Shown: positions 1 to 64,000 of the stretch, piece by piece
How positions within the stretch are numbered: the first letter of the stretch is position 1
Layout of the letters: each line of letters begins with the position of its first letter
NCBI RefSeq assembly: GCF_014207965.1
Contig: NZ_JACHLM010000002.1
Coordinates: 1 to 64,000, forward strand
DNA length: 64,000 nt
Reading direction: 5' to 3'
From: Brevundimonas bullata
GTDB lineage: Bacteria; Pseudomonadota; Alphaproteobacteria; Caulobacterales; Caulobacteraceae
Program-made: the position numbers and the translations under genes
The notes under the pieces: model-generated
The model's database searches: none
The model's input: the letters and a program-made list of their open reading frames with translations, nothing else
Told to the model about the DNA's origin: nothing

Positions 1-20
1 AACCCTCCGGCGGGCGTTTT

Positions 21-170
21 TCATGACCGGGCCTCATTAAGCCAGCGTCCGGCGCGGCCCAGCAGCCGCACCGCATTGGCATGCAGGCGCTCGCCTGGCG
101 GCCTTGGACGATGAAGGATCGGTCGGCGCCGGGGGAGTGTCCCGGACGAGAACGTCGAGCGGGGCTGTTC
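21..170 (-). pseudogene. Possible 3' remnant of an amidohydrolase-like gene
   Basis: On the minus strand a frame runs to a TGA at 21-23 and ends with ERLHANAVRLLGRAGRWL, which resembles the C-terminal helix of amidohydrolase-2 family proteins (pattern NA-R-L-G). Upstream residues in this frame are Arg/Pro-rich and do not look like protein, and the neighbouring SDR stops at 173, so at most about 25 codons look genuine. Positions 5-21 also hold half of what may be a GC-rich terminator stem followed by five T, cut by the window edge. Weak call. Confidence 0.22.
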
Positions 171-172
171 GT

Positions 173-952
173 CTAGACGAGGCCGGCGTAGGCCCCGCCG
201 TCGAGCTGGAGGTTCTGGCCGGTGATGTAGCCCGCCCGTGACGAACAGAGGAAGGCGCAGGCGTCCCCGACCTCTTCAGGCCGGCCGAAACGCCCCGCCG
301 GGACCGTGCTGGCCATTTCCGCCCGGGCGGCCACCTCGTCGATCTGGCGCAGGCGCGCCAGCGACCGGGTCATCCGCTCAAGGCGATCCGTGTCGATCTT
401 TTCGGGGAGAAGGCAGTTCACCGTGACGCCGTCGGCGGCGACCTCCCGGGCCAGGGCCTTGCAAAAGGCCGTCAGGCCCGCGCGCGGTCCGGTTGATAGG
501 GCCATCGCCAGTTGCGGCGTCTTCACCATGGCGGAGGTGATGACGATGATCCGCCCCGATCCTCGGGCGCGCATGCCGCCGACCACGCTCTGGATGAGCA
601 GGATCGGGGAGACCATCTTGGCCGTGACGGCTTCGTTCCAGACGGCTTCATCCCACTGGTCCATGCGGCCAGGCTTGGGCCCCCCGCTGTTGCAGACCAG
701 GATGTCCGGGGCAGGGCAGGCCGCAAGCGCCGCAGCGCGGCCTTCGGCGGCGTCGATGTCTCCGACCACCGTATGCGGGCGGCGGCCGACGGCGTTCTGG
801 ATCTCGTCCGCCGTGCGGACCAGCCGCTCTTCATCGCGCCCGTTGAGCCAGACCTCGGCCCCCTCGCGCGCCAGCGACAGGGCGCAGGCCTTGCCCAGTC
901 CCGTGGATGAGGCGCTGACGAAGGCGCGTTTGCCCTGGAGGCCAAGGTCCAT
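173..952 (-). CDS. SDR-family protein lacking the Tyr-Lys catalytic pair
   Basis: A 259-residue Rossmann-fold short-chain dehydrogenase/reductase. The nucleotide-binding loop is near residues 12-20 (VSASSTGLG; the usual leading TG is SA) and the NNAG-equivalent is CNSGG near 88-91. Ser140 is present, but the usual Tyr-x-x-x-Lys is Ser153-T-G-P-Arg157, as in a subgroup of SDRs with an S-x-x-x-R-A-G motif. Oxidoreductase activity is therefore uncertain, while cofactor binding looks intact. It is the last gene of a minus-strand run with the acyl-CoA dehydrogenases, 22 bases after the gene starting at 2105. Cytosolic. A role in acyl-CoA or alicyclic substrate catabolism is inferred from the neighbours. 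Confidence 0.8.
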   Translation of the reverse strand: MDLGLQGKRAFVSASSTGLGKACALSLAREGAEVWLNGRDEERLVRTADEIQNAVGRRPHTVVGDIDAAEGRAAALAACPAPDILVCNSGGPKPGRMDQWDEAVWNEAVTAKMVSPILLIQSVVGGMRARGSGRIIVITSAMVKTPQLAMALSTGPRAGLTAFCKALAREVAADGVTVNCLLPEKIDTDRLERMTRSLARLRQIDEVAARAEMASTVPAGRFGRPEEVGDACAFLCSSRAGYITGQNLQLDGGAYAGLV

Positions 953-974
953 GGTTCTGCTCCGACGACCGCCC

Positions 975-2105
975 TCAAAGGGTGCGGGCGATGATTTCCT
1001 TCATGATCTCGGACGTGCCGGCGTAGATGCGCGCGACGCGGGCGTCGACCCAGGCGCGGCCGACGTCGTATTCGCTCATGTATCCGTAGCCGCCGTGCAG
1101 CTGCAGCAGTTCGTCCAGCAGCTGGCCGTGCAGCTCGGCCCCCGTCAACTTGGCCATGGCGGCGGTCTCGGGCGTTAGCTCTCCGTCCAGGAGCTTCTGC
1201 AGACAGTCGTCGACGAAGACCCGCAGCATGGTCGTGCGCGCCTTCACATCGGCCAGCTTGAAGCGGGTGTTCTGGAACTCCAGCAGGGGCTTGCCGAAGA
1301 CGACGCGCTCGCGGGTATAGGCGATCGTCTTGTCCAGCATGGCCTCCAGAGAGGCGGCGGCCCGGATGGCGATGACCAGACGTTCCTTCGCCAGCTCTGT
1401 CATCAGGCAGGCGAAGCCCTGGCCCTCCTCGCCCAGGCGGTTCTCCACCGGCACCCGCACGTCGGAGAAGAAGAGTTCGGAGGTGTCCTGGCCGCGCAGG
1501 CCGATCTTCTCGAACTTGGCGCCCTTGGTGAAGCCCGGCGTGCCCTCCTCGACGCAGAAGAGGGTGATGTCCTTGGGATTGGCCTGCCCCTCCACCTTGG
1601 CGGCGACAATGGCGAGCCCGCTGTTGATGCCGTTGGTGATGAAGGTCTTCTGGCCGGACAGGATGTAGTGGTCGCCCTCGCGGCGCGCCTTGGTCCGCAT
1701 GCCCCGCAGATCGCTGCCGATCTGCGGCTCCGACATGGCGATGACGGCGATGAGTTCGCCGCTGATCAGCCTCGGCAGCCAGCGCGCCTTCTGGTCCTCG
1801 GAGCCGTAGTTCACCAGATAGGGCACGGCGATGTCGGAATGGGTCGTGAAGCCCACAGCGGTCGCATTGACCCGCGCCAGTTCCTCGATCAGCACGGCGC
1901 TGTGGCCGAAGTCGCCGCCGGCGCCGCCGAAGGCCTCGGGAGCCGTCACGCAGAGCAAGCCTTCCTCTCCGGCCCGGAGCCAGAGGGATTTGGGCACGAT
2001 CCCGTCCCGTTCCCATTGGGCGTGATGCGGCGCGATCTCGGTCTCGACGAAGCGTCGGACCTGATCGCGGAACATCTCGTGGTCCTCGCGGAAGACCTTG
2101 CGCAT
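975..2105 (-). CDS. Acyl-CoA dehydrogenase, LCAD-type
   Basis: A 376-residue FAD enzyme introducing an alpha,beta double bond into an acyl-CoA. The FAD/substrate motif MSEPQIGSDLRG lies at about 124-135. The position used as base by medium-chain enzymes (YEG) is Ala in IYAGTSEIMK, so the base is probably Glu241 in LAKERLVIA, as in long-chain and isovaleryl types. This is normal full length with all three domains. It starts at an ATG and follows the crotonase gene by 12 bases, so the two are probably co-transcribed. Electron transfer flavoprotein would be the acceptor. Substrate unknown; the neighbourhood suggests stepwise degradation of a branched or cyclic acyl chain. Confidence 0.87.
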   Translation of the reverse strand: MRKVFREDHEMFRDQVRRFVETEIAPHHAQWERDGIVPKSLWLRAGEEGLLCVTAPEAFGGAGGDFGHSAVLIEELARVNATAVGFTTHSDIAVPYLVNYGSEDQKARWLPRLISGELIAVIAMSEPQIGSDLRGMRTKARREGDHYILSGQKTFITNGINSGLAIVAAKVEGQANPKDITLFCVEEGTPGFTKGAKFEKIGLRGQDTSELFFSDVRVPVENRLGEEGQGFACLMTELAKERLVIAIRAAASLEAMLDKTIAYTRERVVFGKPLLEFQNTRFKLADVKARTTMLRVFVDDCLQKLLDGELTPETAAMAKLTGAELHGQLLDELLQLHGGYGYMSEYDVGRAWVDARVARIYAGTSEIMKEIIARTL

Positions 2106-2117
2106 TTTGAGCTCCGT

Positions 2118-2918
2118 CTAGCTGTCAGTGAAGCGCGCGGGACGCTTTTCAAGCATGGCCGCCACGGCTTCTGCATGATCGGAGGTATGGTGCGCCAGCG
2201 CCTGATAGGCTGCAGACAATTCCAGCAGGGCGCCGAGCCGCATGTGCTGCCCTTCGTGAAGCAGCCGCTTGGTGAGGCGCAGGGCGTGGCCGGGATTGCC
2301 GGCGATGCGGTGCGCCAGGGCCATTGCCGTCTCCATCAGCGCCTCCGGCGCCGTCAGTTGGGTGACCAGGGTCCAGTCCAGCGCAGTCTTGGCGTCCAGG
2401 GCGTCGCCCGTCAGGGCCATGTGGCTGGCGCGCGGCATGCCCACGATGCGCGGAAGCAGCCAGGCGCCGCCATCGCCCGGGACGATGCCGAGCTTGACGA
2501 AGCTTTCCGCAAACGTGGCCGTCTCCGAAGCGATCCGGATGTCGCACATGCAGGCCAGGTCCAGGCCCGCGCCGATCGCCGGCCCGTTGACGGCGGCGAC
2601 GATCGGCGTCTCCAGCTCGTAGAGGGCCGTGGGGATTCGCTGGATGCCGTCGCGATAGCGATTGCGCAGCTGGTAGGGGGAGCCTTCGAAAAGACCGGTG
2701 CGGTCGCGCATGGCCTTGACGTCGCCGCCCGCGCAGAAGGCAGAGCCTGCTCCGGTCAGGACCACGACGCGGATGGAGGGATCGGCGCGGACCTCCTCGC
2801 AGGCTTCCTCGAAGGCGTACATGTCCTCGGGGCGGCTGAAGGCGTTGCGTTGTTCCGGTCGGTTCAGGGTCCAGACGGCCACGGGGCCGTCGCGAGACTT
2901 CAGAAGAAAGTCGCTCAT
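2118..2918 (-). CDS. Enoyl-CoA hydratase/isomerase family (crotonase)
   Basis: A 266-residue crotonase-fold protein starting at ATG 2918, which overlaps the stop of the upstream gene by four bases (ATGA), indicating translational coupling. The oxyanion-hole segments GAGSAFCAGGDVKAM (about 56-70) and NGPAIGAGL (111-119) are present. The two glutamates of true hydratases are replaced: Asp120 stands at the first site (LDLACMCD) and Phe140 at the second (FAESF). GIVPGDGGAWLLPR is typical of PaaG-like isomerases. I expect an isomerase or another crotonase reaction rather than simple hydration. Cytosolic, part of the acyl-CoA catabolic run. Confidence 0.83.
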   Translation of the reverse strand: MSDFLLKSRDGPVAVWTLNRPEQRNAFSRPEDMYAFEEACEEVRADPSIRVVVLTGAGSAFCAGGDVKAMRDRTGLFEGSPYQLRNRYRDGIQRIPTALYELETPIVAAVNGPAIGAGLDLACMCDIRIASETATFAESFVKLGIVPGDGGAWLLPRIVGMPRASHMALTGDALDAKTALDWTLVTQLTAPEALMETAMALAHRIAGNPGHALRLTKRLLHEGQHMRLGALLELSAAYQALAHHTSDHAEAVAAMLEKRPARFTDS

Positions 2919-3931
2919 GGCTGAGGGCGCTCCTTGAGGGTTTCGGTGATGAAGGGCCACAGGCCGTCCTCGCCAGCGTCGGCGATGAGGCGACCGAGCC
3001 GTTCGGACCATCGCGCGTCCGATCCGTACTCCGTCCGCCAGGCCCAGAGGCGTCGTGTCAGGAAGTGCAGGCTGTGTTCGTGGGTGAAGCCCAGGGCGCC
3101 GTGAACGGCATGGGCGATGGCCGCGCCCCGGCCGGCGGCTTCGCCGGCTACGGCCTTGGCCGAGGCCGTGGTCGCGAAATGCGGCGTCCGCCGGGCCTGC
3201 ATGAAGGCGGCCTCGGCGACGGCGCCGGCCGCGGCCGCCTGGGTCGCAAGCAGGGCGAGCTGCTGCTGGACCGCCTGGAACTTGCCGATCGGGCGGCCGA
3301 ACTGGATGCGTTCGTTGGCGTACTGGGCGCTCATCTCGGTCAGCCGTCCGAGTGCGCCGGCTATCTGGGCGGAGCGGATCAGGGCACCGCTCAGGCGCAC
3401 CGTGTCGGGCGGGCCGTCGAAGGCCGCGTCCGAGACCAGGGAGCCGGACGCGAGGATGACGGCGTCGCGCGGCTCGCCTGCGACGTTCACGTCGTGCTCT
3501 ACGGCGGCGCCCGTCATGTCGTGCAGGCCCAGGCGTCCGCGCGTCGTGTCATGCAGGACCAGCCAGCGCGCCTGACGCCCCCAGGGCAGGCCGCGCAGGA
3601 CCGAGACAGCGTCGCCCGCCGCGAAGACGGTCACGCCGCTCTCCGGCGGGGCGATGCCGCAGGCGGACAGAAGGGCGTTGGCGACGAGGGTTTCCGGCAG
3701 GGGGGCGGGGACGGCGCTGGAGCCGCAGGCCCGGATGACGGGAAAGAGGTCGGTCCAGCTTGCGCCGATTCCTCCCAGGTCCTCGGAAACGGCGGCCAGG
3801 GGCAGGCCGAGCGCCTCCATCTGCGCCCACAGGCTGTCGGACCAGGCGCCGGTCTCGGCAAGGCGCAGCGTCTCGGCGTCGACCGCGTCCGCGAACAGGC
3901 GCTCGACGCTCTCCTGGAACATGGCGCGCAT
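2915..3931 (-). CDS. Acyl-CoA dehydrogenase, probable non-catalytic partner subunit
   Basis: A 338-residue acyl-CoA dehydrogenase-fold protein, short for the family. The start chosen is ATG 3931, which shares one base with the stop of the 383-residue dehydrogenase upstream (TGATG). The C-terminal region (ALGFTHEHSLHFLTRRLWAW) lacks both the YEG glutamate and a KERL-type glutamate, and the FAD-loop motif is weak. Pairs of adjacent overlapping genes, one catalytic and one not, are known for heterotetrameric acyl-CoA dehydrogenases of steroid side-chain breakdown. I infer the same arrangement here. An ATG four codons downstream is an alternative start. Confidence 0.78.
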   Translation of the reverse strand: MRAMFQESVERLFADAVDAETLRLAETGAWSDSLWAQMEALGLPLAAVSEDLGGIGASWTDLFPVIRACGSSAVPAPLPETLVANALLSACGIAPPESGVTVFAAGDAVSVLRGLPWGRQARWLVLHDTTRGRLGLHDMTGAAVEHDVNVAGEPRDAVILASGSLVSDAAFDGPPDTVRLSGALIRSAQIAGALGRLTEMSAQYANERIQFGRPIGKFQAVQQQLALLATQAAAAGAVAEAAFMQARRTPHFATTASAKAVAGEAAGRGAAIAHAVHGALGFTHEHSLHFLTRRLWAWRTEYGSDARWSERLGRLIADAGEDGLWPFITETLKERPQP

Positions 3932-5082
3932 CAGCGGACTCCCAGACCGCGCGCAAGAATGCCGCGCAGGATTTCGCGGGTGCCGCCCCGCAAAGAAAAC
4001 GAGGGCGCCATGCCCTGGGTGACGGCCAGGACCCGGCGCGTGGTTCGCGCCTGATCGGTCTCGGGCAGGGAATCGATCAGGCGTATCGCGGTCTCGACGG
4101 TGTCCTGCTCGTATCCTGTGCCCAGGTCTTTGACGCAGGACGCGGCCCAGACCGGATCCTGTCCGCCGGCCAATTGTCCGGTGACGGAGATGGACATGGC
4201 GCGCAGAGCGACCAGCCAGGCGCCCAGGCGGCCGATCTCCACCGCCTGGCGGGCGTCGGGGGAGCGGCCGACCGCCTCCGTCAGGCACCGGAACAGCGTC
4301 AGGGCGCTCAGGAACCGTTCGGGGCCGCTGCGTTCGAAGGCCAGCTCCGAGGTCGCCTGCGCCCAGCCTTCGCCTGCGGTTCCCACCAAAGCGTCAGCCT
4401 CCAGGATCACGTCGTCAAAGGTGACTTCGTTGAAATGTTCATGGCCGGAAATGTCGCGGATGGGACGGATGGTCACGCCGGGCAGGTCGAGGTCGACGAT
4501 CACCTGGGACAGGCCGGCGTGTCGTTCGCTGGCCGGATCCGTGCGAACCAGGGCGATCATGGCGTGGCACCGATCGGCGTTCGTGGTCCAGACCTTGCGG
4601 CCGTTCAGCCGCCAGCGGCCGTCCGACTGACGGTCGGCGCGGGTCCGGACGGAGGCGAGGTCGGAACCGGAATCGGGTTCGCTCATACCGATGCAGAAGT
4701 ACATCTCCCCGGCGGCGATGGCCGGAAGATAGCGCTGCTTCTGGCTCTCGGCGCCATGACGCAGGATCAGGGGCGCGCTTTGTCGATCCGCGATCCAGTG
4801 CGCCGAGACCGGCGCTCCGGCGGCCAGCAGCTCCTCGCTGACGACAAACCGCTCGAACGACGTCGCGTCGTGTCCGCCGTATTGTTTGGGCAGGGTGAGG
4901 CCGACCCAGCCCTGCCTGGCCAGGGCCCGGCTGAATTCGGGGTCGAATCCCATCCAGGAGAGGGCGCGTTCTTGAGCAGGATAGTCGGCCAGCCGCTGCG
5001 CCAGGAAGGCGCGGACCTGGTCTCTCAGTGGCTCAAGGCCGGGGGGAAGCGCTGGCGCGCCGAACTGATCAAGGAGATTCAC
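3931..5082 (-). CDS. Acyl-CoA dehydrogenase, probable catalytic partner subunit
   Basis: A 383-residue acyl-CoA dehydrogenase, first gene of the minus-strand run. Motifs: GMSEPDSGSDLASVRT (FAD/substrate contact, about 132-147), KVWTTNADRCHAMIALVRT in the beta domain, ELAFERSGPERFL in the helical domain, and RGGTREILRGILARGLG at the C-terminus. The stop overlaps the start of the 338-residue homologue by one base. The two products very likely form one complex with shared active sites. The promoter should lie in the 386-base gap to the divergent TonB receptor. Confidence 0.85.
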   Translation of the reverse strand: MNLLDQFGAPALPPGLEPLRDQVRAFLAQRLADYPAQERALSWMGFDPEFSRALARQGWVGLTLPKQYGGHDATSFERFVVSEELLAAGAPVSAHWIADRQSAPLILRHGAESQKQRYLPAIAAGEMYFCIGMSEPDSGSDLASVRTRADRQSDGRWRLNGRKVWTTNADRCHAMIALVRTDPASERHAGLSQVIVDLDLPGVTIRPIRDISGHEHFNEVTFDDVILEADALVGTAGEGWAQATSELAFERSGPERFLSALTLFRCLTEAVGRSPDARQAVEIGRLGAWLVALRAMSISVTGQLAGGQDPVWAASCVKDLGTGYEQDTVETAIRLIDSLPETDQARTTRRVLAVTQGMAPSFSLRGGTREILRGILARGLGVR

Positions 5083-5468
5083 TGGTGATTCCGGGATGGT
5101 GGCCCGCTTCCCTGGGAAGCCCTAAATCCATACATCCGAGAATGTAGTTCTGACCAGAGAATTTTGACCAGGCGGGCGGTGCCTCGACCGGGTCCCGGCC
5201 CGGGATGCGCGGGAGGGGGCGTCGAGGCGAGGGGTTGAGAAGGGCGGCGTCCCGATGCTCCGGAGGCGGACGAGGCTTCCGTCTCGCGTGGCGTCGAGGA
5301 TTGGACTAGATTCAGAATGATATTTCAGTGTGAGAAAATTTGTTGACTCGGCGAAGTCCATAACCGAGTGGGAAATGACAAGCGGCCGTGTCGGCGAGGC
5401 GACCTCGCGGCAAAGGTTGCGGGCATGGCGGGCCTCACCCGTCACGCCGGACATTAGGGAGAGTGTCG
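5083..5468. other. Divergent intergenic region between catabolic run and TonB receptor
   Basis: No gene is visible in these 386 bases. An AT-rich patch at about 5305-5350 stands out from the GC-rich surroundings and is the likely site of the divergent promoters, but no convincing -35/-10 pair was found. Inside it ACTCGG (5346-5351) and CCGAGT (5364-5369) form an inverted repeat with a 12-base spacer, a possible regulator site. Two TGACCAG direct repeats lie near 5146-5166. Confidence 0.35.
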
Positions 5469-7748
5469 TTGACCGCTGTTCATTGGAAAGCCCTGCTTTG
5501 CGCTAGCGCATCCGTGCTGGTTCTGCCCTCCGCCGCCCTGGCCCAGACGACGGGCGCGGCGCCCGAGCCTGAGGCGCCTGCAAGCGGACCGACGGGTCTT
5601 GAGGATGTGATCGTGACCGCCCAACGGCGCGAGCAGCGTTTGCAGGACGTGCCGGTCGCCGTGACCGCCTTCGGCGTCCGGGAGCTGGAGCGTCGGCAGA
5701 TCACCGACGTGCGCGCCCTGACCGAGAATGCGCCGTCCATCACCTTTACGGCCACCCCCTACGGCAACAACGACCTGATCCTGGCGATCCGCGGCGTCGC
5801 GCCGGGCGGCGTCCTCCCCAACGTCGACCAGGCGGTCGGCACCTATGTCGACGGTCTGTACTACGCCCGTCCCGAAGGCAGTAATTTCGCCCTGGTGGAC
5901 GTCGCCTCGGCCGAGGTCCTGCGCGGCCCCCAGGGGACCCTGTTCGGACGCAATACGATCGGCGGCGCGCTGAACATCACCACGAACAAGCCGAACTATG
6001 AGTTCGGGGGCTCGCTGAAGGTCGGCTACGGCAACTACGACGCGCTGAGCGCCACGGCCATCGTCAACCTGCCGCTCGTCGAAGACAAGCTGGCGGCCCG
6101 CCTGGTCTACGGCCATGTCGAGCATTCCGGCTACGGCCGCAATCCGACGCTGGGCAGCGACGTCGCCGACCAGAACGACGACTTCGTTCGCGCCTCGGTG
6201 CGGGCCGACATCGCCCCCGAGCTGCGGGTGGATCTGAGCTTCGATCACTACTGGGGCTCGAACCACCAGCCTCTGTGGGTGCTGAACTCTTATCAGGCCG
6301 GTCTGAGCCCGGCCATGTACGCCCCCTATGTGGCCGAGCCCGGGTCACGGATCAGCCAGGCCGGCATCAATCCGGTCAACGACTCCAGGGTCTATGACTT
6401 CAACGGGACCATCACGGCCGAACTGCCGTTCGGCGTGCTGAAGTCGATCTCCGCCTATCGCAACGTCTATTTCGAAGGCGCGACCGACCTGGACGGCACG
6501 CCCCTGCCGACGGCGGACACCCGCGAGTTCGTCCTCGACGGCGAACAGGTCTCCCAGGAGTTGCAGCTCTCGGGCGCGAGCCTGTCCGATCGTCTGAACT
6601 GGACGGTGGGCGCCTACTATTTCCACGAACAGGTGCGCAATACGCCCCTGACGCGCATCCCCGCCGCCATCCAGGACAATACGATCCGGCCTGACAACAA
6701 GTCGGTCAGCGTCTTCGCCCAGGCGAGCTACGAGATCCTCCCGAGCCTGCGCTTCACGGCCGGCGTCCGCGCCGTCAAGGACACCCGCGGCATGACCTAT
6801 ACGCCTGCGCGCTATGTCGTGACGGGCTATCCGACCAACGCCGAACCGCCGGCTTCGGCGATCACGCCGGGGCCCTGTCCCTTCACGGCCATGGGCCTGA
6901 ATGAAGCGCCGGGGAGCTGCCTCTACACGCCGGACGACATCAGCTTCGAGACCGTGCCCTTCACCGTCGGCCTGGACTACCGGCTTCCCGGCGACGGCCT
7001 GCTGTACGCCAAATACTCCAAGGGCTTCCGCACCGGCGGCTTCCAGCAGGCCAGCGGCACGACGGCGGCCTTCTTCACGCCCTTCAACGAGGAGAGCGTC
7101 GGCAGCTACGAGATCGGCGCGAAGCTGGCCCTGTTCGAGAACCGGCTGCGGTTTTCCGCCAGCAGCTTCTTCTCCACCTTCGACGACATCCAGCAGAACG
7201 CCATCCTGCAGACGTCGCCGGTCGTCATCGCCGTGCTCAACTCGGGCACTGCGGAAATCTACGGCGCGGAGTTTGAAGCCACGGCCCTGTTGGGCGACCT
7301 GCGCCTGCACGGGTCGCTTGGCCTGATCGAGCCCAAGTTCACCGACGGCCCCTACAAGGGCAGCGAGGTGCCGACGGTGGCCAAGACGACCTGGTCGGTC
7401 AGCGCCGACTATCCCGTCCAGTTCAACGCCGGACGTCTTGACCTGCATCTCGACTACAACTGGCGTTCGGACGTCTACTTCCTGAACACGGTGTCGATCA
7501 CCGCAGCCGGACCGGTGGACCTGTCTGAGTTCCAGCGGAAGTCGATCCGCCAGGACGCCTACGGCCTGCTCAACGCCCAGGTGTCGTGGACCTTCGACGC
7601 CCGGCCGATCACGGTCGCCCTCTACGGCAAGAACCTGACGGACGAGTATTTCGCCGCGAGGTCGGGCTCGTTTGCAGCCTCGAACTTCAACAGCATCGTC
7701 GTCGGCAGCCCGCGCACCTACGGAATGTCGGTGTCCTACGCCTTCTGA
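5469..7748 (+). CDS. TonB-dependent outer-membrane receptor
   Basis: About 759 residues. Start TTG 5469 is preferred because AGGGAG at 5456-5461 is seven bases away; GTG 5463 would be too close. An N-terminal signal peptide ends near ALAQ, followed by a TonB-box-like stretch (LEDVIVTAQRR), a plug domain (RGPQGTLFGRNTIGGALNI) and a beta barrel ending in SYAF with the terminal Phe of outer-membrane proteins. It should import a substrate using TonB energy. Its position, divergent from acyl-CoA dehydrogenases and followed by an SDR and an MFS carrier, suggests uptake of the compound the cluster degrades. No ligand can be named from sequence. Confidence 0.9.
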   Translation: MTAVHWKALLCASASVLVLPSAALAQTTGAAPEPEAPASGPTGLEDVIVTAQRREQRLQDVPVAVTAFGVRELERRQITDVRALTENAPSITFTATPYGNNDLILAIRGVAPGGVLPNVDQAVGTYVDGLYYARPEGSNFALVDVASAEVLRGPQGTLFGRNTIGGALNITTNKPNYEFGGSLKVGYGNYDALSATAIVNLPLVEDKLAARLVYGHVEHSGYGRNPTLGSDVADQNDDFVRASVRADIAPELRVDLSFDHYWGSNHQPLWVLNSYQAGLSPAMYAPYVAEPGSRISQAGINPVNDSRVYDFNGTITAELPFGVLKSISAYRNVYFEGATDLDGTPLPTADTREFVLDGEQVSQELQLSGASLSDRLNWTVGAYYFHEQVRNTPLTRIPAAIQDNTIRPDNKSVSVFAQASYEILPSLRFTAGVRAVKDTRGMTYTPARYVVTGYPTNAEPPASAITPGPCPFTAMGLNEAPGSCLYTPDDISFETVPFTVGLDYRLPGDGLLYAKYSKGFRTGGFQQASGTTAAFFTPFNEESVGSYEIGAKLALFENRLRFSASSFFSTFDDIQQNAILQTSPVVIAVLNSGTAEIYGAEFEATALLGDLRLHGSLGLIEPKFTDGPYKGSEVPTVAKTTWSVSADYPVQFNAGRLDLHLDYNWRSDVYFLNTVSITAAGPVDLSEFQRKSIRQDAYGLLNAQVSWTFDARPITVALYGKNLTDEYFAARSGSFAASNFNSIVVGSPRTYGMSVSYAF

Positions 7749-7867
7749 GGCGCGCGTACGTCTGGGGGTTCCAGCCCTCTATCCTCGGGGCGCGGTTCAG
7801 TCCGACCGCGCCCCGCCTTTTTCTGCTTCGGCCGACCCCAGGGGCGGCCTTCGCGAGGAGCATGGCC

Positions 7868-8632
7868 ATGTCGGCATCGCTGGACGGACGCCGCATCATC
7901 ATCACCGGCGGCGCCAGCGGCATGGGGGCCGCCATGGTTCGCGCCTTTCCCGCCATGGGCGCGCGGGTGGCGTCGCTGGATCTCCAGTCGGCTGAAGGCG
8001 CGCGGATCGTCGATGAAGCCGGGGCTGCGGCCTTCTTTCAGGTCGACGTGGCCTCGGAAGCCTCGGTGATCGCGGCCGTGGAGGCCGCCGTCGGGGTTCT
8101 GGGCGGGCTGGACGTCCTCATCCATGCCGCCGGCGTCGCGCCCTTCGCCGCCGCCGCCGAGACCACGCTGGATCTCTGGAACCATGTCATGGCGGTCAAT
8201 GCGACCGGCGCCTTCCTGACCAATCGCGCCGCCTACCCGCATCTGAGAGCGCAAGGCGGGACGATCCTCAACTTCGCGTCCGCCGCCGGCGTGAAGGGGC
8301 ATCCCGGCAAGGCGGCCTATGCGGCCGCCAAGGGCGCTGTCCTGGCCTGGACGCGAACCATCGCCGTCGAGTGGGGGCGGGAGGGGGTCAGCGCCAACGC
8401 CGTGGCGCCGGCCATCTGGACCCCGATGTACGACCAGACCCGCGCTGCGATGGACGAGGACCAGTTGGCGGCGCACGACGCCGTCAAGGCGCAGACCATC
8501 CCGCTCGGGGGGCGACTGGGCGACGTCGAGCGCGACTTCGTGCCCGTGCTCGCCTTCCTGGCCTCAGACGGCGCCCGCTTCATCAACGGCCAGGTGATCG
8601 CCGTCGACGGCGGCATGCTCATGGTCCGCTAG
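7868..8632 (+). CDS. SDR-family oxidoreductase
   Basis: A 254-residue classical short-chain dehydrogenase. It shows TGGASGMG for cofactor binding, HAAG for NNAG, the active-site Ser in NFASAAG and Tyr-x-x-x-Lys in AAYAAAKGA, and a C-terminal GQVIAVDGGM. All catalytic residues are present, unlike the SDR at 173-952. The second of two nearby ATGs (7868) is chosen because GAGGAG at 7855-7860 is seven bases upstream; ATG 7862 would leave only one base. It follows the TonB receptor by 119 bases and probably oxidises a hydroxyl intermediate of the same pathway. Confidence 0.88.
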   Translation: MSASLDGRRIIITGGASGMGAAMVRAFPAMGARVASLDLQSAEGARIVDEAGAAAFFQVDVASEASVIAAVEAAVGVLGGLDVLIHAAGVAPFAAAAETTLDLWNHVMAVNATGAFLTNRAAYPHLRAQGGTILNFASAAGVKGHPGKAAYAAAKGAVLAWTRTIAVEWGREGVSANAVAPAIWTPMYDQTRAAMDEDQLAAHDAVKAQTIPLGGRLGDVERDFVPVLAFLASDGARFINGQVIAVDGGMLMVR

Positions 8633-8689
8633 GGATCAGGGCCGTCAGCGCTTCAGGGAAAGACGCACCTCGCCTGGCGGTGTTTGTGT

Positions 8690-8762
8690 GTATTCTGTTG
8701 TGCGAACAATATTCCGATATCAAAACACTTCTTGACAGCCCCTGTGACGACGCAGGTATTCT
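8690..8762 (+). promoter_or_regulatory. Possible promoter/operator region ahead of the MFS gene
   Basis: The 235-base gap 8633-8867 contains an AT-richer stretch. TTGT-GCGA-ACAA (8698-8709) is a small inverted repeat. TTGACA at 8732-8737 is a perfect -35 hexamer, with TATTCT at 8757-8762 a possible -10, though 19 bases apart is long. This may drive the plus-strand genes from 8868. Low confidence without transcript data. Confidence 0.25.
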
Positions 8763-8867
8763 GTCCGCTGCTGCGGACGCTGGCGGCCAGGAAAGAAACG
8801 CGCCGCCTGCTGCAGGAGAAGGCGCTGTCAGCCGGGATCGACCGGACAAGAGACGAGGGAGAGATTG

Positions 8868-10223
8868 ATGGTCGGGACCACACACAAGCCAGGCGAGCGG
8901 TCCGGCGTCGAGCCGCCGTATCCGCCGCTCAAATACGCCTGGTATGTGATCGGGGTCCTGTTCGTCGCCACCCTGCTGTCGCAGCTGGATCGACAGCTTC
9001 CGGCCCTCCTGGTCAAGCCCATTCGCGCCGAGTTCGGCATCTCCGACACCCAATTCAGCTTCCTCCAGGGCTATGCCTTCGCCCTCTTTTATACGGTCGC
9101 GGGCCTTCCGTTCGGATGGCTGATCGACCGGACCGTGCGGCGCAACCTGATCATCGTCGGCATGGTCGTCTGGAGCGTCATGACGGTCCTCTCGGGCTTT
9201 GCGCAGAACTACAACCATCTGGTTCTGGCCCGCATGGGCGTCGGCATCGGGGAAGCCGTTCTGGCCCCCGCCGCCTATTCCATCATCGCCGACTATGTCG
9301 CGCCTCATCGGCGGGGCCGCGCCTTCAGCGTCTATTATCTCGCCCTGGCCATCGGCTCGGGCGCGTCCCTGATCCTCGGCGCCCTGATCGCCCATCTGGT
9401 GCCTGAAGCCGGCCTGGCCCTGCCGTTCGTGGGACAGATGGAGCAATGGCGGATGACTTTCCTCATCGCCGGCGCTCCGGGGGTGCTCCTGGCCTTGATC
9501 GTCCTGACCATCCGCGAGCCGGTCCGACGCGATCAGGCGACGGGCAAGAGCAAGGCGGAAGGCACCTGGATGGAGTTCCTTCGTCATCTGGGGCGCTTCA
9601 AGTCCACCTATAGCCGCGTGCTGACCTATCCGGGCGTTGTCGCCATCATCGGTTACGGCAACCTGGCCTGGGCCCCGACCTTCTTCGATCGACGCTTCGA
9701 CATCCCGACCAAGACCTCGGGTCTGATTATCGGCGTCCTGGTGGCTGTCGGCGGGCTCGCCGGCACCCTGGCGAGCGGCTACATCAGCGACCGCTGGGCG
9801 GCGAAGGGCGTGCCGGCGGCCCGCCTGCGGGTCGCCATGCTGGCCTGGCTGCTGGTGCTGCCGACGGTCTGCGCCTGGTCCCTGGTGGGAACGCCCTGGC
9901 TGAGCTTCCTCCTGCTGACCCTCGTCGTCACCGGCTTTGGTATGGCCCAGGCGGCGGCGCCGACGGCGGTTCAGGAAATCACGCCCAATCGCATGCGCGG
10001 CAAGGCCGTGGCGCTCTATCTCCTGTTCGGCGGTCTGGTGGGCATCGGTTTTGGCCCGATGTCCATCGCCCTGGTCACCGACCATGTGTTCAAGAGCGAC
10101 GCCGCCTTGCCCTATGCGCTGGCCCTGGTCGGGGCGCCGGTTTCCCTGCTCGGCCTGTGGCTGACCTGGTCGGGGCTCAAGCCCTATGAGCGTACGGCCC
10201 GGGCCTTGCGCGCGGAGGACTAG
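8868..10223 (+). CDS. MFS transporter, spinster-like
   Basis: A 451-residue inner-membrane carrier with about 12 membrane segments. The N-terminus has the LDRQLPALLVKPI...GISDTQFSFLQGYAF pattern of bacterial spinster-like MFS proteins, and IADYVAPHRRGRAFSVYYLA includes the conserved R-x-G-R-A loop. The start is ATG 8868 with a GAGGGAGAG ribosome-binding site directly upstream. These carriers typically move lipophilic or organic-acid substrates; with the TonB receptor upstream it may complete uptake of the catabolised compound. Substrate not deducible. Confidence 0.87.
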   Translation: MVGTTHKPGERSGVEPPYPPLKYAWYVIGVLFVATLLSQLDRQLPALLVKPIRAEFGISDTQFSFLQGYAFALFYTVAGLPFGWLIDRTVRRNLIIVGMVVWSVMTVLSGFAQNYNHLVLARMGVGIGEAVLAPAAYSIIADYVAPHRRGRAFSVYYLALAIGSGASLILGALIAHLVPEAGLALPFVGQMEQWRMTFLIAGAPGVLLALIVLTIREPVRRDQATGKSKAEGTWMEFLRHLGRFKSTYSRVLTYPGVVAIIGYGNLAWAPTFFDRRFDIPTKTSGLIIGVLVAVGGLAGTLASGYISDRWAAKGVPAARLRVAMLAWLLVLPTVCAWSLVGTPWLSFLLLTLVVTGFGMAQAAAPTAVQEITPNRMRGKAVALYLLFGGLVGIGFGPMSIALVTDHVFKSDAALPYALALVGAPVSLLGLWLTWSGLKPYERTARALRAED

Positions 10224-10260
10224 AGATGACGGCTCTGGGCGGCGGCGTACGAGGTCCGGG

Positions 10261-11037
10261 ATGAAGGTCGGCTGGATCGGCCTCGGGCAGATCGGCGTCC
10301 CGATGGCGCTGCGAATTCTACAGTCCGGCCATGACCTGAAAGCCTTTGTCCGAAAGCCGGCGGAGGGCGAAGACGTTCGAGCCGCAGGGGCTATCGCGTG
10401 CGGGTCCGGCGCGGAGGCGGCGATCGATGTCGATATCCTCGGCGTCTGTCTGTTCGACGATCATCAGATCCACCAGGCCTTGATCCTTGATGGCGCGCTG
10501 GCGGCGATGCGGGCGGACAGCGTGGTCATGGTCCACACGACCGGAGATCCTGAACTCTTTGGGCGACTGTCCGCCCATGCGCCCGCCGGCGTGAGGCTGC
10601 TGGACGTCGCTTTCAGCGGCGATAGGGACGCCGTCCTGGCCGGTCGTATCGCTGTCATGGCTGGCGGGGAAGCCCAGGCCCTCGCGGCGGCGAGACCTGT
10701 TCTCGAGTCCTATGCCTCGCGCATCCTTCACGTGGGGGCTCTGGGCGACGGGCGTCGGGCGAAGCTTCTGAACAATCTCCTGTTCGCCGCCCAGATGTCG
10801 TTGGCGGCTGAGGTCCGGATCCAGGCCGATCATTGGGGCCTGGATCCGGACCTGACGGTTCAGGCCGTCATGACCTCCAGCGGCGCCAGCTACGCCATGT
10901 CCCGGTTTCAGGGCGGCGCCGCGGCCCTCGAGCGGATCAAGCCCTATCTCGACAAGGACGTCGCGATGGCCTGCGCCGCCCTCGGAGACGATCACAGGCT
11001 TCCGCTCACGCTCGCGGCGGCAGGAGCCTGGGGTTAG
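10261..11037 (+). CDS. NAD(P)-dependent oxidoreductase, HIBADH/6PGDH-like, short C-terminus
   Basis: 258 residues. N-terminal Rossmann motif GWIGLGQIGVPMA (4-16), substrate loop DVAFSGDRDAVLAG (115-128) and catalytic Lys168 in GRRAKLLNN match beta-hydroxyacid dehydrogenases such as 3-hydroxyisobutyrate dehydrogenase. The family is usually 285-300 residues, so about 30 C-terminal residues are missing. The protein stops right after LPLTLAAAGAWG. A different frame continues to AAGDEWGW before a stop near 11098, so a recent frameshift is possible. It follows the MFS gene by 37 bases and may be co-transcribed. Confidence 0.75.
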   Translation: MKVGWIGLGQIGVPMALRILQSGHDLKAFVRKPAEGEDVRAAGAIACGSGAEAAIDVDILGVCLFDDHQIHQALILDGALAAMRADSVVMVHTTGDPELFGRLSAHAPAGVRLLDVAFSGDRDAVLAGRIAVMAGGEAQALAAARPVLESYASRILHVGALGDGRRAKLLNNLLFAAQMSLAAEVRIQADHWGLDPDLTVQAVMTSSGASYAMSRFQGGAAALERIKPYLDKDVAMACAALGDDHRLPLTLAAAGAWG

Positions 11038-11151
11038 GCCGCACACCCCGCCTTCGTCGTCGGCGTCGCTCCGCGGCGGGCGATGAGTGGGGCTGGTGAA
11101 TTTCAAACCGTCCGCGCCGCAAGCCGGCCGGTCTTGCATCAGGACGATTTC

Positions 11152-11586
11152 ATGGCCGGGACGCGCCGCCCCTCGCGCAGGCGAGACCTTCAAGGGCTTA
11201 CGATCACGGAGCTTGCGAGACTCGCCGGCACGACGGCGCGCGCCCTGAGGTATTATGAGGAGTTCGGCCTCCTGACGCCGCATCGCGGCGGGCGCCAGGA
11301 GCGTTTCTATTCGCCTGCTTCAGCGGGCAAGGCTCTGCAGGTGGTGAGGATGCGACGCCTCGGCGTCCCTCTGGCGGATATCGCCAGGATCGTGAAGGAG
11401 GGCGACACGGGCGGCCTCAGGCGGATCATCGAGGAGAGGCTGGCCGACGTGGAGAGCCAGCGCGAACAGCTTTCGGCCCTGTTGGACCGGCTCAAGACCG
11501 ACGAAACGGCGGGCTGGATGCGGGAGGCCGCCCCCCGAGGCGTCGATCTTGCGTTTCGAGAGGCGTCGGACGTCGCCCTGGGTTGA
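11152..11586 (+). CDS. MerR-family transcriptional regulator
   Basis: 144 residues from ATG 11152 (AGGA eight bases upstream); an ATG at 11083 would add 23 poorly structured residues. The N-terminal winged helix (LTITELARLAGTTARALRYYEEFGLLTP) and wing (RFYSPA) are typical MerR, followed by a dimerisation helix rich in Arg and Glu. There is no metal-binding cysteine pattern at the C-terminus, so it probably senses an organic signal or a partner protein. Likely controls the neighbouring catabolic and transport genes. Confidence 0.82.
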   Translation: MAGTRRPSRRRDLQGLTITELARLAGTTARALRYYEEFGLLTPHRGGRQERFYSPASAGKALQVVRMRRLGVPLADIARIVKEGDTGGLRRIIEERLADVESQREQLSALLDRLKTDETAGWMREAAPRGVDLAFREASDVALG

Positions 11587-11667
11587 CGCCTCGTCACGCC
11601 AAGCCTGGCGCAGGTACCAACGAGAGGAAGGGCGTGGGCCGGAGTGTGAGGGCCGGCGACGCCGCCT

Positions 11668-12720
11668 TCAGGCCCGACCCGGCCCTGTCGAAGTTCGAAA
11701 ACCGCCCGCAGCCTCGTGCTCGCCCAGCATCGGCGGGCGCTGGAGCGGCGGTCTCCCGTCGCCTAGCCTTATCGGTGAAGCGAGAATCCTGACGGACCCC
11801 CCCCCGCGGTCGCCGGATGGGGGAGGCTTTGAACCAGATTTCGGGCGCAGACCTGAGGATCAGCCATGACCCCTTCGTAGCTGTTCACAGCGGCGCTGGG
11901 CACGCCAAGGGCCACCAGGCGTTCGAGCAGGCGCGCCCGGGGCAGACGCCGGAACCCGTCTCGCAGGGCGGTTTCCAGAGGCGATGCGCCGGGGGGGCGT
12001 CGGACGCGGGAGGTTCGCCCGCGAGCTCTTCGCCCAGGATTGTCAGGGCGTCGAGGTGGCGGGGGCGGCTCGCGGACAGGAAGATGGGTCCGTCCACGCA
12101 CTGGTAGAGATCCGTTGGCGATGGACCGACCCGATTGCCGCGTCTCGGCGGCTGGACCCCGGTCTCGAGATAGGCCTGAAGACTGCCGGCCTGCATGGCG
12201 ACCGCCACGTCGAGCAGGGCGACGTCCACATGCTGCCCGGGGGCGGCGTCTGCGCAGCGCTGATGGAGGGCGGCGACCGCCGCCAGGGCGGCGAACTGGC
12301 CGGTGGAAACGTCCATCAGGCTGGGACCCGTCTTCAAAGGGCCGCCTCCCGGCTCGCCGTCGGGACGCCCCGTCATGGCCATCAGGCCGCCCTGCGCCTG
12401 GAACACAGCGTCGTAGCCGGGTCTGCCGGCATAGGGACCGAACTGGCCATAGCCGGTGAGAGAAACATAGATCAGCCGGGGATTGAGCGTCGTCAGGCTG
12501 GCCGCGTCGAGATCAAAGCGCGCCAGGTTGCCGGCGATGAAGTTTTCGATCAGCACGTCGGCTTCAGCCGCCAGCGAGCGAACGCGCGCCTGTCCCTCGG
12601 CGGAGGCGAGGTCCACGAGGATGGAGCGCTTGTTGCGGTTGGCGCAGAGATGGAAGGCGGATTCCAGGGTGCGGGCTCCGGTCGCATCCGTCAGGGCGTC
12701 AGGGCCGTATCTCGTGGCGG
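11668..12720 (-). pseudogene. CaiB/BaiF CoA-transferase, 5'-truncated and twice frameshifted
   Basis: Homology runs across three minus-strand frames. The first (from about 12,720) has CANRNKRSILVDLASAEGQ, VLIENF, LIYVSLTGYGQFGPYAGRPGYD and TGPSLMDVSTGQFAA, all class III CoA-transferase motifs. At the 7-G tract 11991-11997 the frame must shift to continue with ASPLETALRDGFRRLP and VPSAAVNSYEGVMADPQV. At a second G/C tract near 11799-11808 it shifts again to reach VRILASPIRLGDGRPPLQRPP and MLGEHEA, ending at a TGA at 11668-11670. The N-terminal first strand and helix (VLDL...GP-A) are absent. Functional enzymes transfer CoA between acyl-CoAs and carboxylic acids. Confidence 0.82.
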
Positions 12721-13169
12721 CGAAAAATCCCCACGTGCTCAACCTGTCGCCACCGCTGGACATGAAGGCGAAATGGTTCGCGCCGCACGTGGCCTACACC
12801 ATCGCGAAGTTCAACATGAGCCTGTGCACCCTGGGCCATGCGGCCGAGTACGCCGACAGGGGCGTCGCGGTGAATTCCCTGTGGCCATTGACCGCTATCG
12901 ATACGGCGGCGGTGCGAAACGTGATCGGTACGGAGCGCGGGGCGGCGCGCAAGGCCGAGATCGTGGCCGACGCCGCCTATGTCATCTTCCAAAAGCCCGC
13001 GCTGTCCTGCACGGGCAACTTCTTCATTGACGAGGAAGTGCTTCGTGAAGCGGGAGTGACGGACTTCTCGGCCTATGCGCATGATCCTGCGGCGGACCTC
13101 CTGGCCGATTATTTCGTGCCCGAAGAGGTTTTCGAACGGTCGCCCACAAAGCTGAATCGCTTCTATTAA
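12721..13169 (+). pseudogene. HSDL2-like SDR, C-terminal fragment only
   Basis: From about NPHVLNLSPPL onward the plus strand encodes the second half of an SDR of the hydroxysteroid-dehydrogenase-like 2 type. AYTIAKFNMSLCTLG holds the Y-x-x-x-K site, AVNSLWPLTAIDTAAV follows it, and FIDEEVLREAGVTDFSAYA is near the end. The Rossmann half with its glycine motif is missing; upstream bases belong to the antisense CaiB pseudogene. No good ribosome-binding site precedes it. Its family acts on 2-hydroxy- or 3-hydroxyacyl-CoA type lipids. Confidence 0.78.
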
Positions 13170-13275
13170 CCTCCCCGCGCGGCCGGGCGGGGGCGGCGTC
13201 AAGGCGTCGGGAGGCGCCGCCGCCCCCAGTCCCGGCAAGCGTCCGTGTTGTGCGTGGACAGCGGACGGAATCACG

Positions 13276-14958
13276 ATGCACTCTCACGCCATGACGCAGA
13301 GCCAGCCGCAGACCTTCACGTCCCTTGAAAAGCGCGTGACCCTGATCGCTCTGATGATCGTCTTTCTTCTGTCGGCGCTGGACCAGACCATCGTCGCCAC
13401 GGCCATGCCGCGCATCGTGGGGCAGTTGTCGGGGTTGGATCTCTACCCCTGGGTGACGACGGCCTATCTGCTGGCCTCCACCGTCATGGTGCCGATCTAC
13501 GGCAAGCTGTCGGACATCTATGGCCGCAAACCGATCCTGGTGATCGGCATCGTCATCTTCATCGTCGGATCGGCCCTGTGCGGGCTGTCGGGAGAGTTCG
13601 GCGACCTGCCGCTGCTGGGCGGCGGCATGGTCCAGTTGATCGTCTTTCGCGCCATTCAGGGTCTCGGCGGCGCGGCTCTGATCACCTCCGCCTTCGCCGT
13701 CATCGCCGACCTCTATCCGCCGCGCGAGCGGGCCAAGCTGGGCGGACTGTTCGGGTCCACCTTCGGTCTGGCGAGCGTCGTCGGCCCGCTGGTCGGCGGC
13801 TTCCTCACCGATCTGCCGACCGTCCATCTGCTGGGCTATGAAATCGCCGGCTGGCGCTGGGTCTTCTACATCAACCTGCCGCTTGCGGGCCTGGCCCTGT
13901 TTATGATCCTGGTGAAGACGCCGCGCCTGACCCATCGCACGGGCGGGCGTATCGACTTCGTCGGCGCGGCCCTGTTGCTGACCTGTTTCGTGCCGCTGTT
14001 GTTGGCGCTGAGCCTGGGCGGTACGGCCGGCTGGGCGGCGCCGCACGTGTTGGGTCTGTTCGCTCTGGCGGCGCTTTCGCTGATCGCCTTCCTTGTCGTC
14101 GAAGCCAGGGTCGAAAACCCGATCATTTCCCTGTCGCTGTTCAAGAACCGGACCTTCGCCACCGCCAACCTCTCGGCCTTCCTGATGTTCATGGCCTTCA
14201 TGGGGATGGTGTCCTACCTGCCGCTCTACATGCAGATGGGGCTGGGCCTTCCCGCCACGACCAGCGGCCTGGCGATGACGCCCCTGACGATCGGCCTGAT
14301 CGTGGCGGCGACGGCGAGCGGCTTTCTGGTCAACCGTATCGGCCGCTACAAGATCGTGATGGTGGCCGGCGCGGCCCTCACGGCCCTGGCCGCCTTCCTT
14401 CTGTCTCAGACGCCCCCAGACGCTGAACTGCCGGACCTGATGTGGCGGGTGACGCTTCTGGGGCTGGGGCTCGGCCCGGCGCAGAGCGTGTTCAACCTGG
14501 CGTCCCAGAACGCCGTGCCGCGGGACCAGTTGGGCGTGGCCACCAGCGCGGGTCAGTTCTTCCGCCAGGTCGGCTCAACCGTCGGCGTGGCGGTTTTCGG
14601 CGCGGTCCTGACCCACAATCTGGCCGCTCCCATGAAGAGCGCGCCCGCTGCTGAGCCGACGGCTCAGGTTCGCAGCCTGTCGCTGGCGGAGATCGAGAAG
14701 ATGGCGGTGGGCGCGCATCAGGGCGCGGCGGGGGAGGGCGCGGTCGCTGTCGTCCAGCCGGAGGTTCGCGCTGCGGTGACCTCGGCCATTCTGGGCGTGG
14801 TATTCACGGGATTCCTCGTCTGCCTTCTGGGATTGGCGTCGACGCTGCTGGTCCCCGACCTGCCGCTCCAGGCCAGCCGCAAGCCAGAACCTCTGGATGT
14901 CCGCGCGCTGGGCGAAGCGCCCGGCGAACCGCCTCAGCCTGATCGCGGCGCCGGTTGA
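13276..14958 (+). CDS. MFS drug/solute exporter, DHA2 (EmrB/QacA) family
   Basis: A 560-residue inner-membrane protein with about 14 membrane segments. Motifs: [15 protein letters not shown] in helix 1, the loop [16 protein letters not shown] (motif A), and [33 protein letters not shown] (motif C region). It expels drugs, organic acids or toxic intermediates with proton antiport. ATG 13276 has GGACGG upstream; ATG 13291 (MTQSQPQ) is also possible. No membrane-fusion partner is adjacent, so it probably acts alone. Confidence 0.88.
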
Positions 14959-15281
14959 GGCGGTTCGGAGGGGAAGATTTCAGATCATGACATAGGTCTC
15001 GAAACTGGACCCAAGCCCTATTGCTTCGAAGCAGACATGCAGAAGGCCTGGTGAGAGGGAAGGCGCCCCCAGATCGCCTGCGCCGCCCAGGCGGTGCGAC
15101 CATCGGAGGAGGGGTCTCGTTGATCTGGCATTGAGATGCCTATCTAGGCCAGACGACGGCGCGCCGTGCGGGCGTCGTCGGGGAAGCTGACGCTGGTCTC
15201 GGCGCAATCCAGCCGCCATAGTTGCGGGACTATGAGACCCGGCCGAGCATTCGGGTCGCTGGCGACAGGGACCTCAGCAAC
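14959..15281. other. Intergenic region with no supported gene
   Basis: 323 bases between the exporter and the glutamate-synthase-like gene. A perfect 12-base palindrome TGCTTCGAAGCA lies at 15022-15033, and GACGAC/GTCGTC arms near 15152-15180 could form a hairpin without a following T-run. A minus-strand open frame here has Arg/Pro-rich composition and no family resemblance. Confidence 0.3.
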
Positions 15282-16901
15282 ATGCGGTTAAATCAGTATT
15301 CGGCCTTTGGCCTCTGCATCCTCGTTCTAATCGTCGGCGTGGCGTTGGCCCTGTATTATCCGTGGCTGTGGTTTGTGCCCGTGATCGCCGGCGCGCTGGT
15401 CCTGCTGGGCGTCGTCGACCTGATCCAGCCGCAACACTCGATCCGCCGCAACTATCCGGTCCTGGGCCACGTCCGCTGGTTGGCCGAGATGGTCCGACCG
15501 GAAATCCGGCAGTATCTGATTGAGGCCGATCAGGAGGCTGCGCCCTTTTCCCGCAACCAGCGCTCGCTGGTCTATGCCCGGGCCAAGAAGGAAGGTTCGG
15601 AACGATCGTTCGGCACCCAGATGGATGTCTATAGCGTCGGCTATGACTTCATGGGCCATTCGATCCGGCCCGCGCCCGCTGCGGACCCCGCCACCTTCCG
15701 CATCCTGATCGGCGGCGACCAGTGCGCCCAGCCCTACTTGGGCTCGGTTTTCAACATTTCGGCCATGAGCTTCGGTTCGCTCAGCGCCAACGCCATCCGC
15801 GCCCTGAACAAGGGCGCGGCCATGGGCGGGTTCGCCCATGATACGGGAGAGGGCGGCTATAGCCCCCATCACCGCGAAAACGGCGGTGACATCATCTGGG
15901 AGCTGGGCAGCGGCTATTTCGGCTGCCGCACGGAGACCGGGGCCTTCGACCCCGAAAGGTTCGCGGCCCAGGCGGCGAACCCCCAGATCAAGATGATCGA
16001 AATCAAGCTGAGCCAGGGCGCCAAGCCGGGCCACGGCGGGATACTGCCCGCTCAAAAGGTCAGCGCCGAGATCGCGGCCACGCGCGGCGTGCCCATGGGG
16101 CAGGACTGTGTCTCTCCCGCAAGCCACAGCGCCTTTTCGACCCCGCTGCAGATGATGGAATTCATCGCTCGCTTGCGTGAACTGTCGGGCGGCAAGCCGG
16201 TGGGCTTCAAGCTGTGCATCGGCCAGCCGTGGGAGTTCATGGGCATCGTCAAGGCCATGCTGGCGACGGGCATCCGTCCCGACTTCATCGTCGTCGACGG
16301 CGGCGAGGGCGGCACCGGCGCGGCGCCCGTGGAGTTCACCGACCATCTGGGCACGCCGATGCGCGAGGGTCTGCTGTTCGTCCACAATACGCTCGTCGGC
16401 GCCGGCCTGCGCGACCAGATCCGCATCGGCGCGGCCGGCAAGATCACCAGCGCCTTCGACATCGCCAGCGTTCTGGCCATAGGCGCTGACTGGGCCAATG
16501 CCGCGCGCGGCTTCATGTTCGCCCTTGGCTGCGTCCAGTCTCTGAGTTGCGGCACCAACCGCTGCCCCACCGGGGTTGCGACCCAGGACCCCCTGCGCCA
16601 GCGCGCCCTCGTCGTGCCGGACAAGGCCGAGCGGGTGCACCAGTTCCACCGCACCACCCTGAAGGCCTTGTCGGAAATGCTGGCGGCGGCGGGCATCCGC
16701 CACCCCAGCGACCTGCGCCCCCACCATCTGGCGCGTCGCATCAGCCAGACCGAGATCAAGCTGTTTTCACAGCTTCACGTCTTCCTTCGCCCGGGCGAAC
16801 TCCTGACTGGCGAAGAGGGCCGCAGCTTCTATTCCGAGAGCTGGCGCCTGGCCCGGGCCGACCGTTTCGATCTCGAAGAGCCCGCGACAGCGCGGGTCTA
16901 G
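15282..16901 (+). CDS. FMN-binding glutamate synthase-related protein, membrane-anchored
   Basis: 539 residues from ATG 15282 (AGGGA upstream); an earlier TTG at 15222 would add 20 residues. Two N-terminal hydrophobic helices (YSAFGLCILVLIVGVALAL and WLWFVPVIAGALVLLGVV) precede a TIM-barrel like the synthase domain of GltB: FNISAMSFGSLS, HGGILPAQKV, FIVVDGGEGGTGAAP (FMN phosphate loop) and LSCGTNRCPTGVATQDP with Cys residues equivalent to the 3Fe-4S site. There is no glutamine amidotransferase domain. Such stand-alone proteins are widespread and their reaction is not settled. The membrane anchor suggests electron transfer at the inner membrane. Confidence 0.84.
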   Translation: MRLNQYSAFGLCILVLIVGVALALYYPWLWFVPVIAGALVLLGVVDLIQPQHSIRRNYPVLGHVRWLAEMVRPEIRQYLIEADQEAAPFSRNQRSLVYARAKKEGSERSFGTQMDVYSVGYDFMGHSIRPAPAADPATFRILIGGDQCAQPYLGSVFNISAMSFGSLSANAIRALNKGAAMGGFAHDTGEGGYSPHHRENGGDIIWELGSGYFGCRTETGAFDPERFAAQAANPQIKMIEIKLSQGAKPGHGGILPAQKVSAEIAATRGVPMGQDCVSPASHSAFSTPLQMMEFIARLRELSGGKPVGFKLCIGQPWEFMGIVKAMLATGIRPDFIVVDGGEGGTGAAPVEFTDHLGTPMREGLLFVHNTLVGAGLRDQIRIGAAGKITSAFDIASVLAIGADWANAARGFMFALGCVQSLSCGTNRCPTGVATQDPLRQRALVVPDKAERVHQFHRTTLKALSEMLAAAGIRHPSDLRPHHLARRISQTEIKLFSQLHVFLRPGELLTGEEGRSFYSESWRLARADRFDLEEPATARV

Positions 16902-17009
16902 CAGGGCGGCCCCACGGTTTGCCAATCTACGTTCTTGAACGCCGTCCCAACGGGTTGATTTTGGTCTTGGGCATCGGACCGAAACCGTCCTGGAATTTTT
17001 AATGACATA

Positions 17010-17129
17010 AAAAGCGAAATTTGGCGCAACAAGAAAAGCGAAATTTAACGCAGCCAAAAAAGCGAAATATAAAACGACATTAAAAGCGAAATTTGATACA
17101 GCATAAAAAGCGAAAAATAGCGCGTAGCT
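17010..17129. repeat. Five-copy 24-bp tandem repeat array
   Basis: The core AAAAGCGAAATTT begins at 17010, 17034, 17058, 17082 and 17106, exactly 24 bases apart. Copies 1, 2 and 4 match all 13 bases; copy 3 ends TAT and copy 5 AAT. The 11-base intervals are looser (often containing CGCA or CAGC). The array is strongly AT-rich against a GC-rich background and ends about 48 bases before the Fic start. It may be an operator array for the Fic protein's winged-helix region, an RNA of repeated units, or an iteron-like site. Intervals are too short for CRISPR spacers. Confidence 0.9.
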
Positions 17130-17176
17130 TGATTCAGCGATCGAAGCGCACGTTTTGGACGAAGGACGCAGACCCC

Positions 17177-18715
17177 TTGGCCACGCCGCAGGAAAAGCTA
17201 GCTGACGCCCTGGAGGCGCTGCACGCGCTTCAGGAGCAGGGGCGAACCGTCATTCGCACGCAGGATCTCACGCGGGTTCAGCGCGAACGTCTCACCAGGC
17301 AGGGTTTCATCCGCCCGGTCATCAACGGCTGGTACATTCCGGCTCGTCCAGACGAGACTGTTGGAGAAACCACCGCCTGGTATGCCTCCTACTGGGATTT
17401 CGTCAGCGCCTATCTGGAAGACCGCTTTGGAGACGCCTGGTCGCTTTCCCCGGAACAATCCCTGCTGCTGCATGCAGAGCAGTGGAGGGTGCCTGAGCAG
17501 CTTCTGGTCCGGTCTCCACGTGGCCGCGGTCAGGTCACGCAGTTCATTCACGGCTCAAGCGTGTACGATCTCCGCTTGCCGGGGGCTCAGGACCGTGACC
17601 AGACGGTTCTGAGAAACCTGCGGGTCTACAAGGTGGAGGCGGCGCTCATCGCCGCTGGGCCCGGCGTCTACGCAACCCATCCGACGGAGATGAGGACCGT
17701 TCTGGCTGGCCAGCGCGATTTCTCCGCCGTGCTTGAGAGGCTGTTGAACGGGGGGCATTCCGTCATCGCCGGTCGCCTCGCGGGCGCGTGCCGAAATATC
17801 GGCCGTGATGGCGAAGCCGTCGAAATTCTCGAAACCATGCGCGCCGCCGGCTATGATGTCAGGGAGACCGATCCCTTTGCCGGACGATTGCCCGGCTTTG
17901 TCTATCGCCGTGACGAGCCGCCGGCTTCCCGACGGATCAGGTTGATGTGGCAAACCTTGCGGGACGACATACCCGCGCGTTTTCCGGCGCCTGCCCACCA
18001 AGCCGTCGCCCCCAGGGACTATCTCCAGGCGGTGGAGGACCTTTACGTCACCGACGCCTATCATTCGCTCTCGATCGAGGGCTACCGGGTCGATGCGGCC
18101 CTGATCGATCGGGTGCGGCGCGGAGACTGGAATCCCGAGTCAAATGATGAAGACCGTCGGCAACGCGACGCTCTGGCGGCAAGGGGCTACCATGACGCCT
18201 TCCAGGCGGTGAAAGCCAGCGTCGCGCGGGTGCTGGAGGGCCAGAACGCCGGGCGCATCGCCGATGAGGACCATAGAGGCTGGTATCGCCAACTCTTCGG
18301 TCCGAGCGTCACGGCCGGGCTTATTCCTGCCGGCGCGCTCGCCGGTTATCGCAACGGGCCGGTCTATATTCGCGGGTCGCGCCACACGCCGCTGAACCCT
18401 GATGCGGTGAGAGACGCCATGGGGACGCTATTCGAACTGCTCGATGAAGAGGCCGAGCCCAGCGTGCGCGTAGTGCTGGGTCATTTCATCTTCGTCTATA
18501 TTCACCCCTATCTGGACGGGAACGGCCGGATGGGGCGGTTTCTGATGAACCTGATGTTCGCCTCGGGCGGCTATCCGTGGACCGTCATCCCGGTTCAACG
18601 GCGTCAGGCCTATATGGCTGCGCTGGAACAGGCGAGCGTCGATCAGAACATCGGCCCCTTCGCCGACTTTCTCGCGGGTCTGATCGGCGAGACGCCGCCC
18701 GCCGCTCCGGCGTGA
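17177..18715 (+). CDS. Fic-domain protein with N-terminal winged-helix/AbiEi-like region
   Basis: 512 residues from TTG 17177 (AAGGA ten bases upstream); TTG 17129 is an alternative. Residues about 8-60 look like the winged helix of AbiEi-type antitoxins (VIRTQDLTRVQRERLTRQGFI, then GWYIPARPD). A region to about 270 follows, with LSPEQSLLLHAEQ. The Fic domain has H443-PYLDGNGRMGR454, matching HxFx(D/E)GNGRxxR, so nucleotide transfer to a target hydroxyl is expected. S297-LSI-E301-G302 fits the class II inhibitory motif, so the enzyme is probably self-inhibited. It sits between the repeat array and the island integrase. Toxin-antitoxin or phage-defence function is inference. Confidence 0.83.
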   Translation: MATPQEKLADALEALHALQEQGRTVIRTQDLTRVQRERLTRQGFIRPVINGWYIPARPDETVGETTAWYASYWDFVSAYLEDRFGDAWSLSPEQSLLLHAEQWRVPEQLLVRSPRGRGQVTQFIHGSSVYDLRLPGAQDRDQTVLRNLRVYKVEAALIAAGPGVYATHPTEMRTVLAGQRDFSAVLERLLNGGHSVIAGRLAGACRNIGRDGEAVEILETMRAAGYDVRETDPFAGRLPGFVYRRDEPPASRRIRLMWQTLRDDIPARFPAPAHQAVAPRDYLQAVEDLYVTDAYHSLSIEGYRVDAALIDRVRRGDWNPESNDEDRRQRDALAARGYHDAFQAVKASVARVLEGQNAGRIADEDHRGWYRQLFGPSVTAGLIPAGALAGYRNGPVYIRGSRHTPLNPDAVRDAMGTLFELLDEEAEPSVRVVLGHFIFVYIHPYLDGNGRMGRFLMNLMFASGGYPWTVIPVQRRQAYMAALEQASVDQNIGPFADFLAGLIGETPPAAPA

Positions 18716-18820
18716 TGGGCTGCCGACGCCGATCATTCCTGTGTGATACCGCGGTGGAGGCGCCGGGTCAGGCTGCTCGTTGGGGGAGGGGCTTGCGCGA
18801 GCGCGTCACATCTCGAAGTC

Positions 18821-20158
18821 TCAGCCAGGAGAGCTTGGTGCATTCAGAGGCTGCTTGGCCACGATCTCACCGACTAACACGCTCCATGCTGCCAGCGCTG
18901 ATCGCTTCTCCGCCATGAAATCATAGAGGGCGTAGGTCGACAGGGTGACGGCGGCGGCTCCGCCCTTTTCGCTCGTGTGATTGAGGATTCGACCGATGAC
19001 GAAAGGTGAGATCCGCAGGCGTTCGCTCGCCATGCTGGTCGCCGCCGTGCGTCTCAGGTCATGCGGGGTCAGGGCGGGCAACGAAAGAGCGCTTCTCACA
19101 TCGCGCAGGGCGCGGCTCAATGCGGCGGGCGTCAGGGATTTCTCACGGTCCCAGCGGGCAGGGAAGATAAACTGCGTGGGTTCGTTGACGAGGCTCATGG
19201 CCTCCCGAATGAGCGCCACGGCCCCCGGCGACAGCGGCACCAGCGTAGGTCGGCCGTTCTTGGTTCTCGATCCCGGTATGGTCCAGACCGCCTGTTCGAG
19301 GTCGACCTCCGCTCGGGTCATGCATGCGACCTCGTGGCGGCGTTGCAGGGTGAGCAGCAGCAGCTTGATCGCAATGCCGACCGGACGGCTGACGTAGACG
19401 CGCTGGTTCTTGCGACGTGCGCTTTTCGCGCACGTCAGCGCAGTGGGGTCATCCAAGGCTCGCCAGATCGCGCCGATCTCCGCATCGCGCAATACGCGTT
19501 CACGAGGGGACTCGTCACCCAGGGCCGGCACTCTTGCGACAGGGTTCGCGGTTACGGCTTCGGCCTCGAGGATCGCGTAGTTGAACATCTGACGGATCTG
19601 GGCGCGGACTCGATTGGAGCTCGTGTCCTGGCCCTTTGTGATCAGCGCGCGCAGGAGCGTCTTGATCGCGGCTGGAGTGACGTCCTCAAGGCGAAGCGAC
19701 CCCAGGGCCGGCTCTATGTGCTTGGTCCAAAGCCATTTCTCGCCAGCGATCGTGGACGCCCGCTTGCGCTTTCCGCGCGGCTTCCATTCGCCGCGCTCGG
19801 TGGCCTCGAAATAGGCGAGGCTGAGGTCCCGAAATGTCTTGATGGTTTGGGAGCGGCGCTCGACCTTCTTGCGGCGCTTCTCTCCTGCGGGATCCACCCC
19901 ATCCAAGGCCTGAAGGCGAGCTTGAGCGCAGCGTTTTCGGGCATCGGCGAGCGAAAGGTCGGGGTAGAGGCCCAGACTGAAGCGGCGCTCGTCGCCGTCT
20001 TCCGTCCGGTAGCGGATCGCCCAGGTTTTTCTCCCCGTCTCGCTGACTCTCAGCATGAGACCCGCGCCAATCGGGTTTTCATCATAGATCTCAATGCGTG
20101 CCCTGGCCGGCGCGACGACCGAAGCGACGAACTTGTCTGTCAATCTGACTTTGGGCAT
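18821..20158 (-). CDS. Tyrosine recombinase/integrase, P4 type
   Basis: 445 residues starting at ATG 20158 (MPKVRLTDKF). An N-terminal DUF4102-type arm-binding domain (GLMLRVSETGRKTWAIRYR, LGLYPDLSLADAR) is followed by a core-binding SAM-like domain and the catalytic domain: Arg in LTLQRRHEVACMTRAE, H366-x-x-R369 in TPHDLRRTA, His394 in LNHTSE and a nucleophile Tyr near 409 (LSTYALY). All active-site residues are present, so it may be functional. Such integrases recombine at tRNA 3' ends; the tRNA-Lys fragment lies about 175 bases upstream of its start. Confidence 0.92.
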   Translation of the reverse strand: MPKVRLTDKFVASVVAPARARIEIYDENPIGAGLMLRVSETGRKTWAIRYRTEDGDERRFSLGLYPDLSLADARKRCAQARLQALDGVDPAGEKRRKKVERRSQTIKTFRDLSLAYFEATERGEWKPRGKRKRASTIAGEKWLWTKHIEPALGSLRLEDVTPAAIKTLLRALITKGQDTSSNRVRAQIRQMFNYAILEAEAVTANPVARVPALGDESPRERVLRDAEIGAIWRALDDPTALTCAKSARRKNQRVYVSRPVGIAIKLLLLTLQRRHEVACMTRAEVDLEQAVWTIPGSRTKNGRPTLVPLSPGAVALIREAMSLVNEPTQFIFPARWDREKSLTPAALSRALRDVRSALSLPALTPHDLRRTAATSMASERLRISPFVIGRILNHTSEKGGAAAVTLSTYALYDFMAEKRSALAAWSVLVGEIVAKQPLNAPSSPG

Positions 20159-20333
20159 CCGACGAGTATGCCAGATTTGTCTGTGTCCCAAAGCGATTTG
20201 GGACACATATGGGACACAGAAAGCAGAAGCAGCCTGAACACCCCTGACGATATTTGAATTTGAAAATCTAATAAAAACAGTGAGTAATGGATTCTCGTGA
20301 AATGGCCTGAAACCCAATGAAATCAATATTTCG

Positions 20334-20383
20334 TCTGACTTTTAATCAGAGGGTCCTCGGTTCGAGCCCGAGGGGGCGTACCA
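20334..20383 (+). mobile_element. Attachment site: 3' fragment of tRNA-Lys(UUU)
   Basis: Complete anticodon arm (TCTGA, loop CTTTTAA, TCAGA; anticodon TTT), variable loop, T-arm (CTCGG-TTCGAGC-CCGAG), the 3' acceptor strand GGGGCGT, discriminator A and encoded CCA at 20381-20383. The D-arm and 5' acceptor strand are absent: the 30 bases upstream are AT-rich and cannot pair. This is the typical duplicated att core left at the distal end of an element that integrated into the 3' half of a tRNA gene. It cannot make a tRNA by itself. Confidence 0.88.
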
Positions 20384-20569
20384 TCTTCCCCTTATAATTT
20401 ATCCCGGTTTCCAGGCGTCTTCAGTCCGATTCGGACGGGTCGTCCTGAGGCTTGGTTGCGGCGGCGCGTCGACTTTGCGGCGTTTTCGACCTGCGAACTC
20501 CGGCAAGGGGGCATTCGCACGCCGCAGCGGCAGATCACCGGGCGCCTCGCCCTGGTGGCGCGCTTCTGG

Positions 20570-21259
20570 TCAGACGGCGACGTCGAAGAGGCGGCCCACC
20601 CCGGCGGTGATGGCCATGGCCAGGGCGCCCCAGAAGACGACCCGCACGACAGATCGGCCCATGGGCGCGCCGCCTGCCCTGGCGCCCAGGGCGCCCAGTG
20701 CGGCCAGACCGGCCAGAGCCGAACCGGCGACCCAGACGACCAGTCCCGACATGGGAGCGACGGCCGCCACGACCAGCGGCAGGGCGGCGCCGGCCGAGAA
20801 GGTGACGGCGGAGGTGAGCGCCGCCTGGATCGGACGCGCAGTGGTGATCTCGGAGATGCCCAGCTCATCCCTGGCATGGGCGCCCAGGGCGTCGTGGCTC
20901 ATCATCTGTTGAGCCACTTCGGCGGCCAGGTCGGGCGCCACGCCGCGCCCGACATAGATGCCGGCCAGTTCGCGCAACTCGGCCTCGTGGTCGCCCGCCA
21001 GTTCGGAAGTTTCACGCGCGAGGTCAGCCTTCTCGGTGTCCGACTGGGAACTGACCGAGACATATTCGCCCGCCGCCATCGACATGGCGCCGGCCGCCAG
21101 TCCGGCGACGCCCGCGATCAGGACGCTGCTGTGGCCGGTTGAGGCCGCCGCGACGCCGACGACCAGGCTGGCGGTCGAGACCAGACCGTCGTTGGCGCCG
21201 AGCACGGCGGCGCGCAGCCAGCCGATGCGATCAACACGGTGAGCTTCTCGGTGGACCAT
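20570..21259 (-). CDS. VIT1/CCC1-family membrane transporter
   Basis: 229 residues from ATG 21259 with GAGG upstream. The family signature GANDGLVSTASLVVGVAAA is near the N-terminus, followed by GVAGLAAGAMSMAAGEYVSVSSQSDTE, a charged cytoplasmic segment (about 80-150) and three C-terminal membrane helices, five segments in all. VIT1/CCC1 proteins move Fe(II) or Mn(II) out of the cytosol; in bacteria the exact metal is often unknown. Beyond the island's right edge, first clear gene of the core region. Confidence 0.87.
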   Translation of the reverse strand: MVHREAHRVDRIGWLRAAVLGANDGLVSTASLVVGVAAASTGHSSVLIAGVAGLAAGAMSMAAGEYVSVSSQSDTEKADLARETSELAGDHEAELRELAGIYVGRGVAPDLAAEVAQQMMSHDALGAHARDELGISEITTARPIQAALTSAVTFSAGAALPLVVAAVAPMSGLVVWVAGSALAGLAALGALGARAGGAPMGRSVVRVVFWGALAMAITAGVGRLFDVAV

Positions 21260-21334
21260 CGCCCTCTTCTCCTGACCCATGGGCGAGAAGACGCTCGATA
21301 TGTCGAAGAGACAAGGGGCGACGCCTGGACAGCG

Positions 21335-21505
21335 TCAGGTCCGGGGTGGGCGGACGGCCTGATCCAGCCGGGCGGCCTCTTCGCGATAGCGCTCTGCGAT
21401 CCTTTGAAATCGATCGCGGTCAGCGGGAAAGGGCGTAAGGCGGGCCATGTTCAGAGCGTTCTGCTGGAGCGCTCTCAAGGCGGCCAGGTGATCGTGGGAG
21501 CGCAT
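21335..21505 (-). CDS. Small hypothetical protein
   Basis: 56 residues, start ATG 21505 (MRSHDHLAALRALQQN). All-helical, rich in Ala, Arg and Glu, with ADRDRFQRIAERYREEAARLDQ. Small proteins of this kind, with a repeated D-R-x-R helix, are common in alphaproteobacteria near stress genes. No function can be assigned. It lies 76 bases upstream of the VIT gene on the same strand. Confidence 0.45.
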   Translation of the reverse strand: MRSHDHLAALRALQQNALNMARLTPFPADRDRFQRIAERYREEAARLDQAVRPPRT

Positions 21506-21740
21506 CAATGCCAATCTGCTAGGGAACGTCGCGTTTGAGGGGCGGGAAGAAAACGACCTTCGACGTCTCCTGGCCCTTGAAGCGGCGCTGACTGCGGTTG
21601 GTTCCGTTCGGTCACGCTTGGGCCAGGACAACTCCACGGCTGGAGACCGGTCTAGCGATCCCTTCAAGGCTGCTGCGCGGTCCCGTCGCGCGAATATTTC
21701 TTTTCAACTGCGTCGAACAACCATTGATCCTGGAGGTTGC

Positions 21741-21917
21741 GTGTGGATGTGCAAGGCCTGCGACGAACACCAGGGAGAGGTCGTCCGCTTCCGCAGGCTG
21801 AGAGGGCTTGTGGCGGATGATCGCGCCAGGGCCGCGCTCTTCGCCCTCATCGCTGAACATGAAGCTGCGATCCTGCAGCTTCACCCTCAGGCGTCCGAGG
21901 CGATCCCTGATCGTTGA
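21741..21917 (+). CDS. Possible small hypothetical protein
   Basis: 58 residues from GTG 21741, with a strong GGAGG at 21732-21736 four bases upstream (ATG 21747 also fits). The N-terminus has a CKAC pair followed by a helical, charged stretch (DDRARAALFALIAEHEAAILQLH). Composition looks protein-like, but no family is recognised. Supported mainly by the ribosome-binding site. Confidence 0.4.
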   Translation: MWMCKACDEHQGEVVRFRRLRGLVADDRARAALFALIAEHEAAILQLHPQASEAIPDR

Positions 21918-22051
21918 GGGCGATCGGGACGCCCCTGCCGCCCTCGCCCGGAACAGGCAGGGTTTGAATGGAGGTCTCAGGTGATTTCCGATTGTGCGGC
22001 CGAGGGTGTAGGTTGCGCAAACGTCGTTCTTCAAGGGTGGAGGCAGGCAAG

Positions 22052-22729
22052 ATGGATAGGTCCAGGAGCAGTTCGGCGTCTGCAGGACCGCTGTCGCGTC
22101 GGCATATGCTCATCGCCGCAGGGGCGGGGGCAGCTGCATTCGCTGCGGGTCGAGCCTATGGTCGGCCGCAGGCGACAGGTCAGCCGGTGCTTTTCACCAA
22201 TCTTCGTCTCTTCGACGGCGTTACGGCTCGGTTGCACGGCGGTCGCAGCGTGCTGGTCGAAGGCGGCAGGATCACTGCGGTGCTGAGCGGCGCCGACCGT
22301 CCGATCGAAGGCGTCCAGATCATCGACTGCGGCGGCCGGACCTTGATGCCCGGGCTGATCGACGCCCACTGGCATTCGATGCTGTGCGCCATGTCGATGA
22401 TGGAGCTGATGACCGCCGATCTGGGTCTGATCACCCTGGCGGCGACGAAGAACCAGGGCGCCATCCTGGCCCAGATGACGCGCTGGTATTCCAGCGGCGA
22501 GGTCCTGCTCATGGCGACGGGCCGGAACGCCGAGCTCCTGGCCCTTTCGGGCGAACGCAATCCCTATCCGGGCAAGCTCGGGGTCATCGAAGCCGGGGCC
22601 TACGCCGATCTCCTGATCGTCGATGGCGATCCCCTGACCAACATCGCCCTGGTGGCGGACCCGGAAGCCAATCTGCGGCTGATCATGAAGGGCGGGCGCA
22701 TCTACAAGAACGCGCTTCAGTCGGGCTGA
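22052..22729 (+). CDS. Amidohydrolase-family protein with catalytic core deleted
   Basis: 225 residues from ATG 22052 (GGAGG eight bases upstream). A twin-arginine signal (SRRHMLIAAGAGAAAFAAG) leads into the amidohydrolase N-terminus with the first metal motif H106-W-H108 in GLIDAHWHS. By about residue 135 the sequence jumps to the C-terminal part: MTRWYSSGEVLLMATGRNA, GKLGVIEAGAYADLLIVDGDPL, IMKGGRIYKN. Family members are about 430-480 residues, so roughly 230 central residues, with the remaining metal ligands, are gone in frame. Probably inactive, though reading frame, start and export signal are intact. A periplasmic location is predicted. Confidence 0.72.
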   Translation: MDRSRSSSASAGPLSRRHMLIAAGAGAAAFAAGRAYGRPQATGQPVLFTNLRLFDGVTARLHGGRSVLVEGGRITAVLSGADRPIEGVQIIDCGGRTLMPGLIDAHWHSMLCAMSMMELMTADLGLITLAATKNQGAILAQMTRWYSSGEVLLMATGRNAELLALSGERNPYPGKLGVIEAGAYADLLIVDGDPLTNIALVADPEANLRLIMKGGRIYKNALQSG

Positions 22730-22787
22730 GGACAGCGGCGGGCCGCATCAGCCTTCACCATCGCGGCGCGTCGTGGTCTAAGGCCGG

Positions 22788-23342
22788 ATGCGCCAAATTG
22801 CCCTCCTCGTTTCCGCCGCCGCCCTTTCGCTTGTCCTGGCTGGATGCAACGCCGGAGCCTCGGCGCGGGGCGGGGTTGAACAGGTGGGCGCGGGGCTGGG
22901 TGACGCCGTCACGGCGCCGCTGGATGACCTGAACCTGCGTCGTCAGGAGATACCGACCGTCCTGCTGCAGGCGGAGTCCAACCCCTACGACCTGCGCAAC
23001 CTGAACCACTGCCGCACCATCGCCGCGGAGATCGCGCGGCTGGACGAGGCCCTGGGGCCGGATACGGACGCGCCGCCGTCGCAGGACGGCTCCTATCTGA
23101 GCGAGCGGGCGGCGGATGCCGCAGCCTCGGCCACCTTGGGCGCGGTGCGGGACGCGGTGACGGACTTCATCCCGGCGCGCAGCTGGGTGCGACGCCTGAC
23201 CGGCGCGGACGCCCACAGCAAGCATGTGCAGTCGGCGATTCAGGCGGGGCTGCGACGCCGCGCCTTCCTGAAGGGGGTGGGGATGCAGCGCAACTGCGCC
23301 CCGCCGGCGGCTCCGGCGGGGTTCGTGCCGCGTCGAGGCTGA
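22788..23342 (+). CDS. Hypothetical lipoprotein
   Basis: 184 residues with signal peptide and lipobox (LSLVLAGC, Cys about 20). After a Gly/Ala-rich linker the body has LRRQEIPTVLLQAESNPYDLRNLNHCRTIAAEIARLDEALGPD and ends with a basic segment (RRAFLKGVGMQRNCAPP). The GADAHSKHVQSAIQAGLRRRAFL pattern is seen in uncharacterised alphaproteobacterial envelope proteins. Likely anchored to the outer-membrane inner face. Convergent with tgt, separated by 3 bases. Confidence 0.7.
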   Translation: MRQIALLVSAAALSLVLAGCNAGASARGGVEQVGAGLGDAVTAPLDDLNLRRQEIPTVLLQAESNPYDLRNLNHCRTIAAEIARLDEALGPDTDAPPSQDGSYLSERAADAAASATLGAVRDAVTDFIPARSWVRRLTGADAHSKHVQSAIQAGLRRRAFLKGVGMQRNCAPPAAPAGFVPRRG

Positions 23343-23345
23343 CGC

Positions 23346-24461
23346 CTAGGCCTTGATGTGCCGGGCGCGGAAGTCGCGCCGGAACTGCTCGAAACGGCCC
23401 TCGCTGATGGCTTCGCGCATCGCCGCCGTCAGGGCCTGGAAGAAGGCGATGTTGTGCCAGCTCAGCAGCACCTTGCCGAGAATCTCGTCGGCGCGGATCA
23501 GGTGGTGCAGATAGGCCTTTGAGTAGTCGTTGGACGCCGGGCAGATCACGCCCATGTCTAATGGGTCTTGGTCCTCGGCGAAGCGGGCGTTCTTCAGGTT
23601 GATCGGCCCGTCCCAGGTCCAGGCCTGACCGTGGCGGCCGGCGCGGGTAGGCAGGACGCAGTCGAACATATCGACGCCGCGATAGACCGCCTCGACCAGA
23701 TCGATCGGCTTGCCGACGCCCATCAGATAGCGGGGGCGGTCCTTGGGCAGGAACTCGGGGGCGAAATCCAGCACCTCGCACATGGCTTCGTGGCCTTCGC
23801 CGACGGCCAGGCCGCCAAGCGCATAGCCGTCGAAGCCGATCTCTTGCAGGCGTTCCGAGGATTCGCGGCGCAGGTTTTCATAGGTCGAGCCCTGCTGGAT
23901 GCCGAACAGGGCCTGCGTGTCGCGCGTGCCGAAGGCGTTCTTCGACCGCAGCGCCCAGCGAGCGGACAGCTCCATGCCCTGACGGGCGCGCTTTTCCTCG
24001 GCGGGCCAGGCGACGCATTCGTCCAGCTGCATGACGATGTCGGATCCCAGACGGTCGGCCTGAATCTGGATCGAGCGTTCCGGGGTCAGGACGTGCTTGG
24101 ACCCGTCGATATGGCTGGAGAAGGTCACGGCCTCCTCGGTCAGCTTGGAGATGCCCGACAGGGACATGACCTGGAAGCCGCCGGAGTCCGTCAGGATCGG
24201 CTTGTCCCAGCGCATGAAGTTGTGAAGGCCGCCGAGGCGCTCCATCCGCTCCGGGCCGGGGCGCAGCATCAGGTGATAGGTGTTGCCCAGCAGGATGTCC
24301 GCGCCGGTCTGCTTGACCTGATCCACCGTCATCGCCTTGACCGTGGCGGCGGTGCCGACGGGCATGAAGGCGGGGGTGCGGATGTCGCCGCGCGTGGTCT
24401 TCAGCACCCCGGTGCGGGCGCGGCCTTCGGTGGCGTTGATCTGGAAGGGAAAGGGCAACAT
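23346..24461 (-). CDS. tgt: tRNA-guanine transglycosylase with altered zinc site
   Basis: 371 residues from ATG 24461. It exchanges guanine-34 for preQ1 in tRNAs with GUN anticodons. [25 protein letters not shown], the catalytic Asp in [23 protein letters not shown] and the second Asp in [16 protein letters not shown] are all intact. The zinc site is not: where Zymomonas Tgt has C318-x-C320-x-x-C323 and H349, this protein has V305-I-C307-P-A-S310 with H336 retained at matching spacing. Zinc would have to bind differently or not at all. It belongs to the queuosine set with queA, queC and queE. Confidence 0.93.
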
Positions 24462-24544
24462 TGAACTCCGCTCATCCCGGCGCGCCGGAATTTCTGAGTG
24501 CTCAACCACGGAACGGCGCGTCTGTCATCAGGCTTGGATGCGAT

Positions 24545-24713
24545 CCTCCCCTGCGAAGCGGGGGAGGGGGACCATGCGGAGCATGGTGGAGGGGGCGGAA
24601 CCAGCGTTGCGGCTAAAAATTCTGGCTTTGCTCATGTGTCGCGGGGTCGAAGGTGTGCGTGCAGCCGCCCCCTCCACCGCTACGCGGTCCCCCTCCCCCG
24701 TGAACGGGGGAGG
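24545..24713. repeat. REP-like inverted-repeat element 1
   Basis: Two arms (24545-24598 and 24665-24713) are each locally palindromic (CCTCCCC...GGGGGAGG) and also complementary to each other over about 35 bases (GGGGGAGGGGGACC...GGTGGAGGGGGCGG), with 66 bases between. It lies between tgt and the next minus-strand gene. Related in layout, though not sequence, to the other palindromic elements listed. Confidence 0.75.
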
Positions 24714-24726
24714 ATGAAGTGCGGCC

Positions 24727-25203
24727 TCAGCCCCGCAGACTTTCCAGCATTTCGGCGCGCAGCAGGTCCTTGGGGCGGCCGAACAGGCGGCAGGTTTCGA
24801 TCTGCTCGTTGATCGAGGGAGTGAAGACGGTGAAGTCCTCCAGCGCGATCGGCACGCGGGTCGAGAAGGTCACCGGAACCCAGTCGCCGCCCGCGCGCAC
24901 GTCCATGTTGGCCATGACGTCCAGCGGCACCGGCGTCGTCAGGATCTGGCCGAAGACTTGTGAACGGAACAGGCCCTCGCCAGGGTCCGGAGTGACTTCG
25001 CCATGCAGGGCCTCGATCAGGCGACGCGCGTCGCGCGGGCTGCACAGTACGTCGATGTCGGGCGCGCGCCAGTCGCGCAGACCCCACAGCACCATGGCCG
25101 CGCCGCCGAATATCCACCACGGGTCCTGCATCTCGCTCGCCGCCGAGGCGAGGATGTCGAGCGAGGCGGCGAAATCGTCAGGCAGATCGTCCATGGGGCT
25201 CAT
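24727..25203 (-). CDS. Nucleotidyltransferase-like protein
   Basis: 158 residues. WWIFGGAAMVLWGLRDWRAPDIDVL shows the G-G-x-A and D-x-D arrangement of minimal nucleotidyltransferases (two metal-binding Asp), followed by a conserved FTPSINEQIETCRLFGRPKDLLRAEML tail. It may modify a protein, RNA or small molecule, or be an antitoxin-type MNT relative; no HEPN partner is adjacent. The start ATG 25203 directly abuts the stop of the upstream gene; ATG 25194 is possible. Confidence 0.55.
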   Translation of the reverse strand: MSPMDDLPDDFAASLDILASAASEMQDPWWIFGGAAMVLWGLRDWRAPDIDVLCSPRDARRLIEALHGEVTPDPGEGLFRSQVFGQILTTPVPLDVMANMDVRAGGDWVPVTFSTRVPIALEDFTVFTPSINEQIETCRLFGRPKDLLRAEMLESLRG

Positions 25204-25488
25204 TTAGACCGTTTTGGCGGCGGGCAGGAAGCGGCGCACGCTCATGACGGCCAGGGCGCCGAGCGCTGACATGGCGGCGTTCACGCACAGACCGACCACC
25301 AGCAGGAAGATAAGGACGCCGATCGCGCCCATGGCCGAAGTCGCGGCGGCGCCGTTCATGTAGAACAGGCCGGGCGCCAGAAACGCCAGCACCACGCCCA
25401 GAATCGAAAAGGTGATCTGGAAGGCGGCGGCGACGCCGAAGGCGACGGTGAACAGGCCGCCGAACGAGGCGGTCTTCAGATAGTGCAT
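25204..25488 (-). CDS. Small integral membrane protein
   Basis: 94 residues from ATG 25488, with two long hydrophobic segments (GLFTVAFGVAAAFQITFSIL and GAIGVLIFLLVVGLCVNAAM) and a basic C-terminus (MSVRRFLPAAK). No domain recognised. It lies 19 bases after queA and directly before the nucleotidyltransferase-like gene, so the three may be co-transcribed. Confidence 0.6.
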   Translation of the reverse strand: MHYLKTASFGGLFTVAFGVAAAFQITFSILGVVLAFLAPGLFYMNGAAATSAMGAIGVLIFLLVVGLCVNAAMSALGALAVMSVRRFLPAAKTV

Positions 25489-25507
25489 GATCTTCCCCCT
25501 TATCGAC

Positions 25508-26608
25508 CTACTGACGGAACAGCAGGCTCCCGTCGCCATAGGAATAGAAACGATAGCCGCTGTCGATGGCGTGGGCGTAGGCGGCGCGCATCGTGCCGAT
25601 GCCCGCAAACGCCGAGACCAGCATGAAGAGGGTCGACTTGGGCAGGTGGAAGTTGGTCATCAGCACGTCGCAGGCGCGGAAACGGTAGCCGGGCGTGATG
25701 AAGATGGCGGTGTCGCCGTGGAAGGGCTGGACCACGCCGTCCTCGGTGGTGGCGCTTTCCAGCAGGCGAAGCGAGGTGGTGCCGACGCAGACGATGCGGC
25801 CGCCCGCCGCGCGCACGGCGTTAAGGGCGGCGGCGGTCTCGGGCGAGACCTCGCCCCACTCGGAGTGCATCTTGTGGTCGGCGGTGTCGTCGGCCTTGAC
25901 CGGCAGGAAGGTGCCGGCGCCGACGTGCAGGGTCACGGCATGGGTGCTGACGCCGCGCGCGCGGATCGCCTCCAGCAGGGCCGGGGTGAAGTGCAGGCCC
26001 GCCGTGGGGGCGGCCACCGAGCCGTCATAGGTCGCAAAGACCGTCTGATAGTCCTTCAGGTCGCGATCGTCCTCGGGCCGCTTGGCCGCGATATAGGGGG
26101 GCAGGGGCATGACCCCGACGTCGCGGATGGCGTCGTCCAGCGCCGGCCCGGCCAGGTCGAAGCGCAGGGTGATCAGGCCGTCCTCGTCCTTGGCCTCGAC
26201 CGTAGCGTCGAGACGGCCCAATTCGCAGGCGCCGTCAAACTGTCGCCCGAAGCGCACCCGGTCGCCGACCTTCAGCCGCTTGCCCGGCTTCATGAAGGCA
26301 GACCAGACGTCGGGGGCGTCGCGGTGGTGCAAGGTGGCCTCGACCTCGACGGTCAGGGTGTCGCCCTCTGGCCCGCCGACCACGGGGTTGGGCCGCTGGC
26401 GCACGCCCGACAGGCGCGCCGGGATCACCCGCGTGTCGTTGAACACCAGGGCGTCGCCGGGTTGCAGGAAGTCCGGCAGGTCGCGGATGATCCGGTCGTC
26501 CAGCGCGCCGTCCCTGACCACCAGCAGGCGCGCGGAATCGCGCGGCTCGGCGGGGCGCAGCGCGATGCAGTCATCGGGCAGGTCGAAATCGAAATCTGAG
26601 GTCAGCAT
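25508..26608 (-). CDS. queA: S-adenosylmethionine:tRNA ribosyltransferase-isomerase
   Basis: 366 residues from ATG 26608. It converts preQ1-34 to epoxyqueuosine using the ribosyl part of SAM. Motifs: [99 protein letters not shown] and [21 protein letters not shown]. Full length with every conserved block. Together with tgt it forms the tRNA stage of queuosine synthesis. Confidence 0.96.
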
Positions 26609-26715
26609 GAGGTGGGGCAAAGGCCATGCCCGCGCCGCCCGGTCAAGGCACGCAGCGGTTGGCCGCGTCGTATGAAGCGTCTATCTGAGCCCCCAGTTTG
26701 CATGAGGAAGACGAC

Positions 26716-27174
26716 ATGGCCGATCGCTATCTGGATGACCTGGCCGTCGGCGAGAGCTGGGAAGGCGCGCCCTTCACCATCACCGAGGCTGAGATCATCG
26801 CCTTCGCCCAGCAGTTCGACCCCCAGCCCATGCATATCGACGCCGCCGCCGCCGCCGAGGGCCGGTTCGGCGGCCTGATCGCCAGCGGTTGGCACGTCGC
26901 CTCACGAGTGATGCGCGAATATGTCGACGCCGCCTATTTCGGCGCCACGCCCATGCTGGGCCTCAGCATCGACGACCTGCGCTGGCTGCGCCCGGTGCGG
27001 CCTGGCGACACCCTGACGGCGCGCCGCGAAATCCTGGCCGTCACTCCGTCGCAGAGCCGCCCCGACCGTGGCACGGTCAAGACCAAGACCTGGGTCCGCA
27101 ATCAGGACGGCGATTTGGTCATGACCTTCGAGAACCTGATGCAACTGCCGAAGGACGCCTCGGCGCGGCTCTAG
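26716..27174 (+). CDS. MaoC-family dehydratase
   Basis: 152 residues from ATG 26716 with AGGAAG six bases upstream. Single hot-dog domain: YLDDLAVGESWEGAPFTITEAEI, then FAQQFDPQPMHIDA with the Asp and His of the R-hydratase motif, GLIASGWHVAS, and WLRPVRPGDTL. It probably hydrates an enoyl-CoA or acts on a related thioester. Transcribed divergently from queA; its stop overlaps the convergent stop of the next gene. Confidence 0.82.
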   Translation: MADRYLDDLAVGESWEGAPFTITEAEIIAFAQQFDPQPMHIDAAAAAEGRFGGLIASGWHVASRVMREYVDAAYFGATPMLGLSIDDLRWLRPVRPGDTLTARREILAVTPSQSRPDRGTVKTKTWVRNQDGDLVMTFENLMQLPKDASARL

Positions 27175-28076
27175 GCGCCTCCGATCAGGCGAGGGCGGCC
27201 CAGTTGGCGGACAAGAGGGCTCCACATCGTGGCGATATGGCTGCCGCCATAGACCACGAGGACGCGGCCATGCGTGTCCATCCGTGACCGGATCAGGTCG
27301 AACAGGTGCTGATCCCTGATCCGCGAGTGCTGTTTGAGCTCCTTTTGAACCGGCCCAGCATGGTCGGGATCATTGTTCGCCAGCCAGTTTGGATCGGCGT
27401 TCAAGTCTAGGCCCGTCCGGTCGCGATACCATGCGCGGAAGGCGAGGGCGCTGACGTCAGGCGTGGGGGCCAGGTCGCGTGCGATCCATCGAGCCCAACG
27501 CTCGAAACAAGGATCGAAGCGGGGATCGGCGGGCCCTGTGATGTGGCCCTCCATCATGCTCTGGGCGAGCGGCCCGAAAAGGAAGGCATAGAAGGCGTCC
27601 TGCGGGTCTCTGCCTGTCGCCAGAAGGGCGGCGTAGATGTCCTGGTCGGACGGCTCGCCGCCCCATAGGGGGATGTTGTGATCCATCGCCAACTGCGCCG
27701 TGTAGAGCGCTTCTCCGCTGGCATAGGGGTCGGCTGAGGCCTTCAGTCGCCGCGCCCCCTCGGTGATTGGGCGCGGCCATTCCCCGAGCGCCGTCTTCAC
27801 GCCCTCGACGATGACAGCGCCAGGCTGAACCGCCTGGAAGGCGGTTCGCACCAGGGCAAAAGTCGGATGCTCGCCATTGATCGAGTGCTCCGTCGCCACG
27901 AAGCCCAGTGTCCTGTCGCCGCGCTCGAACACGGCCAGGAAAGGCGGTTGGCGCGGCAGGCGAGCCTGTAGCGCGAGGCTGAACTCGGATACGCCTTCGG
28001 GGTGCGAGGGAGCGGTGGTGCATCCGGCGGCTGAGAGCCCCCCGAAAAGCGCCAATCTGCGGTTCAGCTTGATCAT
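27171..28076 (-). CDS. Hypothetical lipoprotein, possibly TraB/ChaN-like
   Basis: 301 residues with an N-terminal signal and lipobox-like SAAGCTT. The body has LGFVATEHSINGEHPTFAL, AVIVEG and a late VLVVYGGSHIATMWSPL. An early strand with His-x-x-x and a late G-G-S-H-I resemble TraB/GumN or ChaN-type proteins, but similarity is only at motif level. Predicted cell-envelope location. Function unknown. Confidence 0.5.
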   Translation of the reverse strand: MIKLNRRLALFGGLSAAGCTTAPSHPEGVSEFSLALQARLPRQPPFLAVFERGDRTLGFVATEHSINGEHPTFALVRTAFQAVQPGAVIVEGVKTALGEWPRPITEGARRLKASADPYASGEALYTAQLAMDHNIPLWGGEPSDQDIYAALLATGRDPQDAFYAFLFGPLAQSMMEGHITGPADPRFDPCFERWARWIARDLAPTPDVSALAFRAWYRDRTGLDLNADPNWLANNDPDHAGPVQKELKQHSRIRDQHLFDLIRSRMDTHGRVLVVYGGSHIATMWSPLVRQLGRPRLIGGA

Positions 28077-28196
28077 GGCGCAGGATGAACACGGCGGGTG
28101 GGCCGCGCCTACTTAAATGCCTGTCATGCGAGCCGCTGCGGCTCTGATCCGCCCGCTGCGGTTGACCGCGGGCGTTCAAGGCTGCAAAGCCGGTTC

Positions 28197-29867
28197 ATGC
28201 TTCAGAACCTTGAAACCCTGTCCCGTGAGGCCCGTTCGTGGCCGTTTGAGCAAGCGCGCAACCTGCTGGCCCACGTGCTCAAAAAACGGCTGTCGGATGC
28301 GGAGCGCGATGCGGCGAAGCTGCTGATCGACGCTGGCAAGGCGGATGAGGCTCTGGCGACCTTCGAGGCGCTGAACCGGCCGGTGATCCTGGAGACGGGC
28401 TACGGACCGTCGGGCCTGCCGCACATGGGCACCTTCGGCGAGGTCGCGCGTACGACCATGGTGCGCAATGCGTTTCGCGCCCTGACCGGCGACCACTGGC
28501 GCACGCGCCTGATCGCCTTCAGCGACGACATGGACGGTCTGAGGAAGGTGCCCGAGGGGGTGCCGAACCCGGAGATGCTGCGCGAAGACCTGCATCTGCC
28601 GCTGACCAAGGTGCGCGATCCGTTCGGCACGCACGACAGCTTCGGCGCGCACAACAACGCCCGCCTGCGCGCCTTTCTCGACAGCTTCGGCTTCGAGTAC
28701 GAGTTCATGTCCTCGACCGAGACCTATCGCTCGGGCCGGTTCGACGCGACCTTGCTGACCCTGCTGGAACGCTTCGACAAGGTCATGGGCATCATGCTGC
28801 CGACCCTGGGCGAGGAGCGCCGCGCCACCTATTCGCCCTTCCTGCCGATCAGCCCGATCACCGGCCATGTGCTGCAGGTGCCGACGCTGGAACGCAACGT
28901 CGAGCGCGGCACCATCGTCTTTGACGATCCGGCTGGCGGCCGCACCGAGCTGCCCGTCACCGGCGGGCATGTGAAGCTGCAGTGGAAGCCCGACTGGGCC
29001 ATGCGCTGGACCGCGCTGGACGTCGACTATGAGATGTCGGGCAAGGACCTGATCGAGAGCGTGCGCGAGAGCGGCAAGATCTGTCGCGCCCTGGGCGGCA
29101 CGCCGCCGGAAGGCTTCAACTACGAGCTCTTCCTCGACGTTGAGGGCAAGAAGATCTCCAAGTCCAAGGGCAACGGCCTGACGATGGACGAGTGGCTGCG
29201 CTACGGCACGCCCGAGAGCCTGAGCTGGTACATGTTCCAGTCGCCGAAGTCGGCCAAGAGCCTGCACTTCAACGTCATTCCGCGCGCGACGGACGACTAT
29301 CTGTCCTTCATCGAGCAGTACAAGACGCAGGAACCGGCCAAGCAGATCGACAACGCCGTCTGGCACATTCACTCGGGTCAACCGCCCGAGAGCGCCTCGC
29401 CGGTGTCCTTCGCCCTGCTGCTGAACCTGGTGGGCGTGGCCAACGCCTCCAGCAAGGACCAGCTGTGGGCCTATTTCGCCAAATACCTGCCGGACGCCGC
29501 GCCCGAGAACGAGCCGGTGCTGGACCGTCTGATGGGCTATGCGTTGAACTACTACGAGGACTTCGTGAAGCCCTCGAAGACCTATCGTCTGCCCGACGAC
29601 AAGGAGAAGGCGGCGCTGCTGGACCTGGCCGGACGCTTGAAGGCTCTTCCGGCCGACACGACCGACGGCGAGGCCATCCAGGGCGAGGTCTATGCGGTGG
29701 GCAAGGCACATGAGTTCGAGCCGCTGCGGGCCTGGTTCCAGGCGCTCTACGAGGTGCTGCTGGGCGCTTCGCAGGGGCCGCGCTTCGGGTCGTTCGCGGC
29801 CATCTATGGTCTGCCCCAGACCATCGTCCTGATCGAAGCGGGCGCGAACGGCGAACTGGCGGCTTAA
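28197..29867 (+). CDS. lysK: Lysyl-tRNA synthetase, class I
   Basis: 556 residues from ATG 28197 (MLQNLETL). A class I enzyme, unrelated to the usual bacterial class II LysRS, with the HIGH-equivalent [11 protein letters not shown] and the KMSKS loop [10 protein letters not shown]. It charges tRNA-Lys with lysine. Sequence upstream of the chosen start is Arg/Cys-rich and not protein-like. Class I LysRS is normal in many alphaproteobacteria. Its presence about 8 kb from a tRNA-Lys integration scar is noteworthy but may be chance. Confidence 0.95.
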
Positions 29868-29873
29868 CGGCTC

Positions 29874-29979
29874 CGTCATCCCGGCCGGAGCCGCAGGCGA
29901 AGAGCCGGGACCGCCCAGGACACCGACGGTGGCGCTTCTTGCGGTCCCGGATAACGGCTTTGCCGTTTCCGGGATGACG
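29874..29979. repeat. REP-like inverted-repeat element 2
   Basis: Ends CGTCATCCCGG (29874-29884) and CCGGGATGACG (29969-29979) are perfect inverted repeats. Inside, GAGCCGGGACCG and GCGGTCCCGG give a second nested stem. It starts seven bases after the lysK stop. Same CGTCATCCCGG termini as the element at 39819-39932. Confidence 0.8.
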
Positions 29980-30012
29980 CGGGTGTCTAGCTGGCCTCAA
30001 GTAGCCCGAAGG

Positions 30013-30067
30013 GCGGTAGGCCCAAAAAATGTGCGGTAGGCCCAAACAAACATGAACCGAATATAAC
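30013..30067 (+). promoter_or_regulatory. Promoter with tandem 14-bp direct repeat
   Basis: GCGGTAGGCCCAAA occurs twice, at 30013-30026 and 30033-30046, exactly 20 bases apart. TATAAC at 30062-30067 is a good -10. The second repeat overlies the expected -35 position, so the pair looks like a tandem activator or repressor site. It serves the SH3-domain gene at 30141. Confidence 0.5.
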
Positions 30068-30140
30068 GGCGAGGCCGGGGGAGCCTTCAGCTTCGCTGGC
30101 GCATTGTCCTCCTCACGATAGTCGATGACAGGAGAGAGAC

Positions 30141-30620
30141 ATGTCGAAGTTCTTCAAAACGGGCCTTGCCGCCACCGCAATGCTCGCCGCTCTGGGTTCG
30201 GCCGCCGTGCCGATGACCGCCAGCGCCATGCCTCAAGCCAACGGCATCACCAACTGCGACGCCCCGGGCGGTCGCCAGCAAGCGGGCGCCGCGATCGGCG
30301 CCGTGCTGGGCGGCCTGGCCGGCAGCCAGGTGTCCAAGAATGAGCGCGCCCTCGGCGCCGTGGTCGGCGCGGGCGCCGGCGCCGCCGCCGGTTCCTATAT
30401 CGGCTGCAACCAGCAGCGCGCGCGTTCGGCCAACCAGGCCGCCGCCAACTCGTACCGCGCCACCTCGAACCTGCGTATCCGCACGGGCCCTGGCGCCAAC
30501 TATCGCCAGACCGGCAGCCTGTCGGCCGGCCAGCCCTTCACCGCTGTGGGTTCGCAGGGCGAGTGGGTGCAGATCGCCGGCGGCGGCTGGGTGAACGCCC
30601 GCTACGTCGCGCAGAACTAA
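30141..30620 (+). CDS. Secreted SH3b-domain protein with glycine-zipper segment
   Basis: 159 residues with a signal peptide ending near MTASA and a strong GGAGAGAG ribosome-binding site. Residues about 45-90 form a glycine-zipper (GAAIGAVLGGLAGSQVSKNERALGAVVGAGAGAAAG), a membrane-inserting motif. The C-terminus (about 97-157) is a bacterial SH3 domain: SNLRIRTGPGANYRQTGSL, EWVQIAGGGWVNARYV. It probably binds the cell wall or envelope under stress. Single gene, ending at a strong terminator. Confidence 0.82.
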   Translation: MSKFFKTGLAATAMLAALGSAAVPMTASAMPQANGITNCDAPGGRQQAGAAIGAVLGGLAGSQVSKNERALGAVVGAGAGAAAGSYIGCNQQRARSANQAAANSYRATSNLRIRTGPGANYRQTGSLSAGQPFTAVGSQGEWVQIAGGGWVNARYVAQN

Positions 30621-30643
30621 AGACTCCAAACCTGAATCTGATG

Positions 30644-30672
30644 AGGGCCGCCCCGGTGGGGCGGCTCTTTTT
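30644..30672 (+). terminator. Rho-independent terminator
   Basis: Perfect stem GCCGCCCC (30647-30654), loop GGT, GGGGCGGC (30658-30665), extendable by three pairs, followed by TCTTTTT. It ends the SH3-domain gene; the convergent S24 gene stops at 30684. Confidence 0.9.
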
Positions 30673-30683
30673 CGTTTAGCGCC

Positions 30684-31319
30684 TTACTGACTGACCCACA
30701 GGATGCGGGCCATCCACAGGATGTCGCGGCGGGGCAGGGCGCGTGGCGGATAGGCGGGATTGATCGAAGCCAAGGTCACTTCGCGGGCTTTCAGGGCGGC
30801 GATTTCCTTGGCCAGGGTCTCGCCGCCGGTGGTGCGGACCACGACACGGTCGCCCTTGCGCACATCGGTCGCCTCGCGGTCGACGATGACCTTGTCGCCT
30901 TCGCGATAGAGAGGCGTCATCGAATCGCCGGCGATCTGAAGGCTTAGCAGGCTGTCCTTCACGCGTGGCAGGTCGGTCAGTTCCCAGCCCTCGGCCAGCG
31001 GCAACCCGGCGTCGTCGAAGAAACCGTCGACGCCCGCCTGAGCCAAGCCTAGCAGGGGAATGGAGGCGGATTCGGGCGGCGCGTCATCGGCCAGCGCTGC
31101 AAAGCCGCCCAGCGATAGGCCTGTCGCCTCCAGCACCCGAGTCAGGCTCTCGGTGGAGGGCCAACGCGGACGCGGCGGTTCCCCGGGGCCAAAGCGTTTC
31201 GAGGGGTTGAAGCTGGTCGCGTCCAGGCCAGCTCGCCGCGCGAGACCGGAGGGCGAGGTTCCCTCGCGATGGGCCAGGGCGTCCAGGGCCTTCCAGAGCT
31301 TGGCGTGAGAGAGGGGCAC
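30684..31319 (-). CDS. S24/LexA-like transcriptional repressor
   Basis: 211 residues. An N-terminal helix-turn-helix region (about 12-65, GTSPSGLARRAGLDATSFNPSKR) precedes an S24 peptidase domain. The self-cleavage site A95-G96 is in LAQAGVDGFF, catalytic Ser133 in AGDSMTP and Lys171 in TLAKEI. It therefore probably cleaves itself on RecA activation or another signal and releases its operator, like LexA or phage CI. The palindrome at 31350-31366, 31 bases upstream, is a likely autoregulatory site. Confidence 0.85.
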   Translation of the reverse strand: MPLSHAKLWKALDALAHREGTSPSGLARRAGLDATSFNPSKRFGPGEPPRPRWPSTESLTRVLEATGLSLGGFAALADDAPPESASIPLLGLAQAGVDGFFDDAGLPLAEGWELTDLPRVKDSLLSLQIAGDSMTPLYREGDKVIVDREATDVRKGDRVVVRTTGGETLAKEIAALKAREVTLASINPAYPPRALPRRDILWMARILWVSQ

Positions 31320-31349
31320 GAGCGTTTCCCTAGCGGCGACGTCCGTAGT

Positions 31350-31366
31350 CTATCGTGCGTCGATAG
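31350..31366. promoter_or_regulatory. Palindromic operator upstream of the S24 repressor
   Basis: CTATCG-TGCGT-CGATAG, two perfect 6-base arms about a 5-base spacer, lies between the S24 start (31319) and the stop of the gene at 31377. Position and symmetry fit a dimer-binding autoregulatory operator. Confidence 0.5.
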
Positions 31367-31376
31367 GAATATCCAC

Positions 31377-31811
31377 CTAGTCCGCGTCAGCACCGATGGC
31401 GCGGCGTTCCTGCCAGGCCCAAAAGGTTCCGATGGCGATGGCCAGCATGATGCCGTAGCCGGTCATGTTGACCACGGTGTAGAAGGCCGAGATCGGCGTG
31501 CGCAGGTCCAACATGATCATCACGTGGCTGGTGACGGCCAATAGTTGCAGGGCGCAGGCCCAGACGGGCCAGGACCGCGGCGCCTTCCAGACCATGGCGC
31601 CGAAGATGATGAGGAGCGCGACGTCGATGGCGAAAACGCCCCACTGCACCCCAAAATAGCTGCCTGAGGTTTGGGCCATCAGGGACGCGAACCAGGCGAA
31701 CAAGTATGCGCCCGCGCCGATGCGTTCCGGTCGTCCGCCCTGGAGCAAGGCGAACATCCCCACAACGACCATGAAGGCGGCGCCGACTAATGCCGGCCAA
31801 GTGTCAAACAT
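31377..31811 (-). CDS. Integral membrane protein, unknown function
   Basis: 144 residues from ATG 31811 (MFDTWPALVGAAF). Four hydrophobic segments are visible, including VGAAFMVVVGMFALLQGG, VFAIDVALLIIFGAMVW, CALQLLAVTSHVMIMLDL and MTGYGIMLAIAIGTFWAW. Aromatic residues cluster at segment ends. No family recognised. Its stop is 57 bases upstream of the S24 gene start on the same strand, with the operator between. Confidence 0.65.
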   Translation of the reverse strand: MFDTWPALVGAAFMVVVGMFALLQGGRPERIGAGAYLFAWFASLMAQTSGSYFGVQWGVFAIDVALLIIFGAMVWKAPRSWPVWACALQLLAVTSHVMIMLDLRTPISAFYTVVNMTGYGIMLAIAIGTFWAWQERRAIGADAD

Positions 31812-31901
31812 GAATCGCCCCCACTGTCGTCTGACAATGGGGGCGAGCATATCGCAGTGTCACCGAGAACCGGAGAGCCGATCCTCTAGGTTACGATTAT
31901 T

Positions 31902-32249
31902 TCACGCGACGCGCAGGTGGTCGGCCTTGCGGGTCATCGGACGGTCGTCCCACTCTTCCGGCTTGTTCAGCGGGCCAGCGGCGTAGGTGCCGTAGCCGAG
32001 GCGACGGTGGTCTTTTTGCAGCTCGGCGTGGCAGGCGACGACGGCGTCGCGCGCGGTGCTGAGGGCCATGATGGCCTCGACGGCCTTGGCCTGCGAAGCG
32101 GCGCCGGACACCGGCGAGATCGACAGGGCGGCGCGGGCGCCGATCATCGACTGAACCAGGGTGGTGGCGTGGGTGATGGCGTCATCCACCGCTTTTTCGG
32201 TGGCGTACAGGTCGCCGGCGACGCTGGCGATGACTTCGGTGCGGTCCAT
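31902..32249 (-). CDS. Conserved hypothetical protein
   Basis: 115 residues from ATG 32249 (MDRTEVIASVAGD). Largely helical: AVDDAITHATTLVQSMIGARAALSISPVSG, then AIMALSTARDAVVACHAELQKDHRRLGYGTYAAGPLNKPEEW. No signal peptide. The central helices resemble small cytosolic proteins seen in Caulobacterales; function unknown. An AT-rich upstream region 32250-32360 with TTAA-rich palindromes probably contains its promoter. Confidence 0.65.
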   Translation of the reverse strand: MDRTEVIASVAGDLYATEKAVDDAITHATTLVQSMIGARAALSISPVSGAASQAKAVEAIMALSTARDAVVACHAELQKDHRRLGYGTYAAGPLNKPEEWDDRPMTRKADHLRVA

Positions 32250-32362
32250 GACTTTACCCCTCAATAAAGAAAATCCCGTCATTTCTTAACGCGTATTAAG
32301 GGTGTCTGGTAGCGTTTTGTTTACCAATGGTTACGTTTCAACCTGAGGATGTGTTAACTACC

Positions 32363-32770
32363 TTAAGTGGCGTTGTCATTGTCGTCGAGCAGGAAGTGGG
32401 CGGTCAGGGAGGCGATGGGTTGGTCGCGCGTTTCCTGCCAGGCTTCGGCGACGACGTAGGCGACGCGCCGCCCGGCCTTGTTGATGCGGGCATGGGCGAA
32501 GACGTCCGCGGGCTTGCCTGAGCGCAAATAGGCCACGGTGACATTGATCGGGCGGGGCAGGCGCAGGCGCGGATAGCTGAGCGAGACCTGGGCGACGGCG
32601 GTCATCTCCAGCAGGGCGGCGGTCGATCCGCCGTGCAGGGCCGGCAGCATGGGATTGCCGATCAGATGGTCCGCGAAGGGCATGACGACGGTCAGGGCGT
32701 CGCCGTTCAGCTGGGTCCGCAGACCGAGGAAGCGGGCGTAGGGCAGGCTGTCCAGCAGGGGGGCGGTCAT
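32363..32770 (-). CDS. PaaI-family thioesterase
   Basis: 135 residues, hot-dog fold: NPMLPALHGGSTAALLEMTAVAQV contains the HGG loop and the Glu/Asp-like position on the central helix of acyl-CoA thioesterases. It hydrolyses acyl- or aryl-CoA. The start ATG overlaps the stop of the second thioesterase gene by four bases, so the two are translated together and may form a heteromer. Cytosolic. Confidence 0.8.
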   Translation of the reverse strand: MTAPLLDSLPYARFLGLRTQLNGDALTVVMPFADHLIGNPMLPALHGGSTAALLEMTAVAQVSLSYPRLRLPRPINVTVAYLRSGKPADVFAHARINKAGRRVAYVVAEAWQETRDQPIASLTAHFLLDDNDNAT

Positions 32771-33255
32771 GCGGCGTCTCCTGCGGTGCGGCTAGACTTG
32801 GCGCGCAGATTGGCGCCGGCGCGGTGGTCGCCCTCGGCGCTGATGACATAGGCGGACTGGGCGGCGGCCACGGGATCGGCGGGGTCGTCCTCAAAGGCCC
32901 AGGCGCGGACAAAGCCGATGCTGCGCGTCAGCCGGTAGCAGCGCGCCTCGGCGATCAGATCGCGCCCCGGGATGGCCGCGCGCATATAGTCAACGCGCAG
33001 GTCCAAGGTGGCGATCGGTTGATAGGTCTTCAGCCCGACCCAGACGGCCAGGCCGCCGACATGATCAAGCAAGGTCGTGACCAGGCCCCCTGCCAGGACG
33101 CCGGTCTCCGGATCGCCGACCAGATCGGCGCGGTAGGGCACGCGCAGACGCACCCTGTCGGCGTCCAGTCCTTCATACTGAAAGCCCAAAGCATGAGTGT
33201 GCGCCGCGCCAGAGGCGAGTTGGGGCAACAGGGTGGTCAGAAATTGATCCGTCAT
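32767..33255 (-). CDS. PaaI-family thioesterase, paralogue
   Basis: 162 residues from ATG 33255 (a GTG at 33261 is possible). Hot-dog motif: PETGVLAGGLVTTLLDHVGGLAV, where LDH supplies the catalytic acid. LDLRVDYMRAAIPGRDLIAEARCYRLTRSIGFVRAWAFEDD is typical of the family core. First gene of a two-gene coupled unit with the thioesterase at 32363. Tandem PaaI-like pairs suggest obligate heteromers. Confidence 0.82.
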   Translation of the reverse strand: MTDQFLTTLLPQLASGAAHTHALGFQYEGLDADRVRLRVPYRADLVGDPETGVLAGGLVTTLLDHVGGLAVWVGLKTYQPIATLDLRVDYMRAAIPGRDLIAEARCYRLTRSIGFVRAWAFEDDPADPVAAAQSAYVISAEGDHRAGANLRAKSSRTAGDAA

Positions 33256-33356
33256 TGACACGCCTTTGGCTGAGGCTGGCTACGATCGTGCCGATCGCGA
33301 CAGCGCCTGCCTTGGTGGCCTGCGGTTCGGGGTCTTGTCCAGTGGCGCTTGGCCGA

Positions 33357-34973
33357 TCAGGCGGCGGGACGTTTCCGCGCCGCAGACGTATCCGCTGCGG
33401 CTGCTGGTTCGGCGGCGAGGGCCGCGTTCATCGCCATGCGCAGCCGCTCCGGCTTGATCGGCTTTTCGACCACGGCGGCCATGCCGACGGCCAGATAGTG
33501 CGTGGCGTCCTCGGGATCGGCGTTGGCGGTCAGGGCCACGATGGGGATGTTGCGGCTGTCACTGGACAGGGCGCGAATGGCGAGGGTGGCCTGAACCCCG
33601 TCCATGCGGGGCATCTTGATATCCATCAGGATCAGGTCGAACGAGCGGACCTGAACGGCCTCCAGGGCTTCCTGACCATCCTCGACGGTTTCCGAGGTGC
33701 AGCCGAACATCTCGCACAGGGCCTGGGCCACGACGCGGTTGGTGGCGTTGTCGTCGGCGATCAGGACGTGGGGGCGGGCCTGCAAGTCCAGTTCGTCCAA
33801 GGTAGAGACATTGGACGGTTCTTCCTGCTGGATCACGGCGCGCGGCGCCGACAGATCAAAGGCGAAGGTGGCGCCGCGACCCGTGTTGTTCTCGGCCCAG
33901 ATGCGGCCGTCCATCTGTTCGACCAGGTGGCGGCAGATCGACAGGCCGAGGCCCCCGCCGTCGGGGCCGGCGGCGTGGTCGAAGATCTGGTCGATGCGGG
34001 CGGGATCGATACCGGGGCCGTCGTCGCGGACTCGGGCCTCCAGGCGGACCTGATCGCCAATGACAACGGCCTTCAGGCTGGCTTCCACCATGCCGTTGCG
34101 GGCGAATTTCAGGGCGTGGCCGATCAGGTTGTTGAACACCTGGGTCAGGCGCGCGCCGTCCAGAACGCCGGCCAGTTCGGTGTCGCCCTCATAACCGATC
34201 ATAAGGGCGACGCCGTCCTGGGCTGCGCGGGGCGCCCACAGGGACTGGACCTCGTCCATCACGGCGCGTAGCGGCGTCGGCGCGGGCGACAGCTCCAGTT
34301 CGCCGGCCTCGGCGCGGGCCAGGTCGAGTGCGTCCTGCAGGGTGCCCAGCAGGGCCTCGGAAGAATCGATGATGGTCTGGACATGGGCCAGGGCCGCGTC
34401 ATTCAGCGGTTGGCGGCGCAGCAGTTCGGCCACTGCCAGCACCCCGTTCATGGGCGTGCGCAGTTCGCGGTTCATCAGACCCATGAACTGGCTTTTGGCG
34501 CGGATGGAGGCGGCGGCCTGAATTTCAGCGTCGCCGAGGGCGCGCACCTGCTCGGTCAGGTCGTGGGTCTGTTGGCGCTGGATGGCGTTGACGGCGCGCA
34601 GCAGGGACACCGCCGTGCCGACGCCGCGATAGGCGCCGTTGCGGGTGACGATGAAGCCGCGCATCAGGGCGCCGGGGCCGCTCTTCAGGATGATGTCGGA
34701 AAAGGCGTCGATCCGGACGCCGGCTTCGACCACGGCGGGCTCGTCGTCCATGATGTGGGTGACTTCGCGAGCGCCGTACAGGCTCTGGCCCAGCGGGCCG
34801 GCCAGCTTCATCAGGAAGTCACTGCGTTCGATCAGGCCCAGAGGCCGGTCGCCGTCGACAACGGGGATGACCAGAGTGTCCGGCTCGCGCTCGAAACGCG
34901 CAAAGACCGCGCTCGCCATGGTGGCGGCGGTCACCGGCTCTACGCGCTCGGTCAGCACTTCGATCGTCGGCAT
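33357..34973 (-). CDS. Hybrid sensor histidine kinase with Arg at the phospho-His position
   Basis: 538 residues from ATG 34973. Order: two CBS-like modules (about 1-125; VIPVVDGDRPLGLIERSDFLMK, GFIVTRNGAYRGVGTAVSLL), a helical dimerisation region, an HATPase domain (N-box NNLIGHALKFA, G1 DDGPGID, G2 GGGLGLSIC), and a receiver domain (LIADDNATNR, phospho-Asp451 in LMDIKMPRMDG, Lys in VVEKPIKP). The H-box reads MNRELRTPMN: Arg169 replaces the His that accepts phosphate. Autophosphorylation in the usual way is excluded unless another His serves; the ATP site and receiver look intact. DivL of Caulobacter is a known kinase-like protein without the His. Confidence 0.88.
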   Translation of the reverse strand: MPTIEVLTERVEPVTAATMASAVFARFEREPDTLVIPVVDGDRPLGLIERSDFLMKLAGPLGQSLYGAREVTHIMDDEPAVVEAGVRIDAFSDIILKSGPGALMRGFIVTRNGAYRGVGTAVSLLRAVNAIQRQQTHDLTEQVRALGDAEIQAAASIRAKSQFMGLMNRELRTPMNGVLAVAELLRRQPLNDAALAHVQTIIDSSEALLGTLQDALDLARAEAGELELSPAPTPLRAVMDEVQSLWAPRAAQDGVALMIGYEGDTELAGVLDGARLTQVFNNLIGHALKFARNGMVEASLKAVVIGDQVRLEARVRDDGPGIDPARIDQIFDHAAGPDGGGLGLSICRHLVEQMDGRIWAENNTGRGATFAFDLSAPRAVIQQEEPSNVSTLDELDLQARPHVLIADDNATNRVVAQALCEMFGCTSETVEDGQEALEAVQVRSFDLILMDIKMPRMDGVQATLAIRALSSDSRNIPIVALTANADPEDATHYLAVGMAAVVEKPIKPERLRMAMNAALAAEPAAAADTSAARKRPAA

Positions 34974-35180
34974 ACGGCCGGCACTCCAATATGGATTTTT
35001 ACATTTGCTGAGAACGCTTTGCGAAAGGGTTAAGGCGAAGCTGGAAATGCTCACATTGATGAAAAGCCGAGAGATGCAGCTTTTGCGGCCCGGCGCGGAC
35101 TGGCGTATAGGGTGGCTCTGATCCGATCTTTCCCTGTTCCTTTTGGATGCGCGCGGCCCTTGGCCGACCGCAGGTTCGTC

Positions 35181-35900
35181 ATGAGCGTTACGCCGCAAGC
35201 TTCTGAAACCTCTGCCCTTGTCCTGTTTTCTGGTGGTCAGGACAGCGCCACCTGCCTGGCCTGGGCGCTGGAGCGTTATGATCGGGTCGAGACCATCGGC
35301 TTCGACTATGGCCAGCGTCATGCGGTCGAGATGCAGGCGCGCCAGGCCGTGCGGTCGGAGATGGTGAACGTCCTGCCGCAATGGGCCGACCGGCTGGGGC
35401 CGGATCACGTGGTCGACCTGACCGGTTTCGGGGCCATCGGCGAGACGGCCATGACCACGGATCGCGCCATCGAAGCCGACGCACGCGGCCTGCCCAACAC
35501 CTTCGTGCCGGGGCGTAACCTGATCTTTCTGGTCGCGGCGGCGGCGCTGGCGGATCGTCGGGGACTGGAGGTTCTGATCGGCGGCATGTGCGAGACCGAC
35601 TTCTCGGGCTATCCCGACTGCCGCAACGACACCATCCAGGCCATGAGCCAGGCCCTGACCCTGGGTCTGGCCAAGCCGTCGCCGATCGAGACGCCGCTGA
35701 TGTTCCTGACCAAGGCCGAGACCTGGGCCCTGGCCGAGCGGATCGGAGGGGCGGCGCTGGTTCAGATGATCGTGGAGGCCAGCCACACCTGCTATCTGGG
35801 CGACCGGACGCAGCGCCACGACTGGGGTTACGGCTGCGGAACCTGCCCGGCCTGCGAACTGCGCGCGGCGGGCTATAACGAGTGGGCGGCGCGCGCGTGA
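35181..35900 (+). CDS. queC: 7-cyano-7-deazaguanine synthase
   Basis: 239 residues from ATG 35181. PP-loop [18 protein letters not shown] binds [13 protein letters not shown] and [15 protein letters not shown] are family signatures; the zinc cluster [10 protein letters not shown] is complete. It converts 7-carboxy-7-deazaguanine to preQ0 with ATP and ammonia. The TGA stop overlaps the GTG start of queE. Confidence 0.96.
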
Positions 35901-36532
35901 CCTATTCCGCCAAGGAAGTCTTTCTGACGGTGCAGGGCGAGGGCGGTCAGGCCGGACGGCCCGCCGTCTTCCTGCGCTTCGCCGGCTGCAACCTGTGGAG
36001 CGGGCTGGAGCGGGACCGCGCCACCGCCGTCTGCACCTTCTGCGACACGGATTTCGTTGGCGTGAACGGCGACGGCGGCGGCAAGTTCAAGACCGCCGAC
36101 CTGATGGCCGACCATGTCGCCGGCATGTGGCGGGGTCGTGAGGGCGATCCCAAGCTGGTGGTCTGCACCGGCGGCGAGCCCCTGATGCAACTGGACGCCC
36201 CCCTGATCGAGGCCCTGCACGCGCGCGGGTTCGAGGTGGCCATCGAGAGCAACGGCACCCTGGCCGCGCCCGAGGGCATCGACTGGATCTGCATCAGTCC
36301 CAAGGCCGACGCTCCCGTGGTCCAGACCTCGGGCCAGGAACTGAAGCTGGTCTATCCGCAAGCCCTTGCCATGCCTGAGCGGTTCGAGGGCCTCGATTTC
36401 GAGCGTTTCTGGCTGCAACCCATGGACGGCCCCGACCAGGCCGCCAACACCGCCGCCGCCATCGAATACTGCCTGACCCACCCGCAATGGCGGCTCAGCG
36501 TCCAGACGCACAAGTATATCGGGGTAAGGTAG
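35897..36532 (+). CDS. queE: 7-carboxy-7-deazaguanine synthase, radical SAM
   Basis: 211 residues from GTG 35897, which overlaps the queC stop (GTGA), choosing this start over GTG 35882. [29 protein letters not shown] begins the fold; the 4Fe-4S cysteines have a stretched spacing, C-x14-C-x2-C (GCNLW...[11 protein letters not shown]), as in Burkholderia-type Que[13 protein letters not shown] is the SAM-binding GGE motif. It contracts CPH4 to CDG in preQ0 synthesis. Confidence 0.95.
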
Positions 36533-36694
36533 GGGGCGGAGCGGGCCGCTGACCGTCCGCTAGGGTTGAAAAGGGGATCTTGGACCTAGGCGCCGTTAAC
36601 GTGGGCGCAGGCGGTTAGCCAAAATCCTGTCGCATTTCTTCAAGACGCCGCTGCTGCATAGGTCGTATGCATTCCGCAGTAGATAAGGAAATGC

Positions 36695-37084
36695 ATGATG
36701 AAATTGCGGTACACCATATTCTATGTCGATGATGTCGCGGCCAGTGTCGACTTCTATAAATCGGCATTCGGGCTGGACGTTCGCATGGTCCATGGTGAGG
36801 GTGATTACGCGGAACTGGACACCGGGACGACGAGCCTTTCCTTCTGTTCCAGAAAGCTCATGGATCAGCTGGGCAAGCGTACCGCAAGTCCGGAGGTGGA
36901 CGCGCCTGTATTCGAGATCGCCTTCGAGACCGATGACGTGGAGGGCGCCTTTCAGAGAGCGGTGACAAATGGAGCCCGCCCGATCAGCGCACCTGAAAAG
37001 ATGCCTTGGGGGCAAACCGTCAGCTATGTCGCGGACATCAATGGCTACCTGGTCGAGATCTGCAGCCCTGTCAGTCCGCCCTAA
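36695..37084 (+). CDS. VOC-family protein (glyoxalase/dioxygenase fold)
   Basis: 129 residues (M36695 or M36698). Single VOC domain: YTIFYVDDVAASVDFYKSAFGLDVRMVHGEGDYAELDTG, then MPWGQTVSYVADINGYLVEICS with the C-terminal Glu of the metal site. Members include glyoxalases, antibiotic-binding proteins and dioxygenases; substrate unknown. Its stop overlaps the convergent AraC-type gene by four bases. Confidence 0.8.
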   Translation: MMKLRYTIFYVDDVAASVDFYKSAFGLDVRMVHGEGDYAELDTGTTSLSFCSRKLMDQLGKRTASPEVDAPVFEIAFETDDVEGAFQRAVTNGARPISAPEKMPWGQTVSYVADINGYLVEICSPVSPP

Positions 37085-37776
37085 GCGTAGCCGCTCTGCG
37101 ACAGGGCCGCATTCAACTGTGCATCCTGCCTGATGGTCGATGGCGAACAGCCGAACCATCGACGCATCTCACGGCTCAAGTGCGCCTGATCCGAGAAGCC
37201 GTTCTCGTAGGCGACCGCCGCCATGTCGTCCGTGCTGAAAAGAGATTTTGCGGCACGTCGCGCACGCGCCAATTGCCGCCAGAACACCGGCGTTTTGCCG
37301 GTGTTCTCCACCACCAGCCGCTGGAAAGAACGCTCCGACACGCCCGCCTGCCGCGCGCACTGTCCCATGCGTATCTCTGACTGGGCGAGCAGGGCCAGAG
37401 CTTCCTCGACATGGCTATCGACCCGGACGAACTCCTCCAGGCGCTTGAGCATGTCGTCGGGAGGAGAAGTGCTCTGCTGCGCAAGACCAAGGAAATTCTC
37501 GGCGTCCAGGATCGCGCCAGGCCTGAGTCTGGCCCCCAACAGGGTCGTATCTGACGCGACAACCTTGCGCTCGGTGGTGTCGGCCAGAGCAAATAAAGTC
37601 CAGGAGTTGGGACCGCTCGATGGCAGACTTACGATGATGTCGCGGCAACCGTCCGGGGGTATGTCCACCCTACAGGCCGAAACCTGATAGTGTTCCCAAA
37701 GATCGAGAACGCCTTCCACTGCCGCCACCCCTGTTGCTCCACCCGCTCTGAAGGGCGGTCGCTCAGGCCCCCTCAC
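37081..37776 (-). CDS. AraC-family transcriptional regulator
   Basis: 231 residues. The C-terminal double helix-turn-helix is clear (QCARQAGVSERSFQRLVVENTGKTPVFWRQLARARRAAKSL and AAVAYENGFSDQAHLSREMRRWFGCSP). The N-terminal 110 residues form a small ligand-sensing domain (VDIPPDGCRDIIVSLP, LGARLRPGAIL) of the DUF6597 kind. It probably regulates nearby genes such as the convergent VOC gene. Start ambiguous within the first 15 residues. Confidence 0.85.
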   Translation of the reverse strand: MRGPERPPFRAGGATGVAAVEGVLDLWEHYQVSACRVDIPPDGCRDIIVSLPSSGPNSWTLFALADTTERKVVASDTTLLGARLRPGAILDAENFLGLAQQSTSPPDDMLKRLEEFVRVDSHVEEALALLAQSEIRMGQCARQAGVSERSFQRLVVENTGKTPVFWRQLARARRAAKSLFSTDDMAAVAYENGFSDQAHLSREMRRWFGCSPSTIRQDAQLNAALSQSGYA

Positions 37777-37823
37777 GAGTCATAGTGGACGTTCCTTTTG
37801 ACGCCTACGGGGCGAGAGCAGCC

Positions 37824-38444
37824 CTAAGCCGCCAGCGTCTTCCCATCCGCCAGATACGGCCCCACCGCCGCCATGGCGCGCGCGACGTATTCGGCCTTTT
37901 CGCCCACGGGGGCGACGTAGTGGATGGCGTCTTCGGCGTCCTGAACGGTCGCCAGGCGGGCGATCATCCAGGCGGCGAGGTATTGGGAGGCGAGGCAGCC
38001 GCCCGCCGTGGCGACATTGCCATGGGCGACGAAGGGGGCGTCCACGACGTTGACGCCGGCCTCGATGACCCAGGGCTTGGTGGTCAGGTCGGTGCAGGCG
38101 GGCAGGTCGCCAATCAGCCCCAGTTTGGCCAGCAGCAGGGTTCCCGAGCACTGGGCGCCGATCAGCTGGCGCGACGGGTCCAGGTTCAGGCGTGACAGGA
38201 AGGCGGGATCGGCGGCGTAGTCGCGGGTCTTGATCCCGCTGCCGATCAGAACGGCGTCGGCCTCGGCCAGGAAGTCCAGCGGCATCTGGCGTTGGATGGT
38301 GACGCCGGCCATGGAGGTGACTTCGGGCGTGGGGCAGGTGATGTGGGCCGCCCAGCCTTGGCTCTTCATCCGGTTCAGGATGCCCGCCGCGATGAAGCTG
38401 TCCAACTCGTTGAAGCCGTCGAGGGTCAGGATGGCGATCTGCAT
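37824..38444 (-). CDS. DJ-1/PfpI-family protein
   Basis: 206 residues. A flavodoxin-like fold of the class I glutamine-amidotransferase superfamily: AILTLDGFNELDSF, then the nucleophile-elbow Cys in IGAQCSGTLLLAKLGL and a late GNVATAGGCLASQYLAAWM. Family members are glyoxalases, chaperones, hydratases such as isonitrile hydratase, or sensor domains; without a C-terminal AraC domain this is a stand-alone enzyme. Cytosolic. Confidence 0.82.
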   Translation of the reverse strand: MQIAILTLDGFNELDSFIAAGILNRMKSQGWAAHITCPTPEVTSMAGVTIQRQMPLDFLAEADAVLIGSGIKTRDYAADPAFLSRLNLDPSRQLIGAQCSGTLLLAKLGLIGDLPACTDLTTKPWVIEAGVNVVDAPFVAHGNVATAGGCLASQYLAAWMIARLATVQDAEDAIHYVAPVGEKAEYVARAMAAVGPYLADGKTLAA

Positions 38445-38527
38445 GGCGGGCTCGTCAGGGGAGGGGGGGCGCTACCCTAGGCCGATAACGGCGCGGCGCG
38501 ACAGGGCCAGTTGGCGTGTGAGCGGCC

Positions 38528-38800
38528 TTAGCAGTCCTTGCCTTGGCGCTGGCGTTGTTCGCAGCGACGCTGTTCGCGTTCGTATTCGCGCTGCTCGCGC
38601 TCGCGCTTGGCCTTGGTTTCCTCGTCCGAGGTGGTGACGGCGTCGAAGCCCGCGCCGACCACGGCCCCGGTGGCCTTGACCGTGCCGCCGACGACGGCCG
38701 CGCCGGTTCCGACCACGGCCCCGACGATGCAGCCCTGCAGCAGCAGCGAACCGCCGACGACGGCCAGAAGGGCGGTCGCCCGCGTGAAGGGTTTGGTCAT
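38528..38800 (-). CDS. Small lipoprotein with Gly-rich segment and charged tail
   Basis: 90 residues: signal peptide with lipobox LLLQGC (Cys near 24), a Gly/Val/Ala stretch (GAVVGTGAAVVGGTVKATGAVVGAGFDAV) and a strongly charged C-terminus (EETKAKREREQREYEREQRRCEQRQRQ). The Gly stretch resembles the glycine-zipper of envelope proteins. Found widely in alphaproteobacteria without assigned function. Confidence 0.68.
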   Translation of the reverse strand: MTKPFTRATALLAVVGGSLLLQGCIVGAVVGTGAAVVGGTVKATGAVVGAGFDAVTTSDEETKAKREREQREYEREQRRCEQRQRQGKDC

Positions 38801-38875
38801 GAGAATCTCCCGAGGCGCCTATTCTGCGCGACGGAAGTGAACAGAGGCTGACGGCGGGATCATGGCCTGGGGAAT

Positions 38876-39022
38876 CCTTCTCCCCTCGGGGGAGAAGGTG
38901 TCGTGCGAAGCATGACGGATGAGGGGGCGGTCAGCTTTGGGCTGCAATGTTGAAATTGGGGCAGCGGTCCCCCTCATCCGAGCCGCTGGCGCGGCCCACC
39001 TTCTCCCCCGGAGGGGAGAAGG
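38876..39022. repeat. REP-like inverted-repeat element 3
   Basis: CCTTCTCCCCTCGGGGGAGAAGG (spanning 38876-38898) and an equivalent hairpin at about 38999-39022 face each other, with GATGAGGGGG and CCCCCTCATC arms inside them. The whole unit can fold into one long stem. It lies between the small lipoprotein and pirin genes. Confidence 0.75.
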
Positions 39023-39029
39023 GCCGTTC

Positions 39030-39725
39030 TTACAAACTGTCGACCATGACCAGTTCGGCATCTTCGCTGGCCGTGATGGTGATCACAGCCTCGTCGATGA
39101 TGCCGGCCCCGTCGCGGGCGTTCAGCGTCACGCCGTTGACGTCCACCCGGCCCACGGCGGGGACCAGATAGGCGCGGCGACCGGCGGCCAGGTCATAGGT
39201 CAGGCTTTCGCCCGCCTTCAGCGTGGCGGCCAGAATCCTGGCGTCGGCGTTGATCGACAGGGCCTCGTCCGCCGGATCGCCGGAGGCGACGACGGTGAAG
39301 CGGCCTGAGCGGTCGTTCTTGGGGAACTCACGCTGGCCCCAGGACGGCGGGGCGCCCGGTTTGTCCGTCTCGATCCAGATCTGGAACAGGGTGGTCGTCT
39401 CGTTTTCCAGGTTGAACTCGGAGTGACGCACGCCGGTCCCTGCGCTCATCACCTGAACGTCGCCCGCGCCTGTGCGGCCCTTGTTGCCCATCGAGTCCTC
39501 GTGGGTGATGGCGCCGGTGCGGACATAGGTGATGATCTCCATGTCGGCGTGGGGGTGGGGCGGGAAGCCCGATCGGGCGCCGATCTCGTCGTCGTTCCAG
39601 ACGCGCAGACGGCCCCATCCCATGCGCTTGGGATCATAGTAGTTGGCGAACGAGAAGTGGTGTTTGGCGTTCAGCCAGCCGTGGTTGGCGCCGCCGAGGG
39701 TGTTGAAAGGTCTGACGTCGATCAT
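39030..39725 (-). CDS. Pirin-family protein (YhaK/YhhW type)
   Basis: 231 residues. Bicupin with metal ligands in PPHPHADMEIITYV (two His), ITHEDSMGNKG (His) and SAGTGVRHSEFN (His/Glu). Pirin relatives bind Fe and act as quercetinases or redox-linked regulators. DPKRMGWGRLRVWNDDEI is characteristic. Monocistronic; the palindrome at 39769-39780 upstream may control it. Confidence 0.86.
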   Translation of the reverse strand: MIDVRPFNTLGGANHGWLNAKHHFSFANYYDPKRMGWGRLRVWNDDEIGARSGFPPHPHADMEIITYVRTGAITHEDSMGNKGRTGAGDVQVMSAGTGVRHSEFNLENETTTLFQIWIETDKPGAPPSWGQREFPKNDRSGRFTVVASGDPADEALSINADARILAATLKAGESLTYDLAAGRRAYLVPAVGRVDVNGVTLNARDGAGIIDEAVITITASEDAELVMVDSL

Positions 39726-39768
39726 GATGCGGTCTCCCTGTGGCGCAGCCTATGCCGCGCCGTTCGAG

Positions 39769-39780
39769 ACCTATATAGGT
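39769..39780. promoter_or_regulatory. Perfect 12-base palindrome upstream of pirin
   Basis: ACCTATATAGGT at 44-55 bases upstream of the pirin start, adjoined by TAACAATAACTGTT. Short symmetric AT-centred sites like this are common operators for dimeric regulators (for example HxlR or LysR types). The regulator is not identified in the window. Confidence 0.4.
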
Positions 39781-39818
39781 AACAATAACTGTTGCGAAAA
39801 GGGGTGTCGTGCAGGGTA

Positions 39819-39932
39819 CGTCATCCCGGAAGCGGCGCAGCCGCTATCCGGGACCGCCAGAAATGCTGAGGGCGGCGTCTTGGGCGGTCCCGGCTCTGCG
39901 CCTCGCGGTGCGAGGCTTCGGCCGGGATGACG
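39819..39932. repeat. REP-like inverted-repeat element 4
   Basis: Begins CGTCATCCCGG and ends CCGGGATGACG, the same termini as the element at 29874-29979, with an inner GGGACCGCC / GGCGGTCCC pair. It ends seven bases before the aroC stop. Confidence 0.8.
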
Positions 39933-39939
39933 GTGAAGC

Positions 39940-41025
39940 TTACCCCACCTGCGCCCGGTGGCGCAGCATGGCGTCGGCCAGGACGATGGCGGCCATGGCT
40001 TCGACCACGGGCACGCCGCGCAGGGCGACGCAGGGGTCGTGGCGGCCCTTGGTGCGCAGGTCGACCTGGGCGCCGTCGCGGTTGATGGTCTGGCGCAGGG
40101 TCAGGATGGAGGAGGTGGGCTTGAACGCCACGCGCGCCGTCAGCGGCTGGCCGGTCGAGATGCCGCCCAGAACCCCGCCCGCCCTGTTGGACAGGAAGAC
40201 CGGCAGGCCGTCGTCGCCCAGACGCATCTCGTCGGCGTTGTCCTCGCCCGTCAGTTCGGCGGCGCCGAAGCCCGCGCCGATCTCGACGCCCTTGACGGCG
40301 TTGATGGACATCAGGCCCGAGGCCAGTTCGGCGTCCAGCTTGGCGTAAAGGGGCGCGCCCCAGCCGGCGGGGACCCCCGTGACCTCCAGCGCCACAACGG
40401 CGCCGATGGAGGAGCCGGCCTTGCGGACGCCGTCCAGGTAGGCTTCCCAAGCCGGGACCACGTCCGCAGAGGCGGCGAACAGGGCGTTGTCATAGACGGC
40501 GTCGAAGTCGAGGGCCTCGTCGGCGATGCGGTGCGGGCCCAGCTGGACCACGCCGGCGCGGATGCGGATGGTCTCGCCCAGAACCTTGCGGGCCACGGCC
40601 CCCGCCGCGACGCGGCTGGCGGTTTCGCGGGCCGAGGAGCGCCCGCCGCCGCGATGGTCGCGCACGCCGTACTTGGCCTGATAGGCGTAGTCGGCGTGGC
40701 CGGGGCGGAAGGCGCGGGCGATCTCGCCGTAATCCTTGGAGCGCTGGTCGGTGTTCTCGATCATCAGGCTGATCGGGGTTCCGGTGGTGACGGGGCCGTT
40801 TCCGTCGTCGAAGACGCCGGACAGGATGCGGACCTGATCGGCCTCCTGCCGCTGGGTGACGAAGCGGCTGCCGCCGGGCTTGCGCAGATCAAGCAGGGGC
40901 TGGATGTCGGCCTCGGTCAGGGCGATCAGCGGCGGGCAGCCGTCGACGACGCAGCCGATGGCCGGGCCGTGGCTTTCGCCCCAGGTGGTGACACGGAACA
41001 GGTGACCGAAGGTGTTGTGCGACAT
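39940..41025 (-). CDS. aroC: Chorismate synthase
   Basis: 361 residues. It converts EPSP to chorismate with reduced FMN, the last shikimate step. Signatures: [17 protein letters not shown] near the start, [39 protein letters not shown], and [21 protein letters not shown] at the C-terminus. Full length. It is 10 bases downstream of the DnaJ-like gene and probably co-transcribed with it. Confidence 0.97.
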
Positions 41026-41035
41026 GGCTTACCGC

Positions 41036-41773
41036 TTAGGCCGCGATGCGCTCCGGCGTCCAGACCCGCGTGAAGCGCAGCAGCAGGTCTTCGGCCGCCG
41101 AAGGCAGGTCGGCGGAGGCTTCCAGCTTGACAAACAGGTCGCCGGCGGGGCGATTTCCGCGCGCGGGCAGGCCCAGGCCTTTCAGGCGCAGGCGCACCGG
41201 CTCGACCATGTCGGGGACCAGCCAGGACGAGCGCAGACCGGCGTGGGTCATGATCTCGATGCGGCCGCCGTCGTCCATCATCCGCTGCGGCACGGCCCAG
41301 GTCATGAACAGGTCGCCGCCCAGCACCGACAGGCCATCAGCGGGGCGGATCAACACAGGCAGCAGGGCGTCGGCCCCGTTCGGGCCGCCGCCCTTCAGAC
41401 GGATCTTGTCGCCGGTGCGGACGCCTGACGGGGCGTGAACCAGCAGGGTTCGGGCGCCGACGATCGTGCGGACGCAGCCGCCGCTGATCGCATGCATCGG
41501 CGTCAGGACCAGCAAGGGGGCGGGCGCGGGCGGCGGCGTGAAATGCGTCGGCTTCGCGTGCGAAGCGGGCGCGGGCAGGGCCAGGGTCTGGGCCTGCAAC
41601 AGGCGATAGGCGGCGATGACGCGGCGGAAGGTCTCGGCGTCGCCGCCGGGCGCATCGGGGCGGGCGGCCTTGACCGCCGCACGAAACGCCAGCGTCAGGC
41701 CCTCGGCGCCGACCGGGCCTGTCAGGCCCAAGAGCGACCTGGCGTTTTCGAGGGTGAGGGCGTCCGCGCACAT
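41036..41773 (-). CDS. DnaJ C-terminal-domain protein with degenerate J domain
   Basis: 245 residues. Residues 8-60 align with a J domain (ARSLLGLTG, TLAFRAAVKAARPDAPGGDAETFRRVIAAYRLL), but the HPD tripeptide needed to stimulate DnaK is R38-P39-D40. A Pro/Ala linker follows, then the DnaJ C-terminal substrate-binding fold (ISGGCVRTIVGARTLLVHAPSGVRTGDKIRLKGGG, RLRLKGLGLPARGNRPAGDLFVKLE). There is no zinc-finger module. It may bind clients or membranes independently of DnaK. Start ATG 41773; aroC follows. Confidence 0.8.
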   Translation of the reverse strand: MCADALTLENARSLLGLTGPVGAEGLTLAFRAAVKAARPDAPGGDAETFRRVIAAYRLLQAQTLALPAPASHAKPTHFTPPPAPAPLLVLTPMHAISGGCVRTIVGARTLLVHAPSGVRTGDKIRLKGGGPNGADALLPVLIRPADGLSVLGGDLFMTWAVPQRMMDDGGRIEIMTHAGLRSSWLVPDMVEPVRLRLKGLGLPARGNRPAGDLFVKLEASADLPSAAEDLLLRFTRVWTPERIAA

Positions 41774-41918
41774 AGCCGTCAGCCTCGGACCAATATGGTC
41801 AAGACCTGGTTAACCCTGCCGAATGAAGCGGCAATTTCAGTTTTAAGGTGAAGCTTGATGTCGCAGTCTAGTCCACACCTGATGACGTTAGGGAAATGCG
41901 GGTGTAGGGATTCGTCTC

Positions 41919-42581
41919 ATGACCCAGTCCGTGATCCCGCCCAGCCCGTCTGCTCAAGACTATGCCGCGCAACTGGCGGCCAATGCAGACGAGACCATGT
42001 TCGAGCGCGCCGAGCCCTTCGGCCTGTTTGTCGACTGGCTGGAAGCGGCCAAGGCGTCTGAGCCGAACGACGCCAACGCCATGACCTTGGCGACCATCGA
42101 CGCCGAGGGGATGCCGGATGCGCGGATCGTCCTGCTGAAGGACGTGGATGCGCGCGGCTTCACCTTCTTCTCCAACCAGGAGAGCGCCAAGGGCGAGCAA
42201 CTGTGGGCCCATCCGTCGGCGGCCCTGGTGTTCCATTGGAAGAGCCTGCGCCGTCAGGTGCGGGTGCGCGGCGTCGTGGAACAGGTCAGCGCCGCTGAGG
42301 CCGACGCCTATTTCGCCAGCCGGGCGCGAGAAAGCCGTATCGGCGCCTGGGCGTCGGACCAGTCGCGCCCGCTGGACAGCCGGGCCATGCTGGAAGCGCG
42401 CGTGGCCGAGAAGACGGCGAGCTTTGACGGGCAGGACGTGCCGCGTCCCGACCGCTGGACGGGCTGGCGGGTCGTGCCGCAGCAGATCGAGTTCTGGCGC
42501 GATCGGGCCTTCCGTCTGCACGACCGGCTTCGGTTTGAGCGCGACGGCGACGTCTGGAAGCGCACCCGTCTCTGGCCCTAG
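41919..42581 (+). CDS. pdxH: Pyridoxamine 5'-phosphate oxidase
   Basis: 220 residues. FMN enzyme making pyridoxal 5'-phosphate, salvage and final step of vitamin B6 synthesis. Motifs: [90 protein letters not shown], and the C-terminal [18 protein letters not shown]. Divergent from the DnaJ-like/aroC unit across 145 bases. Confidence 0.96.
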
Positions 42582-42589
42582 GCGGCAAT

Positions 42590-43204
42590 CTAGGTGGCGT
42601 AGCGGGCCAGGAAGGTCTCGACCGCGTCCTCAGCGATGGCGCGCGGCGTCCTTTCGGCGAGGACGTCGTCGCCTGTCACCAGGGGTACGAAGAAGACCGG
42701 GTGCTCGATCATGCCCATCAGTTGGCCAGCCGCCCAGGACGGCTTTTCGACCTTCATCTGACCCGCTTCGGTCATTTCGGTCAGCATGCCCATGAGGACG
42801 GCGCCGAAATCGTTACGTCCGCGTTCGAAGAACCGCATGGCGATGGCTTCAAAGCGCGGACGCTCGGCCAGAACCAGCCGAAACACCGAGCGGACGAAGC
42901 TGTTGCTCATGAACTCGGCGTAGCCGCTGAGAAATTCGGTCAGGCGTTCGCGCGGCGTACCCGAGGTCGTATGCACCGCCGCCATATGGCGGGCGAAGTC
43001 TTCCGAGGCGTTGTCGATGACCGCTTCGAACAGGACCGCCTTGCTGTCGAAGAAGGCGTAGAGGGTGGCTGTCGAAACTCCCGACTCTCGGGCGATCGGC
43101 TCCATACGGGTGCCAGCGTAGCCCTCTGAGATGAAGTGCAATCTCGCCTGTCGCACAATGGCGGCGCGTCGAGGGTCGTCGAAGTCGTGGACCGGCGTGG
43201 TCAT
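42590..43204 (-). CDS. TetR-family transcriptional regulator
   Basis: 204 residues: N-terminal helix-turn-helix (IVRQARLHFISEGYAGTRMEPIARESGVSTATLYAFFDSKAVLFEAVI) and a C-terminal ligand-binding domain (FLSGYAEFMSNSFVRSVFRLVLAERPRF) of the AefR-like kind. Convergent with pdxH (8 bases). An inverted repeat abuts its start codon, suggesting autorepression. Target genes are not evident. Confidence 0.87.
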   Translation of the reverse strand: MTTPVHDFDDPRRAAIVRQARLHFISEGYAGTRMEPIARESGVSTATLYAFFDSKAVLFEAVIDNASEDFARHMAAVHTTSGTPRERLTEFLSGYAEFMSNSFVRSVFRLVLAERPRFEAIAMRFFERGRNDFGAVLMGMLTEMTEAGQMKVEKPSWAAGQLMGMIEHPVFFVPLVTGDDVLAERTPRAIAEDAVETFLARYAT

Positions 43205-43209
43205 CGGTG

Positions 43210-43228
43210 CATACCCGGAAAGAGTATG
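43210..43228. promoter_or_regulatory. Possible TetR operator
   Basis: CATAC (43210-43214) and GTATG (43224-43228) form an inverted repeat with a 9-base spacer, five bases upstream of the TetR start codon. A site here would block the gene's own transcription. Confidence 0.35.
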
Positions 43229-43290
43229 GCTAACGTGCCTTTATATTGCCTTGATTGCAACAAGTAACCAAGTTCTGCAAATGCAAATCA

Positions 43291-43935
43291 TCAACGATGC
43301 CAAGATTCTAGCAGGGGGTGGGCCAGAACCGGCGCTGCCAGACGAATGACCGCCTGCGGATCTTCCAGCCGCACAGCCGCCGTGGCGTCGGCGATGATGA
43401 AGTCGGCATGTGTGCGCGACGGTTCGGTCAGGCGCTCATGGCCAGGGCGCACGGTCGATAGATACTGATGGATGACAGAGTCTGCGGTGCGGCCGCGCTC
43501 GGTCTGGTCGCGCAGAAGGCGGCGGATGAAGCGGATGTCGGCAGGGGTGTCGACGAAGACCTTGATGTCGAACAGGGCGGTTAGCGCCGGGGTGCACAGG
43601 ACGTGGGTGCCTTCCAGAATCACCACCTCGGCGGCGGGAATCGGTTCGCCGCCGGGATCGCGGCCGTGGTGAATGAAGGAATAGAGGGGGGCGACGACGG
43701 GCCGCCCGGCCTTCAGTTCTGACAGATGTTCGATCAGCAGGTCGTGGTCGCGCGCGGCCACGTCGTCAAAGTCGTGGGTGTCGGCGTCAAAGCCCGGCAC
43801 GCTGGCGGCGTCCAGATAATAGGAATCCTCGCGCATCAGCACGGCGACGCCGGCGGGCAGGGAGGTCACCAGGGCTTCGGCCAGGGTGCTCTTGCCGGAG
43901 CCGGAGCCTCCAGTGATGGCGATGAGGATGGTCAT
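43291..43935 (-). CDS. udk: Uridine kinase
   Basis: 214 residues from ATG 43935. P-loop AITGGSGSGKSTLAEAL (Walker A), then LMREDSYYLDAA, DFDDVAARDHDLLIEHLSELKAG, APLYSFIHH, VVILEGTHVLCTPAL and FVDTPADIRFIRRLLRDQTERGRTADSVIHQY. These match the uridine kinase/phosphoribulokinase fold. It phosphorylates uridine/cytidine in pyrimidine salvage. Residues upstream of the chosen Met are low-complexity and not coding. Confidence 0.88.
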   Translation of the reverse strand: MTILIAITGGSGSGKSTLAEALVTSLPAGVAVLMREDSYYLDAASVPGFDADTHDFDDVAARDHDLLIEHLSELKAGRPVVAPLYSFIHHGRDPGGEPIPAAEVVILEGTHVLCTPALTALFDIKVFVDTPADIRFIRRLLRDQTERGRTADSVIHQYLSTVRPGHERLTEPSRTHADFIIADATAAVRLEDPQAVIRLAAPVLAHPLLESWHR

Positions 43936-44207
43936 GGGCGGTCTCCGTGCGTGGTCGGAGGCGCTTTTATGCCGGGCGCTGGCGATTGACCATGCGCAGG
44001 ATGAAGGAGGGGGCGGCCCGGTTTGGCGTCTCCGTGGCAAGGAGTTGCGTGGGGCGGGTGATCGGTAGCGGCGCCATGCGCGGCAGGGTGTCGCAGAAGC
44101 TCTGGGCGGTGGATTTGTTTCCCTTACGGCGCCGTTGCTTATCGCTGATCACCTAGATAGCGTCGCTAGAAAGCGCCACGCACAGAGGGCGCAAGCGAGG
44201 GAATGCG

Positions 44208-45839
<1,632 letters not shown>

Positions 45840-45857
45840 TCTTTCAGGAGGGCCGCA

Positions 45858-46559
45858 ATGGCTGAACCGACCCGGACGCAGGCGCGAACCGCGGAAATTC
45901 GTCTGCGCTGGCTGACGCTGGCGGCGTTCGCGGCGCCTTTGCTGGTGCTGGTCGCCGTCTTCGGGACGCGGCTCGGTCTGTGGAGCGCCGGTTTCGGACT
46001 GGAGGTGCTGACGCTGAAGATCGGCCGCATCCTGGCCTTCGCCGGGCTGGCGGCGGCGCTGGTTGCAGTCATCATTGCGCTGAAGGACGTGCGGCGTCGG
46101 GGGCTTTATGCGGTCGTGTCTCTGGTCGTGGCCGGGGCGACCGTGGGCCTGTTCCTGATCCAGGAGCGGCGCTTCGCGGTTCCGGCTGACAATGATGTGA
46201 CGACAGACGCCGCCGAAGCGCCCGCCTTCTCGCGCGCGGTGGTCGCAATGCGCGGTGGCCAAGCCGGCGGGCACGGCGGGGCTTCCGTCGCCTGTCCCGG
46301 TCTGGCTTCCGTGCCGCGTCAGGTGGCGCCGGAAACGGCGGCGGCGGCGCTGTCGGCGGCGGGCTTCACGGTGCGCGGCGCCGCGCCCTTCCGGGCCGAC
46401 GGAGCCAAGGAGGGATTCTGGTTCGGCCTGACCCATGACGCCGCCATTCGTATTCGGCCCGGCCGCACCGACGTGCGCGTGGCTCAGCGCGAGGGCGTAA
46501 GGGTCGGCGACGAGGCTTGCCGTCTGGCCCGCGCCATTGCGGCGGGGTTGCAGCCCTAG
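45858..46559 (+). CDS. DUF1499 membrane protein
   Basis: 233 residues. Three hydrophobic segments occupy residues about 17-105 (LTLAAFAAPLLVLVAVF, ILAFAGLAAALVAVIIAL, GLYAVVSLVVAGATVGLFL). The remainder (ACPGLASVPRQVAPETAAAALSAAGFTVRG...FWFGLTHDAAIRIRPGRTDVRVAQREGVRVGDEACR) is a DUF1499-like domain. Function unknown; probably in the inner membrane with the domain outside. The preceding acyl-CoA synthetase is 18 bases away, so co-transcription is likely. Confidence 0.78.
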   Translation: MAEPTRTQARTAEIRLRWLTLAAFAAPLLVLVAVFGTRLGLWSAGFGLEVLTLKIGRILAFAGLAAALVAVIIALKDVRRRGLYAVVSLVVAGATVGLFLIQERRFAVPADNDVTTDAAEAPAFSRAVVAMRGGQAGGHGGASVACPGLASVPRQVAPETAAAALSAAGFTVRGAAPFRADGAKEGFWFGLTHDAAIRIRPGRTDVRVAQREGVRVGDEACRLARAIAAGLQP

Positions 46560-46744
46560 GGGCCGGACTTATTGGCCCGGTCGATGGCGGTTGCAGCGAT
46601 CAGCACGCCGGAGACGAGGTTGGCGGCGAGCTTGCCGCCACGAGTTGTGACGAGTCGGTCGTCCTTGAGCGCTGGCCTAGAGCGTTTGACGAGGTTGCGC
46701 GGCCGGCAGGCGACGATGTCGTAGGGGGCGGGGCGTTTGCGTGA

Positions 46745-46773
46745 TCCGTGCGTCTCCAATTGAGACGCACGGA
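46745..46773. promoter_or_regulatory. Perfect 12-bp inverted repeat upstream of the IPTL-CTERM gene
   Basis: Arms TCCGTGCGTCTC and GAGACGCACGGA around CAATT. There is no T-run on either side, so a classical terminator is unlikely; an operator or an RNA stem in the leader of the gene at 46828 is more plausible. The rest of the 268-base gap 46560-46827 holds a further small inverted repeat (TGGCGGC/GCCGCCA near 46620) and no supported gene. Confidence 0.55.
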
Positions 46774-46827
46774 CATCGACCTGCGTTCGCCTATCGGGTA
46801 GGCACGGCAGATCAACAGGGGGCGAAT

Positions 46828-47472
46828 ATGTTTCAGAGACTTCAGGCGCTGCTGATCGGCGCGATCATCGCCTTCACTCTAACAGGGGCCGGTGGGGCGT
46901 CGGCTCAGGCCGTATTTGAATATTCCCCTAACGGCTATGGAGTAACAATTAACGATGGCGGGTATCTCGCGCGCGTTTCTGTAACTGTGCCGACAACGAT
47001 TTCTGCTATCGCTCAGCAATCTAACGCGACAAGTTCGGTAAATGTGAAGTTTATTGTTCGAAACCAAACTAATGGAACGAACATGTATGTGAGCCAGCCC
47101 AAGGTCTTTGGTGCTGACGCGTCTGGGGTCTATACGTTTAAGCAGTCGGATGTGTTTTCTAATATTACCCTTCAGCCAGGCGTGGTTTATTCTATCGGCA
47201 TTATCTCTGAGGGCCTTCAGTCTGTGCGGTACTTAACTGGACCAGTTCCAGCCCAGAACGACATAGCCATGACCGGAACTGTATTTGTTAGCAGCTATGC
47301 TGCCCCTATGGTTGTCGGATCTGGTTCGGAAAAGTTCAGCCTTCGGCTTATTGGGCCAGCTGCTCCGGCTCCCGCCCCAATCCCGACCTTGTCCGAATGG
47401 GCCCTGATCCTGCTTGGCGTCCTGCTGGCGGGCGGCGCGGCGCTGACGCTTCATCGGCGCCGGACGGCATAG
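46828..47472 (+). CDS. Secreted protein with IPTL-CTERM sorting signal
   Basis: 214 residues from ATG 46828 with AGGGGGCG upstream. Signal peptide (about 1-28, ending near ASAQA), a beta-rich middle (residues about 30-175, Asn/Thr/Ser/Val-rich), then a Pro/Ala linker (PAAPAPAPIPTLSEW), a hydrophobic helix (ALILLGVLLAGGAALTL) and basic end (HRRRTA). This is the three-part IPTL-CTERM cell-surface sorting signal. Much of the middle uses A/T-ending codons unlike its neighbours. No sortase-like partner lies in this window. Confidence 0.75.
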   Translation: MFQRLQALLIGAIIAFTLTGAGGASAQAVFEYSPNGYGVTINDGGYLARVSVTVPTTISAIAQQSNATSSVNVKFIVRNQTNGTNMYVSQPKVFGADASGVYTFKQSDVFSNITLQPGVVYSIGIISEGLQSVRYLTGPVPAQNDIAMTGTVFVSSYAAPMVVGSGSEKFSLRLIGPAAPAPAPIPTLSEWALILLGVLLAGGAALTLHRRRTA

Positions 47473-47537
47473 GCGGCGCCATATAATCTGGCCCGCCCTT
47501 TAGCCCCTCCGGTCGCCGGACCTGATGAGCAAGGACC

Positions 47538-48464
47538 CTAGTCGGCGATCAGGGTGTAGCGCGCGGCCATCGTCGCTTCCGGCGCGGCGGCGGCGCGGCC
47601 CTCCTGCACCAGCTTGATCAGGTGTGACAGCACCGACAGGCTGGCGGCGGGCCAAAGCCGTGGATCGACGGCGGTGTAGAGGACCGGCACCATCTGAGCG
47701 ATGGTTTGGTCGCCCGCCGCCAGCCGCGCCATGATCTGCGCCTCGCGCTCCAGTCGGTGGTCGCGGTAGGCCTTCAGGAAGGGGACGACCTGGGTGATGG
47801 CTGGGCCGTGCGTCGGCCAGATCGTCGAGAATCCGCGAGCCAGCACCCGCTCCAGGCTGGTCATATAGGCCGTCATGTCCCCGTCGGGCGGGGCGACGAC
47901 CGTGGTCGACCAGCCCATGACGTGATCGCCGCTGAACAGGGCGTTCTCCTCGCGTAGGACGAAGGCCATGTGGTTGGAGGCATGGCCGGGCGTGGCCATG
48001 GCCTCCAGCGTCCAGCCGTCGCCCTCGATCCTGTCGCCGTCGCTCAGGATGACGTCGGCCTTGAAGTCCGCGTCGTCGTCCTCATCCATCGAGGCCTGAT
48101 CGATGGCGTCCGAGGCGTGGATGGTCGGCCCGTGCGGCTTGGCCGCCAGGATCGGCGCGCCGCCGACGGCCTCGGCCAGGGGGCGAGCAAGGGGCGCGTG
48201 GTCGCGGTGGGTATGGGTCACCAGGATATGGCTGACGGTCCGCCCCTTCACCGCTCGCAGCAGGGCGTGCAGGTGGGCCTCGTCTTCGGGTCCAGGATCG
48301 ATCACCGCCACATGGGCGCCCGGCATGTCGCGCCCGACGATATAGGTCCCCGTTCCCGTGAAGGTGAACGGTCCCGGATTGTCGGCGATCACCCGCTGGA
48401 TCAGTGGCGAGACCTGATCGCGATGACCGTAGGTGAAGTCGAACTGGCGAACATAGGGGATCAC
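47538..48464 (-). CDS. MBL-fold metallo-hydrolase
   Basis: 308 residues. Zinc motif HTHRDHAPL (H-x-H-x-D-H), ATPGHASNHMAFVL, LFSGDHVMGWS and a late HG (WPTHGPAI) give the five expected ligand sites of the glyoxalase II/LACTB2-like group. A C-terminal winged-helix-like region (ALAAGDQTIAQMVPVLYTAVDPRLWPAASLSVLSHLIKL) matches LACTB2, an RNase, so hydrolysis of RNA or a thioester is possible. Cytosolic. Confidence 0.85.
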   Translation of the reverse strand: MIPYVRQFDFTYGHRDQVSPLIQRVIADNPGPFTFTGTGTYIVGRDMPGAHVAVIDPGPEDEAHLHALLRAVKGRTVSHILVTHTHRDHAPLARPLAEAVGGAPILAAKPHGPTIHASDAIDQASMDEDDDADFKADVILSDGDRIEGDGWTLEAMATPGHASNHMAFVLREENALFSGDHVMGWSTTVVAPPDGDMTAYMTSLERVLARGFSTIWPTHGPAITQVVPFLKAYRDHRLEREAQIMARLAAGDQTIAQMVPVLYTAVDPRLWPAASLSVLSHLIKLVQEGRAAAAPEATMAARYTLIAD

Positions 48465-48552
48465 GGGCGGGTGTCCTTGGCGAGCAACGGCGGCGGTCGG
48501 CGTGGCGCCGAGCTTGCGTTCAACGCCTGTAACCTATTCGGGAGCCGTCGCC

Positions 48553-48702
48553 GTGATCCGAACTGCTGTTTTTCATGTCCCAAATCGGCTTCCGGCCGTG
48601 ATCGCCGCTTTGATATGTCTTGCGGCGACGCAATGGGTGGCTGCTTCGTGCACGCCTGAACCCGCCGCGCCCTATGCCGCGCGGGCCGCTGTCGTCCGCT
48701 AG
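48553..48702 (+). CDS. Possible small exported protein
   Basis: 49 residues from GTG 48553 with GGGAG nine bases upstream. VPNRLPAVIAALICLAATQWVAASC reads as a signal peptide; only about 20 residues would remain (TPEPAAPYAARAAVVR). The stop overlaps the convergent sulfurtransferase-like gene. Tentative; no homologues can be checked. Confidence 0.35.
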   Translation: MIRTAVFHVPNRLPAVIAALICLAATQWVAASCTPEPAAPYAARAAVVR

Positions 48703-49106
48703 AGGGGCAGACGGCTGAGGTCGTAGCCGGCGGCCAGAGCCTGATCGCGCAGGGCGTCGGCGTCCGCGCCTTTGAGGCGTTCAGCCATGGCCCAGGTCGC
48801 AGCCGAGCGCATGCCTGAGCGGCAGAAGAAGACAGCGCGGTCGTCGGGGCCCAGCGAAGTGATGACGGCCGCTGTCTCCCTAACGGCTTCCGTCGAAGGC
48901 AGTCCGGACACCGGGATGGCGATAAAGCGGGCGCCGCCGGCTTCGGCGACGGACGCCAGTTCTGCGTGATCAGGTTGACCGGGCTCTTCATCGTCCGGCC
49001 TGTGCGAGACCAGCACGGTCACGCCGTCACGAACCAGTTGTGCGACATCGGCGAGGGTCGGCTGGCCGCAAACCCCGATGGTCGTGCTTAAATTTCTGAT
49101 GTTCAT
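48699..49106 (-). CDS. DUF442/TIGR01244-like phosphatase or sulfurtransferase
   Basis: 135 residues from ATG 49106. NIRNLSTTIGVCGQPTLADVAQLVRDGVTVLVSHRPDDEEPGQP is the family N-terminus (BLH-type, fused to an MBL domain in some proteins), and FFCRSGMRSAATWA supplies the C-x(5)-R active-site loop of a dual-specificity phosphatase-like fold. Members take part in sulfide or persulfide handling. The upstream minus-strand gene ends six bases before it. Confidence 0.8.
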   Translation of the reverse strand: MNIRNLSTTIGVCGQPTLADVAQLVRDGVTVLVSHRPDDEEPGQPDHAELASVAEAGGARFIAIPVSGLPSTEAVRETAAVITSLGPDDRAVFFCRSGMRSAATWAMAERLKGADADALRDQALAAGYDLSRLPL

Positions 49107-49112
49107 GATCAA

Positions 49113-49634
49113 TTACTGACGTTTAACGCGCATCGAACGGGCGCCGCCTACCGACATCATATAGCTGCCTAGAGCCGCGCGCCTTACCTGAGCTTCCAAA
49201 TTGGGTGTTGGGCGTATGTACACCGTCTCTGTATCGATCTGTAGCCAGGTCGACCCGTCTTCCAGCGCTACGAGCCATTTCCCGCCCGCAACCTGCCGTG
49301 CCGACGAAACGGTAGAGGTGATCGACTGAAGCGCGCCGGGCCTTTCTTGTCGGTCGAAGGGGTTCAATACATTGATGTTGAAGCCAAAGGTTTGTCGCCG
49401 CGCCTGCTCCACTTCCTCGCGGTCAAGCACGACTATAGCGCCGTCTTCGCGGGCGGCGATGAAAGCAGCGGCGGCAGAATCAAAACAGGCCAATCGCTCA
49501 GATTCTGACTGGATATTGCGGCACTCAAGAAGCTTGGCAGCAGGATCCGGGATGGAAACCTGCGCGATGCAAGGGGTGGCGAGCGTGCAGGCCAGGGCGG
49601 CGACGCCTCCACGAAATGTCCAGCGGAGCGGCAT
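49113..49634 (-). CDS. Hypothetical exported protein
   Basis: 173 residues from ATG 49634 with a signal peptide (WTFRGGVAALACTLATPCIAQ). LLECRNIQSESERLACFDSAAAAFIAARE is a helix-Cys pattern common in alphaproteobacterial periplasmic proteins (C-x-x-I-x(4)-R-L-x-C-x-D). The remainder is beta-rich (VAGGKWLVALEDGSTWLQIDTETVYIRPTPN) and ends strongly basic. No function assigned. Same strand as the DUF442 gene and probably co-transcribed. Confidence 0.65.
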   Translation of the reverse strand: MPLRWTFRGGVAALACTLATPCIAQVSIPDPAAKLLECRNIQSESERLACFDSAAAAFIAAREDGAIVVLDREEVEQARRQTFGFNINVLNPFDRQERPGALQSITSTVSSARQVAGGKWLVALEDGSTWLQIDTETVYIRPTPNLEAQVRRAALGSYMMSVGGARSMRVKRQ

Positions 49635-49959
49635 GGTTGTCCTCTCTGAAGTTGCAGGTCGGTAGCTGAACGTCACTCGGCCAAAAATCGAATAAGCATT
49701 CTATTTCACGACTTTACACCATGAAAAGTGAATGGCTCCGCTTAGCGTTTGAAATGTGGCGGGGGAAAGCGAACTCATTACAACTGGAGGCAAGAGTGTG
49801 ACGAGATTGAGACATTTAGAGTCCAATTAGGTATCGATCGTGTAAGCCATCTGGACCTCTACGGCTTGCGGGATATCGTAGAGTCAATCTGCGCACATTG
49901 GGGGCGTGGAGCAGCGAGCGTCTATCTCTTCGCTCGCGGCGAATTCGGGAGGATATCTT
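49635..49959. other. Divergent intergenic/leader region before TonB receptor
   Basis: 325 bases, AT-richer than its surroundings (49670-49750), between the exported-protein gene on the minus strand and the TonB receptor on the plus strand. TTCAC and GTGAA arms 20 bases apart (near 49706-49735) may be a regulator site. An open frame across 49749-50165 runs into the receptor gene in another frame and has no domain, so it is not called. No riboswitch recognised. Confidence 0.3.
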
Positions 49960-52959
49960 TTGGAAACGAAGACCGTTCGGCAACGCTTGCTGGCGTCAAC
50001 GATGATCGGCAGCGCCGCATTGTTGGCCATGGCGGCGACGCCCGCTGCCGCGCAGCAGGATACTGCGCAACCGGCGACGCAGGTGGAAGAGATCGTGGTT
50101 ACCGGTTCGCGGATTCGCGTCCGCGATACGACGGGCACCAGCCCGATCGTCACCGTGGGCGCTGAGCAGCTGGAAGAGATCGGCACCGCGACGATCGAAA
50201 CCTACCTCAACTCACTGCCGCAGCTGTCGCCCAGCCTGACGAAGACCAACAACAACCCGTCTTCGGGTGGTGCGGCCTTCCTGGACCTGCGCCAGCTTGG
50301 CACCTCGCGCGGCCTGACCCTGGTCAACGGCCGCCGACTGGTTCCGGGTTCGTCCAACGGCGCGGTCGATATTTCGATCTTGCCTGGCGGCCTGATGGAT
50401 CGTGTCGAGATCATCACCGGCGGCGCATCGGCCGTGTACGGCGCCGACGCCGTTTCGGGGGTCGTCAACTTCATCCTGAAGGACGATTTCGAGGGTCTGC
50501 AGGTCTCGGGCCAGTACGGCATCTCAGGCGAGAACGACGGCGAAGAGCGCCAGTACGGCCTGCTCATGGGCGGCGCGTTCGCTGACGGTCGCGGTCACAT
50601 GACCTTCGCCGCGTCGCACAACACCCGTGACGGCATCGCCCAGACGGCGCGTGATATCTCGCGTACGGCGGAATACTGCGATCTGGACGGCTGCTATCCC
50701 AACGGCAGCTTCACCACCGGTGACGGCACCTTCTCCATCTCGCCGTCCGCCACCGACGCGCAACTCGCCACCTATCGCACCTACTTCACCGGTCGCGGTC
50801 TGACTGATCCCAGCCTGATCTATGCGGGCCAGCGTCTCGGCTTCAATCCCGATGGTTCGCTGTTCATCGCGGGCACGGGCGACGGCACCTTCGGCTACAC
50901 CGGTCCGAACACCAATGGTTGGAATCCCGACGAGGTCTTCCTCTACGACTTCAACCCGGTCAATCTGCTTCAGTCGCCGTATGAGCGTACGAACTTCTAC
51001 ACCACGTTGAAGTACGACATCACGGATCGGATCGAGTTCTACGGTGATGCGCTGTTCAGCACCTATCAAAGCTCGAACCAGCTGGCCGAATCGCCTGCCG
51101 CCTTCTCGATCCCCGTCGCCACAACGGGCACGCTTTCGCCCGCAGTGAAGGCGCTGCTGACCAGCGCCGGCGTGTCGAACTTCACGCTTTCGCGTCGTTC
51201 AGTTGAATTGGGCCCGCGTACCTACAACTACAACACCACGGCCTACCAGGCGACCGGTGGCTTCCGTGGCGATCTGCCGCCGATCTTCGGCAATGAATGG
51301 CACTATGACGTCTACGGCTCGTTCGGCCGCTACGAGAGCCGTCAGGAGTTCGTCGGCTTCCCCGAGGGGAACCGCATCCGTGCTGCTCTGGCGGGTTGCC
51401 CGACGGGCTCGCCGACGGGGCCGGTCGGTTCCAGCGGCACGCCTAGCGTTTGCGTTCCGCTGAACCCGTTCGGCGCGAACAACATCACGCAAGCCCAAGT
51501 CGACTACATCATGGCCAAGGGCCAGTTCCAGGTCACGGCGATCGAGCAGAAGAACGTCGTCGGCTCTGTGACGGGCGACCTGTTCAAGCTTCCCGCTGGC
51601 GCTGTCAGCTTCGCTCTGGGTCTGGAATACCGCGACATCGCTTATGACGATCTGCCGCCGGAAGGCGTTCAGACCGGCTCGCTTCTGGGCGGCAACTCGG
51701 CAGGCCCCGTGTCCGGCGGCTATGATGTCTGGGAAGTCTTCACCGAGCTGCGCGTCCCGCTGCTGGCTGACATGCCCTTCGTCAAATATCTGGGTCTGGA
51801 AGGCGGCTATCGTGCTTCCGACTATTCCATCAACCAGACGACCGACACGTGGAAATATGGCGGTGAGTATGCGCCGGTTGACTGGTTGCGTTTCCGGGCT
51901 CTGAAGCAGCGTGCCGTTCGTGCGCCGTCGGTGGGTGAACTGTTCGCCACCCAAGCCGAAGGCTTCCCGGGCGTCACGAGCGGTAACCTGGACCCCTGCG
52001 ACAAGGACAGCGCTCAGCGCACAGGCGCCAATGCCGCCCAAGTGCTTCAGCTCTGCCAGCTGCAGTCCAGCCAGATCACCGCGACCTGGGACTCGGTCGG
52101 TACGCAGTATCGCACCTTCACGGGCGGCAATCAGAACCTGGCGCCTGAAGTTGCGGACTCCACCACCATCGGTGCTGTCTTCCGTTCTCCGTCCAACTTC
52201 CCGACGTGGATGTCGTCGCTGACCGCAACGGTTGACTATTTCAACATTGAAATTGAAAACGTCATCAGCTCTGTTGGTTTCTCGACGTCTCTGTCGCGTT
52301 GCTTCGATCCGACCTACAACTCGTCGTTCAACAATACGAACATCTACTGCGCGGCGATCAAGCGTGACACCGACACCGGCTATCTGACCAGTGCAGGCAT
52401 CAATGGTTCGATCTCGGCTCAGGCCGCCAACCTGGCGACCTTCAAGGCTTCGGGCGTTGACCTGTCGGTCAGCTACAACCTGAACCTGGCCGACTACGGC
52501 ATGCCGGCTTGGGCTGGGCGTCTGGGCTTCAGCACCCAGGGCACCTGGTACAAGAACCAGCAATCCCAGAACCTGCCGGGCGATCCGTTCAGCGAAAACT
52601 TCGTGGGCGGCATCGGCGACGGTACGCCGGGTGAAACCACTCTGCCTGAGTACAAGTTCAACACCCGCTTCAGCTGGGCATACGAAGACGTCTCGGTTTC
52701 GCTCCGTTGGAGCTACATCGACTCGGTCGTTGATGACGCCGCCGGTCCGCGCGACATCGGTGAGATCGACGCCTACAACTACTTCTACCTGAACGGATCG
52801 TGGTCGGTTAACGACACCCTCGAAGTCTTCGGTGGCGTTGATAACCTCTTCGATAAGGCGCCGCCGCGTTATGCCAGCGGCTTCCAGTACCAAACCGACC
52901 CGTCGACCTACGACGTGATCGGCCGCTACTTCTACGTGGGCGCACGCGCTCGCTTCTAA
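49960..52959 (+). CDS. TonB-dependent outer-membrane receptor, large
   Basis: 999 residues from TTG 49960, preceded at seven bases by GGGAGG (49947-49952), which decides this start. Signal peptide to about AAAQQ, TonB-box-like EEIVVTGSRIR, a plug domain with LNSLPQLSP, LVNGRRLVPG and GGASAVYGADAVSGVVNFIL, then a long barrel ending in YFYVGARARF. Barrel length and the VDYFNIEIENVI and GGVDNLFDKAPP blocks match receptors for peptides, polysaccharides or other large ligands; the ligand is not deducible. No TonB or transporter genes adjacent. A terminator follows. Confidence 0.92.
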   Translation: METKTVRQRLLASTMIGSAALLAMAATPAAAQQDTAQPATQVEEIVVTGSRIRVRDTTGTSPIVTVGAEQLEEIGTATIETYLNSLPQLSPSLTKTNNNPSSGGAAFLDLRQLGTSRGLTLVNGRRLVPGSSNGAVDISILPGGLMDRVEIITGGASAVYGADAVSGVVNFILKDDFEGLQVSGQYGISGENDGEERQYGLLMGGAFADGRGHMTFAASHNTRDGIAQTARDISRTAEYCDLDGCYPNGSFTTGDGTFSISPSATDAQLATYRTYFTGRGLTDPSLIYAGQRLGFNPDGSLFIAGTGDGTFGYTGPNTNGWNPDEVFLYDFNPVNLLQSPYERTNFYTTLKYDITDRIEFYGDALFSTYQSSNQLAESPAAFSIPVATTGTLSPAVKALLTSAGVSNFTLSRRSVELGPRTYNYNTTAYQATGGFRGDLPPIFGNEWHYDVYGSFGRYESRQEFVGFPEGNRIRAALAGCPTGSPTGPVGSSGTPSVCVPLNPFGANNITQAQVDYIMAKGQFQVTAIEQKNVVGSVTGDLFKLPAGAVSFALGLEYRDIAYDDLPPEGVQTGSLLGGNSAGPVSGGYDVWEVFTELRVPLLADMPFVKYLGLEGGYRASDYSINQTTDTWKYGGEYAPVDWLRFRALKQRAVRAPSVGELFATQAEGFPGVTSGNLDPCDKDSAQRTGANAAQVLQLCQLQSSQITATWDSVGTQYRTFTGGNQNLAPEVADSTTIGAVFRSPSNFPTWMSSLTATVDYFNIEIENVISSVGFSTSLSRCFDPTYNSSFNNTNIYCAAIKRDTDTGYLTSAGINGSISAQAANLATFKASGVDLSVSYNLNLADYGMPAWAGRLGFSTQGTWYKNQQSQNLPGDPFSENFVGGIGDGTPGETTLPEYKFNTRFSWAYEDVSVSLRWSYIDSVVDDAAGPRDIGEIDAYNYFYLNGSWSVNDTLEVFGGVDNLFDKAPPRYASGFQYQTDPSTYDVIGRYFYVGARARF

Positions 52960-52979
52960 GAACAAGCGATCATGGAATG

Positions 52980-53015
52980 GGGCGGCGGGCTTTCGGGTCC
53001 GCCGCCCTTTCTTTT
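52980..53015 (+). terminator. Rho-independent terminator
   Basis: Stem GGGCGGCGG (52980-52988), ten-base loop, CCGCCGCCC (52999-53007), then TTTCTTTT. Twenty bases after the receptor stop. The remaining stretch to 53239 holds no gene. Confidence 0.88.
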
Positions 53016-53239
53016 GGGGCGTTGAGCTTGCGGGAAGTCAGTCGCTTCCGGCCAGCGTGACGGACAAGGGCCACGGATTTCCCGTAGCGTGACGCTAATG
53101 TCGCTAGTGTTTTAGGCGAGCGTTTGCTCACGGAGTGGCGCCGGTACCCGCGACCGAGCTATCGCCCCCGGCGTCCGTACAGAAGGCCGGGCTGGGGCGG
53201 GCGAGGCGGCGGGCGCTTCACTCAATACGGGGCCTTGGC

Positions 53240-55906
<2,667 letters not shown>

Positions 55907-55916
55907 CGCAATTCTC

Positions 55917-56022
55917 CGCTCATCCCCGCGGAGGCGGGGACCCAGGCTTGAGCCGCGCGCAGGCGGTCAGCATTCTGGATGTCTTCAAAGCACTGGGTCC
56001 CCGCCTCCGCGGGGATGAGCGG
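55917..56022. repeat. REP-like element 5: perfect 30-bp inverted repeat
   Basis: CCGCTCATCCCCGCGGAGGC followed by GGGGACCCAG (55917-55946) is the exact reverse complement of about 55993-56022, separated by 46 bases. It sits between the two metH genes. Its left end is about ten bases upstream of the TTG start of the larger part, so its edge supplies the GGAG ribosome-binding site of that gene. Confidence 0.85.
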
Positions 56023-56033
56023 GTGGGGACGCA

Positions 56034-57116
56034 TCACGCCACCAGCTCGAAGGGTTCCAGCCCGGCCAGGCGCATGGCCACCGGGCGTTCAGGGATTTCG
56101 CGCGGCTTCAGCGGGGCGACTTCTTCGGCGACGTGGCGGATGTGGTCGGGGGTGGTGCCGCAGCATCCGCCGACGATGTTGACCAGGCCCGAGGCGGCCC
56201 ACTCCTCGATGAAGTGGGCGGTTTCGTGCGGCTGCTCGTCGTACTGGCCCATGGCGTTGGGCAGGCCGGCGTTGGGGTAGGCGGCGACCAGGGTGTCGGC
56301 GACCCGGCTCAGTTCGGCGATGAAGGGCCGCATCAGATCGGCGCCGAGGGCGCAGTTGAAGCCGACCGCGAACGGCTTGGCGTGGCGCACGGAGTTCCAG
56401 AAGGCCTCGGCGGTTTGGCCCGACAGCGTCCGGCCCGAACGGTCGGTGATGGTGCCGGAAATCCAGATGGGCAGGGCGGGCAGGCCCTCGTCCTCAAGGT
56501 CCTTGATGGCCTTGATGCAGGCCTTGCAGTTCAGCGTGTCGGTGATGGTTTCGATCAGATAGAGGTCGACGCCGCCCTCGTTCAGGGCCTTCACCTGATG
56601 ACGATAGGCCTCATAGACCTGATCGAAGGTGACGCTGCGCGCGCCGGGATCGTTCACGTCCGACGACATGGACAGCATCTTGGTCAGCGGGCCGATGGAG
56701 CCGGCGGCGAAGCGCGGCTTGTGCGGTTCCTTGGCCGTCCAGCGGTCGGCGGCGGCGCGGGCCAGCCTGGCGCCTTCCAGATTGATGTCCCAGACGGCCT
56801 GGGCGTCCAGATGATAGTCGTCTTGGGCCAGCACCGTGCCGGAGAAGGTGTTGGTCTCGCTGATGTCCGCGCCCGCGCCGTAATACTGGTCGTGCAGGTC
56901 GGAAATGATGTCGGGGCGGGTGATGCAGAGGATGTCGTTGTTCCCCTTCATCTGATGCTTTTCGTCATAGCCGTTGGCTGCGACGAAGCGGTCGCCGCGG
57001 AAGTCGGCCTCCTCCAGCCCGCGCCGCTGGATCATCACGCCCCAGGAGCCGTCGAGGACCAGGATGCGTTCCTTGGCCGCCGCGTGCAGGGCGGCGATAC
57101 GGTCTTGGCGGGTCAT
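56034..57116 (-). CDS. metH: Methionine synthase, homocysteine-binding subunit
   Basis: 360 residues. It corresponds to the N-terminal module of Met[22 protein letters not shown], the first zinc Cys in [10 protein letters not shown], and the Cys pair in [15 protein letters not shown]. It binds and activates homocysteine and must pair with the separate 888-residue protein to be methylated. [13 protein letters not shown] and [16 protein letters not shown] are also family blocks. Downstream of metF in a probable operon, across a REP-like element. Confidence 0.94.
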
Positions 57117-57134
57117 ACGCAGACTCTTCCGAAG

Positions 57135-57297
57135 CCCTCCCCCTCGAGGGGGGAGGGTTGGGTGGGGGTGTGCACGCTGAGCGTGGTGTTGATCAGCGGG
57201 AGGCGCTGCGAGGGCGACGCCTCAAGCGTCATGGCCTGAAGACGGCGTGCGATCACCCCATCCCCCGGCCCCTTCCCCCTCGAGGGGAAGGGGAGAT
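57135..57297. repeat. REP-like inverted-repeat element 6
   Basis: CCCTCCCCCTCGAGGGGGGAGGG (57135-57157) and CCCCTTCCCCCTCGAGGGGAAGGGGAGATG (around 57268-57297) are each near-palindromic and share the CCCCCTCGAGGGG core. The 110 bases between them have GC-rich inverted segments (AGGCGCTGCG, CGACGCCTCAAGCG). It lies between metH and metF. Confidence 0.75.
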
Positions 57298-57305
57298 GAA
57301 TTGGG

Positions 57306-58253
57306 CTAGGCATCGGCTCGCGCCTCACGCACGCCCAGCACCCGGCAGATGGCATAGACCAGCTCGGCGCGGTTCAGGGTGTAGAAGTGGAAGTCCGAGA
57401 AGCCCTCTTCCTGCAGGCGCGCGCAGGTCTCGGCGGCGATGGAGGCGGCCAGCAGCTTGCGGGTCTCGGGGTCGTCGTCCAGCCCGTCGAAGTGGGCCGC
57501 CAGCCAGTCGGGGATGGCGGCGCCGCAGGCCGCGCTCATCCGGCTCAGGCCCTTGAAGTTGGACACGGGCATGATGCCGGGGATCAGGGGGATGGTCACG
57601 CCCGCCGCCCGCACACGGTCGCGGAAGCGAAGGAAGGCCTCAATGTCGAAGAAGAACTGGCTGACCGCGCGCGTGGCGCCAGCGTCCACCTTGGCCTTCA
57701 GCACGTCTATGTCGTGGTCGATCGACGGGCTTTCGGGGTGCTTTTCGGGATAGGCGCCGACGGTGATGTCGAAGCCGCCGACGCTGTTGATGGCGCGGGA
57801 CAGTTCAGTGGCGTTGGCGTAGCCGTCGGTGCGCGGGACGTAGGCGCCGCCGATGCCGTCTCCGCCCGGCGGATCGCCGCGCAGGGCGACGATGTGATCG
57901 ACGCCGATGGCCTTGTAGCCCTCGATGACCTCATCGACCTCGGCACGGCTGGCCTCGACGCAGGTCAGGTGAGCGGCGGGCCGCAGGGTGGTCTCGCTGA
58001 TGATCCGCTGGACCGTGCGGTGGGTGCGTTCGCGCGTCGAGCCGCCCGCGCCATAGGTGACGGAGACGAAGGCTGGGTTCAGCGGCTCCAGCCGACGAAT
58101 GGCGGACCACAGGTTGGCCTCGGCCTCGTCCGACTTGGGCGGGAAGAACTCAAAGGAGACGTTGACCGCGTTCTGGTTGGAACCGGCGCGCGCCACAGGG
58201 CCGAGCGGCGACAGCAGCAGGGCGCGGGCTTCAGCGAGAGAGGAGGGGGCCAT
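57306..58253 (-). CDS. metF: Methylenetetrahydrofolate reductase
   Basis: 315 residues from ATG 58253, one base of which is shared with the stop of the ArsR-methyltransferase gene (TGATG). FAD-binding barrel: VSFEFFPPKSDEAEANLW, SVTYGAGGSTRERTHRTV, HLTCVEASRAEVDEVI, HIVALRGDPPGG and KVDAGATRAVSQFFFD. It supplies the methyl donor for the MetH genes downstream. The C-terminal half ends AICRVLGVR. Frames upstream of this start are not coding. Confidence 0.95.
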   Translation of the reverse strand: MAPSSLAEARALLLSPLGPVARAGSNQNAVNVSFEFFPPKSDEAEANLWSAIRRLEPLNPAFVSVTYGAGGSTRERTHRTVQRIISETTLRPAAHLTCVEASRAEVDEVIEGYKAIGVDHIVALRGDPPGGDGIGGAYVPRTDGYANATELSRAINSVGGFDITVGAYPEKHPESPSIDHDIDVLKAKVDAGATRAVSQFFFDIEAFLRFRDRVRAAGVTIPLIPGIMPVSNFKGLSRMSAACGAAIPDWLAAHFDGLDDDPETRKLLAASIAAETCARLQEEGFSDFHFYTLNRAELVYAICRVLGVREARADA

Positions 58254-59215
58254 CAAGCGGTCTTTCGAACAGAGGCGGCGGGGCGTTCGGCGGCCCAGAT
58301 GTGGACGGTCAGGCCTTCGGTGTCGGGCGGCAGGGCGATCGGCGCGTCGGCGGTCAGACCCGCCTTGTCGAGCCATTCCTGGATTTCCTCGTCGGCGAAA
58401 CCGAGGCGGCGGTGCTGGTGCTCTTCGCGCAGCTGCTCCAGCTGGTGCGGGGCGAAGTCGACGATCAGCAGCTTGCCGCCCGGCATGACCAGACGCGCGG
58501 CCTCGGCCACCGCGGCGGCGGGATCGGCCAGGTAGTGCAGGACCTGATGCACGATCACCAGATCGGCGCTGGCGTGGGGCAGGCGGGTCGAGAAGATGTC
58601 GCCGTGGCGCAGTTCGACCTTGTCCAGGCCAGCCTTGGAGACATTGGCGCGGGCGATGTTGAGCATGTTCTGGCTGAGATCCAGCCCGACCGACATCTTC
58701 GCCTTCTTCCCGAACAGGGTCAGCATCCGGCCCGAGCCGGTGCCCAGATCGACAACACGCTCGAACGGGCCGGGACCGGCCGCCTGTTCGACGGCGGTTT
58801 CGACCGCAGTTTCACAGACATAGAGGCTGCGCATCTGGTCCCACTGGGGCGCGACCTGTTCGAAATAGCGGGCGGCGTCGACGGCGCGCTCCTTGCGCAC
58901 CTCGTCCAGACGGCGATGGTCGGCCTCGCCCTCGGCGTCGTCCAGCAGGTCCAGCACCGTGTCGATCAGGCGGCGCGAAAGGGCGTCGTGCGACAGGCGA
59001 TAGAAGACTCGCGCCCCATCGGGGAATCGTTCGATCAGGCCGGCGTCGGCCATCAGCTTCAGGTGGCGCGACACGCGGGGCTGGCTCTGATCCAGAACCC
59101 GCGACAGCTCCATGACCGACAGTTCTTCGGCGGCGAGCAGCGACAGCACCCGTAAACGGGTGGGTTCGCCTGCAGCGCGCAGGGCCTCGACAGTCTGGTC
59201 GGCAGTCAACGTCAT
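58253..59215 (-). CDS. ArsR-family regulator fused to a SAM-dependent methyltransferase
   Basis: 320 residues from ATG 59215. An N-terminal winged helix (ALRAAGEPTRLRVLSLLAAEELSVMELSRVLDQSQPRVSRHLKLMADAGLI) is followed by a class I methyltransferase domain (VVDLGTGSGRMLTLFG, SVGLDLSQNMLNIARANV, HGDIFSTRLP, IVHQVLHYLADP). Fusions of this type next to metF and metH are proposed to sense SAM or S-adenosylhomocysteine and regulate the methionine cycle (SahR-like regulators are ArsR proteins of such pathways). It heads the unit metF-metH-metH and overlaps metF. A symmetrical operator lies just upstream. Confidence 0.9.
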   Translation of the reverse strand: MTLTADQTVEALRAAGEPTRLRVLSLLAAEELSVMELSRVLDQSQPRVSRHLKLMADAGLIERFPDGARVFYRLSHDALSRRLIDTVLDLLDDAEGEADHRRLDEVRKERAVDAARYFEQVAPQWDQMRSLYVCETAVETAVEQAAGPGPFERVVDLGTGSGRMLTLFGKKAKMSVGLDLSQNMLNIARANVSKAGLDKVELRHGDIFSTRLPHASADLVIVHQVLHYLADPAAAVAEAARLVMPGGKLLIVDFAPHQLEQLREEHQHRRLGFADEEIQEWLDKAGLTADAPIALPPDTEGLTVHIWAAERPAASVRKTA

Positions 59216-59219
59216 GAGG

Positions 59220-59243
59220 TCGTATAAAGATATCCTTATACGA
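59220..59243. promoter_or_regulatory. Near-perfect 24-bp operator upstream of the methionine regulator
   Basis: Left half TCGTATAAAGAT and right half ATCCTTATACGA are reverse complements with one mismatch per half (AAA against AGG). It is four bases from the regulator's start codon. It likely covers its promoter or ribosome-binding region, so the ArsR protein would repress its own operon. Confidence 0.65.
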
Positions 59244-59330
59244 TTATGCAAGCAAAAACTGACCGCGCGTGGGTGCGATGCGACGGTCAAGCCGCACGGA
59301 TCATTCAGCGACCCGTGGAATCACGTCGAC

Positions 59331-60260
59331 TCAGGTCGTGACAGGCGTTTTCAGCGGCTCGCCTGCAAAATGGGCTGTCAGGTTCTGCAACAGCAGCATC
59401 AGCATCCCCTGCACCGCCTCGGTCGTGGCCCCGGCGGTGTGGGGCGTCAGCACGGTGTTCGGCACGGTGGCCCAGCGCGCGGCGTCGGTCGGCTCGGTCT
59501 CGAACACATCCAGCGCAGCCCCGCCTAGGCGCCCGTCGCGCAGGGCGGCGATGACGGCGTCCTCGTCCACCAACTGACCGCGCGCGACATTGACCAGCAA
59601 ACCCGAGGGGCCGAGCGCCTCGATCACCTCGGCCGAGATCAGGCCGCGATTGGTTTCGTCCGCGCGGCAAGCGACGACCAGCACGTCCGAAGCGCGGGCC
59701 AGGTCGATCAGGCTGTCAGCGCGGGGCCAGGCGGCCTCCTTGGCGCGCGGCGCCCACCACTGGACATTCATCCGCATGACCTCGGCGCGCCGGGCGATCG
59801 CCTCGCCGATTGCGCCCAGGCCGACGATGCCGATCGTTTGCCCGCCCAGCGACGGGGTGATGGTCTTCGACGCCGGGGTCCAGCCGCCGGCGCGGACCTG
59901 ACGGTCGCCCTCGGCGATCTGACGCCGCGCGGCCAGGATCAGGCCGAGGGCGTGGTCGGCCACGTCCTCGTGGTTGATGGCGGGGGCGTGGGTGACGGGC
60001 AGGCCGCGCGCACGGCACCACTCGACGTCGATGCCGTCATAGCCCGAGGTGAAACAGGCGATCAGCGACAGGTTGGGCAGGCGCTCGATAAGGTCCTTGT
60101 CCAACTCGAACTCGCCCGCCACGACCAGGACGCGCACGTCGTGCGCCGCCTCGATCGGCGGTCCCTCCCAGAAGCGATAGACGTCGTAGGCGCCTTCGAG
60201 GAAGGCGCTGAGCGGTCCGAGGTGCCGCTGCATGATCAGGATGGCGGGGCGCTGGGTCAT
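59331..60260 (-). CDS. D-2-hydroxyacid dehydrogenase (NAD)
   Basis: 309 residues. C-terminal Rossmann domain with GIVGLGAIGEAIARRAEVM; the catalytic triad is Arg in VVACRADETNRGL, Glu in ETEPTDAARW and His in LTPHTAGAT, with VNVARGQLVDEDAV the NAD-binding loop. N-terminal substrate domain: TSGYDGIDVEWCRARGLPVTHAP. Acts on hydroxypyruvate, glyoxylate or a related 2-keto acid. Same strand as the methionine genes but 115 bases before them, with its own promoter likely. Confidence 0.87.
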   Translation of the reverse strand: MTQRPAILIMQRHLGPLSAFLEGAYDVYRFWEGPPIEAAHDVRVLVVAGEFELDKDLIERLPNLSLIACFTSGYDGIDVEWCRARGLPVTHAPAINHEDVADHALGLILAARRQIAEGDRQVRAGGWTPASKTITPSLGGQTIGIVGLGAIGEAIARRAEVMRMNVQWWAPRAKEAAWPRADSLIDLARASDVLVVACRADETNRGLISAEVIEALGPSGLLVNVARGQLVDEDAVIAALRDGRLGGAALDVFETEPTDAARWATVPNTVLTPHTAGATTEAVQGMLMLLLQNLTAHFAGEPLKTPVTT

Positions 60261-60356
60261 AGGCGGCAGACTACCCCGGTTCCGCAGGAGCGCCAGCGGG
60301 CAAAGATGAAGACTGGGCGGCCATCTGGCCTCGGGCCGTTCGCGCTCCCCCCTTCG

Positions 60357-60475
60357 CCGTCACCCCGGACGGCCCGAAGGGACGATCCGGGGCCCAGGCG
60401 GCGGATTTACTCGCTTGGGCGGAGACGCATCAGGCGCCTGGGTTCCGGGTTCGCTTCGCGCCCCGGAATGACGGC
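60357..60475. repeat. REP-like inverted-repeat element 7
   Basis: GCCGTCACCCCGGA (from 60357) and CCCCGGAATGACGGC (to 60475) form the outer inverted repeat; CCGGGGCCCAGGCGG and CGCCTGGGTTCCGGG the inner one. Close to the other GTCATCCCGG-type elements in layout. Directly downstream is the terminator of ettA. Confidence 0.75.
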
Positions 60476-60489
60476 AGGGGGAGTCTTTC

Positions 60490-60524
60490 AAAGAAAAACG
60501 GCCCCCCGATTGCTCGGAGGGCCG
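60490..60524 (-). terminator. Rho-independent terminator of ettA
   Basis: On the minus strand, CGGCCCTCCGA, a four-base loop, TCGGGGGGCCG (one mismatch) and then GTTTTTCTTT. It lies about 20 bases after the ettA stop at 60546. Confidence 0.85.
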
Positions 60525-60545
60525 CTCGTCATTCTGGCAGTTTGA

Positions 60546-62213
<1,668 letters not shown>

Positions 62214-62391
62214 GAGGTGCGGTTTCGCCCTGTCGTCTGATCTGATGGGGAGGTTGGCGCGGGATGTAGCCGTCGCGGACCCTTTGAGCAAATCTCTAGA
62301 CGTAACGCAGGGCGGTTTGAAGGCGCTGCATCCGTTCGCGCCCGTCGCGGCCTCTACCCGTCAGCCCGCTGGGGGCAGGGGAGCGAGGTTC

Positions 62392-63900
62392 ATGAAATCA
62401 CGGTCGATGGAGGCGCTGCTGGCGGCCGCGCTGGTCTGCGCCGCTGGCGAGGCGAGCGCTCAGGACCGCGCGGCCTTCGGCGCGGCGATGGACGCCTTTG
62501 CCCGCCGGGCGATGCAGCGGGTCGAGGCGGCGCCCGGTCTAGCCGTCGCCGTGGTGGACCGGGACGGGCTTGTGCATGCGGCGGGCTTCGGCGTGGCGGA
62601 CGTGGCGACGGGCGCGGCCGTAACGACGGAGACGCGATTCTACATCGCCTCGGCCACCAAGAGCTTCACCGCCCTGTCGCTGGCCGCCATGGCGCGGCGG
62701 GGCGAGGTCGATCTGGACGCGCCCCTGGCCGACTGGGCGCCGCCGTCCGGCGTGCCGGCGGACATCGCCGCCCGGATCACCCTGACCGACCTGCTCAGCC
62801 ACCGTTCGGGCGTGGACAATGATCCCATCGCGTTTCGTGTCGCCTATTCCGGCGACTGGAGCCCCGAGGTCCTGTGGGGGCTGACGGCGGAGACGCGACC
62901 GCGCGCCACCCCCTATGGCCAATTCGTCTATGCCAACGCCGGCTATAATCTCGCGACCGTCCTGAGCGAGCGCCGCTGGGGCCGCGACTGGCACGAGAGG
63001 GTCGAGGACGAGGTCCTGACGCCGCTGGGCATGACCGCCACGACCGCGCGCATCGACGCGGCGCGGGCGGCGGGCGCCGTGGTCGCCGCCGGTCATTTCG
63101 GGCGCGTCCCCGGCCAGCCGGAACGCTCACCGTTGCAAAAGACCGATGCGACGATGCAATCGGCGGGCGGGTTGATCTCCACCGCCAGCGATATGGCTCT
63201 CTGGCTGGAGGCCCAGATCAATGACGGCCGCGTGGGCGGGCGTCAGGTGTTTCCGGCAGGGCTGGTCGCCTCGACCCATGTCTCGCAGGTGACGCAGGCC
63301 GCGACCTTCGGCCCCTATGTCCGCACCGGCTACGGTCTGGGCTGGCAGGTCGGGCGCTATGGCGAAGACGTGTTGATCCACCACTTCGGCAACTTCTCGG
63401 GTTCGCGCGCCCATGTCTCCTTCATGCCGGAGCGACGTCTGGGCGTGGCGGTGATGGTCAATGAGGACGCCTTCGCCGGCGATCTGGCCGATGTGGTCGC
63501 CAACTACGCCTATGACTGGTTCGCTGGCCTGCCCGACATCGAGGCGGTCTATGACGCCAGGCTCGACGCCCTGATCGCCGAGCGCGACCGCCGTCGGGCG
63601 GGCGTCGCCGCAACGGTGGAAGGGCGCGCGAAACGACCGCGCACCCTGTCGCTGCCAAACGCCGCCTATGTCGGGGATTACGTCAATCCGGCCTATGGAA
63701 GCCTGGCGATCCGTGAAGCTGGGGAGCGCCTGTCGGTCGCTATCGGCGTGCAGCAAGCCCTGGCGGACTACCTGACCGAGCCGGAGGGGCTTCGCGTCGA
63801 ACTGACCCCGTTCCGGGGAGAAGGTGTGGTGTTCAAGCTGGACGCGGAAGGTCGCCCGACTACGCTGGTCTATCAGGACGCGGTCTTCGTGCGGGATTAA
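62392..63900 (+). CDS. Serine hydrolase, beta-lactamase class C fold
   Basis: 502 residues from ATG 62392 (GAGCGAGG upstream). A signal peptide ends near GEASAQ. Nucleophile motif S87-A-T-K90 (S-x-x-K), Y-x-N in FVYANAGYN, and an HFG triad-equivalent near HHFGNFSGSRAHV. A C-terminal extension (about 400-502) is beta-rich and typical of esterase or peptidase relatives (DUF3471-like). Substrate is an ester or D-peptide; a true beta-lactamase role is unlikely. Periplasmic. Confidence 0.85.
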   Translation: MKSRSMEALLAAALVCAAGEASAQDRAAFGAAMDAFARRAMQRVEAAPGLAVAVVDRDGLVHAAGFGVADVATGAAVTTETRFYIASATKSFTALSLAAMARRGEVDLDAPLADWAPPSGVPADIAARITLTDLLSHRSGVDNDPIAFRVAYSGDWSPEVLWGLTAETRPRATPYGQFVYANAGYNLATVLSERRWGRDWHERVEDEVLTPLGMTATTARIDAARAAGAVVAAGHFGRVPGQPERSPLQKTDATMQSAGGLISTASDMALWLEAQINDGRVGGRQVFPAGLVASTHVSQVTQAATFGPYVRTGYGLGWQVGRYGEDVLIHHFGNFSGSRAHVSFMPERRLGVAVMVNEDAFAGDLADVVANYAYDWFAGLPDIEAVYDARLDALIAERDRRRAGVAATVEGRAKRPRTLSLPNAAYVGDYVNPAYGSLAIREAGERLSVAIGVQQALADYLTEPEGLRVELTPFRGEGVVFKLDAEGRPTTLVYQDAVFVRD

Positions 63901-64000
63901 GGCTTGGCGGGCAGGACCGCCATCAGCGCCCGCGTGAAGCCGCGTGGCGCGACCGTCAGGTGGTCCTCCTCGTTCAGGACTTCGCTGGTCAAGGTCAGGC
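63898..64000 (-). CDS. Alpha/beta hydrolase (esterase), C-terminal end only
   Basis: Only the last 33 codons are in the window (stop TAA at 63898-63900). They read LTLTSEVLNEEDHLTVAPRG followed by FTRALMAVLPAKP. The EDHLTVAP segment, with a His in the catalytic position, matches the C-terminus of D-esterase/enterobactin-esterase-like alpha/beta hydrolases. The stop shares all three bases with the convergent stop of the serine hydrolase. Confidence 0.55.

Follow-up and report, generated by a model that had tools for sequence, protein, structure and literature searches.

The locus lies in a 64,000-nucleotide stretch of a Brevundimonas bullata contig (NZ_JACHLM010000002.1, positions 1 to 64,000; hereafter the window), where a fic gene is preceded by an array of direct repeats and followed by an integrase gene. 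The features are listed below in window coordinates.

17003-17122 (+), operator-like array of five 24-bp direct repeats, with units at 17003, 17027, 17051, 17075 and 17099
17074-17102 (+), candidate promoter ACGACA-17-TACAGC, placed by the array phase seen in homologues
17177-18715 (+), fic gene, 512 residues counted from TTG 17177
17186-17341 (+), predicted winged-helix part, residues 4-55, from AlphaFold models and structure matches
17375-17800 (+), predicted nucleotidyltransferase-like part of the N-terminal head, residues 67-208, from AlphaFold and structure matches
17423-17428 (+), codons of residues 83-84 (R-F), showing weak covariation with unit position 14
17525-17533 (+), codons of residues 117-119 (R-G-Q), in a loop covarying with unit position 12
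18065-18082 (+), class II inhibitory motif S297-LSI-E301-G302, with a sub-threshold Pfam VbhA antitoxin match over the same site
18503-18538 (+), Fic catalytic motif H443-PYLDGNGRMGR, from the motif and Pfam
18821-20326 (-), tyrosine integrase with an Arm-DNA-binding domain, just downstream of the fic gene and facing it

The first-pass annotation, made from the letters of the window, had described the repeats as exactly periodic and AT-rich; all five array units are indeed spaced by exactly 24 bp, and the G+C content of the array is 0.33 compared with 0.66 for the window. The two highest Tandem Repeats Finder scores in the window (103 and 124, with other rows at most 54) belong to the array, and its self-match was reached by none of 1000 block shuffles. 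The same annotation counted five copies of a 13-base core; there are indeed five, but only those at 17010, 17034 and 17082 follow the quoted core letter for letter, the copies at 17058 and 17106 carrying one and two mismatches, respectively. Allowing one mismatch, the core occurs five times in the 3.69-Mb genome, four of them inside the window array, and a reversed-pattern control found no match in the genome. Between the last unit and the TTG at 17177 lie 54 bases, in line with the earlier estimate of about 50.

TTG 17177 is the most likely start codon of the gene, because the alignments of homologues begin at the codon right after it and the codon preceding the alignment start is ATG, GTG or TTG in 74 of 81 rows. 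A longer open reading frame from TTG 17093 was also considered as the gene and is disfavoured by where the homologues begin to align. Two loci (L065 and L107) with one stop inside were left out of alignment A1, and no row of the alignment has a stop before residue 480. The Pfam Fic match scores 50.2 bits against a cut-off of 24, and the catalytic motif is of the HxFx(D/E)GNGRxxR type with Y in place of F in the window protein; HPxxDGNGRxxR is kept in 79 of 81 rows and in 148 of all 151. N-terminal to it in the same chain is an [S/T]xxxE[G/N] inhibitory motif, the arrangement by which excerpts of PMC9755527 define class II Fic proteins. This SLSIEG sequence is kept in 80 of 81 rows and in 145 of all 151, and the Pfam VbhA antitoxin match across it reaches 14.3 bits, below the cut-off of 25.9. 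Both motifs that had been read from the window are thus present in one protein, and the conservation of the second is consistent with the proposed internal inhibitor.

Homologues were drawn from the best 80 of 321 relatives in GTDB genomes, together with a paralogue and family-level homologues, and the resulting 91 loci were reduced to 85 non-redundant ones by removing copies (L011, L014-L017 and L040). Their sources include Pseudomonadota, Acidobacteria, Bacteroidetes and one Chloroflexi bin, many of them being metagenome bins. In the 250 bases upstream of the gene, the strongest period was 23, 24, 47 or 48 in 84 of the 85 loci, compared with 5/85 for within-gene stretches and 2/85 for shuffled upstream DNA. 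Loci collected later from other genomes, plasmids and viral contigs behaved alike (53/56; gene control 2/56); the three that lack the period are L166, L177 and L192, yet the profile finds two units each in L166 and L177. The arrays hold three to six units. These data confirm that the repeat array before the Fic gene is real and more general than was known from the window, and the search for the fusion with its repeats in other genomes, which had been named as a check, found the upstream repeats in homologues. Ten distant relatives (L137-L140, L153, L169-L171, L173 and L174) have 23- or 24-bp arrays with motifs that differ by eye, for example AACAAAGTAAATTT, AATTAGTG and TGATAA.

In the B. bullata genome itself there is one paralogue of full length, at 71% identity, besides two weak matches that are confined to the Fic part. 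The paralogue (L002 1501-3030; G000:C3:572631-574160) has its own 24-bp array, whose core reads AGCGGGA where that of the window array reads AGCGAAA. A genome search for the paralogue core with at most one mismatch gave five sites, four of which lie in the paralogue's array, and the reversed-pattern control gave two. Near the paralogue are a serine-recombinase-like and a phospholipase-D-like open reading frame, both named by eye.

Comparison of 355 units from the 85 arrays showed that two positions of the unit are far more alike within arrays than between them. Identity at position 12 was 0.92 within and 0.38 between arrays, and at position 14 it was 0.85 and 0.50; the within-array excess was smaller at positions 16 and 17 (0.16 and 0.19) and at most 0.05 in the spacer (positions 1-6 and 18-24). 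The near-zero excess in the spacer indicates that the arrays are not young copies, and the in-step behaviour of position 12, and partly of position 14, is therefore explained by a common reader rather than by young duplication.

The first-pass annotation had likened the N-terminal region to the DNA-binding antitoxin AbiEi, a likeness that appears in the predicted structure and is missing from Pfam and other sequence-profile matches. AlphaFold modelled the whole protein with a mean pLDDT of 92.5 and residues 1-236 with 95.0. The structure of Rv2827c was first in the list of matches to this head (Z 10.3, 211 aligned residues, rmsd 4.5), followed by AbiEi of Streptococcus agalactiae (Z 8.6, 164 aligned, rmsd 5.2), which Foldseek also matched with an E value of 1.1e-4. 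Residues 67-208 also resemble nucleotidyltransferases, the toxin MenT1 (Z 7.7) being tied with AbiEi (Z 8.6) on that scale. At the sequence level, the AbiEi family was absent from the Pfam matches of 63 family members at E values up to 1, and a PDB profile search found no AbiEi chain. The predicted fold combines a winged helix with a nucleotidyltransferase-like domain, as in the AbiEi/Rv2827c antitoxins, and the models support an AbiEi/Rv2827c-like fold for residues 1-236, which is a match of fold and no proof of kinship. Structure prediction had been proposed as a check on this region, and the fold obtained is not the unrelated one that would have spoken against the likeness.

When 9,744 residue-by-position pairs were scanned without guidance, residue 117 and unit position 12 came first, with an APC score of 0.71 and the next pair at 0.29. 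Likewise, residue 117 was the best predictor of position 12 in the 80 training rows, giving corrected information of 0.95 of 1.42 bits (next, 0.36). In these rows Arg117 occurs with G in 40 of 41 cases, Gly117 with C in 15 of 17 and other residues with A in 18 of 22. On a tree from which the tested residues had been left out, parsimony requires at least 22 changes of the base at position 12, and among path-disjoint pairs residue 117 differs in 17 of 19 with a base switch versus 9 of 31 with the same base (Fisher p 3e-5). In the phylogeny-controlled pairs residue 117 was the best of all columns and residue 119 the second. When training and test rows were pooled into 117 non-redundant pairs, Arg117 went with G in 46 of 47; the pairs without Arg117 had C in 22 of 24 cases of Lys119 and A in 27 of 31 cases of Asn119.

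A rule that predicts position 12 from residue 117 (rule 1) was fixed before 50 new loci were looked at, of which 11 were near-duplicates, 14 were without a sufficient two-unit array by the profile and 25 were counted. Rule 1 was right for 17 of these arrays and missed 8 (permutation p 0.0016; guessing the commonest base, 12 right). The errors pointed to residue 119, and two revised rules (rules 2 and 3) were written after this first test and before a further 20 loci, from which 3 near-duplicates and 6 loci without a found array were set aside and 11 counted. In this second test rule 1 was right for 10 of 11 (p 0.0019) and rules 2 and 3 for 11 of 11 each (p 0.0004), with 7 for the commonest base, so the clean test of the two-residue rules is small, at 11 arrays, of which 7 belong to one class (C). 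On the training rows, rule 2 falls below rule 1 (69 versus 73 of 80). Arg117 was found with G in 4 of 4 and then 2 of 2 cases at the new loci. Altogether 36 of the 70 new loci were counted, 14 being near-duplicates and 20 having fewer than two profile-found units or a low array score; those 20 are mostly distant relatives with other motifs.

Position 14 follows a weaker pattern. The pairs 84/14 and 83/14 were the runners-up of the scan with APC scores of 0.29 at best, nearly equalled by residue 437 of the Fic half with position 15 (0.27), which is an unlikely contact. Lys84 occurs with G at position 14 in 21 of 21 cases, and under phylogenetic control residue 84 differs in 5 of 14 switch pairs versus 2 of 35 same-base pairs. 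The window protein, with R-F at residues 83-84 and G at position 14, is an exception, and the covariation at this position suggests a trend only. For position 12, the conservation of the array and the residue-base covariation together support the earlier suggestion of a repressor that reads its own array, and point to the Fic protein itself as the probable reader.

Sigma-70-like hexamers with at least 9 of 12 consensus matches occur at one array phase in 41 of 85 arrays and at any other phase in at most 9 of 85, a preference to which the CRRCA letters of the unit itself contribute. The candidate promoter in the window has only 7 of 12 consensus matches, so the promoter-like match is weak in the B. 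bullata genome.

We propose, with a probability of about 0.8 and from sequence comparison, that the locus is a one-gene class II Fic module that represses itself through its AbiEi-like head and whose operator code is still evolving. In this module a Fic (AMP-transferase) domain would be silenced by its own SxxxEG helix and sit behind the two-domain head, with one head bound per 24-bp unit. The three to six tandem units would overlap the promoter of the gene, and the protein bound there is proposed to repress its own synthesis. Recognition of the constant part of the unit probably falls to the winged helix, and a loop in the nucleotidyltransferase-like half (residues 112-121) may read the variable base at position 12, with Arg117 calling for G and, where Arg117 is missing, Lys119 mostly for C and Asn119 mostly for A. 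Operator and reader would have switched together many times, given the number of base changes at position 12, and such switched pairs would stop paralogues and mobile copies from controlling one another. As long as inhibition lasts, the Fic half is probably inactive; if repression or auto-inhibition were lost, it would modify a cellular target and halt growth.

The family was found in 14 of 398 genomes at E values up to 1e-60, in a phylum-wide sample that leans towards relatives. Plasmid records with relatives number 79, and 42 of these plasmids are predicted to be conjugative, while 50,697 phage records gave no match at E 1e-20; nine IMG/VR contigs carry relatives, several of them distant and with arrays of other motifs by eye. 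Neighbouring genes vary, and conjugation, recombinase or toxin-antitoxin genes appear in several of 21 plasmid regions, one of which is unannotated. On an Aminobacter plasmid (L162 2601-3722) a second, shorter Fic gene lies directly upstream of the family member, and on a Variovorax plasmid (L167 1-1166 and 3971-5590) another Fic gene and a HipA-domain gene lie just upstream. In two genomes related to that of the window, homology across the upstream neighbour stops at base 16901, at the stop codon of that gene, or before this point, which gives the locus an accessory look. An ARAGORN scan of the window for tRNA genes was negative. The earlier view of an integrase island is borne out as to the integrase gene directly downstream and the accessory look of the locus, the extent of the island being putative. 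The match of another B. bullata contig (L040) to the window breaks off after 20393 and resumes at 22750, the stretch 20394-22749 being missing or different there.

The array could also act as the antitoxin itself. In one form of this idea, which we hold to be unlikely, the AbiEi-type head would clamp the Fic domain on its own array and the nearly one-residue code would tie each copy to its own DNA, so that when this DNA is lost or destroyed the enzyme would be released and the cell would stop. A related and quite unlikely form makes the array a DNA antitoxin and a sensor at once, with the Fic domain inactive as long as the head occupies the repeats and an active enzyme freed by loss or degradation of the DNA, as in plasmid loss or phage attack. 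Such a role would suit arrays with more units than one promoter seems to need, the many relatives on plasmid records, over half of them predicted conjugative, and the patchy, accessory nature of the locus. The near-invariance of SLSIEG speaks against it, since silencing need not depend on DNA where the inhibitory motif is kept in all rows but one.

Contact between the Fic protein and the array is deduced from comparing sequences. We consider it highly unlikely that another regulator binds the repeats and that the Fic protein just happens to sit behind them, as a residue of the Fic protein tracks the variable base with phylogeny controlled and the array accompanies the gene in distant bacteria. 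The first-pass annotation offered a further alternative by analogy with type III systems, namely that transcription of the array yields a repeat RNA; in type III toxin-antitoxin logic such an RNA would neutralise the protein. Tandem repeats directly upstream of a toxin-like gene invite that comparison, which is disfavoured by the promoter-like hexamers at a fixed phase inside the array, by conserved and variable positions that fit a DNA-reading protein fold, and by the covariation with the protein, and we regard it as extremely unlikely. The chance that the arrays are young duplications without a regulatory role, arising by slippage or as recombination sites of mobile elements, seems close to negligible: mobile-gene neighbours in the window and in several plasmid regions would agree with it, but the low spacer excess marks the arrays as old and the period is kept in distant homologues.

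Under the preferred reading of a self-repressing Fic module, the family is a candidate one-gene toxin-antitoxin or defence unit. Its 117 matched reader/operator pairs, with near-copies removed, form a natural set for an AbiEi-type residue-to-base code, in which the variable contact appears, from covariation and the predicted fold, to point to the nucleotidyltransferase-like half and not to the winged helix.

This Fic family with built-in control is named by none of the libraries used (Pfam, NCBIfam and PADLOC). The nearest entry concerns SoFic of Shewanella, whose PADLOC model fits the Fic part (69.8 bits, residues 287-501) but leaves the N-terminal head uncovered, and the NCBIfam match to SoFic scores 29.9 bits against a cut-off of 550. 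The Fic core resembles that of FICD and bacterial Fic structures (6i7k, 3cuc and 4x2d) in sequence and fold, although Foldseek covers only part of the window protein with them (TM by query length 0.35-0.37). Among 40 of 79 plasmid rows, seven of which lack a feature or annotation, the head was not found fused to another effector, the features being Fic family and one 'hypothetical protein'. In the titles and abstract openings of open PMC papers, among the matches listed, neither a fusion of AbiEi with Fic nor a repeat array preceding a Fic gene was seen.

According to excerpts of PMC3985639 and PMC7319586, the promoters that AbiEi-type antitoxins repress are their own and contain 23-bp repeats to which these proteins bind; both domains take part. 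The protein described here is similar to the type IV AbiE antitoxins AbiEi (S. agalactiae) and Rv2827c in its predicted two-domain fold. Those antitoxins come with a separate AbiEii-type toxin gene and 23-bp inverted promoter repeats, whereas in the present family head and Fic domain form one chain, and the three to six units are direct repeats 23-24 bp apart. An AbiEii-type nucleotidyltransferase partner did not recur in the 20 annotated of 21 plasmid regions, whose gene table is incomplete; at L167 alone a DUF6036 nucleotidyltransferase lies about 3.5 kb away. To the eye, the published abiE half-sites bore a plausible likeness to the unit, but a shuffle test did not bear it out (p 0.997 and 0.93). 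Excerpts of PMC9755527 state that HTH-bearing Fic proteins are widespread and also describe CccR of Yersinia pseudotuberculosis. Like the proposed module, CccR belongs to the class II Fic proteins, has a DNA-binding domain of its own and represses the promoter of its own gene; it differs in carrying a C-terminal HTH, in using an operator of two 10-bp inverted repeats 26 bp apart and in being secreted by a T6SS.
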